Of a stretch of 64,000 bases of DNA, positions 1 through 64,000 are shown piece by piece. Under the pieces are notes generated by a model that saw nothing but the letters and a program-made list of their open reading frames with translations, was not told the DNA's origin and made no database searches. Origin of the DNA: Paenibacillus sp. FSL K6-3182. Lineage in GTDB: Bacteria; Bacillota; Bacilli; Paenibacillales; Paenibacillaceae. The DNA is taken from contig NZ_CP150265.1 in assembly GCF_037976325.1 (NCBI RefSeq), forward strand, positions 5,276,001 through 5,340,000. The letters run 5' to 3'. How positions within the stretch are numbered: the stretch's first letter is position 1; the number at the start of each line of letters is the position of its first letter. Both the position numbers and the translations under genes were made by a program.

Positions 1-1740
1 TTCCGAATTTACACTGCCAAATGCCAGCTTCGATGATGTCACACTTCCGTCCATCAGCTGATTCGAACCTATGCTGCCTAACGCCAGTTTCTCTGTTGTC
101 ACACTTTCGTCAGTCAGCTGTTCTGATCCAACGCTTCCATACGTAAGCTTCGCTGATGTCACACTTCTATCCGTCAGTTGTTCTGAACCAACGCTTCCAT
201 ACGCAAGTTTCGATGATGTCACACTTCTATCCATTAGTTGTTCTAAACCAATGCTTCCATGCGACAGTTTCGATGTTGTCACACTGCCATCAGCTAGTTG
301 CTCCGAACCTATGCTTTCATACGCCAGCTTCGATGTCGTTACACTGCCTTCCGTCAGCTGTTCCGAATTAACACTGCCAAATGCCAGCTTCGTTGATGTC
401 ACGCTTCCGTCCAACAGCTGATTCGAACCTACGCTGCCTAACGCCAACTTCTCTGTTGTCACACTTCCGTCCGTCAGCTGTTCTGATCCAACGCTGCCAA
501 ACGCTAGTTTCCATGCAGTCACGCTTCCATCCATTAACTGCTCCGAGCCTATGCTCTCTAACGCAATCTTTGTTGCAGTTACACTTTCATCTGACAACTG
601 ATCCGTACCTACGCTGCCTAGTTCAAGCTTCGAGGTCGTCACACTGCCATCCGACAACTGTTCCGTACCCACGCTGCCAAGCACCAGCTTCGTCGTCGTC
701 ACACTGCCATCCGACAACTGTTCCGGCCCTACACTGCCTAGTACCAGCTTCGATTTTGTTACACTGCCGTCCGCCAACTGCTCTGTACCTACACTGCACA
801 GCTCCAGCTTCGATTTCGTCACACTGCCATCCGACAACTGATCCGAGCCTACACTGCCTAGCACCAGCTTTGATTTTGTTACACTGCTATCCGCCAACTG
901 ATCCGTACCTACACTGCGCAGCTCCAGCTTCGATTTCGTCACACTGCCATCCGACAACTGATCCGTACCTACGCTGCGTAGCTCCAGCTTGGATTTCGTC
1001 ACACTGCCATCCGCCAACTGATCCGTACCTACACTGCCCTGTACCAACTTAGTCGTCGTCACACTGCCATCCGACAACTGATCCGTACTCACGCTGCCAA
1101 GTACCAGCTTCGATGTCGTCACACTGCTATCCATCAACTGATCCGTACCCACGCTGCCAAGTACCAACTTATTCGTCGTCACACTGCCATCCGACAACTG
1201 ATCCGAGCCTACGCTGCCTAGTACCAGCTTCGATTTTGTTATACTACCGTCCGCCAACTGCTCCGTACCTACACTGCCTAACTCAAGCTTCGATGCCGTT
1301 ACACTGCCATCCGTCAACTGATCCGTACCCACGCTGCCAAGTACCAGCTTTGATGTCGTCACACTGCGATCCGACAACTGCTCCGTACCTACACTGCGCA
1401 GCTCCAGTTTCGATTTGGTCACACTACCATCTGACAACTGCGCCGAGCTTATGCTGCCTAGCTCCAGCTTCGACGACGTTACACTTCCGTCCGCCAACTG
1501 CCCCGTACCCACACTGCCTAGTTCCAGCTTTGATGTCGTCACACTACCGTCCGCCAACTGCTTCGTGCCTACGCTGCCTAGTACTAACTTCGTCGTCGTC
1601 ACACTTTCATTCGCCAGCTGCTCCGAACCTACACTGCCTAGTACCAGCTTCGATGTCGTTACGCTTCCGTCCGACAACTGATCCTTTCCTACGCTACCTA
1701 GCTTCAGCTTCGACGTCGTCACGCTTCCGTCTGCCAGCTG
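1..1740 (-). repeat. Homogeneous 60-bp tandem repeat (29 copies) inside the giant gene
   Basis: Twenty-nine consecutive 60-bp units keep the same register. Each ends (plus strand) in a CAGCTG/CAACTG-like word and has TTCGATG-TCGTCACACT-like words at fixed offsets. Each unit codes two decapeptides. Copies differ mostly at a few positions, which implies recent duplication or gene conversion. The array continues past the left edge. Confidence 0.95.
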
Positions 1741-4700
1741 CTCCGTCCCCACACTGTCGACGGACAACAACTTACTATCGATAGAGCCTTCCTTAATCTT
1801 TCTTCCCAAAATACTGTTGTCAGCAATTCGGTCAAACACAAGCACATCATTAGCCAAATGAGCTAGTGTAATCGTGCCCTTGCGAACGTGATAGCCTTGA
1901 ATCGAATCGGATTTCAAATGTTTGCCGGCAAGTGATTCGAGCTGTACATGCTCGCTTGAAACGGCATCTTGAGCCAGCTTTGCACTCGTCACCGACTCAT
2001 CCTGCAATGCATGTTCGTTTACACTATTTATTGTTAAATGCGTTGCATTTACCGACTCTGGCTTAAGCTGCTTCGCGCCAATCGACAATTCCGCTATTTT
2101 ACCCGACGTAATAGCTCCTGGTGCGATATGATCCGTACCTACAGCACCTTTGCTTATGACATCAGCACCTACGGAATCGTTTTGCAATTGCGCTGGTCCA
2201 ATACTGTTTGCTGTCAGCTTTTCAATCGTAATCGAATCATCCGCCAAATGCGCGGCATGAACCGCCCCTTCTCCCAAATGGATTCCAAGCACGGATGCAT
2301 TTCCCAAATGACGGCTAAGCACCGCTTCATTTGCTATCTGCTTTGATTGCACAGCGCCGTAAGCTAGTTTAGCAGATGTAATGACACCATCTTGAAGGTG
2401 CTCATTTCCGATCGATTGATCAGCCAAATGTTCAGCTCCAATTGCATGAGCTTCAATATGGGTCGAGCGAATCGATTCTGCTTGTAGGTGGTGGGAAGCA
2501 ATCAAATTGGCTCCGAGATGCCCTGGCATAATAGCTTGAGACGCAATCTTGACACTCGATACGCTTCCGTCTGCGAGCTTGCCAGTCGAGACGCTTAAAT
2601 CAGCCAGCTTATCGGTCGTAACCGATTCAGGGGAAAGCTTTAATGAATTTACAGTATGATCTGCCAAATGATGCGAAAAAACTGCACCTGAAGCAATAGC
2701 TTGATCCGTAACAGCGCCTTTCGTTAGCTTGCTGCTCGTAACTGAACCGTCTTGCAGCTTTTTGTTATCTACAGCATCCTTTGCGAGATGGCGTCCTTCA
2801 ATGATCTCGGATTTTAAATGCATGCCGTTCACTGCTTCAGAAGAAATCGCTTCACCCGTTACGGCACCCTTAGTAAAATGATACGACCTTAACACTTCAG
2901 GGGCTAGCTTCTGAAACGTTACCGATTCATCCTGAAGATGTCGGGATTCAATAGCAAAGTTTGCTATGACTTTACTATCAACAGCACCATCAGCCAACTT
3001 GCTTCGCGTAATTGAAGCATCCGCTAATTGAGTAGTACCAACGGCCTCCATACCAATATGGCCAACACGAATGGATAAAGGCGCGATTTTATCTTCATTA
3101 ACAATCCCGCTCTGCAAATGATCCCGTTTAATTGCATTTGCTGCAATATGCTTCATATTTACTGCATCTGTTGTCAGATGCGCCTGCAATATTTGCCCAT
3201 CGGCAATTTTGTCGGATGTAATGCTCCCGGTGCCCAAATGACGGCTGTGAACGGAGTCATTCGCGAGCTTCTGAGCATTAACGGATTGATCAGAAAGCTT
3301 AGAGATCGTTATTGAATGATCAACAATTTTAATGGTGGATACCGATTGATCCGCAAGCTTCCTAGAGTTAATGGACTGATCCCCGATGTGCTCACTTGTT
3401 ATTTGCCCTGTTCCGATGTGGGAGCTCAGAACGGCCGCTGCTTGAAGATGAGACGAAGATACCGATTCGTCCGCTAATTGTTCTGCTTTTACCGCTTTTG
3501 CTTGCAGCTCCCTTGTTCCGACTGCCCCTTCTGCTAGATGTTCCGCGGCTATATCTCCGAGGGCCAAATGCTTTCCCTGAATAATACCAACTGCGACATG
3601 CTCAGATAGCAGCAATCCAGGCTTCAAATGCTCCGCTTCAATCGCTTCTGCTGCTATCTTCTCACTCGTAACTGCTGAGTCACGAAGCTTGGAGTGTGTT
3701 ACTGCTCCTTCAGAAAGCTTTGAGTTGTCAATGGCCTCATTAGCCAAATTTTCCGGTCGGATCGTACCGCTTTTAATTTTATCGCCAGTAATGGCTTGAT
3801 CGGCAAGCAGGTCTGTTGTAATGAGCAATGACTTCAAATGCCTGGACTCGATTGACCCTTCTGCAATTTTGTCCATACTGATCGTACGATCTGCAAGCTT
3901 CTCCGACGAGATGCTGCCGTCTTGAAGTTTATTTCCAGAAATTGAATAATCCAAAATTTTGTTTCCAGTAATCGAGTGGTTTACCAAATGCTCGCCCATA
4001 ATCGATTCTTTTGCAATTTTAGCGGAGTTGATTGTGCCGTCAGCTAAATGAATGGTGTGAATGGAATAATCGGCAATCGTGCTTGCCTGCACGCTGCCAG
4101 CTGCCAGCTTGCTGCTGTCGATCGACCCAGGTGCAATTTTCTCTGATGTAACCGAAAAGTCCACCAAATCATCCGTGTATATAAAAGCTGGAGGACCTTC
4201 CGGCGCCAATTTCTCATCAAGTTTCTCAAACTTTTCTTCCAAGCTTAACTGATCAATCTGCTCGGCAAGCTCTTCGACAGCGAGACGCTCTTGCTCTTCA
4301 ATCTGCTGCAGCTGCTCCAGCATATCCAAATGTTCTAATTGCTCCTGCTGCTCTTCTTTTTGCGATTGTTCCAATTGTTCTTGCTGTTCCGATTGTTCCA
4401 GCTGTTCCCCTTGCTCCAACAGTTCTACTTGCCCCGCTTGTTCCTGCTGCTCTTCTTGTTCCAACAGTCCCAGCTGCAGCACTTGCTCCAGCTGTTCTGC
4501 TTGCTCCTCTAATTCCAGTTGAATAAGCTGTTCTAACTGTTCAATCTCCTCAGCGTCCTCCATCGTGACAACTTCCGAATCCATCTGCTCTAATGGATTT
4601 TCGAGAATGAGAGCGAGTGCGTTAATGTTCGCCTTCTCCTTCTCCTTCTCTTCTTCCTCTTTTTTAATCAACGTTTTAGCTGCATGTGCTTGTGCAACAG

Positions 4701-4815
4701 CGGCCTTCTTCCTGTTCAAATCATCTAGCCACTTTAACTCGGAAGCATTCGGATTATCAACATAAAAAAGCGGCTTTCGCCCCTTCGGGCTTTTCCCTTT
4801 TCTGTTTTTTGTCAT
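1..4815 (-). CDS. Giant decapeptide-repeat protein (5' part; 3' end beyond window)
   Basis: An open frame runs without a stop from ATG at 4815 to the left edge, at least 1605 codons. AGGAGAGGACT precedes the ATG. The N-terminus is basic (MTKNRKGKSPKGRKPLFY), followed by a charged stretch and about 110 residues rich in Gln, Glu and Leu that should form coiled coil. From about residue 214 the protein is only ten-residue units of the type x-x-G-S-[VI]-x-[ST]-x-[KHQ]-[LI], about 139 in the window, with no insertion or deletion. Units beyond position 1740 are almost identical 20-residue pairs such as QLMDGSVTSS KLAFGSVNSE; those nearer the start are diverged. No signal peptide or membrane segment is visible. 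A repetitive beta-solenoid or fibre is plausible. It resembles large repeat proteins of Paenibacillus said to carry a WIAG-tail domain, but the C-terminus that would show this is outside the window. Function unknown. Confidence 0.85.
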   Translation of the reverse strand, partial: MTKNRKGKSPKGRKPLFYVDNPNASELKWLDDLNRKKAAVAQAHAAKTLIKKEEEEKEKEKANINALALILENPLEQMDSEVVTMEDAEEIEQLEQLIQLELEEQAEQLEQVLQLGLLEQEEQQEQAGQVELLEQGEQLEQSEQQEQLEQSQKEEQQEQLEHLDMLEQLQQIEEQERLAVEELAEQIDQLSLEEKFEKLDEKLAPEGPPAFIYTDDLVDFSVTSEKIAPGSIDSSKLAAGSVQASTIADYSIHTIHLADGTINSAKIAKESIMGEHLVNHSITGNKILDYSISGNKLQDGSISSEKLADRTISMDKIAEGSIESRHLKSLLITTDLLADQAITGDKIKSGTIRPENLANEAIDNSKLSEGAVTHSKLRDSAVTSEKIAAEAIEAEHLKPGLLLSEHVAVGIIQGKHLALGDIAAEHLAEGAVGTRELQAKAVKAEQLADESVSSSHLQAAAVLSSHIGTGQITSEHIGDQSINSRKLADQSVSTIKIVDHSITISKLSDQSVNAQKLANDSVHSRHLGTGSITSDKIADGQILQAHLTTDAVNMKHIAANAIKRDHLQSGIVNEDKIAPLSIRVGHIGMEAVGTTQLADASITRSKLADGAVDSKVIANFAIESRHLQDESVTFQKLAPEVLRSYHFTKGAVTGEAISSEAVNGMHLKSEIIEGRHLAKDAVDNKKLQDGSVTSSKLTKGAVTDQAIASGAVFSHHLADHTVNSLKLSPESVTTDKLADLSVSTGKLADGSVSSVKIASQAIMPGHLGANLIASHHLQAESIRSTHIEAHAIGAEHLADQSIGNEHLQDGVITSAKLAYGAVQSKQIANEAVLSRHLGNASVLGIHLGEGAVHAAHLADDSITIEKLTANSIGPAQLQNDSVGADVISKGAVGTDHIAPGAITSGKIAELSIGAKQLKPESVNATHLTINSVNEHALQDESVTSAKLAQDAVSSEHVQLESLAGKHLKSDSIQGYHVRKGTITLAHLANDVLVFDRIADNSILGRKIKEGSIDSKLLSVDSVGTEQLADGSVTTSKLKLGSVGKDQLSDGSVTTSKLVLGSVGSEQLANESVTTTKLVLGSVGTKQLADGSVTTSKLELGSVGTGQLADGSVTSSKLELGSISSAQLSDGSVTKSKLELRSVGTEQLSDRSVTTSKLVLGSVGTDQLTDGSVTASKLELGSVGTEQLADGSITKSKLVLGSVGSDQLSDGSVTTNKLVLGSVGTDQLMDSSVTTSKLVLGSVSTDQLSDGSVTTTKLVQGSVGTDQLADGSVTKSKLELRSVGTDQLSDGSVTKSKLELRSVGTDQLADSSVTKSKLVLGSVGSDQLSDGSVTKSKLELCSVGTEQLADGSVTKSKLVLGSVGPEQLSDGSVTTTKLVLGSVGTEQLSDGSVTTSKLELGSVGTDQLSDESVTATKIALESIGSEQLMDGSVTAWKLAFGSVGSEQLTDGSVTTEKLALGSVGSNQLLDGSVTSTKLAFGSVNSEQLTEGSVTTSKLAYESIGSEQLADGSVTTSKLSHGSIGLEQLMDRSVTSSKLAYGSVGSEQLTDRSVTSAKLTYGSVGSEQLTDESVTTEKLALGSIGSNQLMDGSVTSSKLAFGSVNSE
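1741..4173 (-). repeat. Diverged 30-bp tandem repeat array
   Basis: About 81 further 30-bp units in the same frame and register as the homogeneous array, but with much more sequence divergence. The unit boundary is marked on the plus strand by CAAATG, AAGCTT or AATTTT at fixed columns (His-Leu, Lys-Leu or Lys-Ile in the protein). Glycine and the Ser-Ile/Val core are partly replaced. Confidence 0.9.
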
Positions 4816-4918
4816 AGTCCTCTCCTTCTTCCACCTGAAATGTCATAGGTAATATATGCAGGTACCCATGGGCTGGCTACAAGGAGTACAGACAAATGTA
4901 CATATGCGGCTTTTAACA

Positions 4919-4956
4919 AACAAAAAACCGCGGGAGCATGCTGCTCTCCGCGGTTT
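4919..4956 (-). terminator. Rho-independent terminator after the FecCD permease pair
   Basis: AAACCGCGG and CCGCGGTTT arms enclose a loop that also pairs (GAG/CTC). On the minus strand the hairpin is followed by TTTTTTGTTTG. It lies about 20 nt past the stop of the permease gene at 4975. Confidence 0.85.
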
Positions 4957-4974
4957 CTGTTTCAACTTTTTTAA

Positions 4975-6006
4975 CTATTTCGATCTGGACAATAAATACA
5001 AGAAATAAGGTGCTCCAATAACAGCAACAACGATGCCTGTTGGAATTTCGTTTGGCTGGAATGCCCATCTGGCAAGTGTATCCGCCACAATAACGAGCAG
5101 CGCGCCTACAAATGCTGAAGCTGGCAATAATACCTGATGCTGCGGACCGACAAGTCTTCTTGCCAAGTGAGGCGCTATGAGTCCGACAAATCCGATGCCC
5201 CCGCCGACAGCAACGCAAGAACCAGCCAGGCCCACCGCTGCAGCAAGCAGCAATGCCCGCTCCTTGTTCACTTGAGCTCCAAGTCCAACTGCCAATTGAT
5301 CGCCTAAATTTAAAGCATTCAAGGCTTTCGACTTATATTGCACGATTGGAAAAATAACGATTAACCATGGGAGCAGTGCAAGCACATACTTCCAGTTCGT
5401 TCCCCAAATGCTCCCCGCCATCCATACAGCAAAAAACTGATATTTCTCTGGCGTTAGACGCAAAATCAAAAGCTGCATCGCTGCGCTAATACCCGCCGCT
5501 ACAGCGATACCTACCAATATCATCCGAGTTGGCAATAACCCTCGATGTCTCTTATACGAAAGTACAAAAATAAGCAATGCGGTAAATGATGCACCGATTA
5601 ATGCAAGAAACGGCATCAAAAAAATAGAGCCCTTTTCCGTTGTCGGATAAAAAGAAATAAACAATATAACTGCAAGCCCTGCGCCCGCGTTTATACCCAG
5701 CAGCCCTGGATCAGAAAGCGGGTTGCGCGATAATCCTTGTATAATACAGCCCGATACTGCAAAACCTGCGCCAATTAATATAGAGATGACAATCCGCGGC
5801 AAGCGGAAATCAAATAGAATTAGCTCCTGCTTAGCTGTTCCTGATCCCAATAACGTTTTAAATACATCAAGCGGCGCTAAGCGAATAAAACCAGTGTTCA
5901 TACTAATGATAACAGACAAAATAATAAGTACGCTAAGCACGGTCATTACGAGGACTGCGCGTTTTCTTCTACGCCGTTCGGTTTCGGTAATAAAGTAAGT
6001 ATTCAT
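4975..6006 (-). CDS. FecCD-family iron-siderophore ABC transporter permease (second subunit)
   Basis: A 343-residue integral membrane protein that would form half of the channel of a ferric-siderophore ABC importer. It shows the family pattern: a basic N-terminus, about ten hydrophobic segments, the early motif GFAVSGCIIQGLSRNPLSDP and the late coupling motif GFVGLIAPHLARRLVG. Length fits FecC/FhuG/BtuC-type permeases (330-350). It begins 3 nt after the stop of the upstream permease and is clearly cotranscribed with it. No ATPase or substrate-binding lipoprotein gene is adjacent; Bacillus relatives such as YfiZ-YfhA share a distant ATPase (YusV). The substrate cannot be read from the sequence. 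Confidence 0.9.
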   Translation of the reverse strand: MNTYFITETERRRRKRAVLVMTVLSVLIILSVIISMNTGFIRLAPLDVFKTLLGSGTAKQELILFDFRLPRIVISILIGAGFAVSGCIIQGLSRNPLSDPGLLGINAGAGLAVILFISFYPTTEKGSIFLMPFLALIGASFTALLIFVLSYKRHRGLLPTRMILVGIAVAAGISAAMQLLILRLTPEKYQFFAVWMAGSIWGTNWKYVLALLPWLIVIFPIVQYKSKALNALNLGDQLAVGLGAQVNKERALLLAAAVGLAGSCVAVGGGIGFVGLIAPHLARRLVGPQHQVLLPASAFVGALLVIVADTLARWAFQPNEIPTGIVVAVIGAPYFLYLLSRSK

Positions 6007-6008
6007 GC

Positions 6009-7049
6009 TTATTCTCCCTTCATTCTTGTTACAAGATAGAGGAAGAACGGAACGCCTATAACCGCGATTATAATACCGATAGCCACTTCCTGAGGCGGAT
6101 TAATCAATCGCCCGCCAATATCCGCCAGCACCATAAGCAAACTTCCCAAAACCGCCGAGCATGGAATGATCCATCTATAGTCGACACCAACTAGGAATCG
6201 TGAGATATGAGGAATAATCAAGCCTACAAAACCGATAGAGCCTACCGCTGAAACGGCGGTGCCTGCCAGCAATAAGACTATTATGACGCCTGCTGCTTTT
6301 ACTAGGCCAGTTCGTTGTCCAAGACCTGCAGCAACATCATCGCCTAAGCTTAACAATGTAATGGAGCGCGATAACACGATGGCGCCAAGCAGTCCACCAA
6401 CTACCCATGGCCATACAATTTGAATTTGCAGCCATTTCGTTCCGGCTACCCCGCCAGCATACCAAAAAGCCAAATCCTGACCGATTTTATAATATATCGC
6501 TATGCCTTCTGTTATAGCAAGCAGCAATGCCCCTACAGCCGCACCAGCCAGTGTAAGCCGCACGGGTGTTAGGCCCCCTTTTGCTAATGAGCCGATTCCG
6601 TATACGAGTCCCATTGCAACTGCTGCACCCGCAAAGCACACAAACATAAGACCAAGATAAGATATCGAAGGGAAAAAAGCGAAGCAAAGCGCCAACATAA
6701 AACCTGCTCCTGCGTTAATTCCAAGCAAGCTCGAGTCTGCTAATGGGTTTCTAGTCATGCCTTGCATAACAGAACCTGCGACAGCGAAAGCTGCTCCCAC
6801 CAAAGCAGCGGCTAACGCACGCGGCATACGAAGCTCTTTAATAATTTGATGCTGAATGTTTTCCTCATTGAAGTGGAATACGCCATCCCACACCGTTGAG
6901 AGACTGATATCTGCTGCACCGACGGAGATAGATAATGCGAGCGATAATAAGAGTGCTGCAAACCCGCCAAATAAAATAATCGTAGCCACTAGCGGCCGTG
7001 TGCGCAGCTTTGTGCCTGCCAGCGCTTTCTTGCTTGATAGAGAAGACAT
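6009..7049 (-). CDS. FecCD-family iron-siderophore ABC transporter permease (first subunit)
   Basis: A 346-residue permease paralogous to its downstream neighbour, with GAAFAVAGSVMQGMTRNPLA near residue 95 and GFVGLIIPHISRFLVG near residue 270, the typical FecCD motifs. I chose the ATG at 7049 (MSSLSSKKAL) because AGAAGGG lies ten bases upstream; a longer reading from 7097 has no ribosome binding site and would run into the leader. The gene is first of a two-gene operon expressed from a promoter overlapped by a Fur-like box. The two different permeases probably form a heterodimer, as in FhuBG-like or YfiZ-YfhA systems. Confidence 0.9.
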   Translation of the reverse strand: MSSLSSKKALAGTKLRTRPLVATIILFGGFAALLLSLALSISVGAADISLSTVWDGVFHFNEENIQHQIIKELRMPRALAAALVGAAFAVAGSVMQGMTRNPLADSSLLGINAGAGFMLALCFAFFPSISYLGLMFVCFAGAAVAMGLVYGIGSLAKGGLTPVRLTLAGAAVGALLLAITEGIAIYYKIGQDLAFWYAGGVAGTKWLQIQIVWPWVVGGLLGAIVLSRSITLLSLGDDVAAGLGQRTGLVKAAGVIIVLLLAGTAVSAVGSIGFVGLIIPHISRFLVGVDYRWIIPCSAVLGSLLMVLADIGGRLINPPQEVAIGIIIAVIGVPFFLYLVTRMKGE

Positions 7050-7142
7050 TTTAAAACTACCCTTCTGTATGTATACTTTGGTTGATAAAAAATGCATCGT
7101 AAAGGAAGTATGTTTCCAGACATAAAAAAAAACCTACTTAAC

Positions 7143-7191
7143 TGATAACGATTCTCGTTTTCAATATAGCAGATTTTTCATATGTTTTCAA
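7143..7191 (-). promoter_or_regulatory. Sigma-A promoter with Fur-like box for siderophore permeases
   Basis: Minus strand TTGAAA (7186-7191), 17-bp spacer, TATATT (7163-7168). Directly downstream is GAAAACGAGAATCGTTATCA (7143-7162), which resembles the Fur consensus GATAATGATAATCATTATC. Iron repression is inferred. Confidence 0.7.
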
Positions 7192-7235
7192 TGCAATAAG
7201 TTATATATTTCGTGCTGCCTTCATGCGGCTTCCTA

Positions 7236-8384
7236 TCAAGTAGAAAGTCTTCCTCTCATAGCAATAGTCGTAAAGCGGTTAGGAGAAAATCTGCTGATCG
7301 ACGGTTCTCCCTGCTTTTCTTCCAATAGATCAGCAACAATATGAGCTGTGATTGGACTTAGCAAAATACCGTTGCGATAATGACCTGCGGCCATAATAAC
7401 GGCTGGCATTCCCTCTACTTGCCCAAGCATTGGCATTCCATCTCGCGTTGCGGGACGCAAGCCTGCCCACCGATGCGCGGTTTCTTTGCCTTTAAGAAAT
7501 GGAAAAAGCTGATTGCTGCTGCGAATTAAGCGGCCGATGCCTCGTTCTGTCACACTCGTCTCAAAGCCCGCAACATCTTCAGAAGCACCGCATACGAGCC
7601 GAGCATTTCTTTTTCCGACCCAATAGGCTTGGCTGGAGAAGATCATATGGCGAACTTCAGTTTCTTGATGCTCGTAAGAACAGATTTGTCCCCGAATGGG
7701 ATGGATCGGAACAGAAAGTCCGAACCATCTTTCATATTCACCTGACCAAGCGCCCGCGCAGACGACTAGCCGATCGGCATGAACCTTCTTTATCATCGTT
7801 TCTGCTCGGACAGACGCTCCCCCGCTCTGTTGAACTGCAACCTCTTCAATTTTACCCGCATGGGATAGGATGACGACACCTAACCTCCGGCAAGCTTCTT
7901 CAAGCGCTGCAACAAGCTTTGGCGCGTACACATGGCTCTCCTTTGGCGTAAATACGCCCGCAATTGCCGAATGAGCAAGCATCGGCTCCAGCTTCCTAAG
8001 CTGAGCTGCATCAATAAGCTGAGCTTCGGCTCCCCATTCATTTTGCCACTGCAATCTGGATTGTATGGGCAAGACGTCTGCTTCATGCATAAAAACGTTA
8101 ATGCTGCCGCTCTGCACCCACTCCGTCGACATGCCGGATTGTTCCTCGATCGCTTTAATCCACGCCGGGTAGCTGCGGTGACTGTTTAGGCACAGCTGAA
8201 AAAAATGATCGGGCTGCTCCGTATTTTCTGAAAATGGAGCAAGCATGCCTGCTGCTGCGCCGGATGCTTGCCCTCCGAGTGCGCTTGGCTCAATGAGTGT
8301 TACGTACATGCCTCTACGCGCCGACTCGAAGGCACAAGACAAACCAATAATGCCGCCACCAAGTATAATTACCGATTGGGGCAT
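7236..8384 (-). CDS. thiO: Glycine oxidase ThiO
   Basis: A 382-residue FAD enzyme that oxidises glycine to iminoglycine (dehydroglycine) for thiazole formation in aerobic bacilli. The N-terminal dinucleotide-binding motif is IILGGGIIGLSCAFE, followed by GGQASGAAAGMLAP, typical of DAO-family ThiO. The C-terminal part has GLRPATRDGMPMLG and GHYRNGILLSP, which contact FAD and substrate in this family. The start ATG overlaps the thiG stop by one base (TAATG), with GGAGGGG inside the end of thiG, so translation is likely coupled. Last gene of the thiC operon. Confidence 0.93.
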   Translation of the reverse strand: MPQSVIILGGGIIGLSCAFESARRGMYVTLIEPSALGGQASGAAAGMLAPFSENTEQPDHFFQLCLNSHRSYPAWIKAIEEQSGMSTEWVQSGSINVFMHEADVLPIQSRLQWQNEWGAEAQLIDAAQLRKLEPMLAHSAIAGVFTPKESHVYAPKLVAALEEACRRLGVVILSHAGKIEEVAVQQSGGASVRAETMIKKVHADRLVVCAGAWSGEYERWFGLSVPIHPIRGQICSYEHQETEVRHMIFSSQAYWVGKRNARLVCGASEDVAGFETSVTERGIGRLIRSSNQLFPFLKGKETAHRWAGLRPATRDGMPMLGQVEGMPAVIMAAGHYRNGILLSPITAHIVADLLEEKQGEPSISRFSPNRFTTIAMRGRLST

Positions 8385-9202
8385 TATTGTTCCCCTCCTG
8401 CGCTAACTCCTGTTTCAAATAATGAACCTGCCCAATCACTGCTTGCGGATGCATAACGTTTTTTCGGTATGCGGCCAGCCAGCCATGCCAGCCGCCCTGC
8501 TTCAATCGCTAATCGAAAAGCGCGAGCCATCATAATCGGATCCTGTGCTTTAGCGATAGGCGTATTAGCCAAAATGCCGTCCGCGCCTAGCTCCATCGCT
8601 TCCGCAGCATCTTTCGCCGCTCCAATACCCGCATCGATGATGACTGGAACGCTCGACTGCTCCGCAATAAGTCCGAGGTTATAGGGATTGAGCAATCCGA
8701 GCCCGGATCCAATTGGCGATCCTCCAGGCATGATTGCTGAAGCTCCTGCTTCCTCTAATTTCCGGCATAGAATTGGGTCATCAGATGTATAAGGAAGAAC
8801 GATAAAACCCTCGTTCGCAAGCTGCTCCGTAGCACGCAGCGTTTCTATAGGGTCAGGCAAAAGTGTTCGATGGTCTCCGCTGATTTCAACCTTAATCCAG
8901 TTGCCAAGCCCAGCTTCTCTCGCCAGACGCGCAATTCGAACAGCCTCCTCCGCTGTTCTCGCACCAGATGTATTCGGCAAATATTGCATTTGTCTATCTT
9001 CAAAGTGTTGAAGTACCGAATCATCCTCTACACTCTCTAGATTAACCCTTCTAACCGCGAACGTAATAACCTCCGAACCCGACGCTTCAAGCGCCTGCTG
9101 CAGTACAGCAGGACTTGGAAATCGCCCCGTACCGAACAAAAAGCGCGACCGCAGCGCATGGCCTCCAATAAGAAGGACATCTTCATGATTCCAATTTCCC
9201 AA
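8384..9202 (-). CDS. thiG: Thiazole synthase ThiG
   Basis: A 272-residue TIM-barrel enzyme that combines dehydroglycine, deoxyxylulose phosphate and the ThiS thiocarboxylate into thiazole phosphate. Diagnostic stretches are [20 protein letters not shown] near residue 23, TFAVRRVN, the Schiff-base region [23 protein letters not shown] and [21 protein letters not shown]. The start is TTG at 9202; its ribosome binding site GGAGGGGGC is formed by the glycine codons that end the upstream ThiS domain. Both neighbours are thiamine genes. Confidence 0.95.
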
Positions 9203-9207
9203 AATAT

Positions 9208-10062
9208 TCAGCCCCCTCCGACAAAATGTACAAGTTCGATGGAACTTCCGCCAAGTAATTCAGTTTCAGCCCACCTTGCACGTTGTACGATCATACCGTT
9301 AAGCTCAATAATGAGCTTTTTATGTTGTTGTCCAAGCTGGATGACCAGTTCTTCCACTGTTTTAGCGCTAGTCTGCTCCTCACGGCCATTTATCTTCACT
9401 GTCTTAAATGGATGAACATATTCAGAACGATGTGCATCAATTTTCTTTAAGAAAGCCTGACAAACACCAGCCGGATCATTATGGCCAACAATGGCTGAAA
9501 CTGCGCATATCCGTGTTGCCCCTGACGCTAGCACGGCATCAACATTATCAAGTGTGATGCCGCCAATAGCCACGAACGGTATGGAAATATGATGCGCTGC
9601 TTCCTTGACATAACTCGTAGTAACAGCCGTACGGCCCGGCTTTGTTTCGGTAGGGTACACTGGCCCAACGCCGATATAATCGGCTCCCTCCTGTTCAGCA
9701 GCCAGCGCTTGCTGCAGGTTATGCGTGGATATGCCAATTATACGGTCAACTCCAAGCCATTCTCTTGCTTTGGCAATTGGCATATCATCCTGACCTAAAT
9801 GAACACCGTCAGCATCCGTCTCAAGAACAAGATCAGGATAATCATTAATGATAAGAGGCACTTTATATTTTCGCGTTAGTATTCGAAGGGCTTTGGCCTC
9901 TTCAAGCACCTCATCCCTCGTCCCTGTTTTGTTGCGAAGCTGAACCATTTGAGCTCCGCCAATCAGCGCCTGCTCCATCACTTCAACGACTGATCTGCCA
10001 GGGTGATTAGATTTCGCTGTAATGGCGTAGAGCTTGAAGTTCCGCCAGCCTTGTCTACTCAT
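9208..10062 (-). CDS. Fused thiamine-phosphate synthase / sulfur carrier (ThiE-ThiS)
   Basis: The N-terminal 210 or so residues are ThiE, which couples hydroxymethylpyrimidine diphosphate to thiazole phosphate: [15 protein letters not shown], the Gln-Arg-containing [31 protein letters not shown] and [11 protein letters not shown] are visible. The last 65 or so residues are ThiS ([19 protein letters not shown], then ELNGMIV), ending HFVGGG so that a free glycine tail is available for adenylation and thiocarboxylation. No separate thiS is present. The start is uncertain: ATG at 10062 ([11 protein letters not shown]) has GAAAGG upstream; ATG at 10104, next to the thiF stop, lacks a clear binding site. 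ThiE and ThiS are normally separate proteins. Confidence 0.92.
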
Positions 10063-10105
10063 TCTCAAACACAACCTTTCATCAAACAAATCATTTGTTT
10101 CCATT

Positions 10106-12941
<2,836 letters not shown>

Positions 12942-13095
12942 CTAATGGAATAATAGAATTCCTCCTGGAGGCATACGCAAGCATATGAGAAAGTTTAAAA
13001 CACCGCTGCTATACAAGTAGCTAGGCTGCTACAAGAGCTGCAATTGCTGGAGCGTGCATGGCGGCCACAAAGCTTTATCGATTCACTGGCGCCAA

Positions 13096-13126
13096 ACAAA
13101 AAAACCGCTCCAGCAAAGGAGCGGTC
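13096..13126 (-). terminator. Riboswitch-linked intrinsic terminator upstream of thiC
   Basis: ACCGCTCC and GGAGCGGT arms (13104-13111, 13118-13125) with a six-base loop; on the minus strand it is followed by TTTTTTTG. It lies between the TPP aptamer and thiC, so it is the probable expression platform. The roughly 170 bases from here to thiC hold no gene; part could serve as antiterminator or leader. Confidence 0.8.
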
Positions 13127-13249
13127 GAAGAGTGTCGTCATGCGAGTGTTATCTTGCAAGGGTTCCCCTTAAGCAGATAAAGTCTTGCCGCATAAGCTGA
13201 GGCTTCAGCAGATTCCGGCAGAGCTTTCACGCGCAAAGCATAAACGCAC

Positions 13250-13343
13250 AATCCCACTTTCCTACGCTGGCATAACCCAGATCAGGTTCAAAGGGACCAA
13301 AGCGATTCGCTTTATCTCAGCCATTACGGCGCCCCTAGTGGAT
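13250..13343 (-). ncRNA. TPP riboswitch (THI element)
   Basis: The minus strand carries the conserved aptamer words in order: AGGGGCGCC, then GGCTGAGAT (pyrimidine-sensing CUGAGA), then CCCTTTGAACCTGATCTGGG and TATGCCAGCGTAGG. The helix closing pair CACTA/AGTG is visible. It lies just downstream of a promoter and upstream of thiC. TPP binding is expected to favour the terminator at 13096-13126. Confidence 0.97.
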
Positions 13344-13354
13344 TTCCTTGTTTG

Positions 13355-13384
13355 ACTATACCGTTTAGTAAAGAAGGGTGTCAA
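13355..13384 (-). promoter_or_regulatory. Sigma-A promoter of the thiC operon
   Basis: Minus strand TTGACA (13379-13384), 18-bp spacer, TATAGT (13355-13360). The predicted start falls about 5-8 bases before the TPP aptamer. Confidence 0.85.
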
Positions 13385-13420
13385 CCCTCTATTTTCCAAA
13401 CCGCGGAAAAACACAGCCTG

Positions 13421-14578
13421 CTACAGTCCGCTTTCCTTCAGCAGCCTTACCCATCGATCAGCGGTGTGACGCCATGTAAATGTCTGCTCCACACGCTCGC
13501 GGCTGCGGCGCCCCAGCTTCTGCCTGAGCTGTTTATCGCGAAGCAGCAGATGCAGCTTTTCTCGCAGCTCTCGCTCGATATGAAGCTGATTGACCAAATA
13601 ACCCGTTTCGCCATTACGGATAATTTCTTTCATTCCGCCTGCACGTGTTGCGACTACCGGAACGCCGCAGGACATCGCCTCGACATTAACGAGCCCAAAT
13701 GCCTCCCTCTGTCCAGATGGAACGACCGCTACATCGGCAACGAGCATCCAGCTGGGCACTTCCGAATGCGGCACGTAGGGCACAAAACGAACATGACCCG
13801 GACATTTGCGTCCAAGCTGTTCAAGCTTGCGAGCATAAGCCGTTTTGCGATGCGAGCCATAAAATGGGCTCCCTACGATGATAACGACGAGCTCCGGATG
13901 GCTTTTGGCAAGCTGCGGCACGATATTGAGAAGATGATGAACGCCCTTAAGCGGAATAAGCCTCCCCATAAAAAGCACCACTTTTTTACCATTCAATCCT
14001 CTCTTTTGCCTTAAACTCTCCCGTTTAGCGGCTCCTTCGGAGGAATATTGTGAAGGGAACCTGCCCGTATCTACCCCAGGATAAATGACTCGCAGCTTCG
14101 AAGCGACCTCTGGCGCTTTCGACACTACAATTCGCCTTAGAAACTCGCTATTTACGATGATTCTATCTGCTGCCTGCAAGCACTTATGCAAGTTTGCAGA
14201 AGAAATATAGGAGGGTGAAATGAAGGTGGAGGAATGCAAATAAAGCCAGACTCGTTTGCCTGGATTCAATCGCTTCATCGTCAGCACAAATTGGGGACGA
14301 TTCTCGACGTCGATGACGTGAGGAGAAAAACGGTGAACCGCACGCCCTACCTCTTGAATATATCGCTGCTTATTGCCCGCTGCAAACCGTTCACATACAA
14401 CACCGTTAAATTGTCCTTGACGAGGCAATCGCTTGCTCAGTCTTCCAAATATACGAGGTTCCGCGTAAGGCTTAAGCAGCGGGGCAAATTTCTCTACCAC
14501 TCGCTCAACCGAGCTGCTCCCTGATGAAGGAATCGGGAAGGAGCCTGGTGTTACAATTGCAACTTTAATGGGTGCCAT
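13421..14578 (-). CDS. GT4-family glycosyltransferase
   Basis: A 385-residue retaining GT-B glycosyltransferase. The N-terminal domain begins VAIVTPGSFPIPSSGSSSVE, with a glycine/serine loop. The C-terminal domain has VVLFMGRLIPLKGVHHLL and the family 4 donor site EAFGLVNVEAMSCGVPVVAT with the two glutamates of the E-x7-E motif, then AGGMKEIIRNGETGYL. It resembles spore-coat glycosyltransferases of the CotSA type but the acceptor cannot be told. GGAGG lies 11 bases before the ATG. It is a single gene between thiC and the AI-2E transporter; no signal peptide, so cytoplasmic or membrane-peripheral. Confidence 0.85.
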   Translation of the reverse strand: MAPIKVAIVTPGSFPIPSSGSSSVERVVEKFAPLLKPYAEPRIFGRLSKRLPRQGQFNGVVCERFAAGNKQRYIQEVGRAVHRFSPHVIDVENRPQFVLTMKRLNPGKRVWLYLHSSTFISPSYISSANLHKCLQAADRIIVNSEFLRRIVVSKAPEVASKLRVIYPGVDTGRFPSQYSSEGAAKRESLRQKRGLNGKKVVLFMGRLIPLKGVHHLLNIVPQLAKSHPELVVIIVGSPFYGSHRKTAYARKLEQLGRKCPGHVRFVPYVPHSEVPSWMLVADVAVVPSGQREAFGLVNVEAMSCGVPVVATRAGGMKEIIRNGETGYLVNQLHIERELREKLHLLLRDKQLRQKLGRRSRERVEQTFTWRHTADRWVRLLKESGL

Positions 14579-14661
14579 CTATTCGTATGCCTCCTGCATG
14601 ATCTGCTTTTTTTGCAGTATCATACGTATCTAGCAACGGCTTTGGCACGGCTTTTCCAAGG

Positions 14662-15693
14662 CTATAGCTTGAATTTCATTTGGAACAGTCCAGCTCTTCG
14701 AGCTGCCATATAGATGATCACGACAAGCGGTCCGATGAATACACCGATAACACCGACGAGCTTGAAGCCGACATATAAACTTACAAGCGCTGACAATGAG
14801 CCGATCCCTACAGAATCTCCGAGAATTTTAGGCTCTACGATGCGGCGGAATACGGTAATAACTAGAAATAGAATAATTAGCCCTACCCCTACAAAAACAT
14901 TGCCCGTCAGCAGCAAATAACTTCCCCATGGCACAAGTACAGAACCTGTTCCAAGAATCGGCATAATATCAACAATGATAATAAGCAGCGCGATAGCAAG
15001 CGGATATTTGACATTAAGTATGAGCAAACCGATCAACGAAATGATGTAGGTGAGTGCACTCAAAATAAACTGCGAACGCAAGAAACCAAAAATCGACTTT
15101 TTGAGATTGTTCAGCACATCATTGACCTGTGGCTGCGATTTTTCTTCAAATAATGAAAGCACCGTTGCCTTCATCGTATTTAGACTAAAGCTCATCATGT
15201 ATACCGCTACCAAGAAAACGATAAAGAAGATGAACATGCCCGGGATGCTTGAAGCGAAAGCGATAACGGTGTTCGATAACGTACCTACCATTTTCGTTAA
15301 TGTACTCGTTAGCTCCATTAGCCATTTCTCTAACGTTTCAATGGCGTCAGGAGGGAAGTTTTGATATAACGATTGTGCCTGAAACATGAGATCGTCTACC
15401 ATCCCATTGGCATTTTCGAAGTATTGGGGCACTTTTTTGAAAAAGGCTATCAATTCGGCTACCACTTTCACGCCAAGCAGCGCGATTAGTCCGATCAGAA
15501 TAACCGTAAAGAGGCTGCTTGATATTGTAGCTGCCACCAGCCGATTCATTCGGAATTTTTTCATAAACAGCTGATTAAGCGGCTCAAGAAAAATAGCTAC
15601 AACAAGCGCAAGCAAGAAAGGAGCACCTACCGTAAAAAACAGATAGAGCAGCAATAACCCTAAAGCGATAAATACGATTGTCTTAATAGACAC
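14662..15693 (-). CDS. AI-2E family transporter (UPF0118)
   Basis: A 343-residue polytopic membrane protein of the AI-2 exporter/YdiK/YtvI family. Two hydrophobic hairpins fill residues 1-80; a more polar region with VPQYFENANGMVDDLMFQ follows; residues 150-330 contain about five membrane segments, with MPILGTGSVLVPWGSYLLL and GVIGVFIGPLVVIIY as the family signature. The start is GTG at 15693 with GAGGAGGAG upstream. Members export or move varied substrates (autoinducer-2, Na+/H+), so the substrate is open. Confidence 0.85.
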   Translation of the reverse strand: MSIKTIVFIALGLLLLYLFFTVGAPFLLALVVAIFLEPLNQLFMKKFRMNRLVAATISSSLFTVILIGLIALLGVKVVAELIAFFKKVPQYFENANGMVDDLMFQAQSLYQNFPPDAIETLEKWLMELTSTLTKMVGTLSNTVIAFASSIPGMFIFFIVFLVAVYMMSFSLNTMKATVLSLFEEKSQPQVNDVLNNLKKSIFGFLRSQFILSALTYIISLIGLLILNVKYPLAIALLIIIVDIMPILGTGSVLVPWGSYLLLTGNVFVGVGLIILFLVITVFRRIVEPKILGDSVGIGSLSALVSLYVGFKLVGVIGVFIGPLVVIIYMAARRAGLFQMKFKL

Positions 15694-15757
15694 AGCTTCT
15701 CCTCCTCTCTATTCTTTTATATGCACTTTACGCTACTCTTAAACCAGCTCTTTCATA

Positions 15758-16897
15758 CTAATCCAGCACTGCGCTGCGCTCATGGAAATTAACATCTTTA
15801 TAGTACATATCCTTAACAAGGAGGTTAGGTCCGCAGCATGAAGCGACCGGGCAGTGACAATTCACACTTTGCGCAAGGGAATGGTCCAGCCATTTATCAA
15901 ATAAATCCTCCAATTTGGACGAACCGATGTTGCCAAAAGCGGGCACATCAGAAAAGTCGGTTACAAATACATCGCCTGTAAACAAATTTACGTTCAGCCG
16001 ATTGCGGCCGTCAGGATCGTTGCGTACCGTTACATTTGGCTCATTCGCTAATCTTCGCAGCAGTTCACGTTCTGATTTGCTGTCACTGCATGGATAAAAG
16101 GGAAGTGTGCCGAACAGCATCCAAATGGATTGATCTCGCGCTTTCAGCAAGCGTTCAATAGCTTCCAGCATTTGCTCGCGTGAGAGAACCGGTAAATCCT
16201 TCGCAAAGGAGCTAGGATACATCGGATGCACCTCATGCCTCTGACATCCCATATCCACAATCAGCTGATGAATCTCATCAATTTTGTTATACGTTTTGTA
16301 ATTGATCATAGACTCCGCAGAAACGAGTACACCTGTCTCGCTAAGGCGACGCGTGTTTTCGATCATTCGTTCATAAAGCTTGGTCGCGGCTTCGAGCGAT
16401 ACATGATGATTGGCTTTCGCAAAACCAATTTGATGAAAATCTTCCGGAGACGTGTAGTTAAACGAAATGTGCATGACATCTAGATAAGGAGCTAGCTGCT
16501 CATAACGGCTGTAAGGCAGCGTCACGTTCGAATTGATTTGGGAGCGAATGCCGCGGCTGCGGGCGTATTGAAGCAACGGCACCATGTAATCACGAACCGT
16601 TCGGTCGGAGAAGGATGGCTCCCCGCCTGTAATGCTTATCGTTTCGAGATGCTCCACTTCATCCAGTCGGTCCAGCATCTGCTTAAGCGGCAGCTTGGCG
16701 GGTTCTGTCATTACAAGTGTATCTCCAACAGCACAATGCTCGCATCGCATATTGCATAAGTTGGAAACGGTCATTTCGACGCTTGTTAAGCGATGTCTTC
16801 CATATTGCTGCAACGAACGAATGGGATCCCACGGATCATTCGTTGGCGAAAGTGTGGATAACGGTGTTCTTGATTGTTGAAATTGTATTGTGTTCAT
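15758..16897 (-). CDS. yfkAB: YfkAB-type radical SAM protein with CxCxxxxC motif
   Basis: A 379-residue radical SAM protein. The SAM cluster cysteines are in LCNMRCEHC (residues 48, 52, 55), followed by ETISITGGEPSFSD. A second cysteine motif, CHCPVASC, near the C-terminus matches the CxCxxxxC that defines YfkAB and may hold an auxiliary cluster or zinc; FTGDVFVTDFSDVPAFGNIG resembles a SPASM-like tail. In B. subtilis this gene is annotated as two frames (yfkA, yfkB); here it is continuous. The reaction is unknown. Confidence 0.9.
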   Translation of the reverse strand: MNTIQFQQSRTPLSTLSPTNDPWDPIRSLQQYGRHRLTSVEMTVSNLCNMRCEHCAVGDTLVMTEPAKLPLKQMLDRLDEVEHLETISITGGEPSFSDRTVRDYMVPLLQYARSRGIRSQINSNVTLPYSRYEQLAPYLDVMHISFNYTSPEDFHQIGFAKANHHVSLEAATKLYERMIENTRRLSETGVLVSAESMINYKTYNKIDEIHQLIVDMGCQRHEVHPMYPSSFAKDLPVLSREQMLEAIERLLKARDQSIWMLFGTLPFYPCSDSKSERELLRRLANEPNVTVRNDPDGRNRLNVNLFTGDVFVTDFSDVPAFGNIGSSKLEDLFDKWLDHSLAQSVNCHCPVASCCGPNLLVKDMYYKDVNFHERSAVLD

Positions 16898-16995
16898 TTT
16901 TCTTCAGCACCTGACTTATTTTCTGGAATGAATCATTCTTTAGTTATTGTAATGCGCGACTGCAAAGGAAGCAAATAAAACGGCAAAAAAAGAAG

Positions 16996-17021
16996 CAAAA
17001 AGGAGCCCTAAGCGGCTCCCA
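16996..17021 (-). terminator. Terminator after the HD-GYP gene at 17034
   Basis: GGAGCC/GGCTCC arms (17002-17007, 17014-17019) with a six-base loop; minus-strand hairpin is followed by TTTTTGCTTC. Confidence 0.8.
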
Positions 17022-17033
17022 ATCTGTCTTTCG

Positions 17034-18152
17034 TTAAATGCCTGAGGCAAACTGCACTTCGCTCGCGTCATCGTTCACGCTGACGATCATCATCGTGAGC
17101 TGCTTCGACAAATCGATCTCGTAAGGCGATTTCAGTTCCTCGCCCGCTTCATTATATAGAATACGAATAATAGGTCGATGCGGGTAAGAATGATTAAGAT
17201 CTGCTACGATACCCGACTCTCCTGTTTGCAGCTTAACTGTTATTCCAATCGGGTAAATAGCAACCTTATCGCGGAACAGCTGCAGCATTCGCTGCTCGTA
17301 TAACGTTCCCGTACCGGCATAAAGCCGCTCAATCGCGTGATGTGGAAGCATTGGAGCACTGTAGACGCGATTTGTTGTCATGGCGTCATACGAATCGACC
17401 AACCCGATCCACTTTGCATAATCATGAATTTCATTGCCTTTGATTCCGCGCGGATAACCGCTTCCGTCAATTCGCTCATGATGCTGGAATGCACAGTGGG
17501 CAACAAGCAGCGGCAGGTTAGGCTCATCCTTAAGCAGCTCGTAACCGATTCTCGCATGCTGCTTCATCGCTTCGAACTCTTCTTTGGAGAGGGAGCCTGG
17601 TTTTCTTAACACATCGATCGCAATCTGCGTCTTGCCGATATCGTGAAGAAGAGCGCCCATGCCAAGCGTCGTAAGCTCATCCTTGGAATAGCCGTTCGAC
17701 ATACCGAGCAGGGTCGTATAAACGCAGACGTTTAAAGAATGCTGGAACAAATAATGATCAACAGAGCTCATGTCCATTAACATGATCATGGCATCCTGAT
17801 GACCGGAGAGGTCATCGATAATCATATTCATCATATTTTTAAATGGCTGTGCAATATAGGGGTAGGTTACGCCTTTTTTGCGTTTAGGACGATCCATCAT
17901 TTCGCGGAAATTCGTTCGAATTTCCTTCAGCGCGATTTGCATCGTTTCCTCTCTAATTAAAGAAGGCAGCACAATATCATCCGTCTTCGGATCTGTTATA
18001 TAAACATATTGAATTCCGCATTGATCCAAGCGGGATATAAGTCTCTCTGTCAGTTCCATATTTTCGCCAAGAAGAACGATACCCTCTTGAGAAAATATTT
18101 TTTTGGCCAGCTTCATACCCGGCCTGCATTTCGCTATTGGCAACAACCGCAT
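17034..18152 (-). CDS. HD-GYP domain protein (c-di-GMP phosphodiesterase candidate)
   Basis: A 372-residue soluble protein. Residues 1-110 are a poorly conserved N-terminal domain starting with MRLLPIAKCRPGMKLAKKIF, a common lead into HD-GYP proteins. The HD core follows: QHSLNVCVYTTLLG, GALLHDIGK with the HD pair near residue 170, HARIGYELL, and the GYP motif HHERIDGSGYPRG. All metal-binding residues seem present, so hydrolysis of c-di-GMP to GMP is likely. GGAAGGA precedes the ATG. A paralogue of similar design lies at 23341. Confidence 0.9.
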   Translation of the reverse strand: MRLLPIAKCRPGMKLAKKIFSQEGIVLLGENMELTERLISRLDQCGIQYVYITDPKTDDIVLPSLIREETMQIALKEIRTNFREMMDRPKRKKGVTYPYIAQPFKNMMNMIIDDLSGHQDAMIMLMDMSSVDHYLFQHSLNVCVYTTLLGMSNGYSKDELTTLGMGALLHDIGKTQIAIDVLRKPGSLSKEEFEAMKQHARIGYELLKDEPNLPLLVAHCAFQHHERIDGSGYPRGIKGNEIHDYAKWIGLVDSYDAMTTNRVYSAPMLPHHAIERLYAGTGTLYEQRMLQLFRDKVAIYPIGITVKLQTGESGIVADLNHSYPHRPIIRILYNEAGEELKSPYEIDLSKQLTMMIVSVNDDASEVQFASGI

Positions 18153-18299
18153 TTTCTCGATCCTTCCCCATTAAAAGTCGGCTAACTATTACATCGGAAA
18201 AAATCGTTCGTAATGTTAATGTACGGGATATACGGGAAAATCGCAACCATTTTATACTATTTTTTCGACATGAATTGTCGATATTTTTCATCTTCTTTG

Positions 18300-19748
18300 T
18301 CAAATCGAGGTATTTTCCCATCTTAGCTGACAACATTCCGCCAATTCAGACGAATTTTGCAGCTGCGCTTCAATTACGTCTCGAATGAATTCGGGCAAGT
18401 AATAGTTCACTTGCACCGCGTTGGCGAGCGACTCGTAACCCGCCTTGAAACTGAACATATCGATCGTTCCCAGCTTATACAGTCGTTCATCATCCAGCGT
18501 TTCTCCATTAACTATTACCTGTATGAGTCTATCCATCGGCATTCTGTTCGAATCGTAGGTAACGGACAAGCCATCTATGGCAAGCGTTCCAAGCACTTCA
18601 CCGCGAAAGCCGTATCCCTTGATCGGCTTATGGATAAATTCGGGCAGCAGCGCTTGCTCCAGCGCTGTCCTTATATCCGTGCCTGCGATGAGCATGAGGC
18701 ACGGATTAATCGGCGACGGACAGAGGGCGTGCAATTCGCCCGCTGTCACGTCCCCTTGCGCGAGGCCGCCGAGCAGCTGTCCAGCGTTGACGATGCCGAT
18801 CTCGGCATCGGTCCAGCGGCGCAAGCCAGCGGCCAGCAGGTTGCCGAGCGGTGATTCCCGCTCGGCTCTGGCGGGCAGCGGCGCAGAAAGCCGGGCGATA
18901 ACCCGGCTTAGGCGCTGCTGTCCCGCCTTTAGGTAGCTGCCGATGATGGCGGCTGCTTCGGGATGCTCTTCCATTGCGGCCGTAGGAACGCAGGTTGCGC
19001 GGAACATTGGGCGCGAGGAAACGTCATCCATTCCGATTTCTACTCGCCCGATATACTCGCCGAATTTCCCGGCTGCACAAATCGTCGTATTACCGATAAC
19101 AATTGGCTCTTCTAATAAATGATGGGTATGTGCTCCCAAAATAAGATCGATGCCCTCAAGCTTCTCCGCCATTTGCTTATCGAAGGTAATCCCAATATGG
19201 GACATCACTACCAGCACATCTACCTTATCTCTCAGCTTTGCCGCCTGTTCTTGCACCGCCGCGAATGGATCAGATACTTGCCAGCCTAGCAAGAAATAAA
19301 AGTCAGAAAAGGCCGCTGTGACGCCTATGATACCGATTCGAAGTTCATTTTTATCAATGATAGTGCTTGGCAGCAGCCAATCAGGCTGCTCACCTGTAGC
19401 GGCCTCGTGCATATTGGCACAAACGACAGCAAACTGAGCGCGATCGGTATACGCCTCCGAAATTGTCTGAGAAGAATAAGTAAGTCCTTCATTATTGCCA
19501 AGTGTTATTACTTCATAACCAGCTTGATTTAAAAGCTCTACATTAACAATCCCATCGCTGCCTTCAGTCTCCACTCGCATGCGATCCATATGGTCTCCGC
19601 AGTCTACCGCAAGCACTCGCTCATTGCCCCAGCTTCGTCTTTCCTCTGTGATAAATGAAGCGATCTTGGCGGCATGCTCCAGACGACTATGTATATCATT
19701 GCTATGAAGAAGCACTACCCTTGTACGAAAACTGTCCGTCAAATTCAT
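18300..19748 (-). CDS. 5'-nucleotidase/2',3'-cyclic phosphodiesterase-family metallophosphoesterase (YunD-like)
   Basis: A 482-residue two-domain enzyme. Metal site motifs are HSNDIHSR near residue 15, DCGDHMD, GNNEG (Asn replaces the usual His of GNHE), VMSHIG and GAHTHH. The C-terminal 5'-nucleotidase domain includes ESPLGNLLAAGLRRWTDAEIGIVNAGQL. No secretion signal is seen, which fits the cytoplasmic YunD type rather than YfkN. The ATG at 19748 is chosen for AAGGAGG six bases upstream; a longer reading from 19781 lacks this. Substrate unknown (nucleotides, NAD or CoA-like diphosphates possible). Confidence 0.87.
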   Translation of the reverse strand: MNLTDSFRTRVVLLHSNDIHSRLEHAAKIASFITEERRSWGNERVLAVDCGDHMDRMRVETEGSDGIVNVELLNQAGYEVITLGNNEGLTYSSQTISEAYTDRAQFAVVCANMHEAATGEQPDWLLPSTIIDKNELRIGIIGVTAAFSDFYFLLGWQVSDPFAAVQEQAAKLRDKVDVLVVMSHIGITFDKQMAEKLEGIDLILGAHTHHLLEEPIVIGNTTICAAGKFGEYIGRVEIGMDDVSSRPMFRATCVPTAAMEEHPEAAAIIGSYLKAGQQRLSRVIARLSAPLPARAERESPLGNLLAAGLRRWTDAEIGIVNAGQLLGGLAQGDVTAGELHALCPSPINPCLMLIAGTDIRTALEQALLPEFIHKPIKGYGFRGEVLGTLAIDGLSVTYDSNRMPMDRLIQVIVNGETLDDERLYKLGTIDMFSFKAGYESLANAVQVNYYLPEFIRDVIEAQLQNSSELAECCQLRWENTSI

Positions 19749-19790
19749 GCACGCCTCCTTAATGCCTGTACTCATCGACACAAAACCAGT

Positions 19791-20264
19791 CTACTTGTTA
19801 TTACGCAAATCATTCATCGAAAATGTATGCTTAAAACCATATGCTGCTTCAACCTGCGTATTTGGCTCATCGTGTCCAATTTTGAGTTTAACGATGCTTT
19901 TCACATTTAAGCATTTGCTGCTGCCGTTGGGCACATAAAGGCGGATAGGGCCTGCCTTCTGCAAAGGCAAGCCATTAATCCGGTAAAGCACAGCCGCCTG
20001 CTCAAGCTGCTCCCATGGAATAGTAGCCTCGAAAGAATCCGCCGCTTCTACAATTAAATAAGATGGCGTCTTGGACGCTGCAGCATTCTCAGAATTATTG
20101 TCCCTCATCCATGCAGCGTACCATTGATATAAGTCAAATGCTTCACCTTCAGCATCAGGCACTCTGCCTGCAATAAGGAAGCTTGCGCCCGAAAGTTTTG
20201 CCATCTCCTCTGGGGTCGTAACGGACATTCCTATCTCAAAATGTTCAATCTTGATCTCATGCAT
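19791..20264 (-). CDS. Truncated sulfite-oxidase-like molybdopterin-domain protein
   Basis: A 157-residue protein whose C-terminal half (LEQAAVLYRINGLPLQKAGPI RLYVPNG, split for length) resembles the end of the oxidoreductase molybdopterin-binding (YedY/sulfite oxidase) fold, where GGPxRLxVP precedes the cofactor pocket. The usual molybdenum-ligand cysteine region is absent, so it is a shortened, possibly non-catalytic member. It begins 10 bases after the moaA stop; GGAGG from moaA's last glycine codons lies about 14 bases upstream of the chosen ATG (MHEIKIEHFE). The context suggests a role in molybdenum cofactor use or handling. Confidence 0.65.
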   Translation of the reverse strand: MHEIKIEHFEIGMSVTTPEEMAKLSGASFLIAGRVPDAEGEAFDLYQWYAAWMRDNNSENAAASKTPSYLIVEAADSFEATIPWEQLEQAAVLYRINGLPLQKAGPIRLYVPNGSSKCLNVKSIVKLKIGHDEPNTQVEAAYGFKHTFSMNDLRNNK

Positions 20265-20274
20265 CAGCTGCTCA

Positions 20275-21276
20275 TCAGCCTCCAATCTGCGACATCCGCC
20301 GTTCGGTAGGAATATGCGTTTGTGCGCTGTCAGCCAGCTTAGCCGCCATTTCATGATTTTCCGGCTTAATGTCCATCGATTTCAGCAGCAATTGCTGCAT
20401 TTCCTCTGGATGCCCGAATGCTTCTCTTACATTCAGCTCATCTACCCAATATAAGCAAGGCTTAATGGACCCATCCGCTGTTAAGCGCAGCCGATTGCAA
20501 TTGCTGCAGAAGTGATCGCTGATAGGATGAATAAGCCCGAAGGAGCCGCGGCCGCCCTTCATTTGCCAATCCTCTGAAGGACCGTTTCCATGCACGTTTG
20601 GTCCGCGGCTAATCGTATAGCCCTCTTGCTCTGCTACTTCCAGTACACGCGAAAGCGGCAAATAATGCTTTTTCCAATTTTCATCCGCATGGCCGATTGG
20701 CATATATTCAATAAATCTAACATGCATCGGCTGCTCGTAGGCGAGTTTTAAAAATGCGGCAATTTCATCCTCATTTACTTCTTTAAGAAGCACGCAATTC
20801 AGCTTAATAGGGTCGAAGCCTACTGCTGCTGCCGCTTCGATTCCTTCCATCACACGTTTTAATTCCCCGCTTCTTGCAATAAAGCGAAATCTTGTGGAGT
20901 CCAGCGTATCTAAACTAATATTGACACGATTCAAGCCTGCTGCTCGAAGCGCTTCCGCTTGTTTGGCTAGAAAAACACCATTCGTCGTTAATGCTATATC
21001 TTTAATGCCAGCTATGGCAGATAATCTTTTAATTAAACCATCGAGACCCGGCCTTATAAGCGGCTCGCCTCCGGTAATGCGCAGCTTCGTAATGCCAAGC
21101 GCCGCACCCGCTTCAACTACCTCGACAATTTGATCATAGGAAAGTAAATTTTCTGATTCTGTGAATTCCATTCCTTCCTCTGGCATGCAATACAAGCATC
21201 GCAAATTACAACGATCCGTTACTGAAATACGTAAGTAATCGTGTACCCGTCCAAAACGATCCGTCAATGTCGGCAT
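20275..21276 (-). CDS. moaA: GTP 3',8-cyclase MoaA
   Basis: A 333-residue radical SAM enzyme, the first step of molybdopterin synthesis. It has the N-terminal cluster CNLRCLYC within ISVTDRCNLRCLYCMPEEG (Cys 23, 27, 30), TKLRITGGEPLIRPGL, the second cluster CSNCNRLRLTADGSIKPC near residue 260, and the C-terminal Gly-Gly tail (QIGG) required for activity. ATG at 21276 has GGGAG upstream; the longer frame from 21315 is less likely. It is divergent from the MoaD-MoaE gene. Confidence 0.97.
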   Translation of the reverse strand: MPTLTDRFGRVHDYLRISVTDRCNLRCLYCMPEEGMEFTESENLLSYDQIVEVVEAGAALGITKLRITGGEPLIRPGLDGLIKRLSAIAGIKDIALTTNGVFLAKQAEALRAAGLNRVNISLDTLDSTRFRFIARSGELKRVMEGIEAAAAVGFDPIKLNCVLLKEVNEDEIAAFLKLAYEQPMHVRFIEYMPIGHADENWKKHYLPLSRVLEVAEQEGYTISRGPNVHGNGPSEDWQMKGGRGSFGLIHPISDHFCSNCNRLRLTADGSIKPCLYWVDELNVREAFGHPEEMQQLLLKSMDIKPENHEMAAKLADSAQTHIPTERRMSQIGG

Positions 21277-21378
21277 GACCTTCACTCCCTTTCTGTACGA
21301 GTATAAGCATAACATTTTTTCTTGAATTATGATATTCTATAAACAGCTTCAAGCCTATACGATGAGAGGTTTTATACC

Positions 21379-22113
21379 ATGAAATACGACTGGATTATTA
21401 AATTATTTGCAGGGCTTCCCGAACGAATTGGGGTCCCTTCCATACAGCTGCAATCTGATTTGGAGAAAATGAGCGTATCCGATCTGAAGGCCGCCATTTC
21501 TGATGAATACCCAGATCATCAAGCATTAATACAGATAGCTTTTATCGCATGCAACCACGTTTACGCCGCCGAGGATACGATCATACACGCCTCTGACGAG
21601 CTAGCCCTGCTTCCGCCAGTATCCGGAGGAGAAGAGAAACAAGAGCTTGCCAAGGAGCCTATAGAGCGCTATATCGTAACAAACGATGTCATTAGCTCCG
21701 ATGCTGTGCTTGCAAAAGTTATCGTACCGGAAAATGGTGCCTCTATTGCATTTGTAGGAACAACGCGTGAATGGACACATGGTCAGCGTACGGTACGGCT
21801 TGAATATGAAGCGTATGCACCGATGGCCGTTGCAACGATGCAGCAAATCGGCAATGAAATTGCCGAGCGCTGGCATGGTGCCTTATGTGCCATCAGCCAT
21901 AGAATTGGCGTAGTTGGCCTCGCTGAGACAAGCGTCGTTATCGCTGTGTCATCCCCCCACCGTGACAGCTGCTACGAGGCGAGCCGCTATGCCATTGAAC
22001 GTCTTAAACAAATCGTTCCTATATGGAAGAAAGAAATTTGGGAAGACGGATCAGAATGGAAAGGGCATCAGCTTGGTCCGTGGAATCCTACTGAACAATT
22101 AAAGGACTTTTAA
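21379..22113 (+). CDS. Fused molybdopterin synthase MoaD-MoaE
   Basis: A 244-residue fusion of both subunits of molybdopterin synthase. Residues 1-82 are MoaD (IIKLFAGLPERIG, ALLPPVSGG) with its Gly-Gly inside the chain rather than at an end. After an acidic linker (EEKQELAKEP) comes MoaE: GASIAFVGTTREWTHGQRT, LEYEAYAPMAVATMQQI, HRIGVVGLAETSVVIAVSSPHR and the C-terminal PIWKKEIWEDGSEW with catalytic lysines. MoaD needs a free terminal glycine, so the chain is probably cleaved after SGG, as reported for MoaX of Mycobacterium tuberculosis. It lies just upstream of a MoeB-like gene. Confidence 0.95.
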   Translation: MKYDWIIKLFAGLPERIGVPSIQLQSDLEKMSVSDLKAAISDEYPDHQALIQIAFIACNHVYAAEDTIIHASDELALLPPVSGGEEKQELAKEPIERYIVTNDVISSDAVLAKVIVPENGASIAFVGTTREWTHGQRTVRLEYEAYAPMAVATMQQIGNEIAERWHGALCAISHRIGVVGLAETSVVIAVSSPHRDSCYEASRYAIERLKQIVPIWKKEIWEDGSEWKGHQLGPWNPTEQLKDF

Positions 22114-22171
22114 ATTTACAACTAGGCGAGTCGAATATGGCTTCACGATGCTTTTAAGGAGATTAGCAAAA

Positions 22172-23248
22172 ATGAACAATCCAATCACACAAAATAACGC
22201 TGCGCTTGAAATATCGGGCGTGGGATCAGCTCGTTATGCGAGACAAGTCCGCTTCTCTCCCATTGGAGGGAAAGGACAACAGCTGCTTGCCGGCAGTCGC
22301 GCAGCGGTCGTTGGCATGGGTGCGCTTGGTTCTGTCATCGCCCAGCATCTGGTCAGATCCGGCGTTGGATATGTGCGTATTATAGACCGGGACATTATTG
22401 AATGGAGTAATTTACAGCGGCAAATGCTGTATACCGAAGAAGATGTATTATCGCTGCTTCCCAAAGCAGAGGCCGCTGCTGCACATTTGCGAGCCATGAA
22501 CAGCTCTGTCTTCATTGATCCGATAGTTGCTGATTTAACGGCAATGAATGCGGAGGAATTACTCACTGATGTTGATCTTATTGTTGATGGCAGTGATAAC
22601 TTCTCTGTTCGATATTTAATTAATGATTATAGCGTGAAGTACAGCATTCCTTGGATTTATGGCGGAGCCGTCGGCGCATCCGGCATGACGATGACGATTA
22701 TACCAGGCGAATCCCCCTGCTACCGATGCTTGTTCAATGAACCGCCTCCGCCTGGTACGACCGATACTTGTGAAACGGCAGGTGTCATCTCTCCAGTCGT
22801 TGACATTATCGGCTCTCTTCAAGCTACGGAAGCCATTAAGCTGCTCTCAGGCAACAAGAACGCACTACACGGCACCTTATTTCAAGTTGACCTATGGAAT
22901 CATGCTTGGCTTCCTATTTCTGTGGCCAAATCGAAGCGAAGCCATTGCGACTGCTGCGGAAATAGGCAGTTCGCATTTTTGGAAGATCCAATGTCGGGAT
23001 CAGCTGCTGCTCTATGCGGTCGCCATTCTGTGCAAATTACACCGAGTCAAGATGCTCTACTGAACTTGGAAGAGTTAGCTGAACGTTTAAAGCCGGTTGG
23101 CACAATAACACGCAATCGTTTTTTACTGCGAATTGAACTAGAGGCTGATTTGACCTTAGTCCTGTTCCAGGATGGCCGAGCCATCGTCCAAGGAACAGAT
23201 CAATTATCAAAAGCAAGGTCGCTTTATGCTGAATTATTAGGTAATTAG
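22172..23248 (+). CDS. MoeB/ThiF-family adenylyltransferase (molybdopterin branch)
   Basis: A 358-residue E1-like enzyme expected to adenylate the MoaD domain encoded just upstream. Motifs: RYARQVRF, AAVVGMGALGSVIAQHLVRSG, RDIIEWSNLQRQMLYTEED, DGSDNFSVRYLIND, zinc pairs CYRC and CDCC. The last 100 or so residues (LCGRHSVQITPS to VQGTDQLSKA) form the same extra domain as in ThiF at 10106, so the two are paralogues sharing one domain plan. The ATG at 22172 has AAGGAGA nine bases upstream. Confidence 0.9.
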   Translation: MNNPITQNNAALEISGVGSARYARQVRFSPIGGKGQQLLAGSRAAVVGMGALGSVIAQHLVRSGVGYVRIIDRDIIEWSNLQRQMLYTEEDVLSLLPKAEAAAAHLRAMNSSVFIDPIVADLTAMNAEELLTDVDLIVDGSDNFSVRYLINDYSVKYSIPWIYGGAVGASGMTMTIIPGESPCYRCLFNEPPPPGTTDTCETAGVISPVVDIIGSLQATEAIKLLSGNKNALHGTLFQVDLWNHAWLPISVAKSKRSHCDCCGNRQFAFLEDPMSGSAAALCGRHSVQITPSQDALLNLEELAERLKPVGTITRNRFLLRIELEADLTLVLFQDGRAIVQGTDQLSKARSLYAELLGN

Positions 23249-23270
23249 TCGCTATTATAATACCCTCATA

Positions 23271-23299
23271 TTGCCAATCCGATCAATCATTGCTACTAT
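23271..23299 (+). promoter_or_regulatory. Sigma-A promoter for the HD-GYP gene at 23341
   Basis: TTGCCA (23271-23276), 17-bp spacer, TACTAT (23294-23299); the gene starts about 40 bases on. Confidence 0.55.
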
Positions 23300-23340
23300 T
23301 GTAGGTATATCTTTTCTACTACTACCAATGAGGTGTCTCG

Positions 23341-24396
23341 ATGAGAGTTCATGTTACAGAATTAATAAATGGAGACCGTTTAAGCAATGACACTTTCAAC
23401 AATTACGGACTTCATGTACTCTCCAAAGGAACAGTACTCAATAACCAAGATATATCAAGATTATTTCAACATCAAATGGACTATATTGATATAGATGAAA
23501 GAGTAAGCGAAGAAACGGAAGGTCGTACACTTGAATCTACAATAAATCCCAAGTGGCTTCCTACCGTTCAGCCCCTTTACGAAAACGCTGTCAAAAGCTT
23601 TGAGGGATTATTCACGAAAGCGAATCAGCAAGGAAAAGTGGATGTCGAGGAAGTAACGTCCATCTTCCAGCCTCTGCTGAGCAACCTCCAAATGGAACGT
23701 GATGTTGTATCTATGCTTCTATTGCTTAATTCTAAAGATGATTATACGTATCAGCATTCCGTGCAGGTCGGCATGTTATCCTATTATCTCGCTACTTGGG
23801 TCGGATACTCCAATGAAGAAGCTGTTCGAATCGGCAATGCCGGCTTCCTCCATGATATCGGAAAATGCCGAATTGAAGAGAGCATTTTAAATAAGCCTGG
23901 GAAGCTGACTGATGAAGAGTACGAAGAAGTGAAGAGACACACCTTATACGGACATGAAATTATTTTAGACTCTCTGGATGAACCATTTGTAGCCATTGGA
24001 GCACTTCAACATCATGAGCGAAATGATGGCACTGGATATCCTCAAGGTCTGAAGGGTAATGAGATTCATCCCGTATCCAAAATCATTGCTGTAGTCGATA
24101 TTTACAGTGCGATGATTTCCCAGCGCGTGTATCAACAGAAGCGTGATTTGCTTTTTGTACTAAAGGAACTTTATCAGCTGAGCTTCAAAGAGCTTGATCC
24201 CTATACAACCCACACCTTTATTAAACATATGATGCCTAACTTCATAGGAAAAAGAATCGAGCTTGTAGGTGGAGAAAGTGGAATTATTGTCATGACTCAC
24301 CCTACCGAGTTTTTCCGCCCGCTTATTCAAATTGGTGAAGAATTCATCGATATGGCCATTGAGCGTGAGTATGAAATCCAGCAGGTTTATATTTAA
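23341..24396 (+). CDS. HD-GYP domain protein (second copy)
   Basis: A 351-residue protein with the same plan as the HD-GYP protein at 17034: an N-terminal segment (VTELINGDRLSNDTF, LHVLSKGTVL) and an HD-GYP core from about residue 130 with YQHSVQVGMLSYYLA, GFLHDIGKC, HTLYGHEIIL, and HHERNDGTGYPQGLKGNEIH. Catalytic metal ligands appear intact, so c-di-GMP hydrolysis is likely. GAGGTG precedes the ATG. It has its own promoter and is followed by a strong terminator, so it is a single-gene unit. Confidence 0.9.
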   Translation: MRVHVTELINGDRLSNDTFNNYGLHVLSKGTVLNNQDISRLFQHQMDYIDIDERVSEETEGRTLESTINPKWLPTVQPLYENAVKSFEGLFTKANQQGKVDVEEVTSIFQPLLSNLQMERDVVSMLLLLNSKDDYTYQHSVQVGMLSYYLATWVGYSNEEAVRIGNAGFLHDIGKCRIEESILNKPGKLTDEEYEEVKRHTLYGHEIILDSLDEPFVAIGALQHHERNDGTGYPQGLKGNEIHPVSKIIAVVDIYSAMISQRVYQQKRDLLFVLKELYQLSFKELDPYTTHTFIKHMMPNFIGKRIELVGGESGIIVMTHPTEFFRPLIQIGEEFIDMAIEREYEIQQVYI

Positions 24397-24410
24397 ATGT
24401 TTCATAAACA

Positions 24411-24449
24411 ACCCGAATTGCAGATCATATCTGCGATTGCGGGTTTTTT
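24411..24449 (+). terminator. Terminator after the second HD-GYP gene
   Basis: CCCGAATTGCAGAT pairs with ATCTGCGATTGCGGG around a CAT loop, followed by TTTTTTTT. Confidence 0.9.
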
Positions 24450-24557
24450 TTATGCTGCCGCTTATTCTTATCAACCACGTTCGCAACTTATACAATGATT
24501 TTATCGTTGTTATTTTAAATGATACCAAATATGCAATTTAAGACTAGAGGTGATAGA

Positions 24558-25460
24558 GTGAGAAGCATTTTAGCAATAATCATTACCGCTTTAATGATGA
24601 CCGGATGCAAATCCGAAGCAATTAGCAATACACCAATTGTTGTTCAACCAAGCGAGCTAGCAAGTAATGAGCCGAGCCAACAGCCAAATCGTATCAGCGA
24701 AAAAGTTGTCATTTATAACCTCAAAAATGCTGATGGCAGCAAGGCAGCTATTGAAACCATCTATCAGACCATAACGGAAGCCGACCTTGTAGAAGTATTT
24801 AAAAAAGCTTTTGAAGAAGCTGAACCATTAAAAGGTATCGTGAAAATGGCAGCTCCAACTTATAAAGTAATAATCGGCAGCTCGGAATATTATCTTTTGA
24901 TCGGTGATGATAATACAGATTCAATTGTTAATTTAGATGACTCGCATACGATGTTCAGACTATCTCCTTCTGACACGATTAAGATTCGAGAAATACTATC
25001 TTGGTCAGAGCCAGAGAAAGTGGTCGAAGGACTTGTAATGGACAAAAAAGTAATCAATCAAAATGATTCTTATCGTGTTTTAATCGCAACAAATTGGACT
25101 AAACAAGAGAAAAATACGATGGATGAATGGATCGAGAAAGCAGAACAAAAGCACGAGCTAGCGTGGTATGAAATAGACAAAGATGTTTATTTGAAGCTAA
25201 TTATTAGTCAGCCTATTGCAGTAAGAGCAGGCAATATGCAGCTGGACTCGTTGCCACCGATTCGATTTGCAATTACCGTTCAAATTATTGAGCCAGAAGT
25301 TGTGGCATCTTCCCTTTATTTAAATCTAATCGAAGAAGAATTATACAATCAGCAGCTGCTTTTGACTCCGATCCGTCCAGATAAGGAATGGATTTTGGAT
25401 GGTATTAAGGCAACATGGAAGAACCCCCTAAGCTTGGCAGCTACTTCGAGAAAGCAGTAA
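24558..25460 (+). CDS. Predicted lipoprotein of unknown function
   Basis: A 300-residue protein with a lipoprotein signal: basic N-terminus, hydrophobic ILAIIITALMM and lipobox MTGC (Cys 17). The mature part starts with a Ser/Gln/Pro-rich linker, then KVVIYNLKNADGSKAAIETI, and a mixed alpha/beta region with WILDGIKATWKNP near the end. I chose the GTG at 24558 because AGAGGTGATAGA precedes it; the upstream ATG at 24519 overlaps leader sequence. No family was recognised. It lies alone between two terminators. Confidence 0.7.
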   Translation: MRSILAIIITALMMTGCKSEAISNTPIVVQPSELASNEPSQQPNRISEKVVIYNLKNADGSKAAIETIYQTITEADLVEVFKKAFEEAEPLKGIVKMAAPTYKVIIGSSEYYLLIGDDNTDSIVNLDDSHTMFRLSPSDTIKIREILSWSEPEKVVEGLVMDKKVINQNDSYRVLIATNWTKQEKNTMDEWIEKAEQKHELAWYEIDKDVYLKLIISQPIAVRAGNMQLDSLPPIRFAITVQIIEPEVVASSLYLNLIEEELYNQQLLLTPIRPDKEWILDGIKATWKNPLSLAATSRKQ

Positions 25461-25502
25461 AGCTCCTAAAAGAAAAATAGACGATGAAAATGCACATTGA
25501 AA

Positions 25503-25550
25503 AGGGGCTGCCCTAAAGTAGAAAATTCTACTTTGGGACAGCCCCCTTTT
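25503..25550. terminator. Bidirectional terminator between lipoprotein gene and suf operon
   Basis: Long stem GGGGCTGCCCTAAAGTAGAA / TTCTACTTTGGGACAGCCCC with A-rich 5' and T-rich 3' flanks, serving both converging units. Confidence 0.92.
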
Positions 25551-25567
25551 TCCTGTTGAGTTTATCG

Positions 25568-26971
25568 TTAACCGATGGAACCTTCCATCTCGAACTTGAT
25601 CAAACGGTTCATCTCTACCGCATATTCCATCGGCAGTTCTTTCGTGAACGGCTCGATGAAACCCATTACGATCATTTGCGTTGCTTCCGCTTCGCTTAGA
25701 CCACGGCTCATGAGGTAGAACAATTGATCCTCAGAAACCTTCGACACTGTTGCTTCATGCTCAAGTGTGATGTTATCGTTCAAAATCTCGTTATAAGGAA
25801 TCGTATCTGATGTTGATTCGTTATCGAGAATAAGCGTATCACATTTAATATTAGCTTTCGCGCCGTCGGAGTTGCGTCCGAAGGATGCAAGACCACGGTA
25901 TGTTACTTTACCGCCGTGTTTACTAATTGATTTGGAAATAATTGTCGAGCTCGTGTCTGGTGCAAGGTGAGTCATTTTGGCCCCTGCATCCTGATGCTGG
26001 CCTTTGCCGGCAACGGCAATGGACAATACCATACCTTTTGCGCCGCGACCGCGAAGGACAACAGCTGGGTACTTCATCGTCAGCTTGGAGCCGATGTTGC
26101 CATCTACCCATTCCATCGTTGCATTCTCATCAGCTACCGCACGTTTTGTAACAAGGTTGTAGATATTCGGTGCCCAGTTTTGGATCGTTGTGTAACGAAC
26201 GCGTGCATTTTTCTTAACCAAGATTTCAACTACCGCACTGTGCAAAGAGTTTGTGCTGTAGACTGGAGCTGTACAGCCTTCAACATAGTGAACGGAGCTG
26301 TCTTCATCGGCAATAATAAGCGTACGCTCAAATTGACCCATGTTCTCGGAGTTAATACGGAAGTATGCCTGCAAAGGCACTTCGCATTTTACGCCTTTTG
26401 GTACGTAGATAAAGCTTCCGCCTGACCATACCGCACTGTTCAAAGCAGCAAATTTATTGTCATTCGGAGGAATAATCGTTCCGAAATATTCTTTCATAAG
26501 CTCAGGATACTCACGAAGAGCAGTATCTGTATCTGTGAAGATAACGCCTTGCTTCTCAAGATCCTCTTGCATGCTGTGATAAACGACCTCGGACTCATAT
26601 TGAGCCGATACGCCGGCTAGAAACTTTTGCTCAGCTTCTGGAATACCCAGCTTGTCGAATGTTTCTTTAATTTCGGAAGGAACTTCCTCCCATGTTTTCC
26701 CTTGCTTGTCTGAAGCACGAACATAATATTGGATGTCGTCAAAATCAAGCTCATCCATGTTGCCGCCCCATTTAGGCATTGGCATTTTGAAAAATTGCTC
26801 AAGTGATTTCAAGCGGAAATCCAGCATCCACTCCGGCTCACCTTTAATATCCGAAATCGTACGCACGATTTCTTCCGTTAAACCTTTGCCTGATTCGAAT
26901 ACGGCTTTGTGCTCGTCACGGAAACCATACTTATAATCTTCCATTTCCGGCATTGATTTAGCCATGGTCAT
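25568..26971 (-). CDS. sufB: Fe-S cluster scaffold SufB
   Basis: A 467-residue core subunit of the SufBC2D scaffold. It starts [20 protein letters not shown] and has family landmarks [77 protein letters not shown] and [21 protein letters not shown] (fragments quoted separately). GAGGAG is five bases before the first ATG; the ATG two codons later is an alternative. Last gene of sufCDSUB, the order known from B. subtilis. Confidence 0.96.
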
Positions 26972-26993
26972 TCACGCTCCTCATAAATCTAGT

Positions 26994-29939
<2,946 letters not shown>

Positions 29940-29960
29940 CCGTTTTGCCCCCTTCTCTGC

Positions 29961-30740
29961 TTAAGCCTGACCGACCGTTTCATCTTCGATTCCAAGCTCT
30001 TCTTTTACCCAATCATAACCTTCGTTTTCCAAACGCTCAGCCAGCTCAGGACCACCCGATTTAACGATACGGCCTTGCATCATAACATGTACATAGTCTG
30101 GAGTAATATAGTTAAGCAAACGCTGATAGTGAGTAATGATAAGGAAACCGCGATCTTCCGAACGCATAGCATTTACGCCTTGTGATACGATACGAAGTGC
30201 ATCTATGTCAAGACCTGAATCGATCTCATCAAGAACAACGATTTTTGGATCAAGAAGCATCATTTGCAAAATTTCGTTACGTTTTTTCTCGCCGCCTGAG
30301 AAACCTTCGTTAAGGTAACGGTGAGCGAATTCAGCATTCATTTCAAGCTCTTTCATTTTGCTTTCCATTTTGCGAATGAACTTGATCAACGAGATTTCAT
30401 TGCCTTCGCCAAGACGTGCATTTAGCGCACTGCGTAGAAAGTCAGAGTTCGTTACGCCTGGAATTTCACTTGGATATTGCATTGCAAGAAACAAACCAGC
30501 AAGTGCGCGCTCGTCAACACCCATTTCAAGGATGTCAGCGCCATCTAGTACTGCCGTTCCTTCTGTTACTTCATATTTAGGATGTCCCATCAAAGCGGAT
30601 GCCAGTGTAGATTTACCGGTACCGTTCGGGCCCATGATCGCGTGAATTTCTCCACCTTTAATTTCTAGGTTAATACCTTTCAAAATCTCTTTTCCGTCGA
30701 TAGCCGCTTTCAGACCATCAATGACAAAATGAGTAGACAT
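29961..30740 (-). CDS. sufC: Fe-S assembly ATPase SufC
   Basis: A 259-residue ABC-type ATPase that powers the scaffold. Walker [10 protein letters not shown] (residues 37-45), the signature [11 protein letters not shown] near 150 and Walker [18 protein letters not shown] near 165 are complete, with [10 protein letters not shown] as the H-loop. It is the first gene of the operon; TTGGAGGGATC precedes its ATG. Confidence 0.97.
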
Positions 30741-30805
30741 AATATGCTGATCCCTCCAAGGTTGGTTTAATTCGCTCAGTCACTTCTATAAATAATAGAC
30801 TTTCT

Positions 30806-30841
30806 ATTATAGAGTGATTCTCAATGATTCTCAATAATCAT
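30806..30841 (-). promoter_or_regulatory. suf operon promoter with tandem TTGAGAATCA operator
   Basis: Minus strand TTGAGA (30829-30834), 17-bp spacer, TATAAT (30806-30811). The promoter contains two direct copies of TTGAGAATCA, preceded by ATGATTA, together resembling overlapping Fur-type half sites. Binding factor not proven. The remaining AT-rich stretch to 31022 shows no gene. Confidence 0.65.
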
Positions 30842-31022
30842 TTTAATATAGTTTTTGTTATAAATCAATGTGAGATGTCTTTGATTCATTGATAATGTCT
30901 TTTTATTGTAGATATAAAACGAAAAGCTAAAGGTTGATTTCGGCTTATATTTCTCCTATTTCACCTTTAATCGGCAATTAGATGGGTTTTCCTCGTAAGA
31001 TCCTTTGATCAAAATAAATCTT

Positions 31023-31604
31023 TTATGCCAATGCATTTTTAATTTTTTGAACTTCAAACAGAAAGGTTTCTTCATCCAGTACAGGCAGCATCTTTGGAGA
31101 TGGTATTTCATTTTCCATTCTTACCCAAGATTTGCATCCATTATAAGCAGGCCTCATCGAAATTTCCAAAGGCGTCTCCAATCGGTAAACTCGAAGCAAT
31201 AAAACATGCAGCGGCTTGGTTTTTTTCCAGCGCAATCTTTCCTCTGCAAACGTATCTGTCCATATATGCAAATCGCGTAAACGATCGAGTGTTTCTTGAT
31301 CCGTTACTTCAATATCTTCAACGACCTCAGCGTAAGCTTCTAGCTTAATCGTTTCCATGTCTATCGACCAATTCGCTAACGTTTCATCCAAACCGTCAAC
31401 ATATTGCTCCTTTAGAAGATGTTTCTTCTGGTGCTCGTAAGCAGGCATTAAATAAAAGCTAGGGCTAATAAGCTGAAAATCTCTTGTTTCTTCAATGATT
31501 CCGCCTTTACGCATAACGATAATTTGCTGCCCCTCTGCGAGCGCTTTTACACTGACAGCCCACTCTTTCAAAGCGATCGGCTGTTGTTCTTTTTTTGCAG
31601 TCAC
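31023..31604 (-). CDS. DUF1802 family protein
   Basis: A 193-residue soluble protein of the DUF1802 family, recognised from ALKEWAVSVKALAEGQQIIV, MRKGGIIEETRDF, the EHQKKHLLKEQ segment and a late WTDTFAEERLRWKKTKPLHV LLLRVYRL stretch. The start is GTG at 31604, with GGAGG seven bases before it. Biochemical role is unknown. It is divergent from mtnK and transcribed toward suf. Confidence 0.75.
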   Translation of the reverse strand: MTAKKEQQPIALKEWAVSVKALAEGQQIIVMRKGGIIEETRDFQLISPSFYLMPAYEHQKKHLLKEQYVDGLDETLANWSIDMETIKLEAYAEVVEDIEVTDQETLDRLRDLHIWTDTFAEERLRWKKTKPLHVLLLRVYRLETPLEISMRPAYNGCKSWVRMENEIPSPKMLPVLDEETFLFEVQKIKNALA

Positions 31605-31748
31605 TATACTTCCTCCATCCAACTTGTCTATAATTGATAACATTATATCAAATGAGGGTATTCCAAGGCGAAATAATATACATTATACTATGTTGAGATG
31701 AATACTGGGCATTGCTGCCCAACTACTATAAACCGGAGGTGGACAGCC

Positions 31749-32960
31749 GTGTCTGCATATCATCCATTAACAGAACAAGAAGCCATTCAAATAGCTCTTT
31801 CGCTTGACGGTTATTTCCCAAAGGGGGCAAGTTTAACCAGCCGAGAAATTGGAGACGGTAATTTAAACTTGGTTTTCCACATCGTTGATTCTAGCAGCGG
31901 CAAGAGCCTTATTATGAAACAGGCGCTTCCTTATGCTAAAGTTGTTGGTGAGTCTTGGCCGCTTACACTCGATCGTGCACGTATTGAAAGTGATAAGCTT
32001 ATTTTGGAAGGCGAGCTTGCTCCTGGACTTGTTCCAAACGTTTATAAATATGACCCTGAGCTCTATCTCACCATTATGGAAGATCTCAGCGATCATATTA
32101 TCATGCGTCAAGGGTTGATTGGCGGAACACGTTATCCTAAATTCGCGGACGATATTTCAACATTTATGGCGCGGACTTTATTTTTCACCTCTGATCTTGG
32201 CATGAACCAGCAGGAAAAGAAGCAGCGCGTAAAAGCTTTTATTAATCCTGAGTTATGTAAAATAACAGAGGATCTCATATTCGACGATCCTTATACGAAT
32301 TCGCCTAACAACAGCTTTGATCCAGCTATTCAGGATGCTGCTGAGACGCTTTGGCAGGATTCACAGCTTCATTTTGAAGTAGCGATTCTACGAGACAAAT
32401 TTTTAACAAATGCACAAGCGCTGTTGCATGGCGATCTTCATACGGGCAGTGTTTTCGTAACGCCTGAATCTACAAAGGTCATCGATCCTGAATTCGCTTA
32501 TTATGGCCCTATCGGCTTTGATATCGGTGCTGTTATTGCGAATTTGCTTCTCAACTTTGCAGGGCAAGAGCATTGGAGCACGGATACAGAAACGAGAAAT
32601 GACTTCCGTCGTTATTTGACCGATTCGGTGCGTGATTTGTGGAATCTATTCGATCAAAAATTCCGTGCATTATGGGATGAGCATGGTCTCGATCGTATTG
32701 CTTCTTCAACACCAGGCTACCAAGATTACTATATGAATCGTTTGCTGCAGGACGCTGTTGGTTTTGCAGGCTGCAAAATCGTACGCCGAATCGTCGGTTT
32801 GTCTCATGTAATCGATGTAGATCGTATCCCTGATGCAGCTGCTAAAGAGAAAGCTCAGCGCCTCGCTCTTGCTATTGGAACATCGCTGATTCGCAACAAC
32901 CGCAATACGCAATCCATTGAGGAAATTATTGACGTTGCCTTATCACTTGCAAATAAATGA
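31749..32960 (+). CDS. mtnK: S-methyl-5-thioribose kinase MtnK
   Basis: A 403-residue kinase of the choline/aminoglycoside-kinase fold that phosphorylates methylthioribose in methionine salvage. Landmarks: REIGDGNLNLVFHIVD (nucleotide loop), LIMKQALPYAKVVGESWPL, the catalytic LLHGDLHTGSVFV and metal-site VIDPEFAYYGPIGFDIG. The start is GTG at 31749, seven bases after GGAGGTG; an upstream ATG at 31698 would add 17 unlikely residues. mtnA follows after 25 bases. Confidence 0.95.
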   Translation: MSAYHPLTEQEAIQIALSLDGYFPKGASLTSREIGDGNLNLVFHIVDSSSGKSLIMKQALPYAKVVGESWPLTLDRARIESDKLILEGELAPGLVPNVYKYDPELYLTIMEDLSDHIIMRQGLIGGTRYPKFADDISTFMARTLFFTSDLGMNQQEKKQRVKAFINPELCKITEDLIFDDPYTNSPNNSFDPAIQDAAETLWQDSQLHFEVAILRDKFLTNAQALLHGDLHTGSVFVTPESTKVIDPEFAYYGPIGFDIGAVIANLLLNFAGQEHWSTDTETRNDFRRYLTDSVRDLWNLFDQKFRALWDEHGLDRIASSTPGYQDYYMNRLLQDAVGFAGCKIVRRIVGLSHVIDVDRIPDAAAKEKAQRLALAIGTSLIRNNRNTQSIEEIIDVALSLANK

Positions 32961-32985
32961 TTGAACACAGAGAGGAAATGACACC

Positions 32986-34041
32986 ATGACAACAAATAAT
33001 TATGCTGGCTTGCAATCGGTTATCTGGACCGAAGACAGGCTTGATTTACTTGACCAACGGCTTTTGCCAGAAGAAATCGTTTATTTGCCTTTAACGACAG
33101 CAGAGGATGTATGGGAAGCGATTCGTCACTTAAAAGTACGCGGAGCTCCAGCCATCGGCATTTCAGCAGCTTACGGCGTCGTTCTAGGCAGCCGAGATGA
33201 GCAAACCACTGAGGCATGGCTCGCGCAAGTCGTCAAGCAAGCAGAATATCTCGCGACTTCAAGACCAACCGCTGTTAACTTGTTCTGGGCACTTGATCGC
33301 ATGAAAGCAGCTGCCGCTTCTTACATCGAGAAAGGCTTGTCGCTTGAGGAAAGCAAAGCCGCATTGCTAACGGAAGCAATCGCGATTCAAAGCGAAGATG
33401 AAGAAACAAACAGAATGATCGGTGAACATGCACTATCATTGTTTAAAGATGATATGGGCGTTTTGACACACTGTAATGCTGGCGGCTTGGCAACGGCTAA
33501 ATACGGCACAGCTCTTGCACCCTTCTACTTAGCCTTGGAACGCGGTATTACACTGCGTGTATATGCTGACGAAACGCGTCCTGTCCTTCAAGGCGCTCGG
33601 TTAACAGCATTTGAATTGCAGCAGGCAGGCGTCGATGTGACGCTTATTTGCGACAACATGGCGGGTATGATTATGGCTAAGGGCTGGGTAGATGCGGTTA
33701 TCGTAGGTACTGACCGCGTTGCTGCAAATGGTGATGTAGCTAACAAAATCGGAACGTACAGCGTAGCTGTACTCGCTAAAGCTCACGGCATTCCTTTTTA
33801 TGTAGCAAGTCCTCTTTCTACAATTGATTTGAATACGCCGACTGGTTCTGAAATTCCAATTGAAGAACGCAACGCGGAAGAAATTACAGAAGGCTTCGGC
33901 AAACGTACTGCTCCTCAGGGCATTAAAGTATACAATCCGGCCTTCGACGTAACGCCTAATGAATATGTAACTGCCATTATTACTGAAAAAGGCATCGTCC
34001 AAGCGCCATACGATGTTAATCTTCGCAAACTTTTTGAATAA
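32986..34041 (+). CDS. mtnA: S-methyl-5-thioribose-1-phosphate isomerase MtnA
   Basis: A 351-residue isomerase that converts methylthioribose-1-phosphate to methylthioribulose-1-phosphate. It has [53 protein letters not shown] with the catalytic cysteine, [19 protein letters not shown] and [20 protein letters not shown] with the catalytic aspartate. GAGAGGAAATG precedes the ATG. It forms an operon with mtnK. Confidence 0.96.
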
Positions 34042-34054
34042 TCACTAGATAATA

Positions 34055-34115
34055 AAAGCCCTAATCCGTTGTTCGCCGCATTTACGCGTACAGCTTGATT
34101 GGGGCTCTTTGTTTT
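34055..34115. terminator. Probable bidirectional terminator after mtnA
   Basis: AAAGCCCTAATC and GATTGGGGCTCTTT arms with an internal GC-rich segment, followed by TTTGTTTTCTTTTT. One mismatch; the converging gene yunC ends at 34123. Confidence 0.6.
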
Positions 34116-34122
34116 CTTTTTG

Positions 34123-34428
34123 TTAAAGCATCAATTGGAGCGCTTCCGAGCCTTTCATGCCTACTACAACACCCTTTGTCTCTGCTGTTAAAGTAACGGA
34201 TTCCAAAGGGGCTTCCATCAACTCTTCCAACGTTTTTACTCCGACAGCTCTGCCAGCTATAATTTCCCGGTCTTTGAGTCGCTCATTAAGCAGAGAAACA
34301 TCAAGCGCACCGCACATAATATATCCTTTGTCCGTCATGATAGCGAGCAAAGTTGTTTTGGGCAGCTTCACTTCAACGCCAAGTACGGTTTCTCCATTCT
34401 CCAGTGTGAAAGGAACCATCCGCATCAT
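34123..34428 (-). CDS. YunC-like DUF1805 protein
   Basis: A 101-residue protein of the DUF1805 family found next to yunB/yunD in Bacillus. The diagnostic core is KLPKTTLLAIMTDKGYIMCG followed by ALDVSLLNERLKDREIIAGR. ATG at 34428 is preceded by GGGGGTG at eight bases. No enzymatic function is established. A short isolated gene between a shared terminator and an AT-rich region. Confidence 0.8.
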   Translation of the reverse strand: MMRMVPFTLENGETVLGVEVKLPKTTLLAIMTDKGYIMCGALDVSLLNERLKDREIIAGRAVGVKTLEELMEAPLESVTLTAETKGVVVGMKGSEALQLML

Positions 34429-34634
34429 ATAGGATCCACCCCCTTCTTTTACATAATGTAAAAGGCAATGCACTGCAACATCAGTATATGCAAAAGTAAG
34501 TTTGCAGTGTTGGATGTTTGCTTATTTATGCAGTGGTTGAGGGGTGAAATCACAAATGCGGTCACAAATTTATAAGTCAATCAATCTGCACTGCCAGCTC
34601 TTGTTGCATGTTGGGAGTCGCATGGCTATACAGA

Positions 34635-34943
34635 CTAGATTTTATTATTTTTCATTTTAATTATTCCATTTAAACGTATTTCATTAAAATTTAGTTCTTC
34701 TTTAATCTTCTTAGCCTCTGTTATCGCATGTTTAATCAAATTTCCATTGATTTTTTCACCTGTGTATACATTGTAATCATCAATTACTTCTGTCAGATAT
34801 TCCTTCAATTCAGCATCAGACTTATCCAGCAATTCTATTCCATGCCATTCTCCATCCCAAATCGCAGCAACACGCTGCCTATCATCGTCATTTGTTTCGT
34901 CATAATAAAATACCCAATACTTATACTTCTTGTTGATTTTCAT
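34635..34943 (-). CDS. Hypothetical protein, low-GC accessory gene
   Basis: A 102-residue acidic/basic soluble protein: INKKYKYWVFYYDETNDDDR, then IWDGEWHGIELLDKSDAELK, a helical VIDDYNVYTGEKIN segment and a lysine/asparagine-rich end. GAGGGG lies eight bases before the ATG. The base composition is more AT-rich than its neighbours. The start overlaps the stop of a 42-codon reading frame upstream (ATGA), suggesting a two-gene unit. No family recognised. Confidence 0.65.
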   Translation of the reverse strand: MKINKKYKYWVFYYDETNDDDRQRVAAIWDGEWHGIELLDKSDAELKEYLTEVIDDYNVYTGEKINGNLIKHAITEAKKIKEELNFNEIRLNGIIKMKNNKI

Positions 34944-35068
34944 CTCCTCATCCCCTCAAATGAAACCGAGATTTCACTACCTAATATAATCACATTTAAT
35001 CTGTTTCGTAATACTGATTGTGTATGGGTCAGCTTCAATTTCAAAAATGTTGCTGCTATATTTTTCAT
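34940..35068 (-). CDS. Possible 42-residue peptide coupled to the 102-residue gene
   Basis: A short frame, MKNIAATFLKLKLTHTQSVL then RNRLNVIILGSEISVSFEGM RR, ends in a TGA that overlaps the ATG of the next gene. A weak AGAGA lies upstream. It might be a small coupled gene, the remnant of a longer one, or chance. Confidence 0.3.
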   Translation of the reverse strand: MKNIAATFLKLKLTHTQSVLRNRLNVIILGSEISVSFEGMRR

Positions 35069-35431
35069 GATAGTCTCTTAGAAAAATAATCTGTTGTTCT
35101 GATCCATTTTTTCAGCTCTAACCTTTTCCATTATAGCCTTATCATTTAAATAGTCAGAGCCAGTAAGACCTCTATGTATATACTTAGATTGGAGATCATA
35201 CCAGTGTCCTACTTCGTAAAGAACTAATAAATATCAATAAAGGCGAAGTGTTTATTCAATTGCTCCTCCTAAAACGAGTAAGCATCCTTTTCTGATTCTA
35301 TTACCCATAGAAATTGCAATAACGAATAACTTCTTGTTTAAAAGATATTTCCTACCTCAGGCAGATGTCCAAGCGGGCAGGTTAATGCCTGCATTAAATA
35401 GTTAGATATTATAATTAGGAGGGATTTAGGT
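35069..35431. other. AT-rich intergenic stretch before the Ena genes
   Basis: No credible gene on either strand. A small hairpin GGGCAGGTTAATGCCTGC at about 35375-35392 and the ribosome binding site AGGAGGGATTTAGGT before 35432 are the only signals seen; no clear sporulation promoter was identified. Confidence 0.5.
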
Positions 35432-35806
35432 ATGGGTTGTAATAATTCTGCAACTGCTTTAACTTGTTGTGCTGATAAAAACTTTGTACAAGATAAAGTA
35501 TGTACCCCCTGGAGTGGCACCGTTGTCGCTGCTGACGTCCTAGTTGTCGTATTCACAAATAATATTAATCAAAATATTGTCGGTACCGGGTATTTGCAAT
35601 ACGACATCGGTCCAGATGATATTACATTTGATTTTCTCGACAGCACGGGAACTCCAATCAATGCTGCTCCATTTACACTCTCTCCCGGAACGAGTCTTGC
35701 TTTTACGTATAGGCGCTTCAGTGCCATTCAAATAACGCTTCCAGCAGCTTCACCAGGTACCTATCAAGGGGAGTTCTGCATAACTACCCGTTACCCTGTC
35801 CAATAA
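35432..35806 (+). CDS. Ena-type (DUF3992) endospore appendage pilin, first copy
   Basis: A 124-residue single-domain protein very like S-type endospore appendage subunits (Ena1A/Ena1B) of the Bacillus cereus group. The short N-terminal connector carries the Cys pair ALTCCADK, followed by FVQDKVCTPW; the core has INQNIVGTGYLQYDIG, FTLSPGTSLAFTYRRFSAIQ and the C-terminal GEFCITTRY. In Ena1B the connector cysteines form disulfides to a Cys near residue 24 and one in the C-terminal strand of neighbouring subunits; all four positions are kept here (12, 13, 24 and about 117). AGGAGGG precedes the ATG. Probably cotranscribed with the next gene. Confidence 0.85.
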   Translation: MGCNNSATALTCCADKNFVQDKVCTPWSGTVVAADVLVVVFTNNINQNIVGTGYLQYDIGPDDITFDFLDSTGTPINAAPFTLSPGTSLAFTYRRFSAIQITLPAASPGTYQGEFCITTRYPVQ

Positions 35807-35833
35807 AATAAACGAGTGGAGGGATAAAGGAAT

Positions 35834-36175
35834 ATGTGTGAAGCAAATTCTACACTTAGTTGTTGCTCAGACAAAGTCATTGTGCAAGATAAAGTGTGCT
35901 CGAATTGGCAATTAGCTGCAGCTGGGACCCAAATCATTTATTCGAACAATATATCACAAACCATCAATGGTACAGGATATGTTAAATATGAAACCGGTAC
36001 AGCACCATTAACAGTAAGCTTCTTCAGAACAGGAATCGTAGCAGCTATTCAAACTATAGTTATTCCTGTTGGAGGCAGTGCATCATTTACGGTAGCACGA
36101 TTTAATACCATTTCCTTAACTACGACGGCAGCAGCACAAGGGGAGTTTTGTATTACTGTCCGTTATAGTCTTTAA
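35834..36175 (+). CDS. Ena-type (DUF3992) endospore appendage pilin, second copy
   Basis: A 113-residue paralogue, closer still to Ena1B/Ena2A. TLSCCSDKVIVQDKVCSNW gives the connector Cys pair (10, 11) and core Cys 22; IIYSNNISQTINGTGYVKYE, GGSASFTVARFNTISL and GEFCITVRYSL follow, with the last cysteine at about 106. GGAGGG lies ten bases before the ATG and 27 bases separate it from the first copy. Paired paralogues match the Ena1A-Ena1B arrangement. No signal peptide, consistent with mother-cell assembly during sporulation. Confidence 0.87.
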   Translation: MCEANSTLSCCSDKVIVQDKVCSNWQLAAAGTQIIYSNNISQTINGTGYVKYETGTAPLTVSFFRTGIVAAIQTIVIPVGGSASFTVARFNTISLTTTAAAQGEFCITVRYSL

Positions 36176-36187
36176 TCTTATAGCTCA

Positions 36188-36235
36188 ATAATAAAGGATG
36201 GTTCTTCATTTATTGAAGAACCACCCTTTATTATT
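36188..36235. terminator. Bidirectional terminator between converging Ena-cluster genes
   Basis: AATAATAAAGGATGGTTCTT is nearly the inverse of AAGAACCACCCTTTATTATT around a short TCATTTATTGA loop; A/T-rich flanks allow use by both strands. Confidence 0.85.
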
Positions 36236-36836
36236 GTTCATTTAATGGAATAGGGTTCGAATGCAGAGCAATCGTAGTTGAAATTACATATTTCCCCTCA
36301 ATATAAAGTAATTCATTGCCTTTTGCAGAAACTTTTACGGACTTAATGCCTTCACCAATAAAATTAACCGTATTGCCAGGTGGTACAATCATTAGTTTAG
36401 TTTCTGTACCAACAATTTCTACTTCCAAAGGATCTGTGCTCGATGGACTCGAGTATATAGTAATTTGCGCCGCCTTAACTTTTGCTTCAATATCTGTCTC
36501 CCATATTTGAAGTCCCGTTAGATTACCCTGGAGTAATATATTTCCACAGCATTCTTTTTCGACCAGCATAGTCGCAGGATCAACGCAAGGTGGATCCGGG
36601 CAAGGTCTAGGACACGGCCTTGGACATGGTCTCGGTCTTGGTCTGTGACATCGCTTAGGAGGGCACGGAAATATCGGGAAACATCTCTTCCTTCGGGCTC
36701 TTTTTTTACAGCATTTTTTCATTATTATATATTTTGATTTTTGTTTATTTATTTGTATAAAAGAGGGTTTCACCATGAGAACATTCATTGATTCAAATAA
36801 GGGCTTTTTCCTTGAACAGTATCTCCTTTTCAGCAT
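36231..36836 (-). CDS. Arg/Pro/Cys-rich protein with possible Ena-like core (third subunit candidate)
   Basis: About 200 residues. The N-terminal part holds MKKCCKKRARRKRCFPIF and then RP/CP repeats (RPRPRPCPRPCPRPCPDPPC). From VEKECCGNILLQ onward about 100 residues look like a beta-sandwich (LQIWETDIEAKVKAAQITIY, MIVPPGNTVNFIGEGIKSVK) and an ECC motif precedes it, as in the connector of Ena subunits. It may be an Ena1C-like or tip/anchor subunit. The start is uncertain: ATG at 36836 has AGAGGGGGG upstream; ATG at 36722 (MKKCCKK) starts at the conserved-looking part but lacks a binding site. It converges on the two Ena genes. Confidence 0.6.
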   Translation of the reverse strand: MLKRRYCSRKKPLFESMNVLMVKPSFIQINKQKSKYIIMKKCCKKRARRKRCFPIFPCPPKRCHRPRPRPCPRPCPRPCPDPPCVDPATMLVEKECCGNILLQGNLTGLQIWETDIEAKVKAAQITIYSSPSSTDPLEVEIVGTETKLMIVPPGNTVNFIGEGIKSVKVSAKGNELLYIEGKYVISTTIALHSNPIPLNEQ

Positions 36837-36988
36837 ATTCCCCCCTCTTTCAAAAAACACATATTCCTGTTCATACTTATATTAAATGTATCTTTCCGGC
36901 ACATGGTTATACATTATCTGAATTTATTCCAAAAGAGGTCATATGCCTAGTAGATTTGACCTCCATTATCGAAATGAATGATTGATTA

Positions 36989-38863
<1,875 letters not shown>

Positions 38864-39406
38864 ATGGAAAAACATAACTCTTCACAAGACCGAGCATCCT
38901 TTATTTTTAATATTGAGGTGCTTGTAGAAGGGAAAAACAACGCTGCAGCGCTTGAGCAATTGCTTCATTCGCTAAATGGTTCTGACTTTGTTGATTTCCG
39001 TATATTATCTGGCATCCAACTTGGAGAGCAAATCGAACATCGCAAGAACAATACAAGCTCCACACATGAAATTCCTTTGCCGCCTAACCTAACTAAAGAT
39101 GCTGACAGCATACAACCTAACGGAACTTCAACCACCATTCCTGAGAAAACAAAAGACGCTAAAAAGGCTGACAAGCCAGCAGCAGATGCTCTGGAAGCTT
39201 TAAGCTATTACGACAAAATAAGAGCACTCATGAAAAACAATACCTTAATCCGGCTCCTCATTAATAAAGGCTTAGGTATTACGCTCAGCATTCCTTGCCG
39301 AATCATTAATATGGATGAGTCGGAAAATATTATTACCGTTTATCATGTCGACGAGAAGCAAGTGTATACGTTTCGAATGAACGAAATTGAAGACTTTTCT
39401 TACTAA
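38864..39406 (+). CDS. Hypothetical protein with disordered linker and C-terminal small beta domain
   Basis: A 180-residue protein. Residues 1-65 form an alpha/beta segment (FIFNIEVLVEGKNNAAALEQ, DFVDFRILSGIQLGEQIEHR). Residues 66-110 are Ser/Thr/Asn/Lys-rich linker. Residues 115-180 include YYDKIRALMKNNTLIRLLIN then LGITLSIPCRIINMDESENI and VYHVDEKQVYTFRMNEIEDF, which could be a small barrel. GGAGG lies six bases before the ATG. No family recognised; followed by a bidirectional terminator. Confidence 0.7.
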   Translation: MEKHNSSQDRASFIFNIEVLVEGKNNAAALEQLLHSLNGSDFVDFRILSGIQLGEQIEHRKNNTSSTHEIPLPPNLTKDADSIQPNGTSTTIPEKTKDAKKADKPAADALEALSYYDKIRALMKNNTLIRLLINKGLGITLSIPCRIINMDESENIITVYHVDEKQVYTFRMNEIEDFSY

Positions 39407-39422
39407 TCCACGCATGAAATAG

Positions 39423-39469
39423 AAAAACCGTTCCAATGACTGTTTATCAGCCATAGAACGGTTTTTTTA
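39423..39469. terminator. Bidirectional terminator
   Basis: AAAAACCGTTC and GAACGGTTTTTTT arms serve the plus gene ending at 39406 and the minus gene ending at 39467. Confidence 0.85.
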
Positions 39470-41374
39470 TGCATAACCCGGAGATAACATTTGTTCAATG
39501 TTTTCACTTGATACAGGCGGACTCCAGAAGAAGCCCTGCATTTCATCGCATTTATGCTTGCGAAGAAACTCCATTTGCCCTTCAGTCTCCACGCCTTCTG
39601 CGATAACCTGAATATTCAGGTTATGAGCCATTGCAATAATTGCAGCAACGATTTCTGCATCACTCGGGTCCTGCTGAATATCACGTACGAAGGAACGGTC
39701 AATTTTCAACCGATCAATCGGGAAGTTTTTCAAATAATGGAATGAACTATAGCCTGTGCCAAAATCATCAACGCTAATATTAACGCCTAATGCCGTTAAG
39801 TCGAGCAAACAGCGAGACACATGGCTCACATCCATCGTCATCGACTCCGTGATTTCCAGATCCAAGTATTTTGGATCGAGGCCTGTTTTCTCAAGTACTG
39901 CCGCTACCTTGCCTGCGAGATCCGTTTGAACAAATTGCCTAATCGATAAATTGACGGATACCGGCATTAGTGGCAATCCAGCGTCTTGCCATGCTTTGTT
40001 TTGACGGCAGGCCTCTTCCAGTACCCAATCGCCTATTTGGACAATCATGCCGCTCTCTTCAGCTAACGGGATAAAGTTCCCTGGCGGTATCATGCCTTTA
40101 ATCGGATGATTCCATCTTACTAGCGCCTCTACGCCAACCATAGTACCTGAGCTCAAATCATATTGCGGTTGATAATGCAAAATGAATTCTTCGCGCTGAA
40201 TAGCGCGGTACATCTCATGCTGCAGCGTAAGTCGCTCCAATGACGAATTGCTCCAGTCCTCCGAATAAAGCAGGCAATCATTTTTCCCGCTTTCCTTCAC
40301 TTTGACAAGCGCCATATCTGCTTTCTTGATAAGCGAATAACTATCATCATCCGCGTTGCGGTTTGTAACCAAACCAATACTCGCTGTAATATGTAACGGG
40401 AAGCCGCTCAGCTCATAGGGCTCTTCAATCGACCTGAGGAGATTTCTGCACAGCTCAAGCAAATGCTTCTCCGATCGTAAATTGCAAAATAATAAAGCAA
40501 ATTCATCGCCTTCCATACGCGCTGCAAAATCATTGTCATCAAGATCTCGATTTAGTCTTTCTGCAACTTGCATGAGAAGAATATCACCAAATTCACGTCC
40601 AAAGGATGCATTAACCAGCTTAAAGCGATCTAAATCCAAATAACAAATACCAACGATACGTTCCTCTTCCTTCGCCCTTGTCAACGTCTCCGTCAGTTTC
40701 ATTTGAAACAAAGTGCGATTCGGCAATCCGGTCATATCATCGTGATAGGCCATATAGCGAATTCGTTCAAGATTACGTTTGCGATCGCTTAGATCTTGAC
40801 TTATCACTACCGTTCCGATGACTTCATCCATCTGTATCATAGGTGAGCAAACAACTTGAAGCTCGAGCGGAAAACCTGAACCATGCGTAATGTTAATATT
40901 GATCTGTTTCGTTTCTCCAAGCAAAGCATGCTCAAATGTTTCTTGCAGCAATTGCCGGCTGCCTGGCTCGACTAATCGCAAAATCGTTTCTCCGAGAAGC
41001 TCGGTTCGGTCATAGCCAAGTGTACGGCCAGACGCCTCATTCAACTCCATGACAATCCCGTTTTTATCCAATATCGCCAGCGGAACGGCTTCTGAACGAA
41101 GCAAGGTCTCTACAATTGCCGTATGATAATTTTGGAAGCTAAACGTCACATTTCGCTTTATATAAACAATTACTGCAGTTACGATTAACGATGCAGCGAT
41201 GGCCAAAGCGGTCCATTTGTACATCGTGTTAGAAATTAATATAAATGATACGATAATCCAGACCAACCCGAGTGCTGCCAGCAAACAGCTAACAACCAAC
41301 GATCCATTTAATGATTGCTTGAGGAGTTGCCGCTTTCTATCAGGAAAACCATCTATCCGTTTCGTCACGCACAA
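39467..41374 (-). CDS. PAS-GGDEF-EAL membrane protein (c-di-GMP turnover)
   Basis: A 635-residue protein. Two membrane helices (about residues 20-44 and 50-70) lead to a PAS domain (AIVETLLRSEAVPLAILDKN), a GGDEF domain and an EAL domain. The GGDEF motif reads RMEGDEFALLF, with Glu in place of the first Gly, and no RxxD inhibitory site is seen; cyclase activity is therefore doubtful though not excluded. The EAL domain looks intact: VEALVRWNHP, LEITESMTM, DDFGTGYSSF, LKIDRSFV and IAEGVETEGQ. Net phosphodiesterase activity is the safer guess. The start is TTG at 41374 after GAGGAAGGACGT; GTG two codons on is an alternative. Confidence 0.92.
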   Translation of the reverse strand: MCVTKRIDGFPDRKRQLLKQSLNGSLVVSCLLAALGLVWIIVSFILISNTMYKWTALAIAASLIVTAVIVYIKRNVTFSFQNYHTAIVETLLRSEAVPLAILDKNGIVMELNEASGRTLGYDRTELLGETILRLVEPGSRQLLQETFEHALLGETKQININITHGSGFPLELQVVCSPMIQMDEVIGTVVISQDLSDRKRNLERIRYMAYHDDMTGLPNRTLFQMKLTETLTRAKEEERIVGICYLDLDRFKLVNASFGREFGDILLMQVAERLNRDLDDNDFAARMEGDEFALLFCNLRSEKHLLELCRNLLRSIEEPYELSGFPLHITASIGLVTNRNADDDSYSLIKKADMALVKVKESGKNDCLLYSEDWSNSSLERLTLQHEMYRAIQREEFILHYQPQYDLSSGTMVGVEALVRWNHPIKGMIPPGNFIPLAEESGMIVQIGDWVLEEACRQNKAWQDAGLPLMPVSVNLSIRQFVQTDLAGKVAAVLEKTGLDPKYLDLEITESMTMDVSHVSRCLLDLTALGVNISVDDFGTGYSSFHYLKNFPIDRLKIDRSFVRDIQQDPSDAEIVAAIIAMAHNLNIQVIAEGVETEGQMEFLRKHKCDEMQGFFWSPPVSSENIEQMLSPGYA

Positions 41375-41519
41375 ACGTCCTTCCTCTATTTCGAGTCAAG
41401 TCAGTGTTCGCTTTATTATAAACGATGTACGCGCTCTGGTATAGAAATATTTACTAAAGCAACTTGTTTTTTTGTTGTAATACAGAGTAATATGTCGTCA
41501 ATTCATTATTTATTTCTAA

Positions 41520-41900
41520 CTAATTACTTTCTTTCTTAAGTGCTGCAGTAATAATACATATCCAGCCAGCAATAATAGCAACGCCGCCAATAGGTGTAAT
41601 CATGCCAAGCTTGCTGAAGCTCGTAAGCGATAATACGTACAAACTGCCGCTAAAAATGATCATTCCTGACAGAATTAATCGACCGCCATTTAAAGCAAGC
41701 TTGCTCGTCCCCATTTGTTTCGCGAACAAGGAAATTAGCATTAAACCGAGTGCGCTGTACATGTGATAACGAACTCCTGTTTCAAAAACCTCTAAATAAT
41801 GATCACTCAATTGTTTTTCTAATCCATGTGCTCCGAATGCGCCTAAAGCAATGGCTAAAACCGCGTTTATTGCACCTATTGCAAAATATTTTGGAAACAT
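41520..41900 (-). CDS. DUF423 family membrane protein (YwdK-like)
   Basis: A 126-residue protein with four hydrophobic segments. The DUF423 signature is visible: AINAVLAIALGAFGAHGLEK, FETGVRYHMYSALGL, LILSGMIIFSGSLYVLSL and ITPIGGVAIIAGW. Function of the family is not established. AGGATTG precedes the ATG. Divergent from the small membrane protein at 41964. Confidence 0.88.
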   Translation of the reverse strand: MFPKYFAIGAINAVLAIALGAFGAHGLEKQLSDHYLEVFETGVRYHMYSALGLMLISLFAKQMGTSKLALNGGRLILSGMIIFSGSLYVLSLTSFSKLGMITPIGGVAIIAGWICIITAALKKESN

Positions 41901-41963
41901 TTGTTTTCAATCCTCTCGTATTTGTGTATAATTTTACCGTAATTAGTAAAGGAGCTGATATAA

Positions 41964-42461
41964 ATGGAAAATGAAACCAATAACAATGCTAATCCATCTT
42001 CCAGCAAAGAGCCTTATGGTTCAAGACCCGTTTTCTCAAATGACCAAACCATCTATGAAGGTCCTAAGAAACATTCAGGAATTGGCATTACATCCTTCAT
42101 CATTGGGCTGCTCTCAGCCGTATTGCTTATTATTGCAATCGTCTCAGGCTTCTCATTCGCTGATCAGATCGCAAATACAGACATCATTATAGCAGACCCT
42201 TCTGATAGAGCAGCTTTTCAAGCTTCAATCGAAGCGCTTGGTCAAGAAGTTCTTGTTTCTATGATGCTTACCATCGTTTGTATTTTTGGAGCAGGGCTAC
42301 TCTCCCTTGCAGGTCTTATATTAGCCATTATCGGTGCCGTCTCCAGCAAGCGTCGTAAAACGTTTGGCGTTATTGGCATTGTACTTAACGTTGTCGTATT
42401 TGTAGGCGGTATTGCTTTATTTTTTGTTGGCTCTGCTTCTATTGCTTCATCGGTTGCCTAA
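41964..42461 (+). CDS. Small membrane protein, DUF4190-like
   Basis: A 165-residue protein with a polar Asn/Ser-rich head and three membrane segments: IGITSFIIGLLSAVLLIIAI, a central MMLTIVCIFGAGLLSLAGLI and FGVIGIVLNVVVFVGGIALF. The arrangement (GITSFIIGLLS ... GLILAIIGAVSSKR ... VIGIVLNVV) resembles DUF4190-type proteins. AGGAGCTGAT precedes the ATG. Function unknown. Confidence 0.7.
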   Translation: MENETNNNANPSSSKEPYGSRPVFSNDQTIYEGPKKHSGIGITSFIIGLLSAVLLIIAIVSGFSFADQIANTDIIIADPSDRAAFQASIEALGQEVLVSMMLTIVCIFGAGLLSLAGLILAIIGAVSSKRRKTFGVIGIVLNVVVFVGGIALFFVGSASIASSVA

Positions 42462-42539
42462 TTAAATTTCGGCCAGCTGTAAAAAGTCTGTCTCAGCCTC
42501 AATGGAGCGCTCGAAGCAGGCTTTTCTTATTTGTGCCGC

Positions 42540-45500
42540 TTATCTCACCGTTAATTTCGTCCGACTAAAACCTTCCTTCGTCTTATTAACCTCAAGGCAA
42601 GCCGGGAATGCATCCTTAAGCTCCTGAACGTGAGATATAACACCGATCATCCTTCCAGATTTCTGCAAATCAACAAGCGCTGTAATAGCTTTCTGAAGCG
42701 ATTCCTCATCGAGTGAACCAAAGCCCTCATCAATGAACATCATTTCAATTGTCACGCCGCCCATGTGGGATTGAATAACATCCGTCATTCCAAGTGCAAG
42801 ACATAACGAGGCATTAAACTTCTCACCACCGGACAATGTTTTCACGTCACGATTCTGACCTGTATACGCATCATAGACATCGAGGCCTAGTCCGCTTTGC
42901 TTACCGCGAGTTTCAAGGCGATCACTTCTTTGCAGCATAAATTGCCCATTCGATAAATCATGCAAACGCGAATTGGCAGCAAAGAGAATCTGCTCCAAAA
43001 ACTCGATTAGAATATAGCGCTCGAACGATACCTTGAGCGCATTATCCCCTTTCAACATCTGGAATACATCCATGACCTCTTCAAGCTTAGCCTCTAGCTC
43101 GCTCACATAATCATTGGCCTTTCCAATTGAAATGGCAAGTCGCTCAGCAACTTGACCGGTCCGTATTGCCGTTTGTGCGGCGGCAAATAGTTTCTCCTGC
43201 TGCTGCTTCAAAGCAGCAAGCTGCTCCTGAAGCTGCGACAGATCCACTTTAGGTTTGCCAGCAAGCTCGCTTTGCAGTTCAACCAGCTGCTGCATAAGTG
43301 AAGCAACGGCTGCTTGGTATGCGGCAATTTCTTTTTTCAACTGTTCTCTAGCTGGGTCAGGCAAAGCTGCTGCTCGATATTGCTGAACCGTGTCAAAACC
43401 CGCTTTCACGAGCTCATCCAGCAAGCGCTGCTCTGCTAGCTGCCTGTTTTTTTCAGATTCTTGCTGCTGCTGCTCGGATTGCACGGCATATGCTTTCTGT
43501 TCGGCCAGCTTCGCTGTCATTTTTTGCTGCTGCTCTTGAACAGACTTCCAAGCTGCTGACATTCGGTCATAAACTACCTGCTGCTCATTTAGTTTTTCAG
43601 TCAGCTTCTCAGGAGTACGCAGTGTTTCTGGGATGCGGCCCAGCTCCTGCTGCAGCGCCGATTGCTGTGACGTTCGCAAAACGATTAAGCGCTGCTGCTC
43701 CTGCTGTAGTTGTTCCTTACTAAGCTGTTGCTTCTCGAGCTGCTGCTCCTGACGTTCGATCAACTGCTTGAGCTCAGGAAGCTGCTTCACTTTCAATAGA
43801 AGCTTGTCCGTATCTTCCTTAAGGCCGCGCCAAAGCTGCAGCAGCTGCGTTCGTTGCTCCTCCAGCATGACGGCTTTCAATCCAAATTCCGCCAGCTCTT
43901 TAGCACCATCCTCGCGTGTTGCTTGTGCTGCAGCTGCTTGTGCTCGCGCTTCAAGCCATTCCCGCTCCACTGCGGCTAATTGTAACTTTGCCTCTTGCAG
44001 CCGTTCACGAGAAGGAATCTCTGAATGGATGACCGACTTTGCTGGATGCTCCTCACTGCCGCACACAGGACAAGGCATGCCCTCATGCAGATGGGCAGCT
44101 AGTAGAGAAGCTTGCCCCTCAAGCCATGCAGCCTCAAGCTGATCGTGGTTGTCTTTTGTTTTGCTGAGAGTTTGAGCAAATTCTTTCTCTAATAGAGCGA
44201 TTCTCGTCATTTCTTTCTCGACGTCAACTACTCGCTTTAATTGTTTCCCCTGCTGCTCAATAAGACGCAGCTGATCCAGCTTATCTGTCAGCTCTGCCGT
44301 TTCAAGCTCTGTTTCCTTCACTTGTGCATTTGCAGCGAGCTTCGCTTCTCGCAGCTTTATAAGCTCTGCATCCAATGCCTCAAGCTTAATTGTACAACCC
44401 TTCTCCGCAAGTACGAGCTTGTCGATCGCTTGCTGCTGACTAGCGAGCGTTCTTACGATTGGAGCCATCTCTAGCAATTTGCTAAGCTCACGTTCCGCTT
44501 CACGCCGTTCCTCGCCGCGCTGCTCTTCTACTGCAAACCGCTCAACTACAAGCTTAAAATCGCGCTCCGTGGTTTCCAGCTCCGCTTGCCTCGTAGCAAA
44601 TTGTTCCCGCTTCAACTTCACATCAGCAGCGGTTCGTTCAGCATGCTCCTGATAAGGAGCCAAATGGGCTGCTTTTTCAGCAAGCGCCAGCCGCTGCTCC
44701 TTCAAGCCATATTCCGGCTTCTGACCATCCAGCTGCTCAAGCTGCGTCCGCTTCCTCGCATGCTCCTCGTACTTGCTATTAAGCGTCATCGCAACCCTCA
44801 GCTGCACTTCAGCCGCTTCTAGCCTTCCTCCAAGCAGCTCCTTTTGCTCTTCCGCATCTCCTGCAAGCTTCTTATAAAATTCGAACTCCAGCGCCAAAGC
44901 GTCCGTCACTTGCGTCGCACTATATACTTCCTGCTTAAAGGTTTCAACAAGCTTACTATTTTCTCGCTCTGGCAGCGCCTCTTGCACTTGCTTCATATAA
45001 GCATTAAGAGTCGCTTTTGCTTCTTTCAGCTGATCCTGCAGCGCACGATTTTTTTGCTGAAAACGATTTTCCAAACGCTCATACAGCTCTGTCCGAAAAA
45101 TTCGGCGCAAAATCTCTTCCTTATTATCTGTATCGGAAGTCAGCAGCTTTCGAAACTCTCCTTGCGGAAGCATGACAATCTGACTGAATTGCTCCTTGGT
45201 GAGGCCAATAATCTGCTCCAGCTTAGCATTCACGTCAGACAAAATAAAACGGTCTACTGCTGGAATAGGTTCCCCGCTAGTCGTCTCATACAGCTCGCAT
45301 TTACCGCCTGTTTCACTTTTGTTCCCGCCCTTGCGATGAGGCATCTGCCTAAGGACCAAGTAGCTTCTGCGACCGATAGCGAAATCGAAATGAACCGCGG
45401 TGTGTATTTCTTCTGCAGCAAAATGACTGCGAAGCATACGGGGATCAGCTCGATCCTCTCCACTAGCCGTTCCATAGATAGCAAAACAAATCGCATCAAA

Positions 45501-45632
45501 AATTGACGTTTTCCCTGCGCCTGTATTGCCTGAAATAACAAACAGGCGTCGATCCTCCAGCATGCTGAAATCGATCGTTTCCGAGTCTCGATAGGAGCCG
45601 AAAGCTGTCATTGTTAATTTGATTGGCCTCAT
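42540..45632 (-). CDS. sbcC: Exonuclease subunit SbcC
   Basis: A 1030-residue SMC-like ATPase of the SbcCD (Rad50-Mre11) nuclease that processes hairpins and blocked ends. Walker A GNTGAGKTS at residues 35-43, a Q-loop in MLPQGEFRKLL, two long Gln/Glu/Lys-rich coiled-coil arms, the zinc hook CPVCGSEEHPA near residue 520, the signature LSGGEKFNASLCLALGMTD and Walker B MMFIDEGFGSLDEE are all visible. The start ATG overlaps the sbcD stop by four bases. Confidence 0.97.
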   Translation of the reverse strand: MRPIKLTMTAFGSYRDSETIDFSMLEDRRLFVISGNTGAGKTSIFDAICFAIYGTASGEDRADPRMLRSHFAAEEIHTAVHFDFAIGRRSYLVLRQMPHRKGGNKSETGGKCELYETTSGEPIPAVDRFILSDVNAKLEQIIGLTKEQFSQIVMLPQGEFRKLLTSDTDNKEEILRRIFRTELYERLENRFQQKNRALQDQLKEAKATLNAYMKQVQEALPERENSKLVETFKQEVYSATQVTDALALEFEFYKKLAGDAEEQKELLGGRLEAAEVQLRVAMTLNSKYEEHARKRTQLEQLDGQKPEYGLKEQRLALAEKAAHLAPYQEHAERTAADVKLKREQFATRQAELETTERDFKLVVERFAVEEQRGEERREAERELSKLLEMAPIVRTLASQQQAIDKLVLAEKGCTIKLEALDAELIKLREAKLAANAQVKETELETAELTDKLDQLRLIEQQGKQLKRVVDVEKEMTRIALLEKEFAQTLSKTKDNHDQLEAAWLEGQASLLAAHLHEGMPCPVCGSEEHPAKSVIHSEIPSRERLQEAKLQLAAVEREWLEARAQAAAAQATREDGAKELAEFGLKAVMLEEQRTQLLQLWRGLKEDTDKLLLKVKQLPELKQLIERQEQQLEKQQLSKEQLQQEQQRLIVLRTSQQSALQQELGRIPETLRTPEKLTEKLNEQQVVYDRMSAAWKSVQEQQQKMTAKLAEQKAYAVQSEQQQQESEKNRQLAEQRLLDELVKAGFDTVQQYRAAALPDPAREQLKKEIAAYQAAVASLMQQLVELQSELAGKPKVDLSQLQEQLAALKQQQEKLFAAAQTAIRTGQVAERLAISIGKANDYVSELEAKLEEVMDVFQMLKGDNALKVSFERYILIEFLEQILFAANSRLHDLSNGQFMLQRSDRLETRGKQSGLGLDVYDAYTGQNRDVKTLSGGEKFNASLCLALGMTDVIQSHMGGVTIEMMFIDEGFGSLDEESLQKAITALVDLQKSGRMIGVISHVQELKDAFPACLEVNKTKEGFSRTKLTVR

Positions 45633-46804
45633 AGGATACCTCCTTCCTCACGCAGCAGCTCTGCATACGTATTCGCAAACAACTGTTTTTTCGCTTCCGA
45701 GAGTGGTTGCTGCTTTACTTCTTGATAAAAAGCTGTGAACAGCTCGATTGGATCAGCCTCACGCCGTCCTTTAGCCACTCCTACGTCCAAGCTGCCGCCA
45801 TCGCTCAAATGGCTGCCTGAAGATAATGGCCTGCGTTCCACATGAAGCGCATTTGGATAAACCGCACGCACCTTCTCCATTGGAAACAATACGGGATTAT
45901 CATTCAAAAGAGTAACAAAAACATAATCCTCGTTTATTTCATGCTTCGTTATCTCTTCAATAGTAGCAGTTACACGGCGCATGTTGCGAAGCGGAAGCAG
46001 CTCGCGCTTCTCGATCTCCACTTCACCCGCTTCATTAAGCTCAATGACGAAATAACCCTTCGCATGGTTTTCCTCAGAAATCGAATATTTAAGCGGGGAA
46101 CCCGCATACCTTATCTTGTGATTGCGAACGAAATGGGCCTGATGCAAATGTCCAAGCGCTGTATAATTAAATTTTTCAAAATAAGCCGCACTCACATGTT
46201 CAGCTCCGCCAACAGACAATGGCCGCTCGGAGTCGCTTGTATTAAGCTCCGGCTCTCCGGTTGCCGTAACAAAAGCATGCCCGACAAACACATGCCGAGC
46301 TTCTGGATTCATAGACTCAGCAATGTTTGCTGTAACTGCCCGCATCGCATCGTCATGCGTTTTTATCGATTCATCGCCAAACTCGTAGCGTACTTGCGCA
46401 GGATCTGCGTACGGAACAAGATGGAAGTGAACCTCGCCGAATTCATCATTTAACACGACTGGTCCGAGCGTTTTGCGAAGCTGTCCCGCCAAATATAAAC
46501 CGCGATTTTCCATCATTTTTGTACCAAAATTAATACGGTCTGGACTGTCGTGATTCCCTGATATTGCAAGCACTGGCGTGCCTAAATCGATGACGATCCG
46601 GCTGAGCAGCTCATCAAGCAATTCTACCGCTTCCGTAGGCGGAACAGCCCGATCATAGAGATCGCCAGCAATAATGACCGCATCCGGCCGTTCGATTTCG
46701 ATCGCTTGCAGCAGCTGCATCAGAACATAACGCTGATCCTCTGTCATATATACGCCTTGAACGAGCTTGCCCAAATGCCAGTCCGCAGTATGAAATAGCT
46801 TCAT
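45629..46804 (-). CDS. sbcD: Exonuclease subunit SbcD
   Basis: A 391-residue Mre11-like nuclease, partner of SbcC. Metal-site motifs: FHTADWHLGK at the start, IAGDLYDRAVP, AISGNHDSPDR, FVGHAFV and YTALGHLHQAH. The capping region follows. ATG at 46804; the end overlaps sbcC. Confidence 0.97.
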   Translation of the reverse strand: MKLFHTADWHLGKLVQGVYMTEDQRYVLMQLLQAIEIERPDAVIIAGDLYDRAVPPTEAVELLDELLSRIVIDLGTPVLAISGNHDSPDRINFGTKMMENRGLYLAGQLRKTLGPVVLNDEFGEVHFHLVPYADPAQVRYEFGDESIKTHDDAMRAVTANIAESMNPEARHVFVGHAFVTATGEPELNTSDSERPLSVGGAEHVSAAYFEKFNYTALGHLHQAHFVRNHKIRYAGSPLKYSISEENHAKGYFVIELNEAGEVEIEKRELLPLRNMRRVTATIEEITKHEINEDYVFVTLLNDNPVLFPMEKVRAVYPNALHVERRPLSSGSHLSDGGSLDVGVAKGRREADPIELFTAFYQEVKQQPLSEAKKQLFANTYAELLREEGGIL

Positions 46805-47019
46805 TCGTCACAAACATCCCTTCCTTGCATTTCTATCTATCTTAACACGTTATTGGTCTATCATTTATTTTAACATCCGATTCATCATGCCGCATAGTAA
46901 AGCTGAAATTGCTTGCCGCTAACTATTGCACATCACATAAATACACGATAAAGTTAGACACGGCATACGTTTAACAAACTCTATTCCTATTATAATGACA
47001 ACGATGGAGGACTACCAAA

Positions 47020-48264
47020 TTGTCTCGTTTCACTTCTACTTTATCCAAAAACTACATACTGCTGCTTACTGTCGTATTCGGAGGTTTCCTCATCTTTGGC
47101 TTCTCTGAAAATATTAAAGGGCCTGCTCTTCCTAGAATGCAGAGTGAGTTGAAGCTTGACGAGCTGCAAGTCGGAATTTTGTTAGCATTTAACTCCCTTG
47201 GCTATTTGCTTGCATGCAGCTTTACCGGGTGGCTTACCCGCAAAGCAGGCATGAAGCTCACCTTGGTGCTCACATTTGGCTCTATGGCGGTATCGGGTGT
47301 TTGCATCTATTTTGCAGCCAATTACACCTCACTTTCATCTGCTTATTTCCTCATGTATGTCGGAAATGGGATGCTTGAAATCGCGCTAGCCATCCTTGCC
47401 GCTCGAATTTTCATCAAAAACACGGGCACAATGATGAACCTCGCACACTTTTTTTATGGGCTCAGCTCAACCTTTGCTCCGATCATTGCTGCTTCGCTGA
47501 TGGGTGTTCAAGTATTTGGTTCTGCGCTAGGCTGGCGGGGAATGTACATGCTTATGCTCGCGCTCTCGATTTTGCCCATGCTTCCAGGACTTTTCGCAAA
47601 ATATGCCGGTGATGAGCAAAAACACGAGGATCGAATCTCTTTAAAGGAATTTGCTCGTGACAAGATCGCTTGGCTCATTGTAGTCGTGCTATCTTTCGGA
47701 GTAATATCGGAGCTTGCTGTTGGCGGTTGGCTCGTTAACTTTTTGGAGAAGGCTTACGGTTGGAGCGGTGATGCGTCGGCTAAAATGCTATCTGCCTTTT
47801 TCTTCTGCTTTATGCTCGCAAGGCTCGTTCTCGGTCCCGTCACTGACAAAATTGGCTACACGAGATCGCTCATTTTACTATCTGCTTTTTCTGGGTTATG
47901 CTCAGTTGCAGCCATTATCATCGGTGAACCAGGTGCCTTTTTGTTTGCACTCGCAGGAGTTGGTATCGCCCCAATCTATCCAACCGTCATGGCCCTGCTT
48001 GCCAAACGTTACCCGAACAACGCTGATACCGCTATTACCTTTACCGTAACCTTAATGGGCATAGCGAGTGTCATCGGCAACCTCGCTATCGGCGCCATTA
48101 CAGAATGGACGAAGCAGCTGTTTGCCGGAACTGAAAACTCGCATGCCAGCCTCGTTGCAGGTCTGCAAGGCGGTTATCTATTCATCGGGGCATGTGCGCT
48201 TGCCTGCTCGGTCACTTCGATCATTCTTTATCGCATGCTTAGAAATAGGAATGCTGTATTGTAA
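47020..48264 (+). CDS. MFS transporter (fucose-permease-like)
   Basis: A 414-residue transporter with twelve predicted membrane segments. GFSENIKGPALPRMQSEL in the first loop, GYLLACSFTGWLTRKAGMKL (motif A-like) and FVLMARLVLGPVTDKIGY-like text in the second half (LARLVLGPVTDKIGYTRS) support the family. TTG at 47020 is the start, with GGAGG nine bases upstream. The substrate is not evident; family relatives carry sugars or drugs. Single gene followed by a terminator. Confidence 0.8.
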   Translation: MSRFTSTLSKNYILLLTVVFGGFLIFGFSENIKGPALPRMQSELKLDELQVGILLAFNSLGYLLACSFTGWLTRKAGMKLTLVLTFGSMAVSGVCIYFAANYTSLSSAYFLMYVGNGMLEIALAILAARIFIKNTGTMMNLAHFFYGLSSTFAPIIAASLMGVQVFGSALGWRGMYMLMLALSILPMLPGLFAKYAGDEQKHEDRISLKEFARDKIAWLIVVVLSFGVISELAVGGWLVNFLEKAYGWSGDASAKMLSAFFFCFMLARLVLGPVTDKIGYTRSLILLSAFSGLCSVAAIIIGEPGAFLFALAGVGIAPIYPTVMALLAKRYPNNADTAITFTVTLMGIASVIGNLAIGAITEWTKQLFAGTENSHASLVAGLQGGYLFIGACALACSVTSIILYRMLRNRNAVL

Positions 48265-48268
48265 ATAG

Positions 48269-48318
48269 AAATGCCCCTGCCAGTGCTGAAGCTCAGCACC
48301 CTGCGGGGGCATTTTTAT
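48269..48318. terminator. Bidirectional terminator between MFS gene and mmsA
   Basis: AAATGCCCC... and GGGGGCATTTTTATT arms, with an inner AGTGCTGAAGCTCAGCACC hairpin. Confidence 0.85.
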
Positions 48319-48332
48319 TCCAGCCAGCCTTT

Positions 48333-49805
48333 TCAAAAATATCTCGATGTCATCATTTTTTTCTTCGTATAAAATTCCACTCCGTCCTTTCCATTGGCAT
48401 GCAAATCTCCGTAGAAAGAGTCCTTCCATCCCGAAAACGGAAAAAAAGCCATTGGTGCAGGCACGCCTACATTAACGCCCAGCATACCGGCTTCCGCTTC
48501 CTCGCGGAATTGACGAACCGCCTTAGCATTTTCCGTATAAATGACTGCTGAATTACCAAATCTAGAACTATTCACTATAGTAAGCGCCTCATTTAAATCT
48601 TCCGCGCGCAAGACAGATAATACTGGACCAAATATTTCATCTGTGGCAATCTTCATTTCTGGTTTCACTTGGTCAAAAATCGTCGGTCCAAGAAAATATC
48701 CTTCGCCGCTGCGCTCCGCTGCAAGCCTGCCATCAAGCAGAAGCGCAGCCCCCTCAGCAATCCCGCTCGCAATATACTTTTCGATGCGCTTGCGATGCTC
48801 ATCGCGTATGACTGGCGTTAAGGTGACGTCATCGCGCATTCCCGAACCGATGATCATTGCTTCCGCTGCAGCTTGCAGCGCCTTCATAAAGCTGCTCCCA
48901 TCACCGACTGCAACAACAGCAGAGCAAGCCATGCATCGCTCACCAGCACTGCCAAAGGAGGAGGCAATGATGTTCTCAACCGTTTTATCGATATGCGCGT
49001 CTGGCATTACAATATGGATGTTTTTGGCGCCGGCAAGCGCTTGAACTCTTTTGCCGTTATACGCAGCTCGTTCATATACGTATTTGGCAACAGGCTGCGA
49101 GCCGACAAATGAAATGGCCTTTACACTGGGACTGCTCGTCAATGCATTTACAACATCGTGAGCGCCATGCACCACATTAAGTACACCATCCGGCAATCCC
49201 GCTTCCCGTAATAGCTCCGCAAGCTTGTTAACGGTAAGCGGCGTACGTTCTGATGGCTTGAGCACAAAAGTGTTGCCAAGCGCGATGGCAAGCGGGAACA
49301 TCCAGCAGGGTACCATCATCGGAAAATTAAATGGCGTGATGCCTCCCACTACACCAAGCGGCACTCGGAACAGCTCCGAATCTATGTCCGTTGCAATGTT
49401 TGCAAGCGTTGCTCCCATCATATGCGTCGGCGCTCCTGCCGCAAACTCCACATTTTCGATGCCGCGCTGCACTTCTCCGACCGCTTCTTTGTAGCTTTTT
49501 CCGTTCTCCATCGTTATAATCTCCGCCAGCTCCTCCGCATGCTCCTGCAGAAGCTGCCAGTAACGAAACAGCACCCTCGCCCTGCGTGGAACAGGGGTTT
49601 TGCTCCATGCTGGATAAGCCTGCTCCGCAGCATGCACAGCAGCTTCAACATCCTCTTGAACGGATAAAGGGACGTATGCGATTACTGCCCCTGTAGCTGG
49701 ATTTATCACTTTATCTGTTCGTCCATTTACAGACTCCACCCAAACACCATTTATAAAATTACGCAATTTAAGCGAATCCTGTAGGGAAATAGGTTCTATA
49801 GCCAT
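48333..49805 (-). CDS. mmsA: CoA-acylating methylmalonate/malonate semialdehyde dehydrogenase
   Basis: A 490-residue aldehyde dehydrogenase of the MmsA/IolA type, which converts malonic or methylmalonic semialdehyde to acetyl- or propionyl-CoA. Landmarks: [74 protein letters not shown] and the catalytic cysteine in [11 protein letters not shown]. In this setting malonic semialdehyde from beta-alanine is the likely substrate, so the gene finishes the pyrimidine route. It is the last gene of the operon. Confidence 0.93.
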
Positions 49806-49906
49806 CCTATCAGCTCCTATGTTTATTAATTATAGTTGGGAACAAACCTTTTATCCTTTGTCGTACTCAAGCAGCTATCTCCTTTTGGAAAACTACGCTC
49901 AAATAT

Positions 49907-50134
49907 TTACTGCGCGTCTTTTTGTTCTCTAGCATCTTGTTTAAGCAGCATATTAACAAAATATTTGCGAGCATCCGCTGTCTCAATCAGCAGCGAAGCT
50001 TCATCACCTCCGGGATGCTTAAGCTCCAGCCAATCGCCGCTCAGCCCTTCACGCACGCCAGTAATGACATACTCCTGATTCAAGTACGCATCAATCTTGT
50101 TTTTCTCCTCGACGTATTGCTCATAGGTGGACAT
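49907..50134 (-). CDS. Small hypothetical protein in pyrimidine operon
   Basis: A 75-residue soluble protein: STYEQYVEEKNKIDAYLNQE, YVITGVREGLSGDWLELKHP, GGDEASLLIETADARKYFVN, rich in Glu and Lys. AAAGGAGGAAGAAAT precedes the ATG. Its place between dihydropyrimidinase and mmsA, in the same direction, suggests a linked role. No family recognised. Confidence 0.75.
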   Translation of the reverse strand: MSTYEQYVEEKNKIDAYLNQEYVITGVREGLSGDWLELKHPGGDEASLLIETADARKYFVNMLLKQDAREQKDAQ

Positions 50135-50204
50135 ATTTCTTCCTCCTTTGGCGCTATAGCTTCCCTTTATCCCTCATGTTCCGAGGCAGCGATGCGACAA
50201 GCAG

Positions 50205-51599
50205 CTATCGATTAGCCGCCTTGTAAGGAGTCCGCTTCACGTATCGTCCAGCTCCAATAGAGCCAACAAATTGACAATCTTGAATAACAAATTCACCGCG
50301 TGATAGCACGCTAACGGGCAAACCTGTCACCTTCAATCCTTCAAACGGGTTATAATCAACGTTCATATGATGTGTTTCAGCTGAGAGAATACGCTCTGCT
50401 AGCGGATCAAAGATGACGATATCCGCATCACTGCCAACTGCAATCGTCCCCTTCTGGGGAAAAAGACCAAACAGCTTGGCGCTGCGCGTCGATACAATGT
50501 CTACGAATTGATTAAGCGTAATACGCCCTTGATGAACGCCCTCCGAATAAAAGAGCGAGAATCGATCCTCTATAACGGGGCCGCCATTTGGAATTTTACT
50601 GAAATCCCCCCGCCCCAAATCCTTCTGCCCGTCAAAATTAAAAGAGCAGTGATCCGAACCCAGCGTTTGCAGCTGGCCGCTCTTCAGTGCATTCCAAAGC
50701 ACCTCTTGATGGTGCGCTTCACGAAGAGGCGGCGACCATACGTATTTTGCCCCTTGAAAATCCGGCTTCTCTAGCTGCGACTGATCGAGCACCAAATATT
50801 GCGGACAGGTTTCGCCCCACATGTCCACGCCTTGATTGCGCGCCTCTGCGATTTGCTGGACTGCTTCGGCGCATGTCACATGCACGACATACAGTCTCGC
50901 TCCAGCAAGCTCGGCTAGTTTTGCTGCACGTCCAGTTGCCTCTCCTTCAATAATCGACGGTCTCGTAAGCGCATGATAAATAGGATCGGTGTTGCCTTCC
51001 TCCAACGCTTTATGAATGAGAAAATCGATGACATCGCCATTCTCAGCATGCACCATTACCATCGCTCCATGCTCCTTGGCTGCGAGCATCGTCCGAAACA
51101 ACGTGCCGTCATCCGCTTGAAACACATTTTTGTAAGCCATAAACACCTTCAACGAGGTAATGCCCTCTTCTTTAATAATCGATGGAAGCTCGGCAAGCAC
51201 TGCATCGTTTATTTCACTAATCATGAGGTGAAAGCCATAATCGATAACGGCTTTTCTGTCTGCTTTTTGATGCCATGCCGCAATGGATTCCTTAAGTGGT
51301 TTCCCTTTCGTCGTCAAGCAGAAATCAACAATCGTTGTAGTTCCTCCGAAAGCTGCAGCTTTTGTGCCTGTCTCAAAATCATCCGCCGTAACCGTGCCGC
51401 CAAACGGCATATCAAGATGGGTATGAGGATCAATGCCGCCTGGAAATACGTATTTGCCTGTTGCATCGATAATCTCATCCGCTTCCGACTCGAGGTCAAT
51501 GCCGATTTTGGCGATGATGCCTTCCTTAATCAGCACATCAGCTTTATACGTGTCGGCTGCCGTTACAATAACCCCATTTTTTATGAGCTTCACCGTCAT
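50205..51599 (-). CDS. hydA: Dihydropyrimidinase
   Basis: A 464-residue cyclic amidohydrolase that opens dihydrouracil/dihydrothymine to N-carbamoyl-beta-amino acids. Metal-site motifs: GGIDPHTHLDMPFGGT (HxH), the carboxylated-lysine region GITSLKVFMAYKN, HAENGDVIDFLI, LYVVHVTCAEA and LGSDHCSFNFDGQ. ATG at 51599 has AAGGAGG nine bases upstream, inside the end of preA. Confidence 0.95.
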   Translation of the reverse strand: MTVKLIKNGVIVTAADTYKADVLIKEGIIAKIGIDLESEADEIIDATGKYVFPGGIDPHTHLDMPFGGTVTADDFETGTKAAAFGGTTTIVDFCLTTKGKPLKESIAAWHQKADRKAVIDYGFHLMISEINDAVLAELPSIIKEEGITSLKVFMAYKNVFQADDGTLFRTMLAAKEHGAMVMVHAENGDVIDFLIHKALEEGNTDPIYHALTRPSIIEGEATGRAAKLAELAGARLYVVHVTCAEAVQQIAEARNQGVDMWGETCPQYLVLDQSQLEKPDFQGAKYVWSPPLREAHHQEVLWNALKSGQLQTLGSDHCSFNFDGQKDLGRGDFSKIPNGGPVIEDRFSLFYSEGVHQGRITLNQFVDIVSTRSAKLFGLFPQKGTIAVGSDADIVIFDPLAERILSAETHHMNVDYNPFEGLKVTGLPVSVLSRGEFVIQDCQFVGSIGAGRYVKRTPYKAANR

Positions 51600-51600
51600 C

Positions 51601-52905
51601 CTATACAGCCTCCTTCTTATCGCCATCGTCAGAATCATTGCTTTTTCCTAGTGACGCAATTGCCGCTTGCCGTTGATTCCAGCTTAGAGCTGGCTCCATC
51701 GAGGGAACCTCTACCATCTCAATCGCACCTTCAACCGGGCAAACAATAGAACAAAGGTTGCAGCCTACACAATCTTCCTCGCGAACCTTCAGGTATGCTG
51801 CGCCAGTATCGTCTATATGCCGCTCAATACACTGATGCGAAGTATCCTCGCAAGCGATATGGCATTTATTGCAAACGATGCAAGTATCCTGTTCAATTCG
51901 TGCAACGACCGCGTAATTAAGATCAAGATCTCCCCAATCCGAATAGCGCTCTACCGATTTGCCTATTAGCTCATTGACTGATTTCAAACCCTTTTCATCC
52001 AAATAATTGTTTAGACCATCGATCATATCCTCTACGATGCTAAAGCCATGATGCATGGCAGCTGTACATACTTGAACGCCAGTTGAGCCCATCAAAATAA
52101 ACTCAACCGCATCCCGCCAGCTCGATACTCCGCCTATCCCGGAAATGGGCACCCCGACTAAAGGATTTCGGGCACATTCCGCAACCATATTAAGCGCAAT
52201 CGGCTTAACTGCAGGCCCGCAGTAGCCCCCATGCGCGCCTTTTCCGCCAACATGCGGAATCGTATTCCATGTATCGATATCAACTCCAGCTAGTGAATTA
52301 ATGGTATTGATCAGCGAGATCGCATCCGCTCCTCCGCGAACGGCTGCTTTCGCTGTCGCGGTAATGTCCGTAATATTCGGCGTAAGCTTGACTATGACTG
52401 GCGTCCTCGCCGCCTCCTTGACCCACATTGTCTGCATTTCAACCAGATCCGGCTGCTGACCAGAAGCAGCGCCCATCCCCCGCTCCGCCATGCCATGGGG
52501 ACATCCGAAGTTCAATTCCAATCCATCCACACCGACAGCCTCTACTTTTTTTACAATTTCATGCCATTTCTCGCGTTTAGGCTCCACCATCAATGAAACG
52601 ACAAGCGCATGCTCCGGAAATCGCTTCTTTGTCTCGTATATTTCCTTTAAGTTCACTTCAAGCGGGCGATCCGAAATCAGCTCAATGTTGTTGAATCCTG
52701 CTACTCGTTGTCCATTGAAATGAATAGCTGCAAATCGCGAGGATGTATTAATAATTGGATCGCCCAGCGTCTTCCATACCGCTCCGCCCCAGCCCGCTTC
52801 AAATGCTCGCTGAACCTGATAGCCGGTGTTCGTTGGCGGCGCTGATGCAAGCCAAAAAGGATTCGGAGAAGCTATGCCTGCTAATTGAATGCGCAGATCA
52901 GCCAT
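51601..52905 (-). CDS. preA: Dihydropyrimidine dehydrogenase subunit PreA
   Basis: A 434-residue subunit that reduces uracil or thymine. The N-terminal 330 residues are an FMN barrel of the dihydroorotate dehydrogenase type (LELNFGCPHGMAERGMGAAS, VIVKLTPNITDITATAKAAV, SGIGGVSSWRDAVEFILMGS). The C-terminal part has two 4Fe-4S motifs, CIVCNKCHIAC and CVGCNLCSIVC, that take electrons from PreT. GGAGG lies just before the ATG pair at 52908/52905; the start overlaps preT by 8 bases. Confidence 0.95.
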   Translation of the reverse strand: MADLRIQLAGIASPNPFWLASAPPTNTGYQVQRAFEAGWGGAVWKTLGDPIINTSSRFAAIHFNGQRVAGFNNIELISDRPLEVNLKEIYETKKRFPEHALVVSLMVEPKREKWHEIVKKVEAVGVDGLELNFGCPHGMAERGMGAASGQQPDLVEMQTMWVKEAARTPVIVKLTPNITDITATAKAAVRGGADAISLINTINSLAGVDIDTWNTIPHVGGKGAHGGYCGPAVKPIALNMVAECARNPLVGVPISGIGGVSSWRDAVEFILMGSTGVQVCTAAMHHGFSIVEDMIDGLNNYLDEKGLKSVNELIGKSVERYSDWGDLDLNYAVVARIEQDTCIVCNKCHIACEDTSHQCIERHIDDTGAAYLKVREEDCVGCNLCSIVCPVEGAIEMVEVPSMEPALSWNQRQAAIASLGKSNDSDDGDKKEAV

Positions 52906-54271
52906 CATTTTCCCTCCCTGCAACTAGCGTTTTGTAAATCGAATAAGCTGCCAGCTTGCCTTGCTGTGCGGCGGCAACTACCATCGCATCACCTTGGCCT
53001 TCACCGAAAATAACGTCGCCAGCAGCGTAAATTTGGGGATTTGAGGTCTGATAGGTTTCCGTATTCACCATCACAATTCCTTGCTTATGATGCAAGCCCA
53101 GCTGCTCAATTAGCGGCAAGTGACGTGTCTGACCAATTGCCTTAATGACAACATCAACATCAAGCAGGAAAGAGGAGCCTTCTACCGGTGTCACCTTTTT
53201 TCTTCCTCCTTGTTCATCCTCTTCAAGCTGCATCCTCATGCATTCAAGCGCCTCGACATTTCCATCAGCATCTCCGATAATCCGGCTGGGAGCGCTTAAC
53301 CATTCAAACTCCACACCATCTTGCTTCGCGAATTCGAATTCAAACTCGTAGGCGGTCATTTCCTCTCTCGTCCTGCGGTATACCATCTTCACCTTTGCAG
53401 CCCCGAGCCTCACCGAGCAGGTAGCCGCATCAACCGCCGTATTGCCCGCACCGATTACCGCTACACGTTTGCCAGCAAAGTCATTTGTAAGCTCCGTTTT
53501 GGTCGCTTCTACAAAATCAATGGCGTCATACACACCGGTTAATTGTTCTCCCTCGATGTTAAGATAAGGCACCTTCGACATTCCTATCGCAAGTAAAACC
53601 GCATCATACTGCGCAAGCAGCGAATCTGTGGCAACGTCAGAACCAATTGCTGTATTCGTCCGAATATCAACGCCCAGCTTCTTCACCTGTTCAACCTCCC
53701 ACAGAGCGATGCTCTGCGGCAAACGAAACGAAACGATGCCATATGTATCAAGACCGCCCGCTTGTTCCTTCGCTTCGAATATCGTAACAGCGAAGCCGAA
53801 TCTCGCAAGCTCGCGCGCAGCAGACAGACCTGCTGGTCCGCCGCCTATAATTGCCACCGATTTGCCGTTGCTTTGACCAGCTTCGAACAGCTGTTGATTA
53901 TTTTTTATCGCCCAATCCGTAGCATAGCGCTGCAGGCTGCCGATCATAATCGGCTTTGAGGATTCGTTCATTACGCATGCGCCCTCGCACAGCTCCTCAG
54001 TCGGACACACTCTGGCGCAGGTCGCTCCAACCGGGTTGGCATCCATAATGACGCGAGCAGATCCCTTCATATTGCCGGAAGCAATTTTTTTGATAAAAGA
54101 AGGGATGTTAATGCCCGTCGGGCACGCTTTTATGCACGGAGCATCGTAACAGTACAAACAACGGTTCGATTCCTCTATAGCTTCCTTTGGCCGCATGCCT
54201 GCCTTCACCTCTGCAAAGTTTCGCCGCAGTGATTCGACAGGAATAAACACCGACTTTCCTATCGCGCCCAT
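52898..54271 (-). CDS. preT: NAD(P)-dependent dihydropyrimidine dehydrogenase subunit PreT
   Basis: A 457-residue flavoprotein of the glutamate-synthase small-subunit type that passes electrons from NAD(P)H to PreA. The N-terminus has cysteine motifs for two Fe-S clusters (CLYCYDAPCIKACP, CARVCPTEELCEGAC); then FAD-binding VAIIGGGPAGLSAARELARF and NAD-binding VAVIGAGNTAVDAATCSVRL. The last segment, YAAGDVIFGEGQGDAMVVAA, completes the FAD site. ATG at 54271 has GGAGG at eight bases; the ORF could extend to 54298. Confidence 0.95.
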   Translation of the reverse strand: MGAIGKSVFIPVESLRRNFAEVKAGMRPKEAIEESNRCLYCYDAPCIKACPTGINIPSFIKKIASGNMKGSARVIMDANPVGATCARVCPTEELCEGACVMNESSKPIMIGSLQRYATDWAIKNNQQLFEAGQSNGKSVAIIGGGPAGLSAARELARFGFAVTIFEAKEQAGGLDTYGIVSFRLPQSIALWEVEQVKKLGVDIRTNTAIGSDVATDSLLAQYDAVLLAIGMSKVPYLNIEGEQLTGVYDAIDFVEATKTELTNDFAGKRVAVIGAGNTAVDAATCSVRLGAAKVKMVYRRTREEMTAYEFEFEFAKQDGVEFEWLSAPSRIIGDADGNVEALECMRMQLEEDEQGGRKKVTPVEGSSFLLDVDVVIKAIGQTRHLPLIEQLGLHHKQGIVMVNTETYQTSNPQIYAAGDVIFGEGQGDAMVVAAAQQGKLAAYSIYKTLVAGRENDG

Positions 54272-54300
54272 GCACATCTCCTCCTTATAATCGTTCACTT

Positions 54301-55545
54301 TTAGTCACTTAATCTGTGCGCTGTTCGGTAGAGAAGCTCTACACCGAGTTCGATATCTTCCGGTGATGAATACTCCTTCGGATTATGACTAATCCCGTCC
54401 TTGCAGCGAACAAATATCATTCCGTAGTTGCAAACATAGGACATCGTTAGCGAATCATGGAACGGGCCGCTCATCAGAATGGGCGGGGCAAGCCCTATTT
54501 TCGCCGCTTCCTCGTGCATAAGCTCTCTAAGCTCAGGCGCGCAGTAACGCGGATCACTCCGTGTATCCTCACGAATTGTGTACGTCAAGCCATGCTCTAA
54601 ACAAACAGCATCCATCCTTGCAAGAAGCTGTTCCTCCAGCCTGTTCCTGCGACTCTGATCAATATCACGGAAATCAACGGTGAAGCTTACTTTCTCTGCA
54701 ATAATGTTGCGCGAGTCCGGAAATACCGACAGCGAACCAACCGTTCCTACAGTCGGTGCGCCAGGTTCAGCGCTAGCTAATTCGTGGAGTGCGATGATAA
54801 CCTTAGCGCTGCCGACCAATGCATCCTGGCGCATAGACATTGGCACGGAACCCGCATGTCCTGCGAAACCAGTCATTTCTACCGTCCACCAGACAGGGCC
54901 GGATATGCCGCTGACGATTCCAATCGGTTCATGGAGCGACTCCAGCACTGGACCTTGTTCAATATGCAGCTCCAGAAAAGCAGCTATTCGCCCTTCATCA
55001 AAAACATAACCTTCAAACGCAGCAGGATCACATCCAAACGCGATCAACGCCTCCCTGCGAGTCACACCATTTTTATCCGTCCGATCAAGCTCCCCCTCCT
55101 CAAGCTTCCCGGTCATTCCTCTTGCGCCAAACAACCCTTTGTTAAACCGGCAGCCTTCTTCATCACAAAAAGCGACAACTTCAATATTTCTAGCTGGTTT
55201 AAAGCCTTTTTCAACCATCGTTTGAACGGCTTCAATTGCCCCTAATACGCCAATCACGCCATCGAATCGCCCGCCGTATGGCTGCGAATCAATATGGGAG
55301 CCAAGCATAAGTACCGGTGCTGCCGAGTCAGCTCCCTCTAGAACACCGATTAAATTGCCGAACGGATCAATCCGCGCCTTCATCCCCGCTTCAAGCATCC
55401 AACTCCACACCAGCTCTACACCTGCCAAATCCTCCTTCGACAGCGCCAGCCTGCAAACGCCTGTATCACCAATTTTGCCAATCTGAGCGAGCTCATCAAT
55501 ACGCCTGTGCAGCCGCTTCCCATTAATGCTGAGTTCTTTCTCCAC
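54301..55545 (-). CDS. M20-family Zn hydrolase, probable beta-ureidopropionase
   Basis: A 414-residue amidase of the hydantoinase/carbamoylase family. Metal ligands are in LGSHIDSQPYGGRFDGVIGV, FCDEEGCRF and LHIEQGPVLE, with a late SGPFHDSLTMS and ISHNPKEYSSPED. Members hydrolyse N-carbamoyl amino acids, ureidoglycolate or allantoate. Position between PreT and an aminotransferase makes N-carbamoyl-beta-alanine the likely substrate. The start is GTG at 55545 after GGAGGCGG. Confidence 0.88.
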   Translation of the reverse strand: MEKELSINGKRLHRRIDELAQIGKIGDTGVCRLALSKEDLAGVELVWSWMLEAGMKARIDPFGNLIGVLEGADSAAPVLMLGSHIDSQPYGGRFDGVIGVLGAIEAVQTMVEKGFKPARNIEVVAFCDEEGCRFNKGLFGARGMTGKLEEGELDRTDKNGVTRREALIAFGCDPAAFEGYVFDEGRIAAFLELHIEQGPVLESLHEPIGIVSGISGPVWWTVEMTGFAGHAGSVPMSMRQDALVGSAKVIIALHELASAEPGAPTVGTVGSLSVFPDSRNIIAEKVSFTVDFRDIDQSRRNRLEEQLLARMDAVCLEHGLTYTIREDTRSDPRYCAPELRELMHEEAAKIGLAPPILMSGPFHDSLTMSYVCNYGMIFVRCKDGISHNPKEYSSPEDIELGVELLYRTAHRLSD

Positions 55546-55562
55546 TCTTTTATCCGCCTCCC

Positions 55563-56924
55563 TCAGACACCGAAAACCTGAAGCAGCGTTTCGGCTATAA
55601 ATACAATCTCATCATCCGTAGTCGACAAAGGCGGGCTCAGCGTCAAAATATTCATAAATCCCGGCACTGTATCTCCATTTTTGCTAATGAGCAGTCCTTT
55701 TTGCTTGCACTCCGCAATAATAGCAGCAACTCTTGCAGCAGATGCTGGCTCCTTTGTTCGTTTATCCTCCACCAGCTCGATACCGATAGCCGAACCAAAA
55801 ATTCGAAGCTCGCCTACGTACTGATGTGATTCAAGCGGCTTGATTCGGCTAAACAGCTCTTTGCCAATATAGGCAGAACGGCTGACTAAATTTTCACGTT
55901 CTATAATTTCTATATTTTTTAGCGCCACCGCGCAGGATACAGGATTGCCTCCGAAGGTATTAACATGACGGAAGTGATTGTCTGCTCCGCTTTCTTTGAA
56001 GCTTTCATACATTTCGGCGGACACTGCCGTTGCAGATAATGGAGAATATGCGCTTGTCAGCCCTTTCGCCATCGTCACTATATCCGGCCTTACCCCAAAG
56101 TTCTGATGCCCAAATTTCTCTCCTGAGCGGCCGAAGCCGCAAATGACCTCATCAACAATGAGCAGGACATCGTGCTTATCGCAGATCTTTCGCAGCCGAG
56201 CTAAATAGGGATCAGGCGGCACAATCATTCCACCTCCGGTAATAACTGGCTCAACGATAATGCCAGCGACCGAATCTGCACCCTCCCATAGGATGGCATC
56301 CTCATAGGCTTGAGCGCATTGCATTTTGCAGGAGCCTTTCGTTTGCCCGAAAGGACAACGATAGCAATAGGGCGGAGGCACATGGGAAAATCCCACACCT
56401 AGCGGCTCGTATTTCAGCTTGCGCTGCGCTTGCCCTGTGGCGCTAAGTGCCCCCATAGAATTGCCGTGATAGGCGCGGTGGCGTGAAATGTATTTGTACT
56501 TAGAGCCCTTCCCGCGTTGATGATGATACTGGCGGCCGATTTTGAAGGCGACTTCATTGGCATCTGAACCTGAGTTGGAGAAAAAAAATCGATAATCGCC
56601 AATGAGCCATTCATTCAGCTTCGCAGCCAGCTCAATTGCCGGAATATGAGATTGAATGAGAGTCGCATAAGCTACTGTCTTCATCTGTTCCGCAGCCGCT
56701 TCAGCGATTTCAACCCGGCCATGACCGACATTGACGCACCACATCCCGGACATGCCGTCGAAATAGCGATTCCCATCCATATCCGTTAGCCAGCTTCCTT
56801 CTCCCGATACGATAACCATTGGATTCTCATTATGAGGAGAAATATGATGCCATAAATAGTTCCGATCCTTCTCTAACAGCGCTGCTTTGTCTTCTTCATT
56901 CATTGCTGCCTCATTCACGCCCAT
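55563..56924 (-). CDS. Class III aminotransferase, probable beta-alanine transaminase
   Basis: A 453-residue PLP enzyme. Motifs: DGMSGMWCVNVGHGRVEIAE, FFSNSGSDANEVAFKIGRQY, HRAYHGNSMGALSATG, LLIVDEVICGFGRSGEKFG, the PLP lysine in TMAKGLTSAYSPLSA, and RHVNTFGGNPVSCAVAL. A cysteine-rich insert (PPYCYRCPFGQTKGSCKMQC) is present, as in several Bacillus homologues. It heads the operon and should convert beta-alanine to malonic semialdehyde. ATG at 56924 is used, ten bases after GGAGG. Confidence 0.9.
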   Translation of the reverse strand: MGVNEAAMNEEDKAALLEKDRNYLWHHISPHNENPMVIVSGEGSWLTDMDGNRYFDGMSGMWCVNVGHGRVEIAEAAAEQMKTVAYATLIQSHIPAIELAAKLNEWLIGDYRFFFSNSGSDANEVAFKIGRQYHHQRGKGSKYKYISRHRAYHGNSMGALSATGQAQRKLKYEPLGVGFSHVPPPYCYRCPFGQTKGSCKMQCAQAYEDAILWEGADSVAGIIVEPVITGGGMIVPPDPYLARLRKICDKHDVLLIVDEVICGFGRSGEKFGHQNFGVRPDIVTMAKGLTSAYSPLSATAVSAEMYESFKESGADNHFRHVNTFGGNPVSCAVALKNIEIIERENLVSRSAYIGKELFSRIKPLESHQYVGELRIFGSAIGIELVEDKRTKEPASAARVAAIIAECKQKGLLISKNGDTVPGFMNILTLSPPLSTTDDEIVFIAETLLQVFGV

Positions 56925-57296
56925 GCCTGCCATTCCTCCTTCGCGGCTGCCGCTTCTATAATAGAATGAACCGTGGATGAGACCATCAACGATCCTTATA
57001 GACTAGCGTATGCGGCTACTTCGCTGCTTCTTCCAAATTGTTTCTAAGATTGCTGCCATGACTCAAAAATAACATCGTAAAGCAAGGCAGGATGCTCGGA
57101 AAAGATACCTATTTTTATGCGGAGTTAATCTTCTAGAAGCTGTTTATGGGGATAAATTCATGTGATCCCTGTTCATTTTCCCTCACATAACCGCTCTGCT
57201 CTTGAATATATTGAGTAACAGACAAGAAATAAGCGATGAGCATGTAAGGCTTTTTTTCATTCTGCAGCGTTAACATAATGGAATGAGGTGAGGGAA
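56925..57296. other. Divergent promoter region between pyrimidine operon and yhbH
   Basis: About 370 bases with no credible gene. The two flanking genes diverge, so both promoters should lie here. No confident sigma-A, sigma-54 or sporulation promoter could be assigned. GAGGTGAGGG before 57297 is the yhbH ribosome binding site. Confidence 0.5.
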
Positions 57297-58451
57297 ATGG
57301 AGTCAGAGCCGCTATTTATTGTTTCAAGGGAAGATTGGTCGCTCCACCGCAAAGGTTATGAGGATCAAGCGCGACATCAGGAGAAGGTGCACGAAGCCAT
57401 TAAGCAAAATCTTCCCGATCTGGTTTCCGATGAAAGCATCGTATTGTCCGATGGCAGGCGAACGATCAAGGTCCCTATTAAAAGTCTCGACGAGTCCCAC
57501 TTTATATACAACTACAACAAGAAGCAGCACGTCGGACAAGGCGATGGCGACTCTCAGGTTGGGGATGTGCTCGGCGTCGATCCACAAGCAGCTAAGGGGC
57601 CCGGCAAGGGTCAGGATGCAGGCGATCAGCCCGGAGAAGACGTTGTTGATACTGAGATAAGTATCGATCAATTGGAGGATATGCTGTTTGAGGAGCTGGA
57701 GCTTCCTAATCTGGAGCAAAAGCAAAAGGATCAGCTGCAAACTACCGAAATCGTTTTTCACGATATTCGGAAAAAAGGCATTATGTCCAATATTGACAAG
57801 AAGCGAACATTAATCGAAAATCTGCGCCGCAACGCCAATGCGGGCAAATCCGGCATTGGCGGCATTTCACCTGACGATCTTCGTTACAAAACATGGAATG
57901 AAGTTATCAAACCCCAATCCAACGCGGTCATTCTTGCCCTCATGGACACATCGGGAAGCATGGGCTCGTTCGAGAAATATTGCGCGCGCAGCTTTTTCTT
58001 CTGGATGACACGCTTCTTACGGCGCAAATATGAGCATGTGGAAATTGTGTTTATCGCGCATCATACGGAAGCAAAGGAAGTTACTGAGGAGGAATTTTTC
58101 AATCGTGGGGAAAGCGGTGGCACCATCTGTTCGTCCGCTTATCAGAAAGCGATCGACATCATCGATAGCCGGTACCCGACTCCCAATTGGAATATATACC
58201 CGTTCCACTTCTCTGATGGCGACAACCTAACTTCAGATAACGAACGCTGTGTGAAGCTAATTGGTCAGCTGATGGAGAGAAGCAATATGTTCGGATACGG
58301 AGAGGTCAATCAATACAATCGAAGCAGTACTCTGATGTCCGCCTACAAACACATCAACCACAAAAAGTTTATGTATTCGGTAATTAAGGAGAAAGGCGAA
58401 GTGTACAAAGCGCTTAAAACCTTTTTCTCCAAGCAAGTGACCGGTGCCTAA
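57297..58451 (+). CDS. yhbH: YhbH/DUF444 sporulation-associated protein
   Basis: A 384-residue soluble protein of the YeaH/YhbH (DUF444) family. The N-terminus has [20 protein letters not shown]; a Gly/Asp/Gln-rich linker follows; the C-terminal half is a von Willebrand A-like domain with the metal site [16 protein letters not shown] and [13 protein letters not shown]. In B. subtilis yhbH is expressed in sporulation and its relatives work with PrkA and SpoVR; neither is in the window. ATG at 57297 is chosen, six bases after GAGGTG. Confidence 0.92.
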
Positions 58452-58462
58452 TAAAACCACAA

Positions 58463-58508
58463 AAAAAAGCCGTCCCGATGGGTTCAACCCATTCTGGACG
58501 GCTTTTTC
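58463..58508. terminator. Bidirectional terminator between yhbH and niaP-like gene
   Basis: AAAAGCCGTCC..ATGGGTT / AACCCAT..GGACGGCTTTTT with a short loop. Confidence 0.9.
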
Positions 58509-58529
58509 GCATTTTGAATAAACATCCCT

Positions 58530-59771
58530 TCAACTTGTAAGAACAGAATCTGAGTCCTCATTATCTGGATCGATCCCTTTCGTTTCTTTGCCAAAGAATA
58601 AAACCGTTAGCGCGCCTATGACAATCGTTACAAAAAAGATCATAAAAATAGATGGTATCGCGACTTGTTTAGCAACAAGCATCCCAACAAGATAGGGCCC
58701 AATGATACCCCCGACCCGGCCGAATGAGGCGGCAAAGCCGACGCCAGTTCCACGAACTGCGGCTGGATACAGCTCCGGCGTATAGGCGTACATCCCTCCC
58801 CACGCTCCAAGATTAAAGAATGAGAGACAAATGCCCGCAGCCAGCAGTACTCCTTCTGTCTCTGCGCTACCGAACCAAAGGGCGCTGCCCGCGGTTAGCA
58901 GCAAATAAACCACTAGCACAAATTTACGCCCAAATTTCTCGATAAAATAAGCAGCAGTAAAATAACCTGGCAGCTGGGCGAGTGTCATAATCAGAACATA
59001 TTGAAAGCTTTTCACCAAATCAAAGCCCTTGAGCACCATGACGGAAGGCAGCCAGAGGAACATGCCGTAATAGGAAAATACGACTGTAAACCATAAGATC
59101 CACAATGTTACTGTCGTTTTACGGTAGCGCAAGGACCATATGGATTTCATTCTGTCGCTTAGACTCAGCTTGCGGCTCTGCTGCGCATTGAAGCTGGGCG
59201 AGTCTTTAATGGCTCTTCTCAAATATAGGGCAAAAAGTGCAGGAACAGCACCGAGCGCAAACGCCATCCTCCATCCGTAATCGGGAATGATGAAGTAGGC
59301 AATCAAAGCCGCAGCAATCCACCCGATCGCCCAGAAGCTCTCCAATAGGACGACTGCCCGGCCCCGCTCCTTGGCAGGCACAGATTCCGATACAAGCGTC
59401 GACGCAACTGGAAGCTCCCCGCCAAGCCCGAATCCGGCTATGAAACGCAGCGCGCATAAGACGATAAAGCTCGTTGCCAGAGCGGACAGACCACTCGCAA
59501 TGGAGAAGATCAGCAGTGTCCAGAGCAGGATCGCCCTGCGTCCGTATCGATCGGCCATCAAACCGGACACAGCGGCTCCAACTGCCATACCGATCGAATT
59601 AATTGCCATCAGTAACCCAACTTGTTGTGAACCTAGCTGCCATTCTACTGCCAAAGCAGCTACGATAAAGGAGATCATTCCGACCTCCATCGCATCAAAA
59701 AGCCAGCTAAGCCCCGCGCTAAACAACAGTTTCCGCTGTTTCGGCTCGCGCAGCAATGTCATTTTACTCAT
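58530..59771 (-). CDS. NiaP-like MFS transporter (niacin uptake candidate)
   Basis: A 413-residue twelve-helix MFS protein that closely resembles B. subtilis NiaP (YceI): RKLLFSAGLSWLFDAMEVGM, INSIGMAVGAAVSGLMADRY, GLGGELPVASTLVSESVPAK, VLLESFWAIGWIAAALIAYF, VFSYYGMFLWLPSVMVLKGF and SFFNLGAWGGMYAYTPELYP. ATG at 59771 (MSKMTLLREP) has AAGGGG seven bases upstream. Uptake of nicotinate or nicotinamide is likely from family, but aromatic-acid transporters share the fold. Confidence 0.85.
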   Translation of the reverse strand: MSKMTLLREPKQRKLLFSAGLSWLFDAMEVGMISFIVAALAVEWQLGSQQVGLLMAINSIGMAVGAAVSGLMADRYGRRAILLWTLLIFSIASGLSALATSFIVLCALRFIAGFGLGGELPVASTLVSESVPAKERGRAVVLLESFWAIGWIAAALIAYFIIPDYGWRMAFALGAVPALFALYLRRAIKDSPSFNAQQSRKLSLSDRMKSIWSLRYRKTTVTLWILWFTVVFSYYGMFLWLPSVMVLKGFDLVKSFQYVLIMTLAQLPGYFTAAYFIEKFGRKFVLVVYLLLTAGSALWFGSAETEGVLLAAGICLSFFNLGAWGGMYAYTPELYPAAVRGTGVGFAASFGRVGGIIGPYLVGMLVAKQVAIPSIFMIFFVTIVIGALTVLFFGKETKGIDPDNEDSDSVLTS

Positions 59772-60071
59772 ATGTAAACCCCTTACCCTATGCTCAAGCT
59801 CTATTTGACTAGGCGGCATTTTCTATTTGTATGGATATCCTACTCTATATTACCACGTTTTCAAAGTTTCCAATGATTGCATTCCTTACTTCTATTGTTG
59901 CCAACTCGGCGGAACTATAGCTCCTCTGTAAACACAAACATGGGCTTAGGTACACTCTTCTTTATTATAATGGAAGTTAAAATAGCTAAACATGCGGCAA
60001 AGTAAGGGATGAGGCAGAATTTTAAAGGTTTATGCATTGCTATTTCAATGTAAAATGGTTAAGTATAACAA

Positions 60072-60102
60072 AAAAACCTCAACCCCTGTAATGAGGTTAA
60101 GG
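60072..60102 (-). terminator. Terminator after pdaA
   Basis: AACCTCA (60075-60081) and TGAGGTT (60092-60098); on the minus strand the hairpin is followed by TTTTTTTG. The remaining stretch back to 59772 shows no gene. Confidence 0.8.
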
Positions 60103-60119
60103 CTTTTGCAAACAATTTA

Positions 60120-60905
60120 CTAGATATTTAAATCAATGCCCATCTGATCTAAGCTTTTGAACAGATATCCTTGCCGGCGAGCCTCGTCTATAATTCTGCC
60201 GAGCGCCTCGGTGTTGTCTTTGGAAACAGAATGCAGCAGGATGATCGCTCCGGGATGGAGCTGCTTAACAACCTCGTTATACGCATATTGTGATCCTCTT
60301 TGCGCATTCACATCCCAGTCCTTGTACGCCACTGACCAAAATACATTCGTATAGCCGAATTGTTTGCTAGCGGCAAGCATCCGTTCGCTGAATATGCCTC
60401 TTGGTGGCCTCAGATACTTCATTTCCTTCTGGCCTGTCAGCGTTTCTACATGCTCCTTGACCTTATCGAGCTCCGTTTTGATGCTTGATTCTGAGAGGGT
60501 CGACATATCCGGGTGACTCCAAGAATGGTTGCCTACAATATGCCCCTCCAGCACCATCCGCTTTAAAAGTTCCGGCTGATCTTTGACATAATGTCCCGTT
60601 ACAAAAAAGACCGCTGGTACTTGTTTATCTTTTAATACATCAAGAATACGCGGTGTATAGCCATTCTCGTAGCCGTTATCGAAAGTAAGATATAGCTCCT
60701 TTTGCGTTGTATCCCCTAGGAACAAAGCCCCATGCTTCGTTACGATTTCTTTAAAGCCCTCCTCATCGATCGAAGGCAGACGCCCCTCCACGCTTTTCTT
60801 AAACCCGAAGTGGAATACCCCTGGCTGCCCATATGCAGCTGCTGGACTTATTAAGCCCCATAAGATCGCAATAAGCATGACAGCGACTCTAACCCTTTGC
60901 TTCAA
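60120..60905 (-). CDS. pdaA: Polysaccharide deacetylase PdaA (spore cortex delta-lactam synthesis)
   Basis: A 261-residue exported NodB-family deacetylase. The start is TTG at 60905, eight bases after AAGGAGG, giving a signal peptide (MKQRVRVAVMLIAILWGLIS, then PAAAYG). Catalytic motifs: LTFDNGYENGYTPRILD, HSWSHPD, LRPPRGIFSERML and GAIILLHSVSKDN. The text closely follows PdaA of B. subtilis, which removes acetyl groups from N-acetylmuramic acid so that muramic delta-lactam can form in the cortex. Confidence 0.93.
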   Translation of the reverse strand: MKQRVRVAVMLIAILWGLISPAAAYGQPGVFHFGFKKSVEGRLPSIDEEGFKEIVTKHGALFLGDTTQKELYLTFDNGYENGYTPRILDVLKDKQVPAVFFVTGHYVKDQPELLKRMVLEGHIVGNHSWSHPDMSTLSESSIKTELDKVKEHVETLTGQKEMKYLRPPRGIFSERMLAASKQFGYTNVFWSVAYKDWDVNAQRGSQYAYNEVVKQLHPGAIILLHSVSKDNTEALGRIIDEARRQGYLFKSLDQMGIDLNI

Positions 60906-60977
60906 CAGTAAAGCCTCCTTATTCAATGAAGTGATTGCACTTCATCCGCATATTGCGTTTATATTTCCCCATAAACG

Positions 60978-61032
60978 CATAAAAAAACCGCTATTCCCAT
61001 AAGTCCTGTAGACTTTGAAAATAGCGGTTTAT
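60978..61032 (-). terminator. Terminator of the rRNA-tRNA operon
   Basis: AAACCGCTATT / AATAGCGGTTT arms; on the minus strand followed by TTTTTTTATGC. It lies just past tRNA-Pro. Confidence 0.85.
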
Positions 61033-61056
61033 GTTGTCAATCATTCTGTTAAAAGA

Positions 61057-61133
61057 TGGTCGGGACGACACGATTTGAACATGCGACCCCCTGGTCCCAA
61101 ACCAGGTGCTCTACCAAGCTGAGCTACGTCCCG
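61057..61133 (-). tRNA. tRNA-Pro (TGG)
   Basis: Seven-bp acceptor CGGGACG/CGTCCCG, CCTGG-TTTGGGA-CCAGG anticodon arm with anticodon TGG, TTCAAAT loop and encoded CCA. Confidence 0.95.
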
Positions 61134-61141
61134 AGAAAAGA

Positions 61142-61217
<76 letters not shown>

Positions 61218-61291
61218 ACATCGATTATGTCCACCAATGCTGGTGGTTTTTGATGCTTGCTTGGCATAACCAAGAGGCATCTTAAAAAAAA

Positions 61292-61367
<76 letters not shown>

Positions 61368-61442
61368 GTAACGGTTATGTCTACCTTTGCAGGTAGTTTT
61401 GATGCTTGCCTGGCAACAACCAAGGAGCATCGAAAGAAAAAA

Positions 61443-61518
<76 letters not shown>

Positions 61519-61550
61519 ATATGGATTTTTTTCACCGTTTAAAGGTGTTT

Positions 61551-61627
<77 letters not shown>

Positions 61628-61647
61628 TCATTTTGAAAGAAAAAATA

Positions 61648-61722
61648 TGGTGACCCGTAGGGGACTCGAACCCCTGTTACCTCCGTGAAAGGGAGGTGTC
61701 TTAACCACTTGACCAACGGGCC
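61648..61722 (-). tRNA. tRNA-Glu (TTC)
   Basis: GGCCCGT/ACGGGTC acceptor, CTCCCTTTCACGGAG anticodon arm (TTC), encoded CCA. Confidence 0.95.
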
Positions 61723-61731
61723 TAGAAAAAT

Positions 61732-61824
61732 TGGAACGGAGAGAGAGGGATTCGAACCCTCGCACCACTTACGCAGTCTAACCCCTTAGCAGAGGGTCCC
61801 CTTGAGCCACTTGGGTATCTCTCC
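61732..61824 (-). tRNA. tRNA-Ser (GCT)
   Basis: A 93-nt class II tRNA with long variable arm; GGAGAGA acceptor, CTCTGCTAAGG anticodon region (GCT), encoded CCA. Confidence 0.95.
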
Positions 61825-61829
61825 AAACT

Positions 61830-61905
61830 TGGCTCCCCGAACAGGACTCGAACCTGTGACAACTCGATTAACAGTCGAGTGCTCTACCAACTGAGCTATC
61901 AGGGA
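61830..61905 (-). tRNA. tRNA-Asn (GTT)
   Basis: TCCCTGA/TCGGGGA acceptor, CTCGACTGTTAATCGAG anticodon arm (GTT), encoded CCA. Confidence 0.95.
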
Positions 61906-61910
61906 AAATA

Positions 61911-61987
<77 letters not shown>

Positions 61988-62132
61988 TAAGCATAAACAT
62001 AAATCTTATGTAAGATCATTTGTTTATAATCAGGTAATCAAGTTGCGCCCTGAAAACTGGATACGAAAGATTAGGCTTGCTGAAGCCTTTATGCTGCTGT
62101 CTACCGGATGTATGGGTCGCAGTAAACGTGTT

Positions 62133-64000
<1,868 letters not shown>

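Follow-up and report, generated by a model that had tools for sequence, protein, structure and literature searches.

The closest described systems are the S-type endospore appendages (S-ENA) of the Bacillus cereus group, from which such fibres have chiefly been described to date. These fibres are highly resilient and aid adhesion between spores and of spores to surfaces (PMC12921279). In Ena1B the connector residues Cys10 and Cys11 bond Cys109 and Cys24 of the subunits 9 and 10 below (PMC8619143, in part). In B. paranthracis, Cys142 of the anchor protein Ena1C is needed for tethering. The other two fibre types, L-ENA and F-ENA, are capped by L-BclA and F-BclA, which bear connector-like N-termini (PMC11952670, in part; PMC12921279). 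L-BclA has also been reported at the S-ENA tips of B. paranthracis (PMC12628813, in part). In 2026 the genes behind the tip fibrilla ('ruffles') of S-ENA were still described as unidentified (PMC12921279). A protein of B. thuringiensis kurstaki, AGE80398.1, has been suggested as S-ENA ruffle because it resembles L-BclA and has an N-terminal CC motif (PMC11952670, in part). F-ENA-like fibres were observed on a Paenibacillus isolate (PMC11952670, in part), and no report of S-ENA fibres of Paenibacillus was found in the literature searched.

We consider it likely that the Paenibacillus locus described here is a four-gene S-ENA assembly locus, with the shaft subunits EnaA and EnaB, the anchor EnaC and a collagen-like tip.

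The ena cluster and its shaft subunits

The window, i.e. the whole 64-kb stretch of DNA that was analysed (G000:C1:5276001-5340000), lies within a 7.56-Mb single-contig Paenibacillus genome. The cluster consists of the following features:

35366..35400, plus strand: promoter-like element TGTCCAAGC-N17-CATTAAATA before enaA (alignment of 21 upstream regions)
35432..35806, plus strand: enaA-like S-ENA shaft subunit, 124 aa (PF13157 E 1.6e-34; phmmer to 9i0y 5.2e-51)
35834..36175, plus strand: enaB-like S-ENA shaft subunit, 113 aa (PF13157 E 2.4e-33; phmmer to 7a02 1.4e-31)
36186..36236, no strand: inverted repeat of 23 nt where enaB and enaC converge (arms 96% complementary, loop of 5 nt)
36231..36836, minus strand: enaC-like anchor, basic Pro/Cys linker and Ena beta-sandwich domain (PF13157 3.6e-8)
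36880..36908, minus strand: promoter-like element AACCATG...CATTTAATA before enaC (alignment of upstream regions)
36989..38206, minus strand: collagen-like protein (CLP), built of an N-terminus rich in Cys, G-X-Y repeats and a C1q/TNF-like head (PF01391 2.7e-17)
38380..38413, minus strand: promoter-like element GTACAATC...CATTTACTA before the CLP gene (composite pattern)

The open reading frame of enaC runs to 36860, and the start at 36836 was picked since it is preceded by GAGGGGGGAAT. Likewise, the CLP frame runs to 38248 and the start at 38206 was picked for the upstream AAAGGATGGGG.

An earlier note on this DNA had described enaA and enaB as two tandem DUF3992 genes and had proposed a PF13157 profile search. 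This search returned 118.7 and 114.9 bits for the pair at a cut-off of 22, which excludes a chance match. PF13157 is the family 'Enas'; the same proteins are still named DUF3992 in PDB entries. The note had also described a convergent third gene, whose protein is Arg/Pro/Cys-rich and has an ECC motif and a beta-rich core. This description holds: a stretch rich in Arg, Lys, Pro and Cys is followed by a beta domain in which the ECC motif lies. Two points were absent from the note: the third protein is itself a PF13157 protein (33.8 bits), and a collagen-like gene adjoins enaC. The whole genome contains three PF13157 matches, all of which belong to the cluster. An EnaA with 100% identity is encoded by the same-species Paenibacillus sp. 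FSL A5-0031 (NZ_MRTD01000016.1; G033).

The genes enaA and enaB are both on the plus strand and separated by 27 bases. Their products are 42% identical to each other and cover the PF13157 profile almost end to end. The closest solved structure is Ena2A of B. thuringiensis (PDB 9i0y; PMC11952670, in part) for EnaA, with 78 of 121 aligned residues identical, and Ena1B (PDB 7a02) for EnaB, with 59 of 109 identical; no other solved chain was matched by either subunit (phmmer, E up to 1). All four cysteines that cross-link S-type fibres are present, as the note had stated: the CC pair of the connector (12/13 in EnaA, 10/11 in EnaB), the cysteine of VQDKVC (24 and 22) and that of GEFC (116 and 106). 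Both subunits thus contain the connector pair and the equivalents of the Ena1B acceptors Cys24 and Cys109, so that every position of the Ena1B connector disulfides has a counterpart here. In an alignment of 20 shaft subunits of the genus the first connector cysteine and the cysteines of VQDK[VL]C and GEFC are invariant. The second connector cysteine is found in 19 of them and is the only one of the four missing in L032.

Sequence, profile, solved-structure and synteny evidence together support the note's reading of the genes as an S-type ENA locus in an organism that does not belong to the B. cereus group. The predicted disulfide-bonded pili on the spores of the Paenibacillus host are plausible. 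The locus is less novel than the note implied: PF13157 matches occur in 14 of the 51 genus genomes and 47 of the 394 family genomes searched, and among the 18 homologues of the anchor found in the protein database, six, all from Paenibacillus, already have the NCBI name 'S-Ena type endospore appendage'. The shaft adds one more member to a kind already described; the novelty lies in the anchor variant and the linked tip candidate.

Between enaB and enaC the plus strand contains a terminator-like stem, and the inverted repeat located there is a probable bidirectional terminator.

The anchor variant EnaC

EnaC consists of a Pro/Cys-rich N-terminal linker and an Ena domain of the Ena1C fold, and its gene is opposed to enaB. 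Counted on the longer open reading frame, the linker has 10 Cys, 17 Pro and 27 Lys/Arg in 99 residues, and the ECC motif occupies residues 103-105. The domain starts with ECC in EnaC and with EFA in Ena1C. At the position of Ena1C Cys142 a valine is found (EGKYV versus EGRYC), so that EnaC does not have the Cys142-type anchor residue. No cysteine is present beyond residue 105; there is no equivalent of Cys148 or Cys154, and hence the inter-chain ring disulfide Cys148-Cys154 is missing.

We surveyed these positions in the EnaC relatives of a scan of named loci. The 32 EnaC-like open reading frames correspond to 31 genes, and the frame-broken L068 was left out, giving 30 intact relatives; L041, L042 and L067, overlooked by the script pattern, were scored by reading. 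A cysteine at the ECC position is present in 29 of the 30 (exception L064), a Cys142 equivalent in four (L060, L061, L064, L065), and at least one of these two acceptor cysteines in all 30. In the held-out loci described below, CC was found in 4/4 and the Cys142 equivalent in 1/4. On our reading of these sequences either acceptor cysteine can serve in EnaC, and lineages differ in which one is retained. EnaC may function like Ena1C but is a chemical variant of it. In L068 (6795-7456) the enaC gene of P. qinlingensis is split over two frames.

We prefer to equate ECC with the Cys24 position of the shaft subunits because VEKECC matches VQDKVC and because of the offset in the structural alignments. 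The alignments of EnaC to 9i0y and 7a02 have an offset of 81 residues, derived from the first and last aligned residues alone, which would set C105 on Cys24. An hhalign comparison of the shaft and anchor profiles was weak (probability 31.6%) and paired ECC with the connector CC, not with VQDKVC.

The collagen-like gene next to enaC

The named scan comprised 44 loci, several of them on the same contigs as genus genomes, and included no B. cereus group genomes, so that the linkage counts concern other taxa. Shaft and EnaC were both recognised in 31 of the 44 loci, and a CLP gene accompanies this triad in 29 of the 31 (28 by script, and L041 by reading, with one gene intervening). The triads without a complete CLP gene are L040, with a remnant only, and L047, where the contig ends 0.9 kb beyond enaC. 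Thirteen named loci are not triads. Two of these, L066 (contig ends) and L070, combine shaft genes with a CLP gene. In ten (L071-L073, L075-L081) the EnaC profile had no match at E 1e-5, although in L073 a small PF13157 protein is encoded close by; among these ten a nearby CLP gene was found only in L076, and L078 has one 5 kb off. Within the genus, a CLP gene lies beside the cluster in 12/12 further genomes with at least two PF13157 matches; G016, the 13th genus genome fetched, has one weak match and no CLP gene. The linkage is a property of S-type triads, not of every PF13157 locus.

Most loci have the gene order A>B> <C <CLP; Gottfriedia and its relatives show A>B>CLP>C>, Thermobacillus shows CLP>C>A>, and P. 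paeoniae A>B> <C CLP>. That the linkage survives rearrangement argues for a function shared with the ena genes. The P. chondroitinus locus (L063:5974-6655) is decayed, with a damaged enaA and with enaC and the CLP gene not seen, which suggests that the whole system was lost.

The CLP consists of the Cys-rich N-terminus, collagen repeats and a head with C1q/TNF fold, whose model is of low confidence (pLDDT 55). The head was tried and rejected as a marker of ENA genomes: it occurs in 31/51 genus genomes versus 14/51 for PF13157, and the head family is also found in genomes without any PF13157 match.

In the ena-adjacent CLPs the collagen repeats directly follow a Cys-rich stretch that ends with LSC[DN]G or a similar sequence. 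For this motif the pattern [LFVH][STYCF]C[DNCSA] was picked after seeing this group; it fits 27 of the 28 ena-adjacent CLPs, the exception being L058, which reads LACC, versus 0/18 other CLPs, whose N-termini are basic or helical. The 28 are 29 rows minus an artefact on the other strand of L062; L038 was dropped as same species, and L040, L041, L047, L049 and L074 gave no row. The controls comprise 13 genus CLPs with homologous heads (20 regions, of which 7 had no usable N-terminus) and five of the six from the genome of the window. At least three cysteines near the repeats are found in 28/29 ena-adjacent rows versus 9/18 controls and are not specific.

The one test of the pattern was a held-out set of 20 stretches. 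Eight repeats of named loci were dropped and 12 were run, of which L174, L177 and L184 were also repeats, leaving nine new stretches. All four new triads (L168, L169, L175, L178) contain a CLP gene with the previously fixed motif. The remaining five (L176, L183, L185, L186, L187) have no triad; in L186 a CLP gene lies 2 kb from a single subunit, and its N-terminus (HFACC) is outside the pattern.

The N-terminus of the CLP in the window contains LSCD and thus only one cysteine of the CC pair seen in the subunits. A close resemblance of the CLP N-terminus to the neighbouring connector was seen in two single-subunit loci: ESHFSCCH next to ESNFSCCN in L076, and DSHFACCH next to ESNFSCCN in L186. 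The putative connector mimicry rests on a short motif picked post hoc. We propose the linked CLP gene as a good candidate for the S-ENA ruffle gene.

The CLP of P. luteus (L046, also L030) has a tandemly duplicated Cys-rich N-terminal module. Beside a three-subunit ena locus of the P. castaneae type, L033:9101-9604 encodes a 167-aa protein with the N-terminus NNSRFSCCQG, no collagen and a similarity to BclA_C of 31.5 bits, under the cut-off of 38; perhaps it is a stalkless cap.

The upstream regions were compared as well. A block like TGTCCAAGC-N17-CATTAAATA is recognisable before enaA in 21/21 aligned regions. The enaA upstream region matches the strict pattern in 15 of the 20 close named loci. 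Related elements stand less regularly before enaC and the CLP gene, with a strict match in only 5/32 enaC rows and 6/35 CLP rows (background 1.2% per 320 nt), so that the strict pattern is by no means general; a slightly wider pattern occurs in 10/29 ena-adjacent CLP rows versus 0/18 controls. A composite pattern, written after seeing the three elements, has three occurrences in the window, both strands counted, one each before enaA, enaC and the CLP gene, and its CATTWAMTA part by itself has six. In the held-out triads the composite pattern precedes enaA in 3/4 and the CLP gene in 2/4. Two genome-wide searches gave 2 and 8 matches, and the one extra match that was read (L107) lies within a gene. 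The -35-like parts differ among the enaA, enaC and CLP genes. CATTWAMTA resembles the sigma-K -10 consensus of B. subtilis, GCATANNNTA (PMC3416734, in part), but departs from it; we therefore assign no sigma factor and have dropped a sigma-K promoter as proof of sporulation timing. A sigma-70 scan was uninformative (15 sites versus 9.7 +/- 3.6 in shuffles). An element GTCCAAGC-CATTTAMTA is also found upstream of the single Ena subunit in L077 and L080.

An alternative that leaves shaft and anchor as described is that the CLP is not the tip, being either a BclA-like nap or coat protein which shares the sporulation programme and the locus for another reason, or a part of the anchor. The head family also occurs in CLPs remote from any ena gene, and the coat or the EnaC linker could be cross-linking partners of the Cys-rich N-termini. 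Those CLPs elsewhere, among them the 13 with homologous heads, lack the LSC-type motif, however, and an NCBIfam scan at E up to 0.1 showed no exosporium-leader model. Of the 29 named triads with a CLP gene, 26 have it at the enaC end of the cluster, as might be expected for an anchor part, but in three named Gottfriedia/Bacillus triads it lies between enaB and enaC. Against this alternative stand the resemblance to the neighbouring subunit in L076 and L186 and the precedent of L-BclA and F-BclA for collagen-like tips (PMC12921279; PMC11952670, in part). We regard this alternative as possible though rather unlikely, and retain the CLP as the tip candidate.

Proposed assembly of the fibre and comparison with known appendages

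It is very improbable that EnaA and EnaB are Ena-family coat proteins which make rings or patches and no protruding fibre in this organism. The non-fibre proteins Ena1C and ExsL also have PF13157/DUF3992 domains (PMC12921279), and the literature searched contained no report of S-type fibres for a Paenibacillus. The conservation of all four cross-link cysteines in 19/20 genus subunits speaks against such a role, as does the Ena1C-type anchor gene beside the two genes; moreover, Ena subunits to which EnaA and EnaB are 54-65% identical self-polymerise when produced in E. coli (PMC11952670, in part). An L-type (ladder) appendage, for which the fold shared with Ena3A and the linked collagen-like tip gene of L-ENA could be cited (PMC12921279), was rejected as scarcely credible since neither subunit matches Ena3A (phmmer, E up to 1) while Ena2A and Ena1B are matched, the two subunits go with an Ena1C-type anchor that has no CotZ match, and the whole genome has no match to CotZ/ExsY (PF10612) at E 0.001. 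L-ENA would call for an ExsL anchor with a CotZ domain and an exosporium sheet of ExsY; an ExsY-type sheet seems to be absent from this genome.

Given the observed gene identities and cysteines and the conserved linkage and promoter-like elements, we propose the following assembly of an S-type fibre, in which the fibre architecture, the connector disulfides, the ring anchoring and the expression in late sporulation are taken from the literature on relatives. EnaA and EnaB would polymerise at the spore coat by beta-sheet augmentation into a helical fibre, and the two cysteines of each N-terminal connector would bond Cys116/106 and Cys24/22 of the subunits one turn below. EnaC may form a ring which is anchored in the coat through the basic Pro/Cys linker and grips the spore-proximal end of the fibre. 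To the first connectors it would present ECC as an acceptor of the Cys24 type, versus the Cys109/142 type in Ena1C of B. paranthracis. Since S-ENA connectors point toward the spore (PMC12921279), we infer free acceptor cysteines at the far end. There the CLP would form the cap, with its Cys-rich N-terminus replacing a connector and bonding these cysteines, and its collagen stalk would present the C1q-like head, with which the fibre could contact spores or surfaces. The ring, the use of the ECC pair, the tip position and the timing of expression are what we infer for this host.

For the full proposal we see about an even chance: that the CLP gene is the missing S-ENA ruffle gene and the locus a full anchor-shaft-tip kit outside the B. 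cereus group, that tip and anchor are both locked by connector/acceptor disulfides, and that the anchor ring has switched its acceptor cysteine. If true, one rule would hold for S-, L- and F-ENA, namely that each fibre is closed by a C1q cap with an N-terminus modelled on that fibre's connector. With shaft, anchor and candidate tip gene side by side in Paenibacillus, the question of the S-ENA tip fringe becomes testable. The anchor variant raises the question how a ring could tether a fibre when the cysteine required in B. paranthracis is missing, and the locus offers building blocks toward very stable protein fibres.

Other appendage genes were seen alongside. The same genome contains an F-ENA cluster (L189:1835-3356; G000:C1 about 5861334-5862855) with a basic collagen-like F-Anchor candidate that matches DUF4183, a 94-aa DUF4183 subunit whose hook reads MPITKPF and a 144-aa protein starting MPIIYPI, which by eye resembles a C1q-type cap with a hook-like N-terminus. 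A second, partial F-ENA-like cluster (L188:1560-2583; G000:C1 about 5354559-5355582) encodes a collagen-like protein that matches DUF4183, together with a 144-aa protein starting MAIIYPIF that resembles this cap candidate. L077-L081 (Neobacillus, Paenibacillus sp. FJAT-29882, Peribacillus, Sporosarcina, Anaerobacillus) have one recognised Ena subunit each. In L078-L081 it stands opposite a protein of 306-314 aa, in L080 with a PF13157 domain (1.8e-25), an arrangement that is perhaps another ENA subtype.

Compared with the S-ENA of the B. cereus group (Ena1A/Ena1B/Ena1C of B. paranthracis, Ena2A of B. thuringiensis; PDB 7a02, 9i0y, 9t3p), the subunit family and the four cysteine positions are alike, as are the two subunits plus anchor, the A>B> <C layout (PMC12921279) and the Pro/Cys-rich anchor linker. 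The present locus differs in its Paenibacillus host, in a strongly basic linker about three times the 33 residues given for Ena1C, in an anchor with ECC at the presumed Cys24 position and without equivalents of Cys142 and Cys148/154, and in the collagen-like gene that goes with the cluster. With the tip fibrilla L-BclA and F-BclA the CLP has in common the collagen-like stalk, the C1q/TNF-like head, the proximity to the fibre genes and perhaps the connector-resembling N-terminus; in contrast to them it is linked to an S-ENA triad, and its N-terminal motif is mostly LSC[DN], not CC. AGE80398.1, to which the CLP is likened by description, is likewise collagen-like with a C1q head and a Cys-rich N-terminus, whereas the candidacy of the CLP stands on conserved linkage and promoter-like elements.
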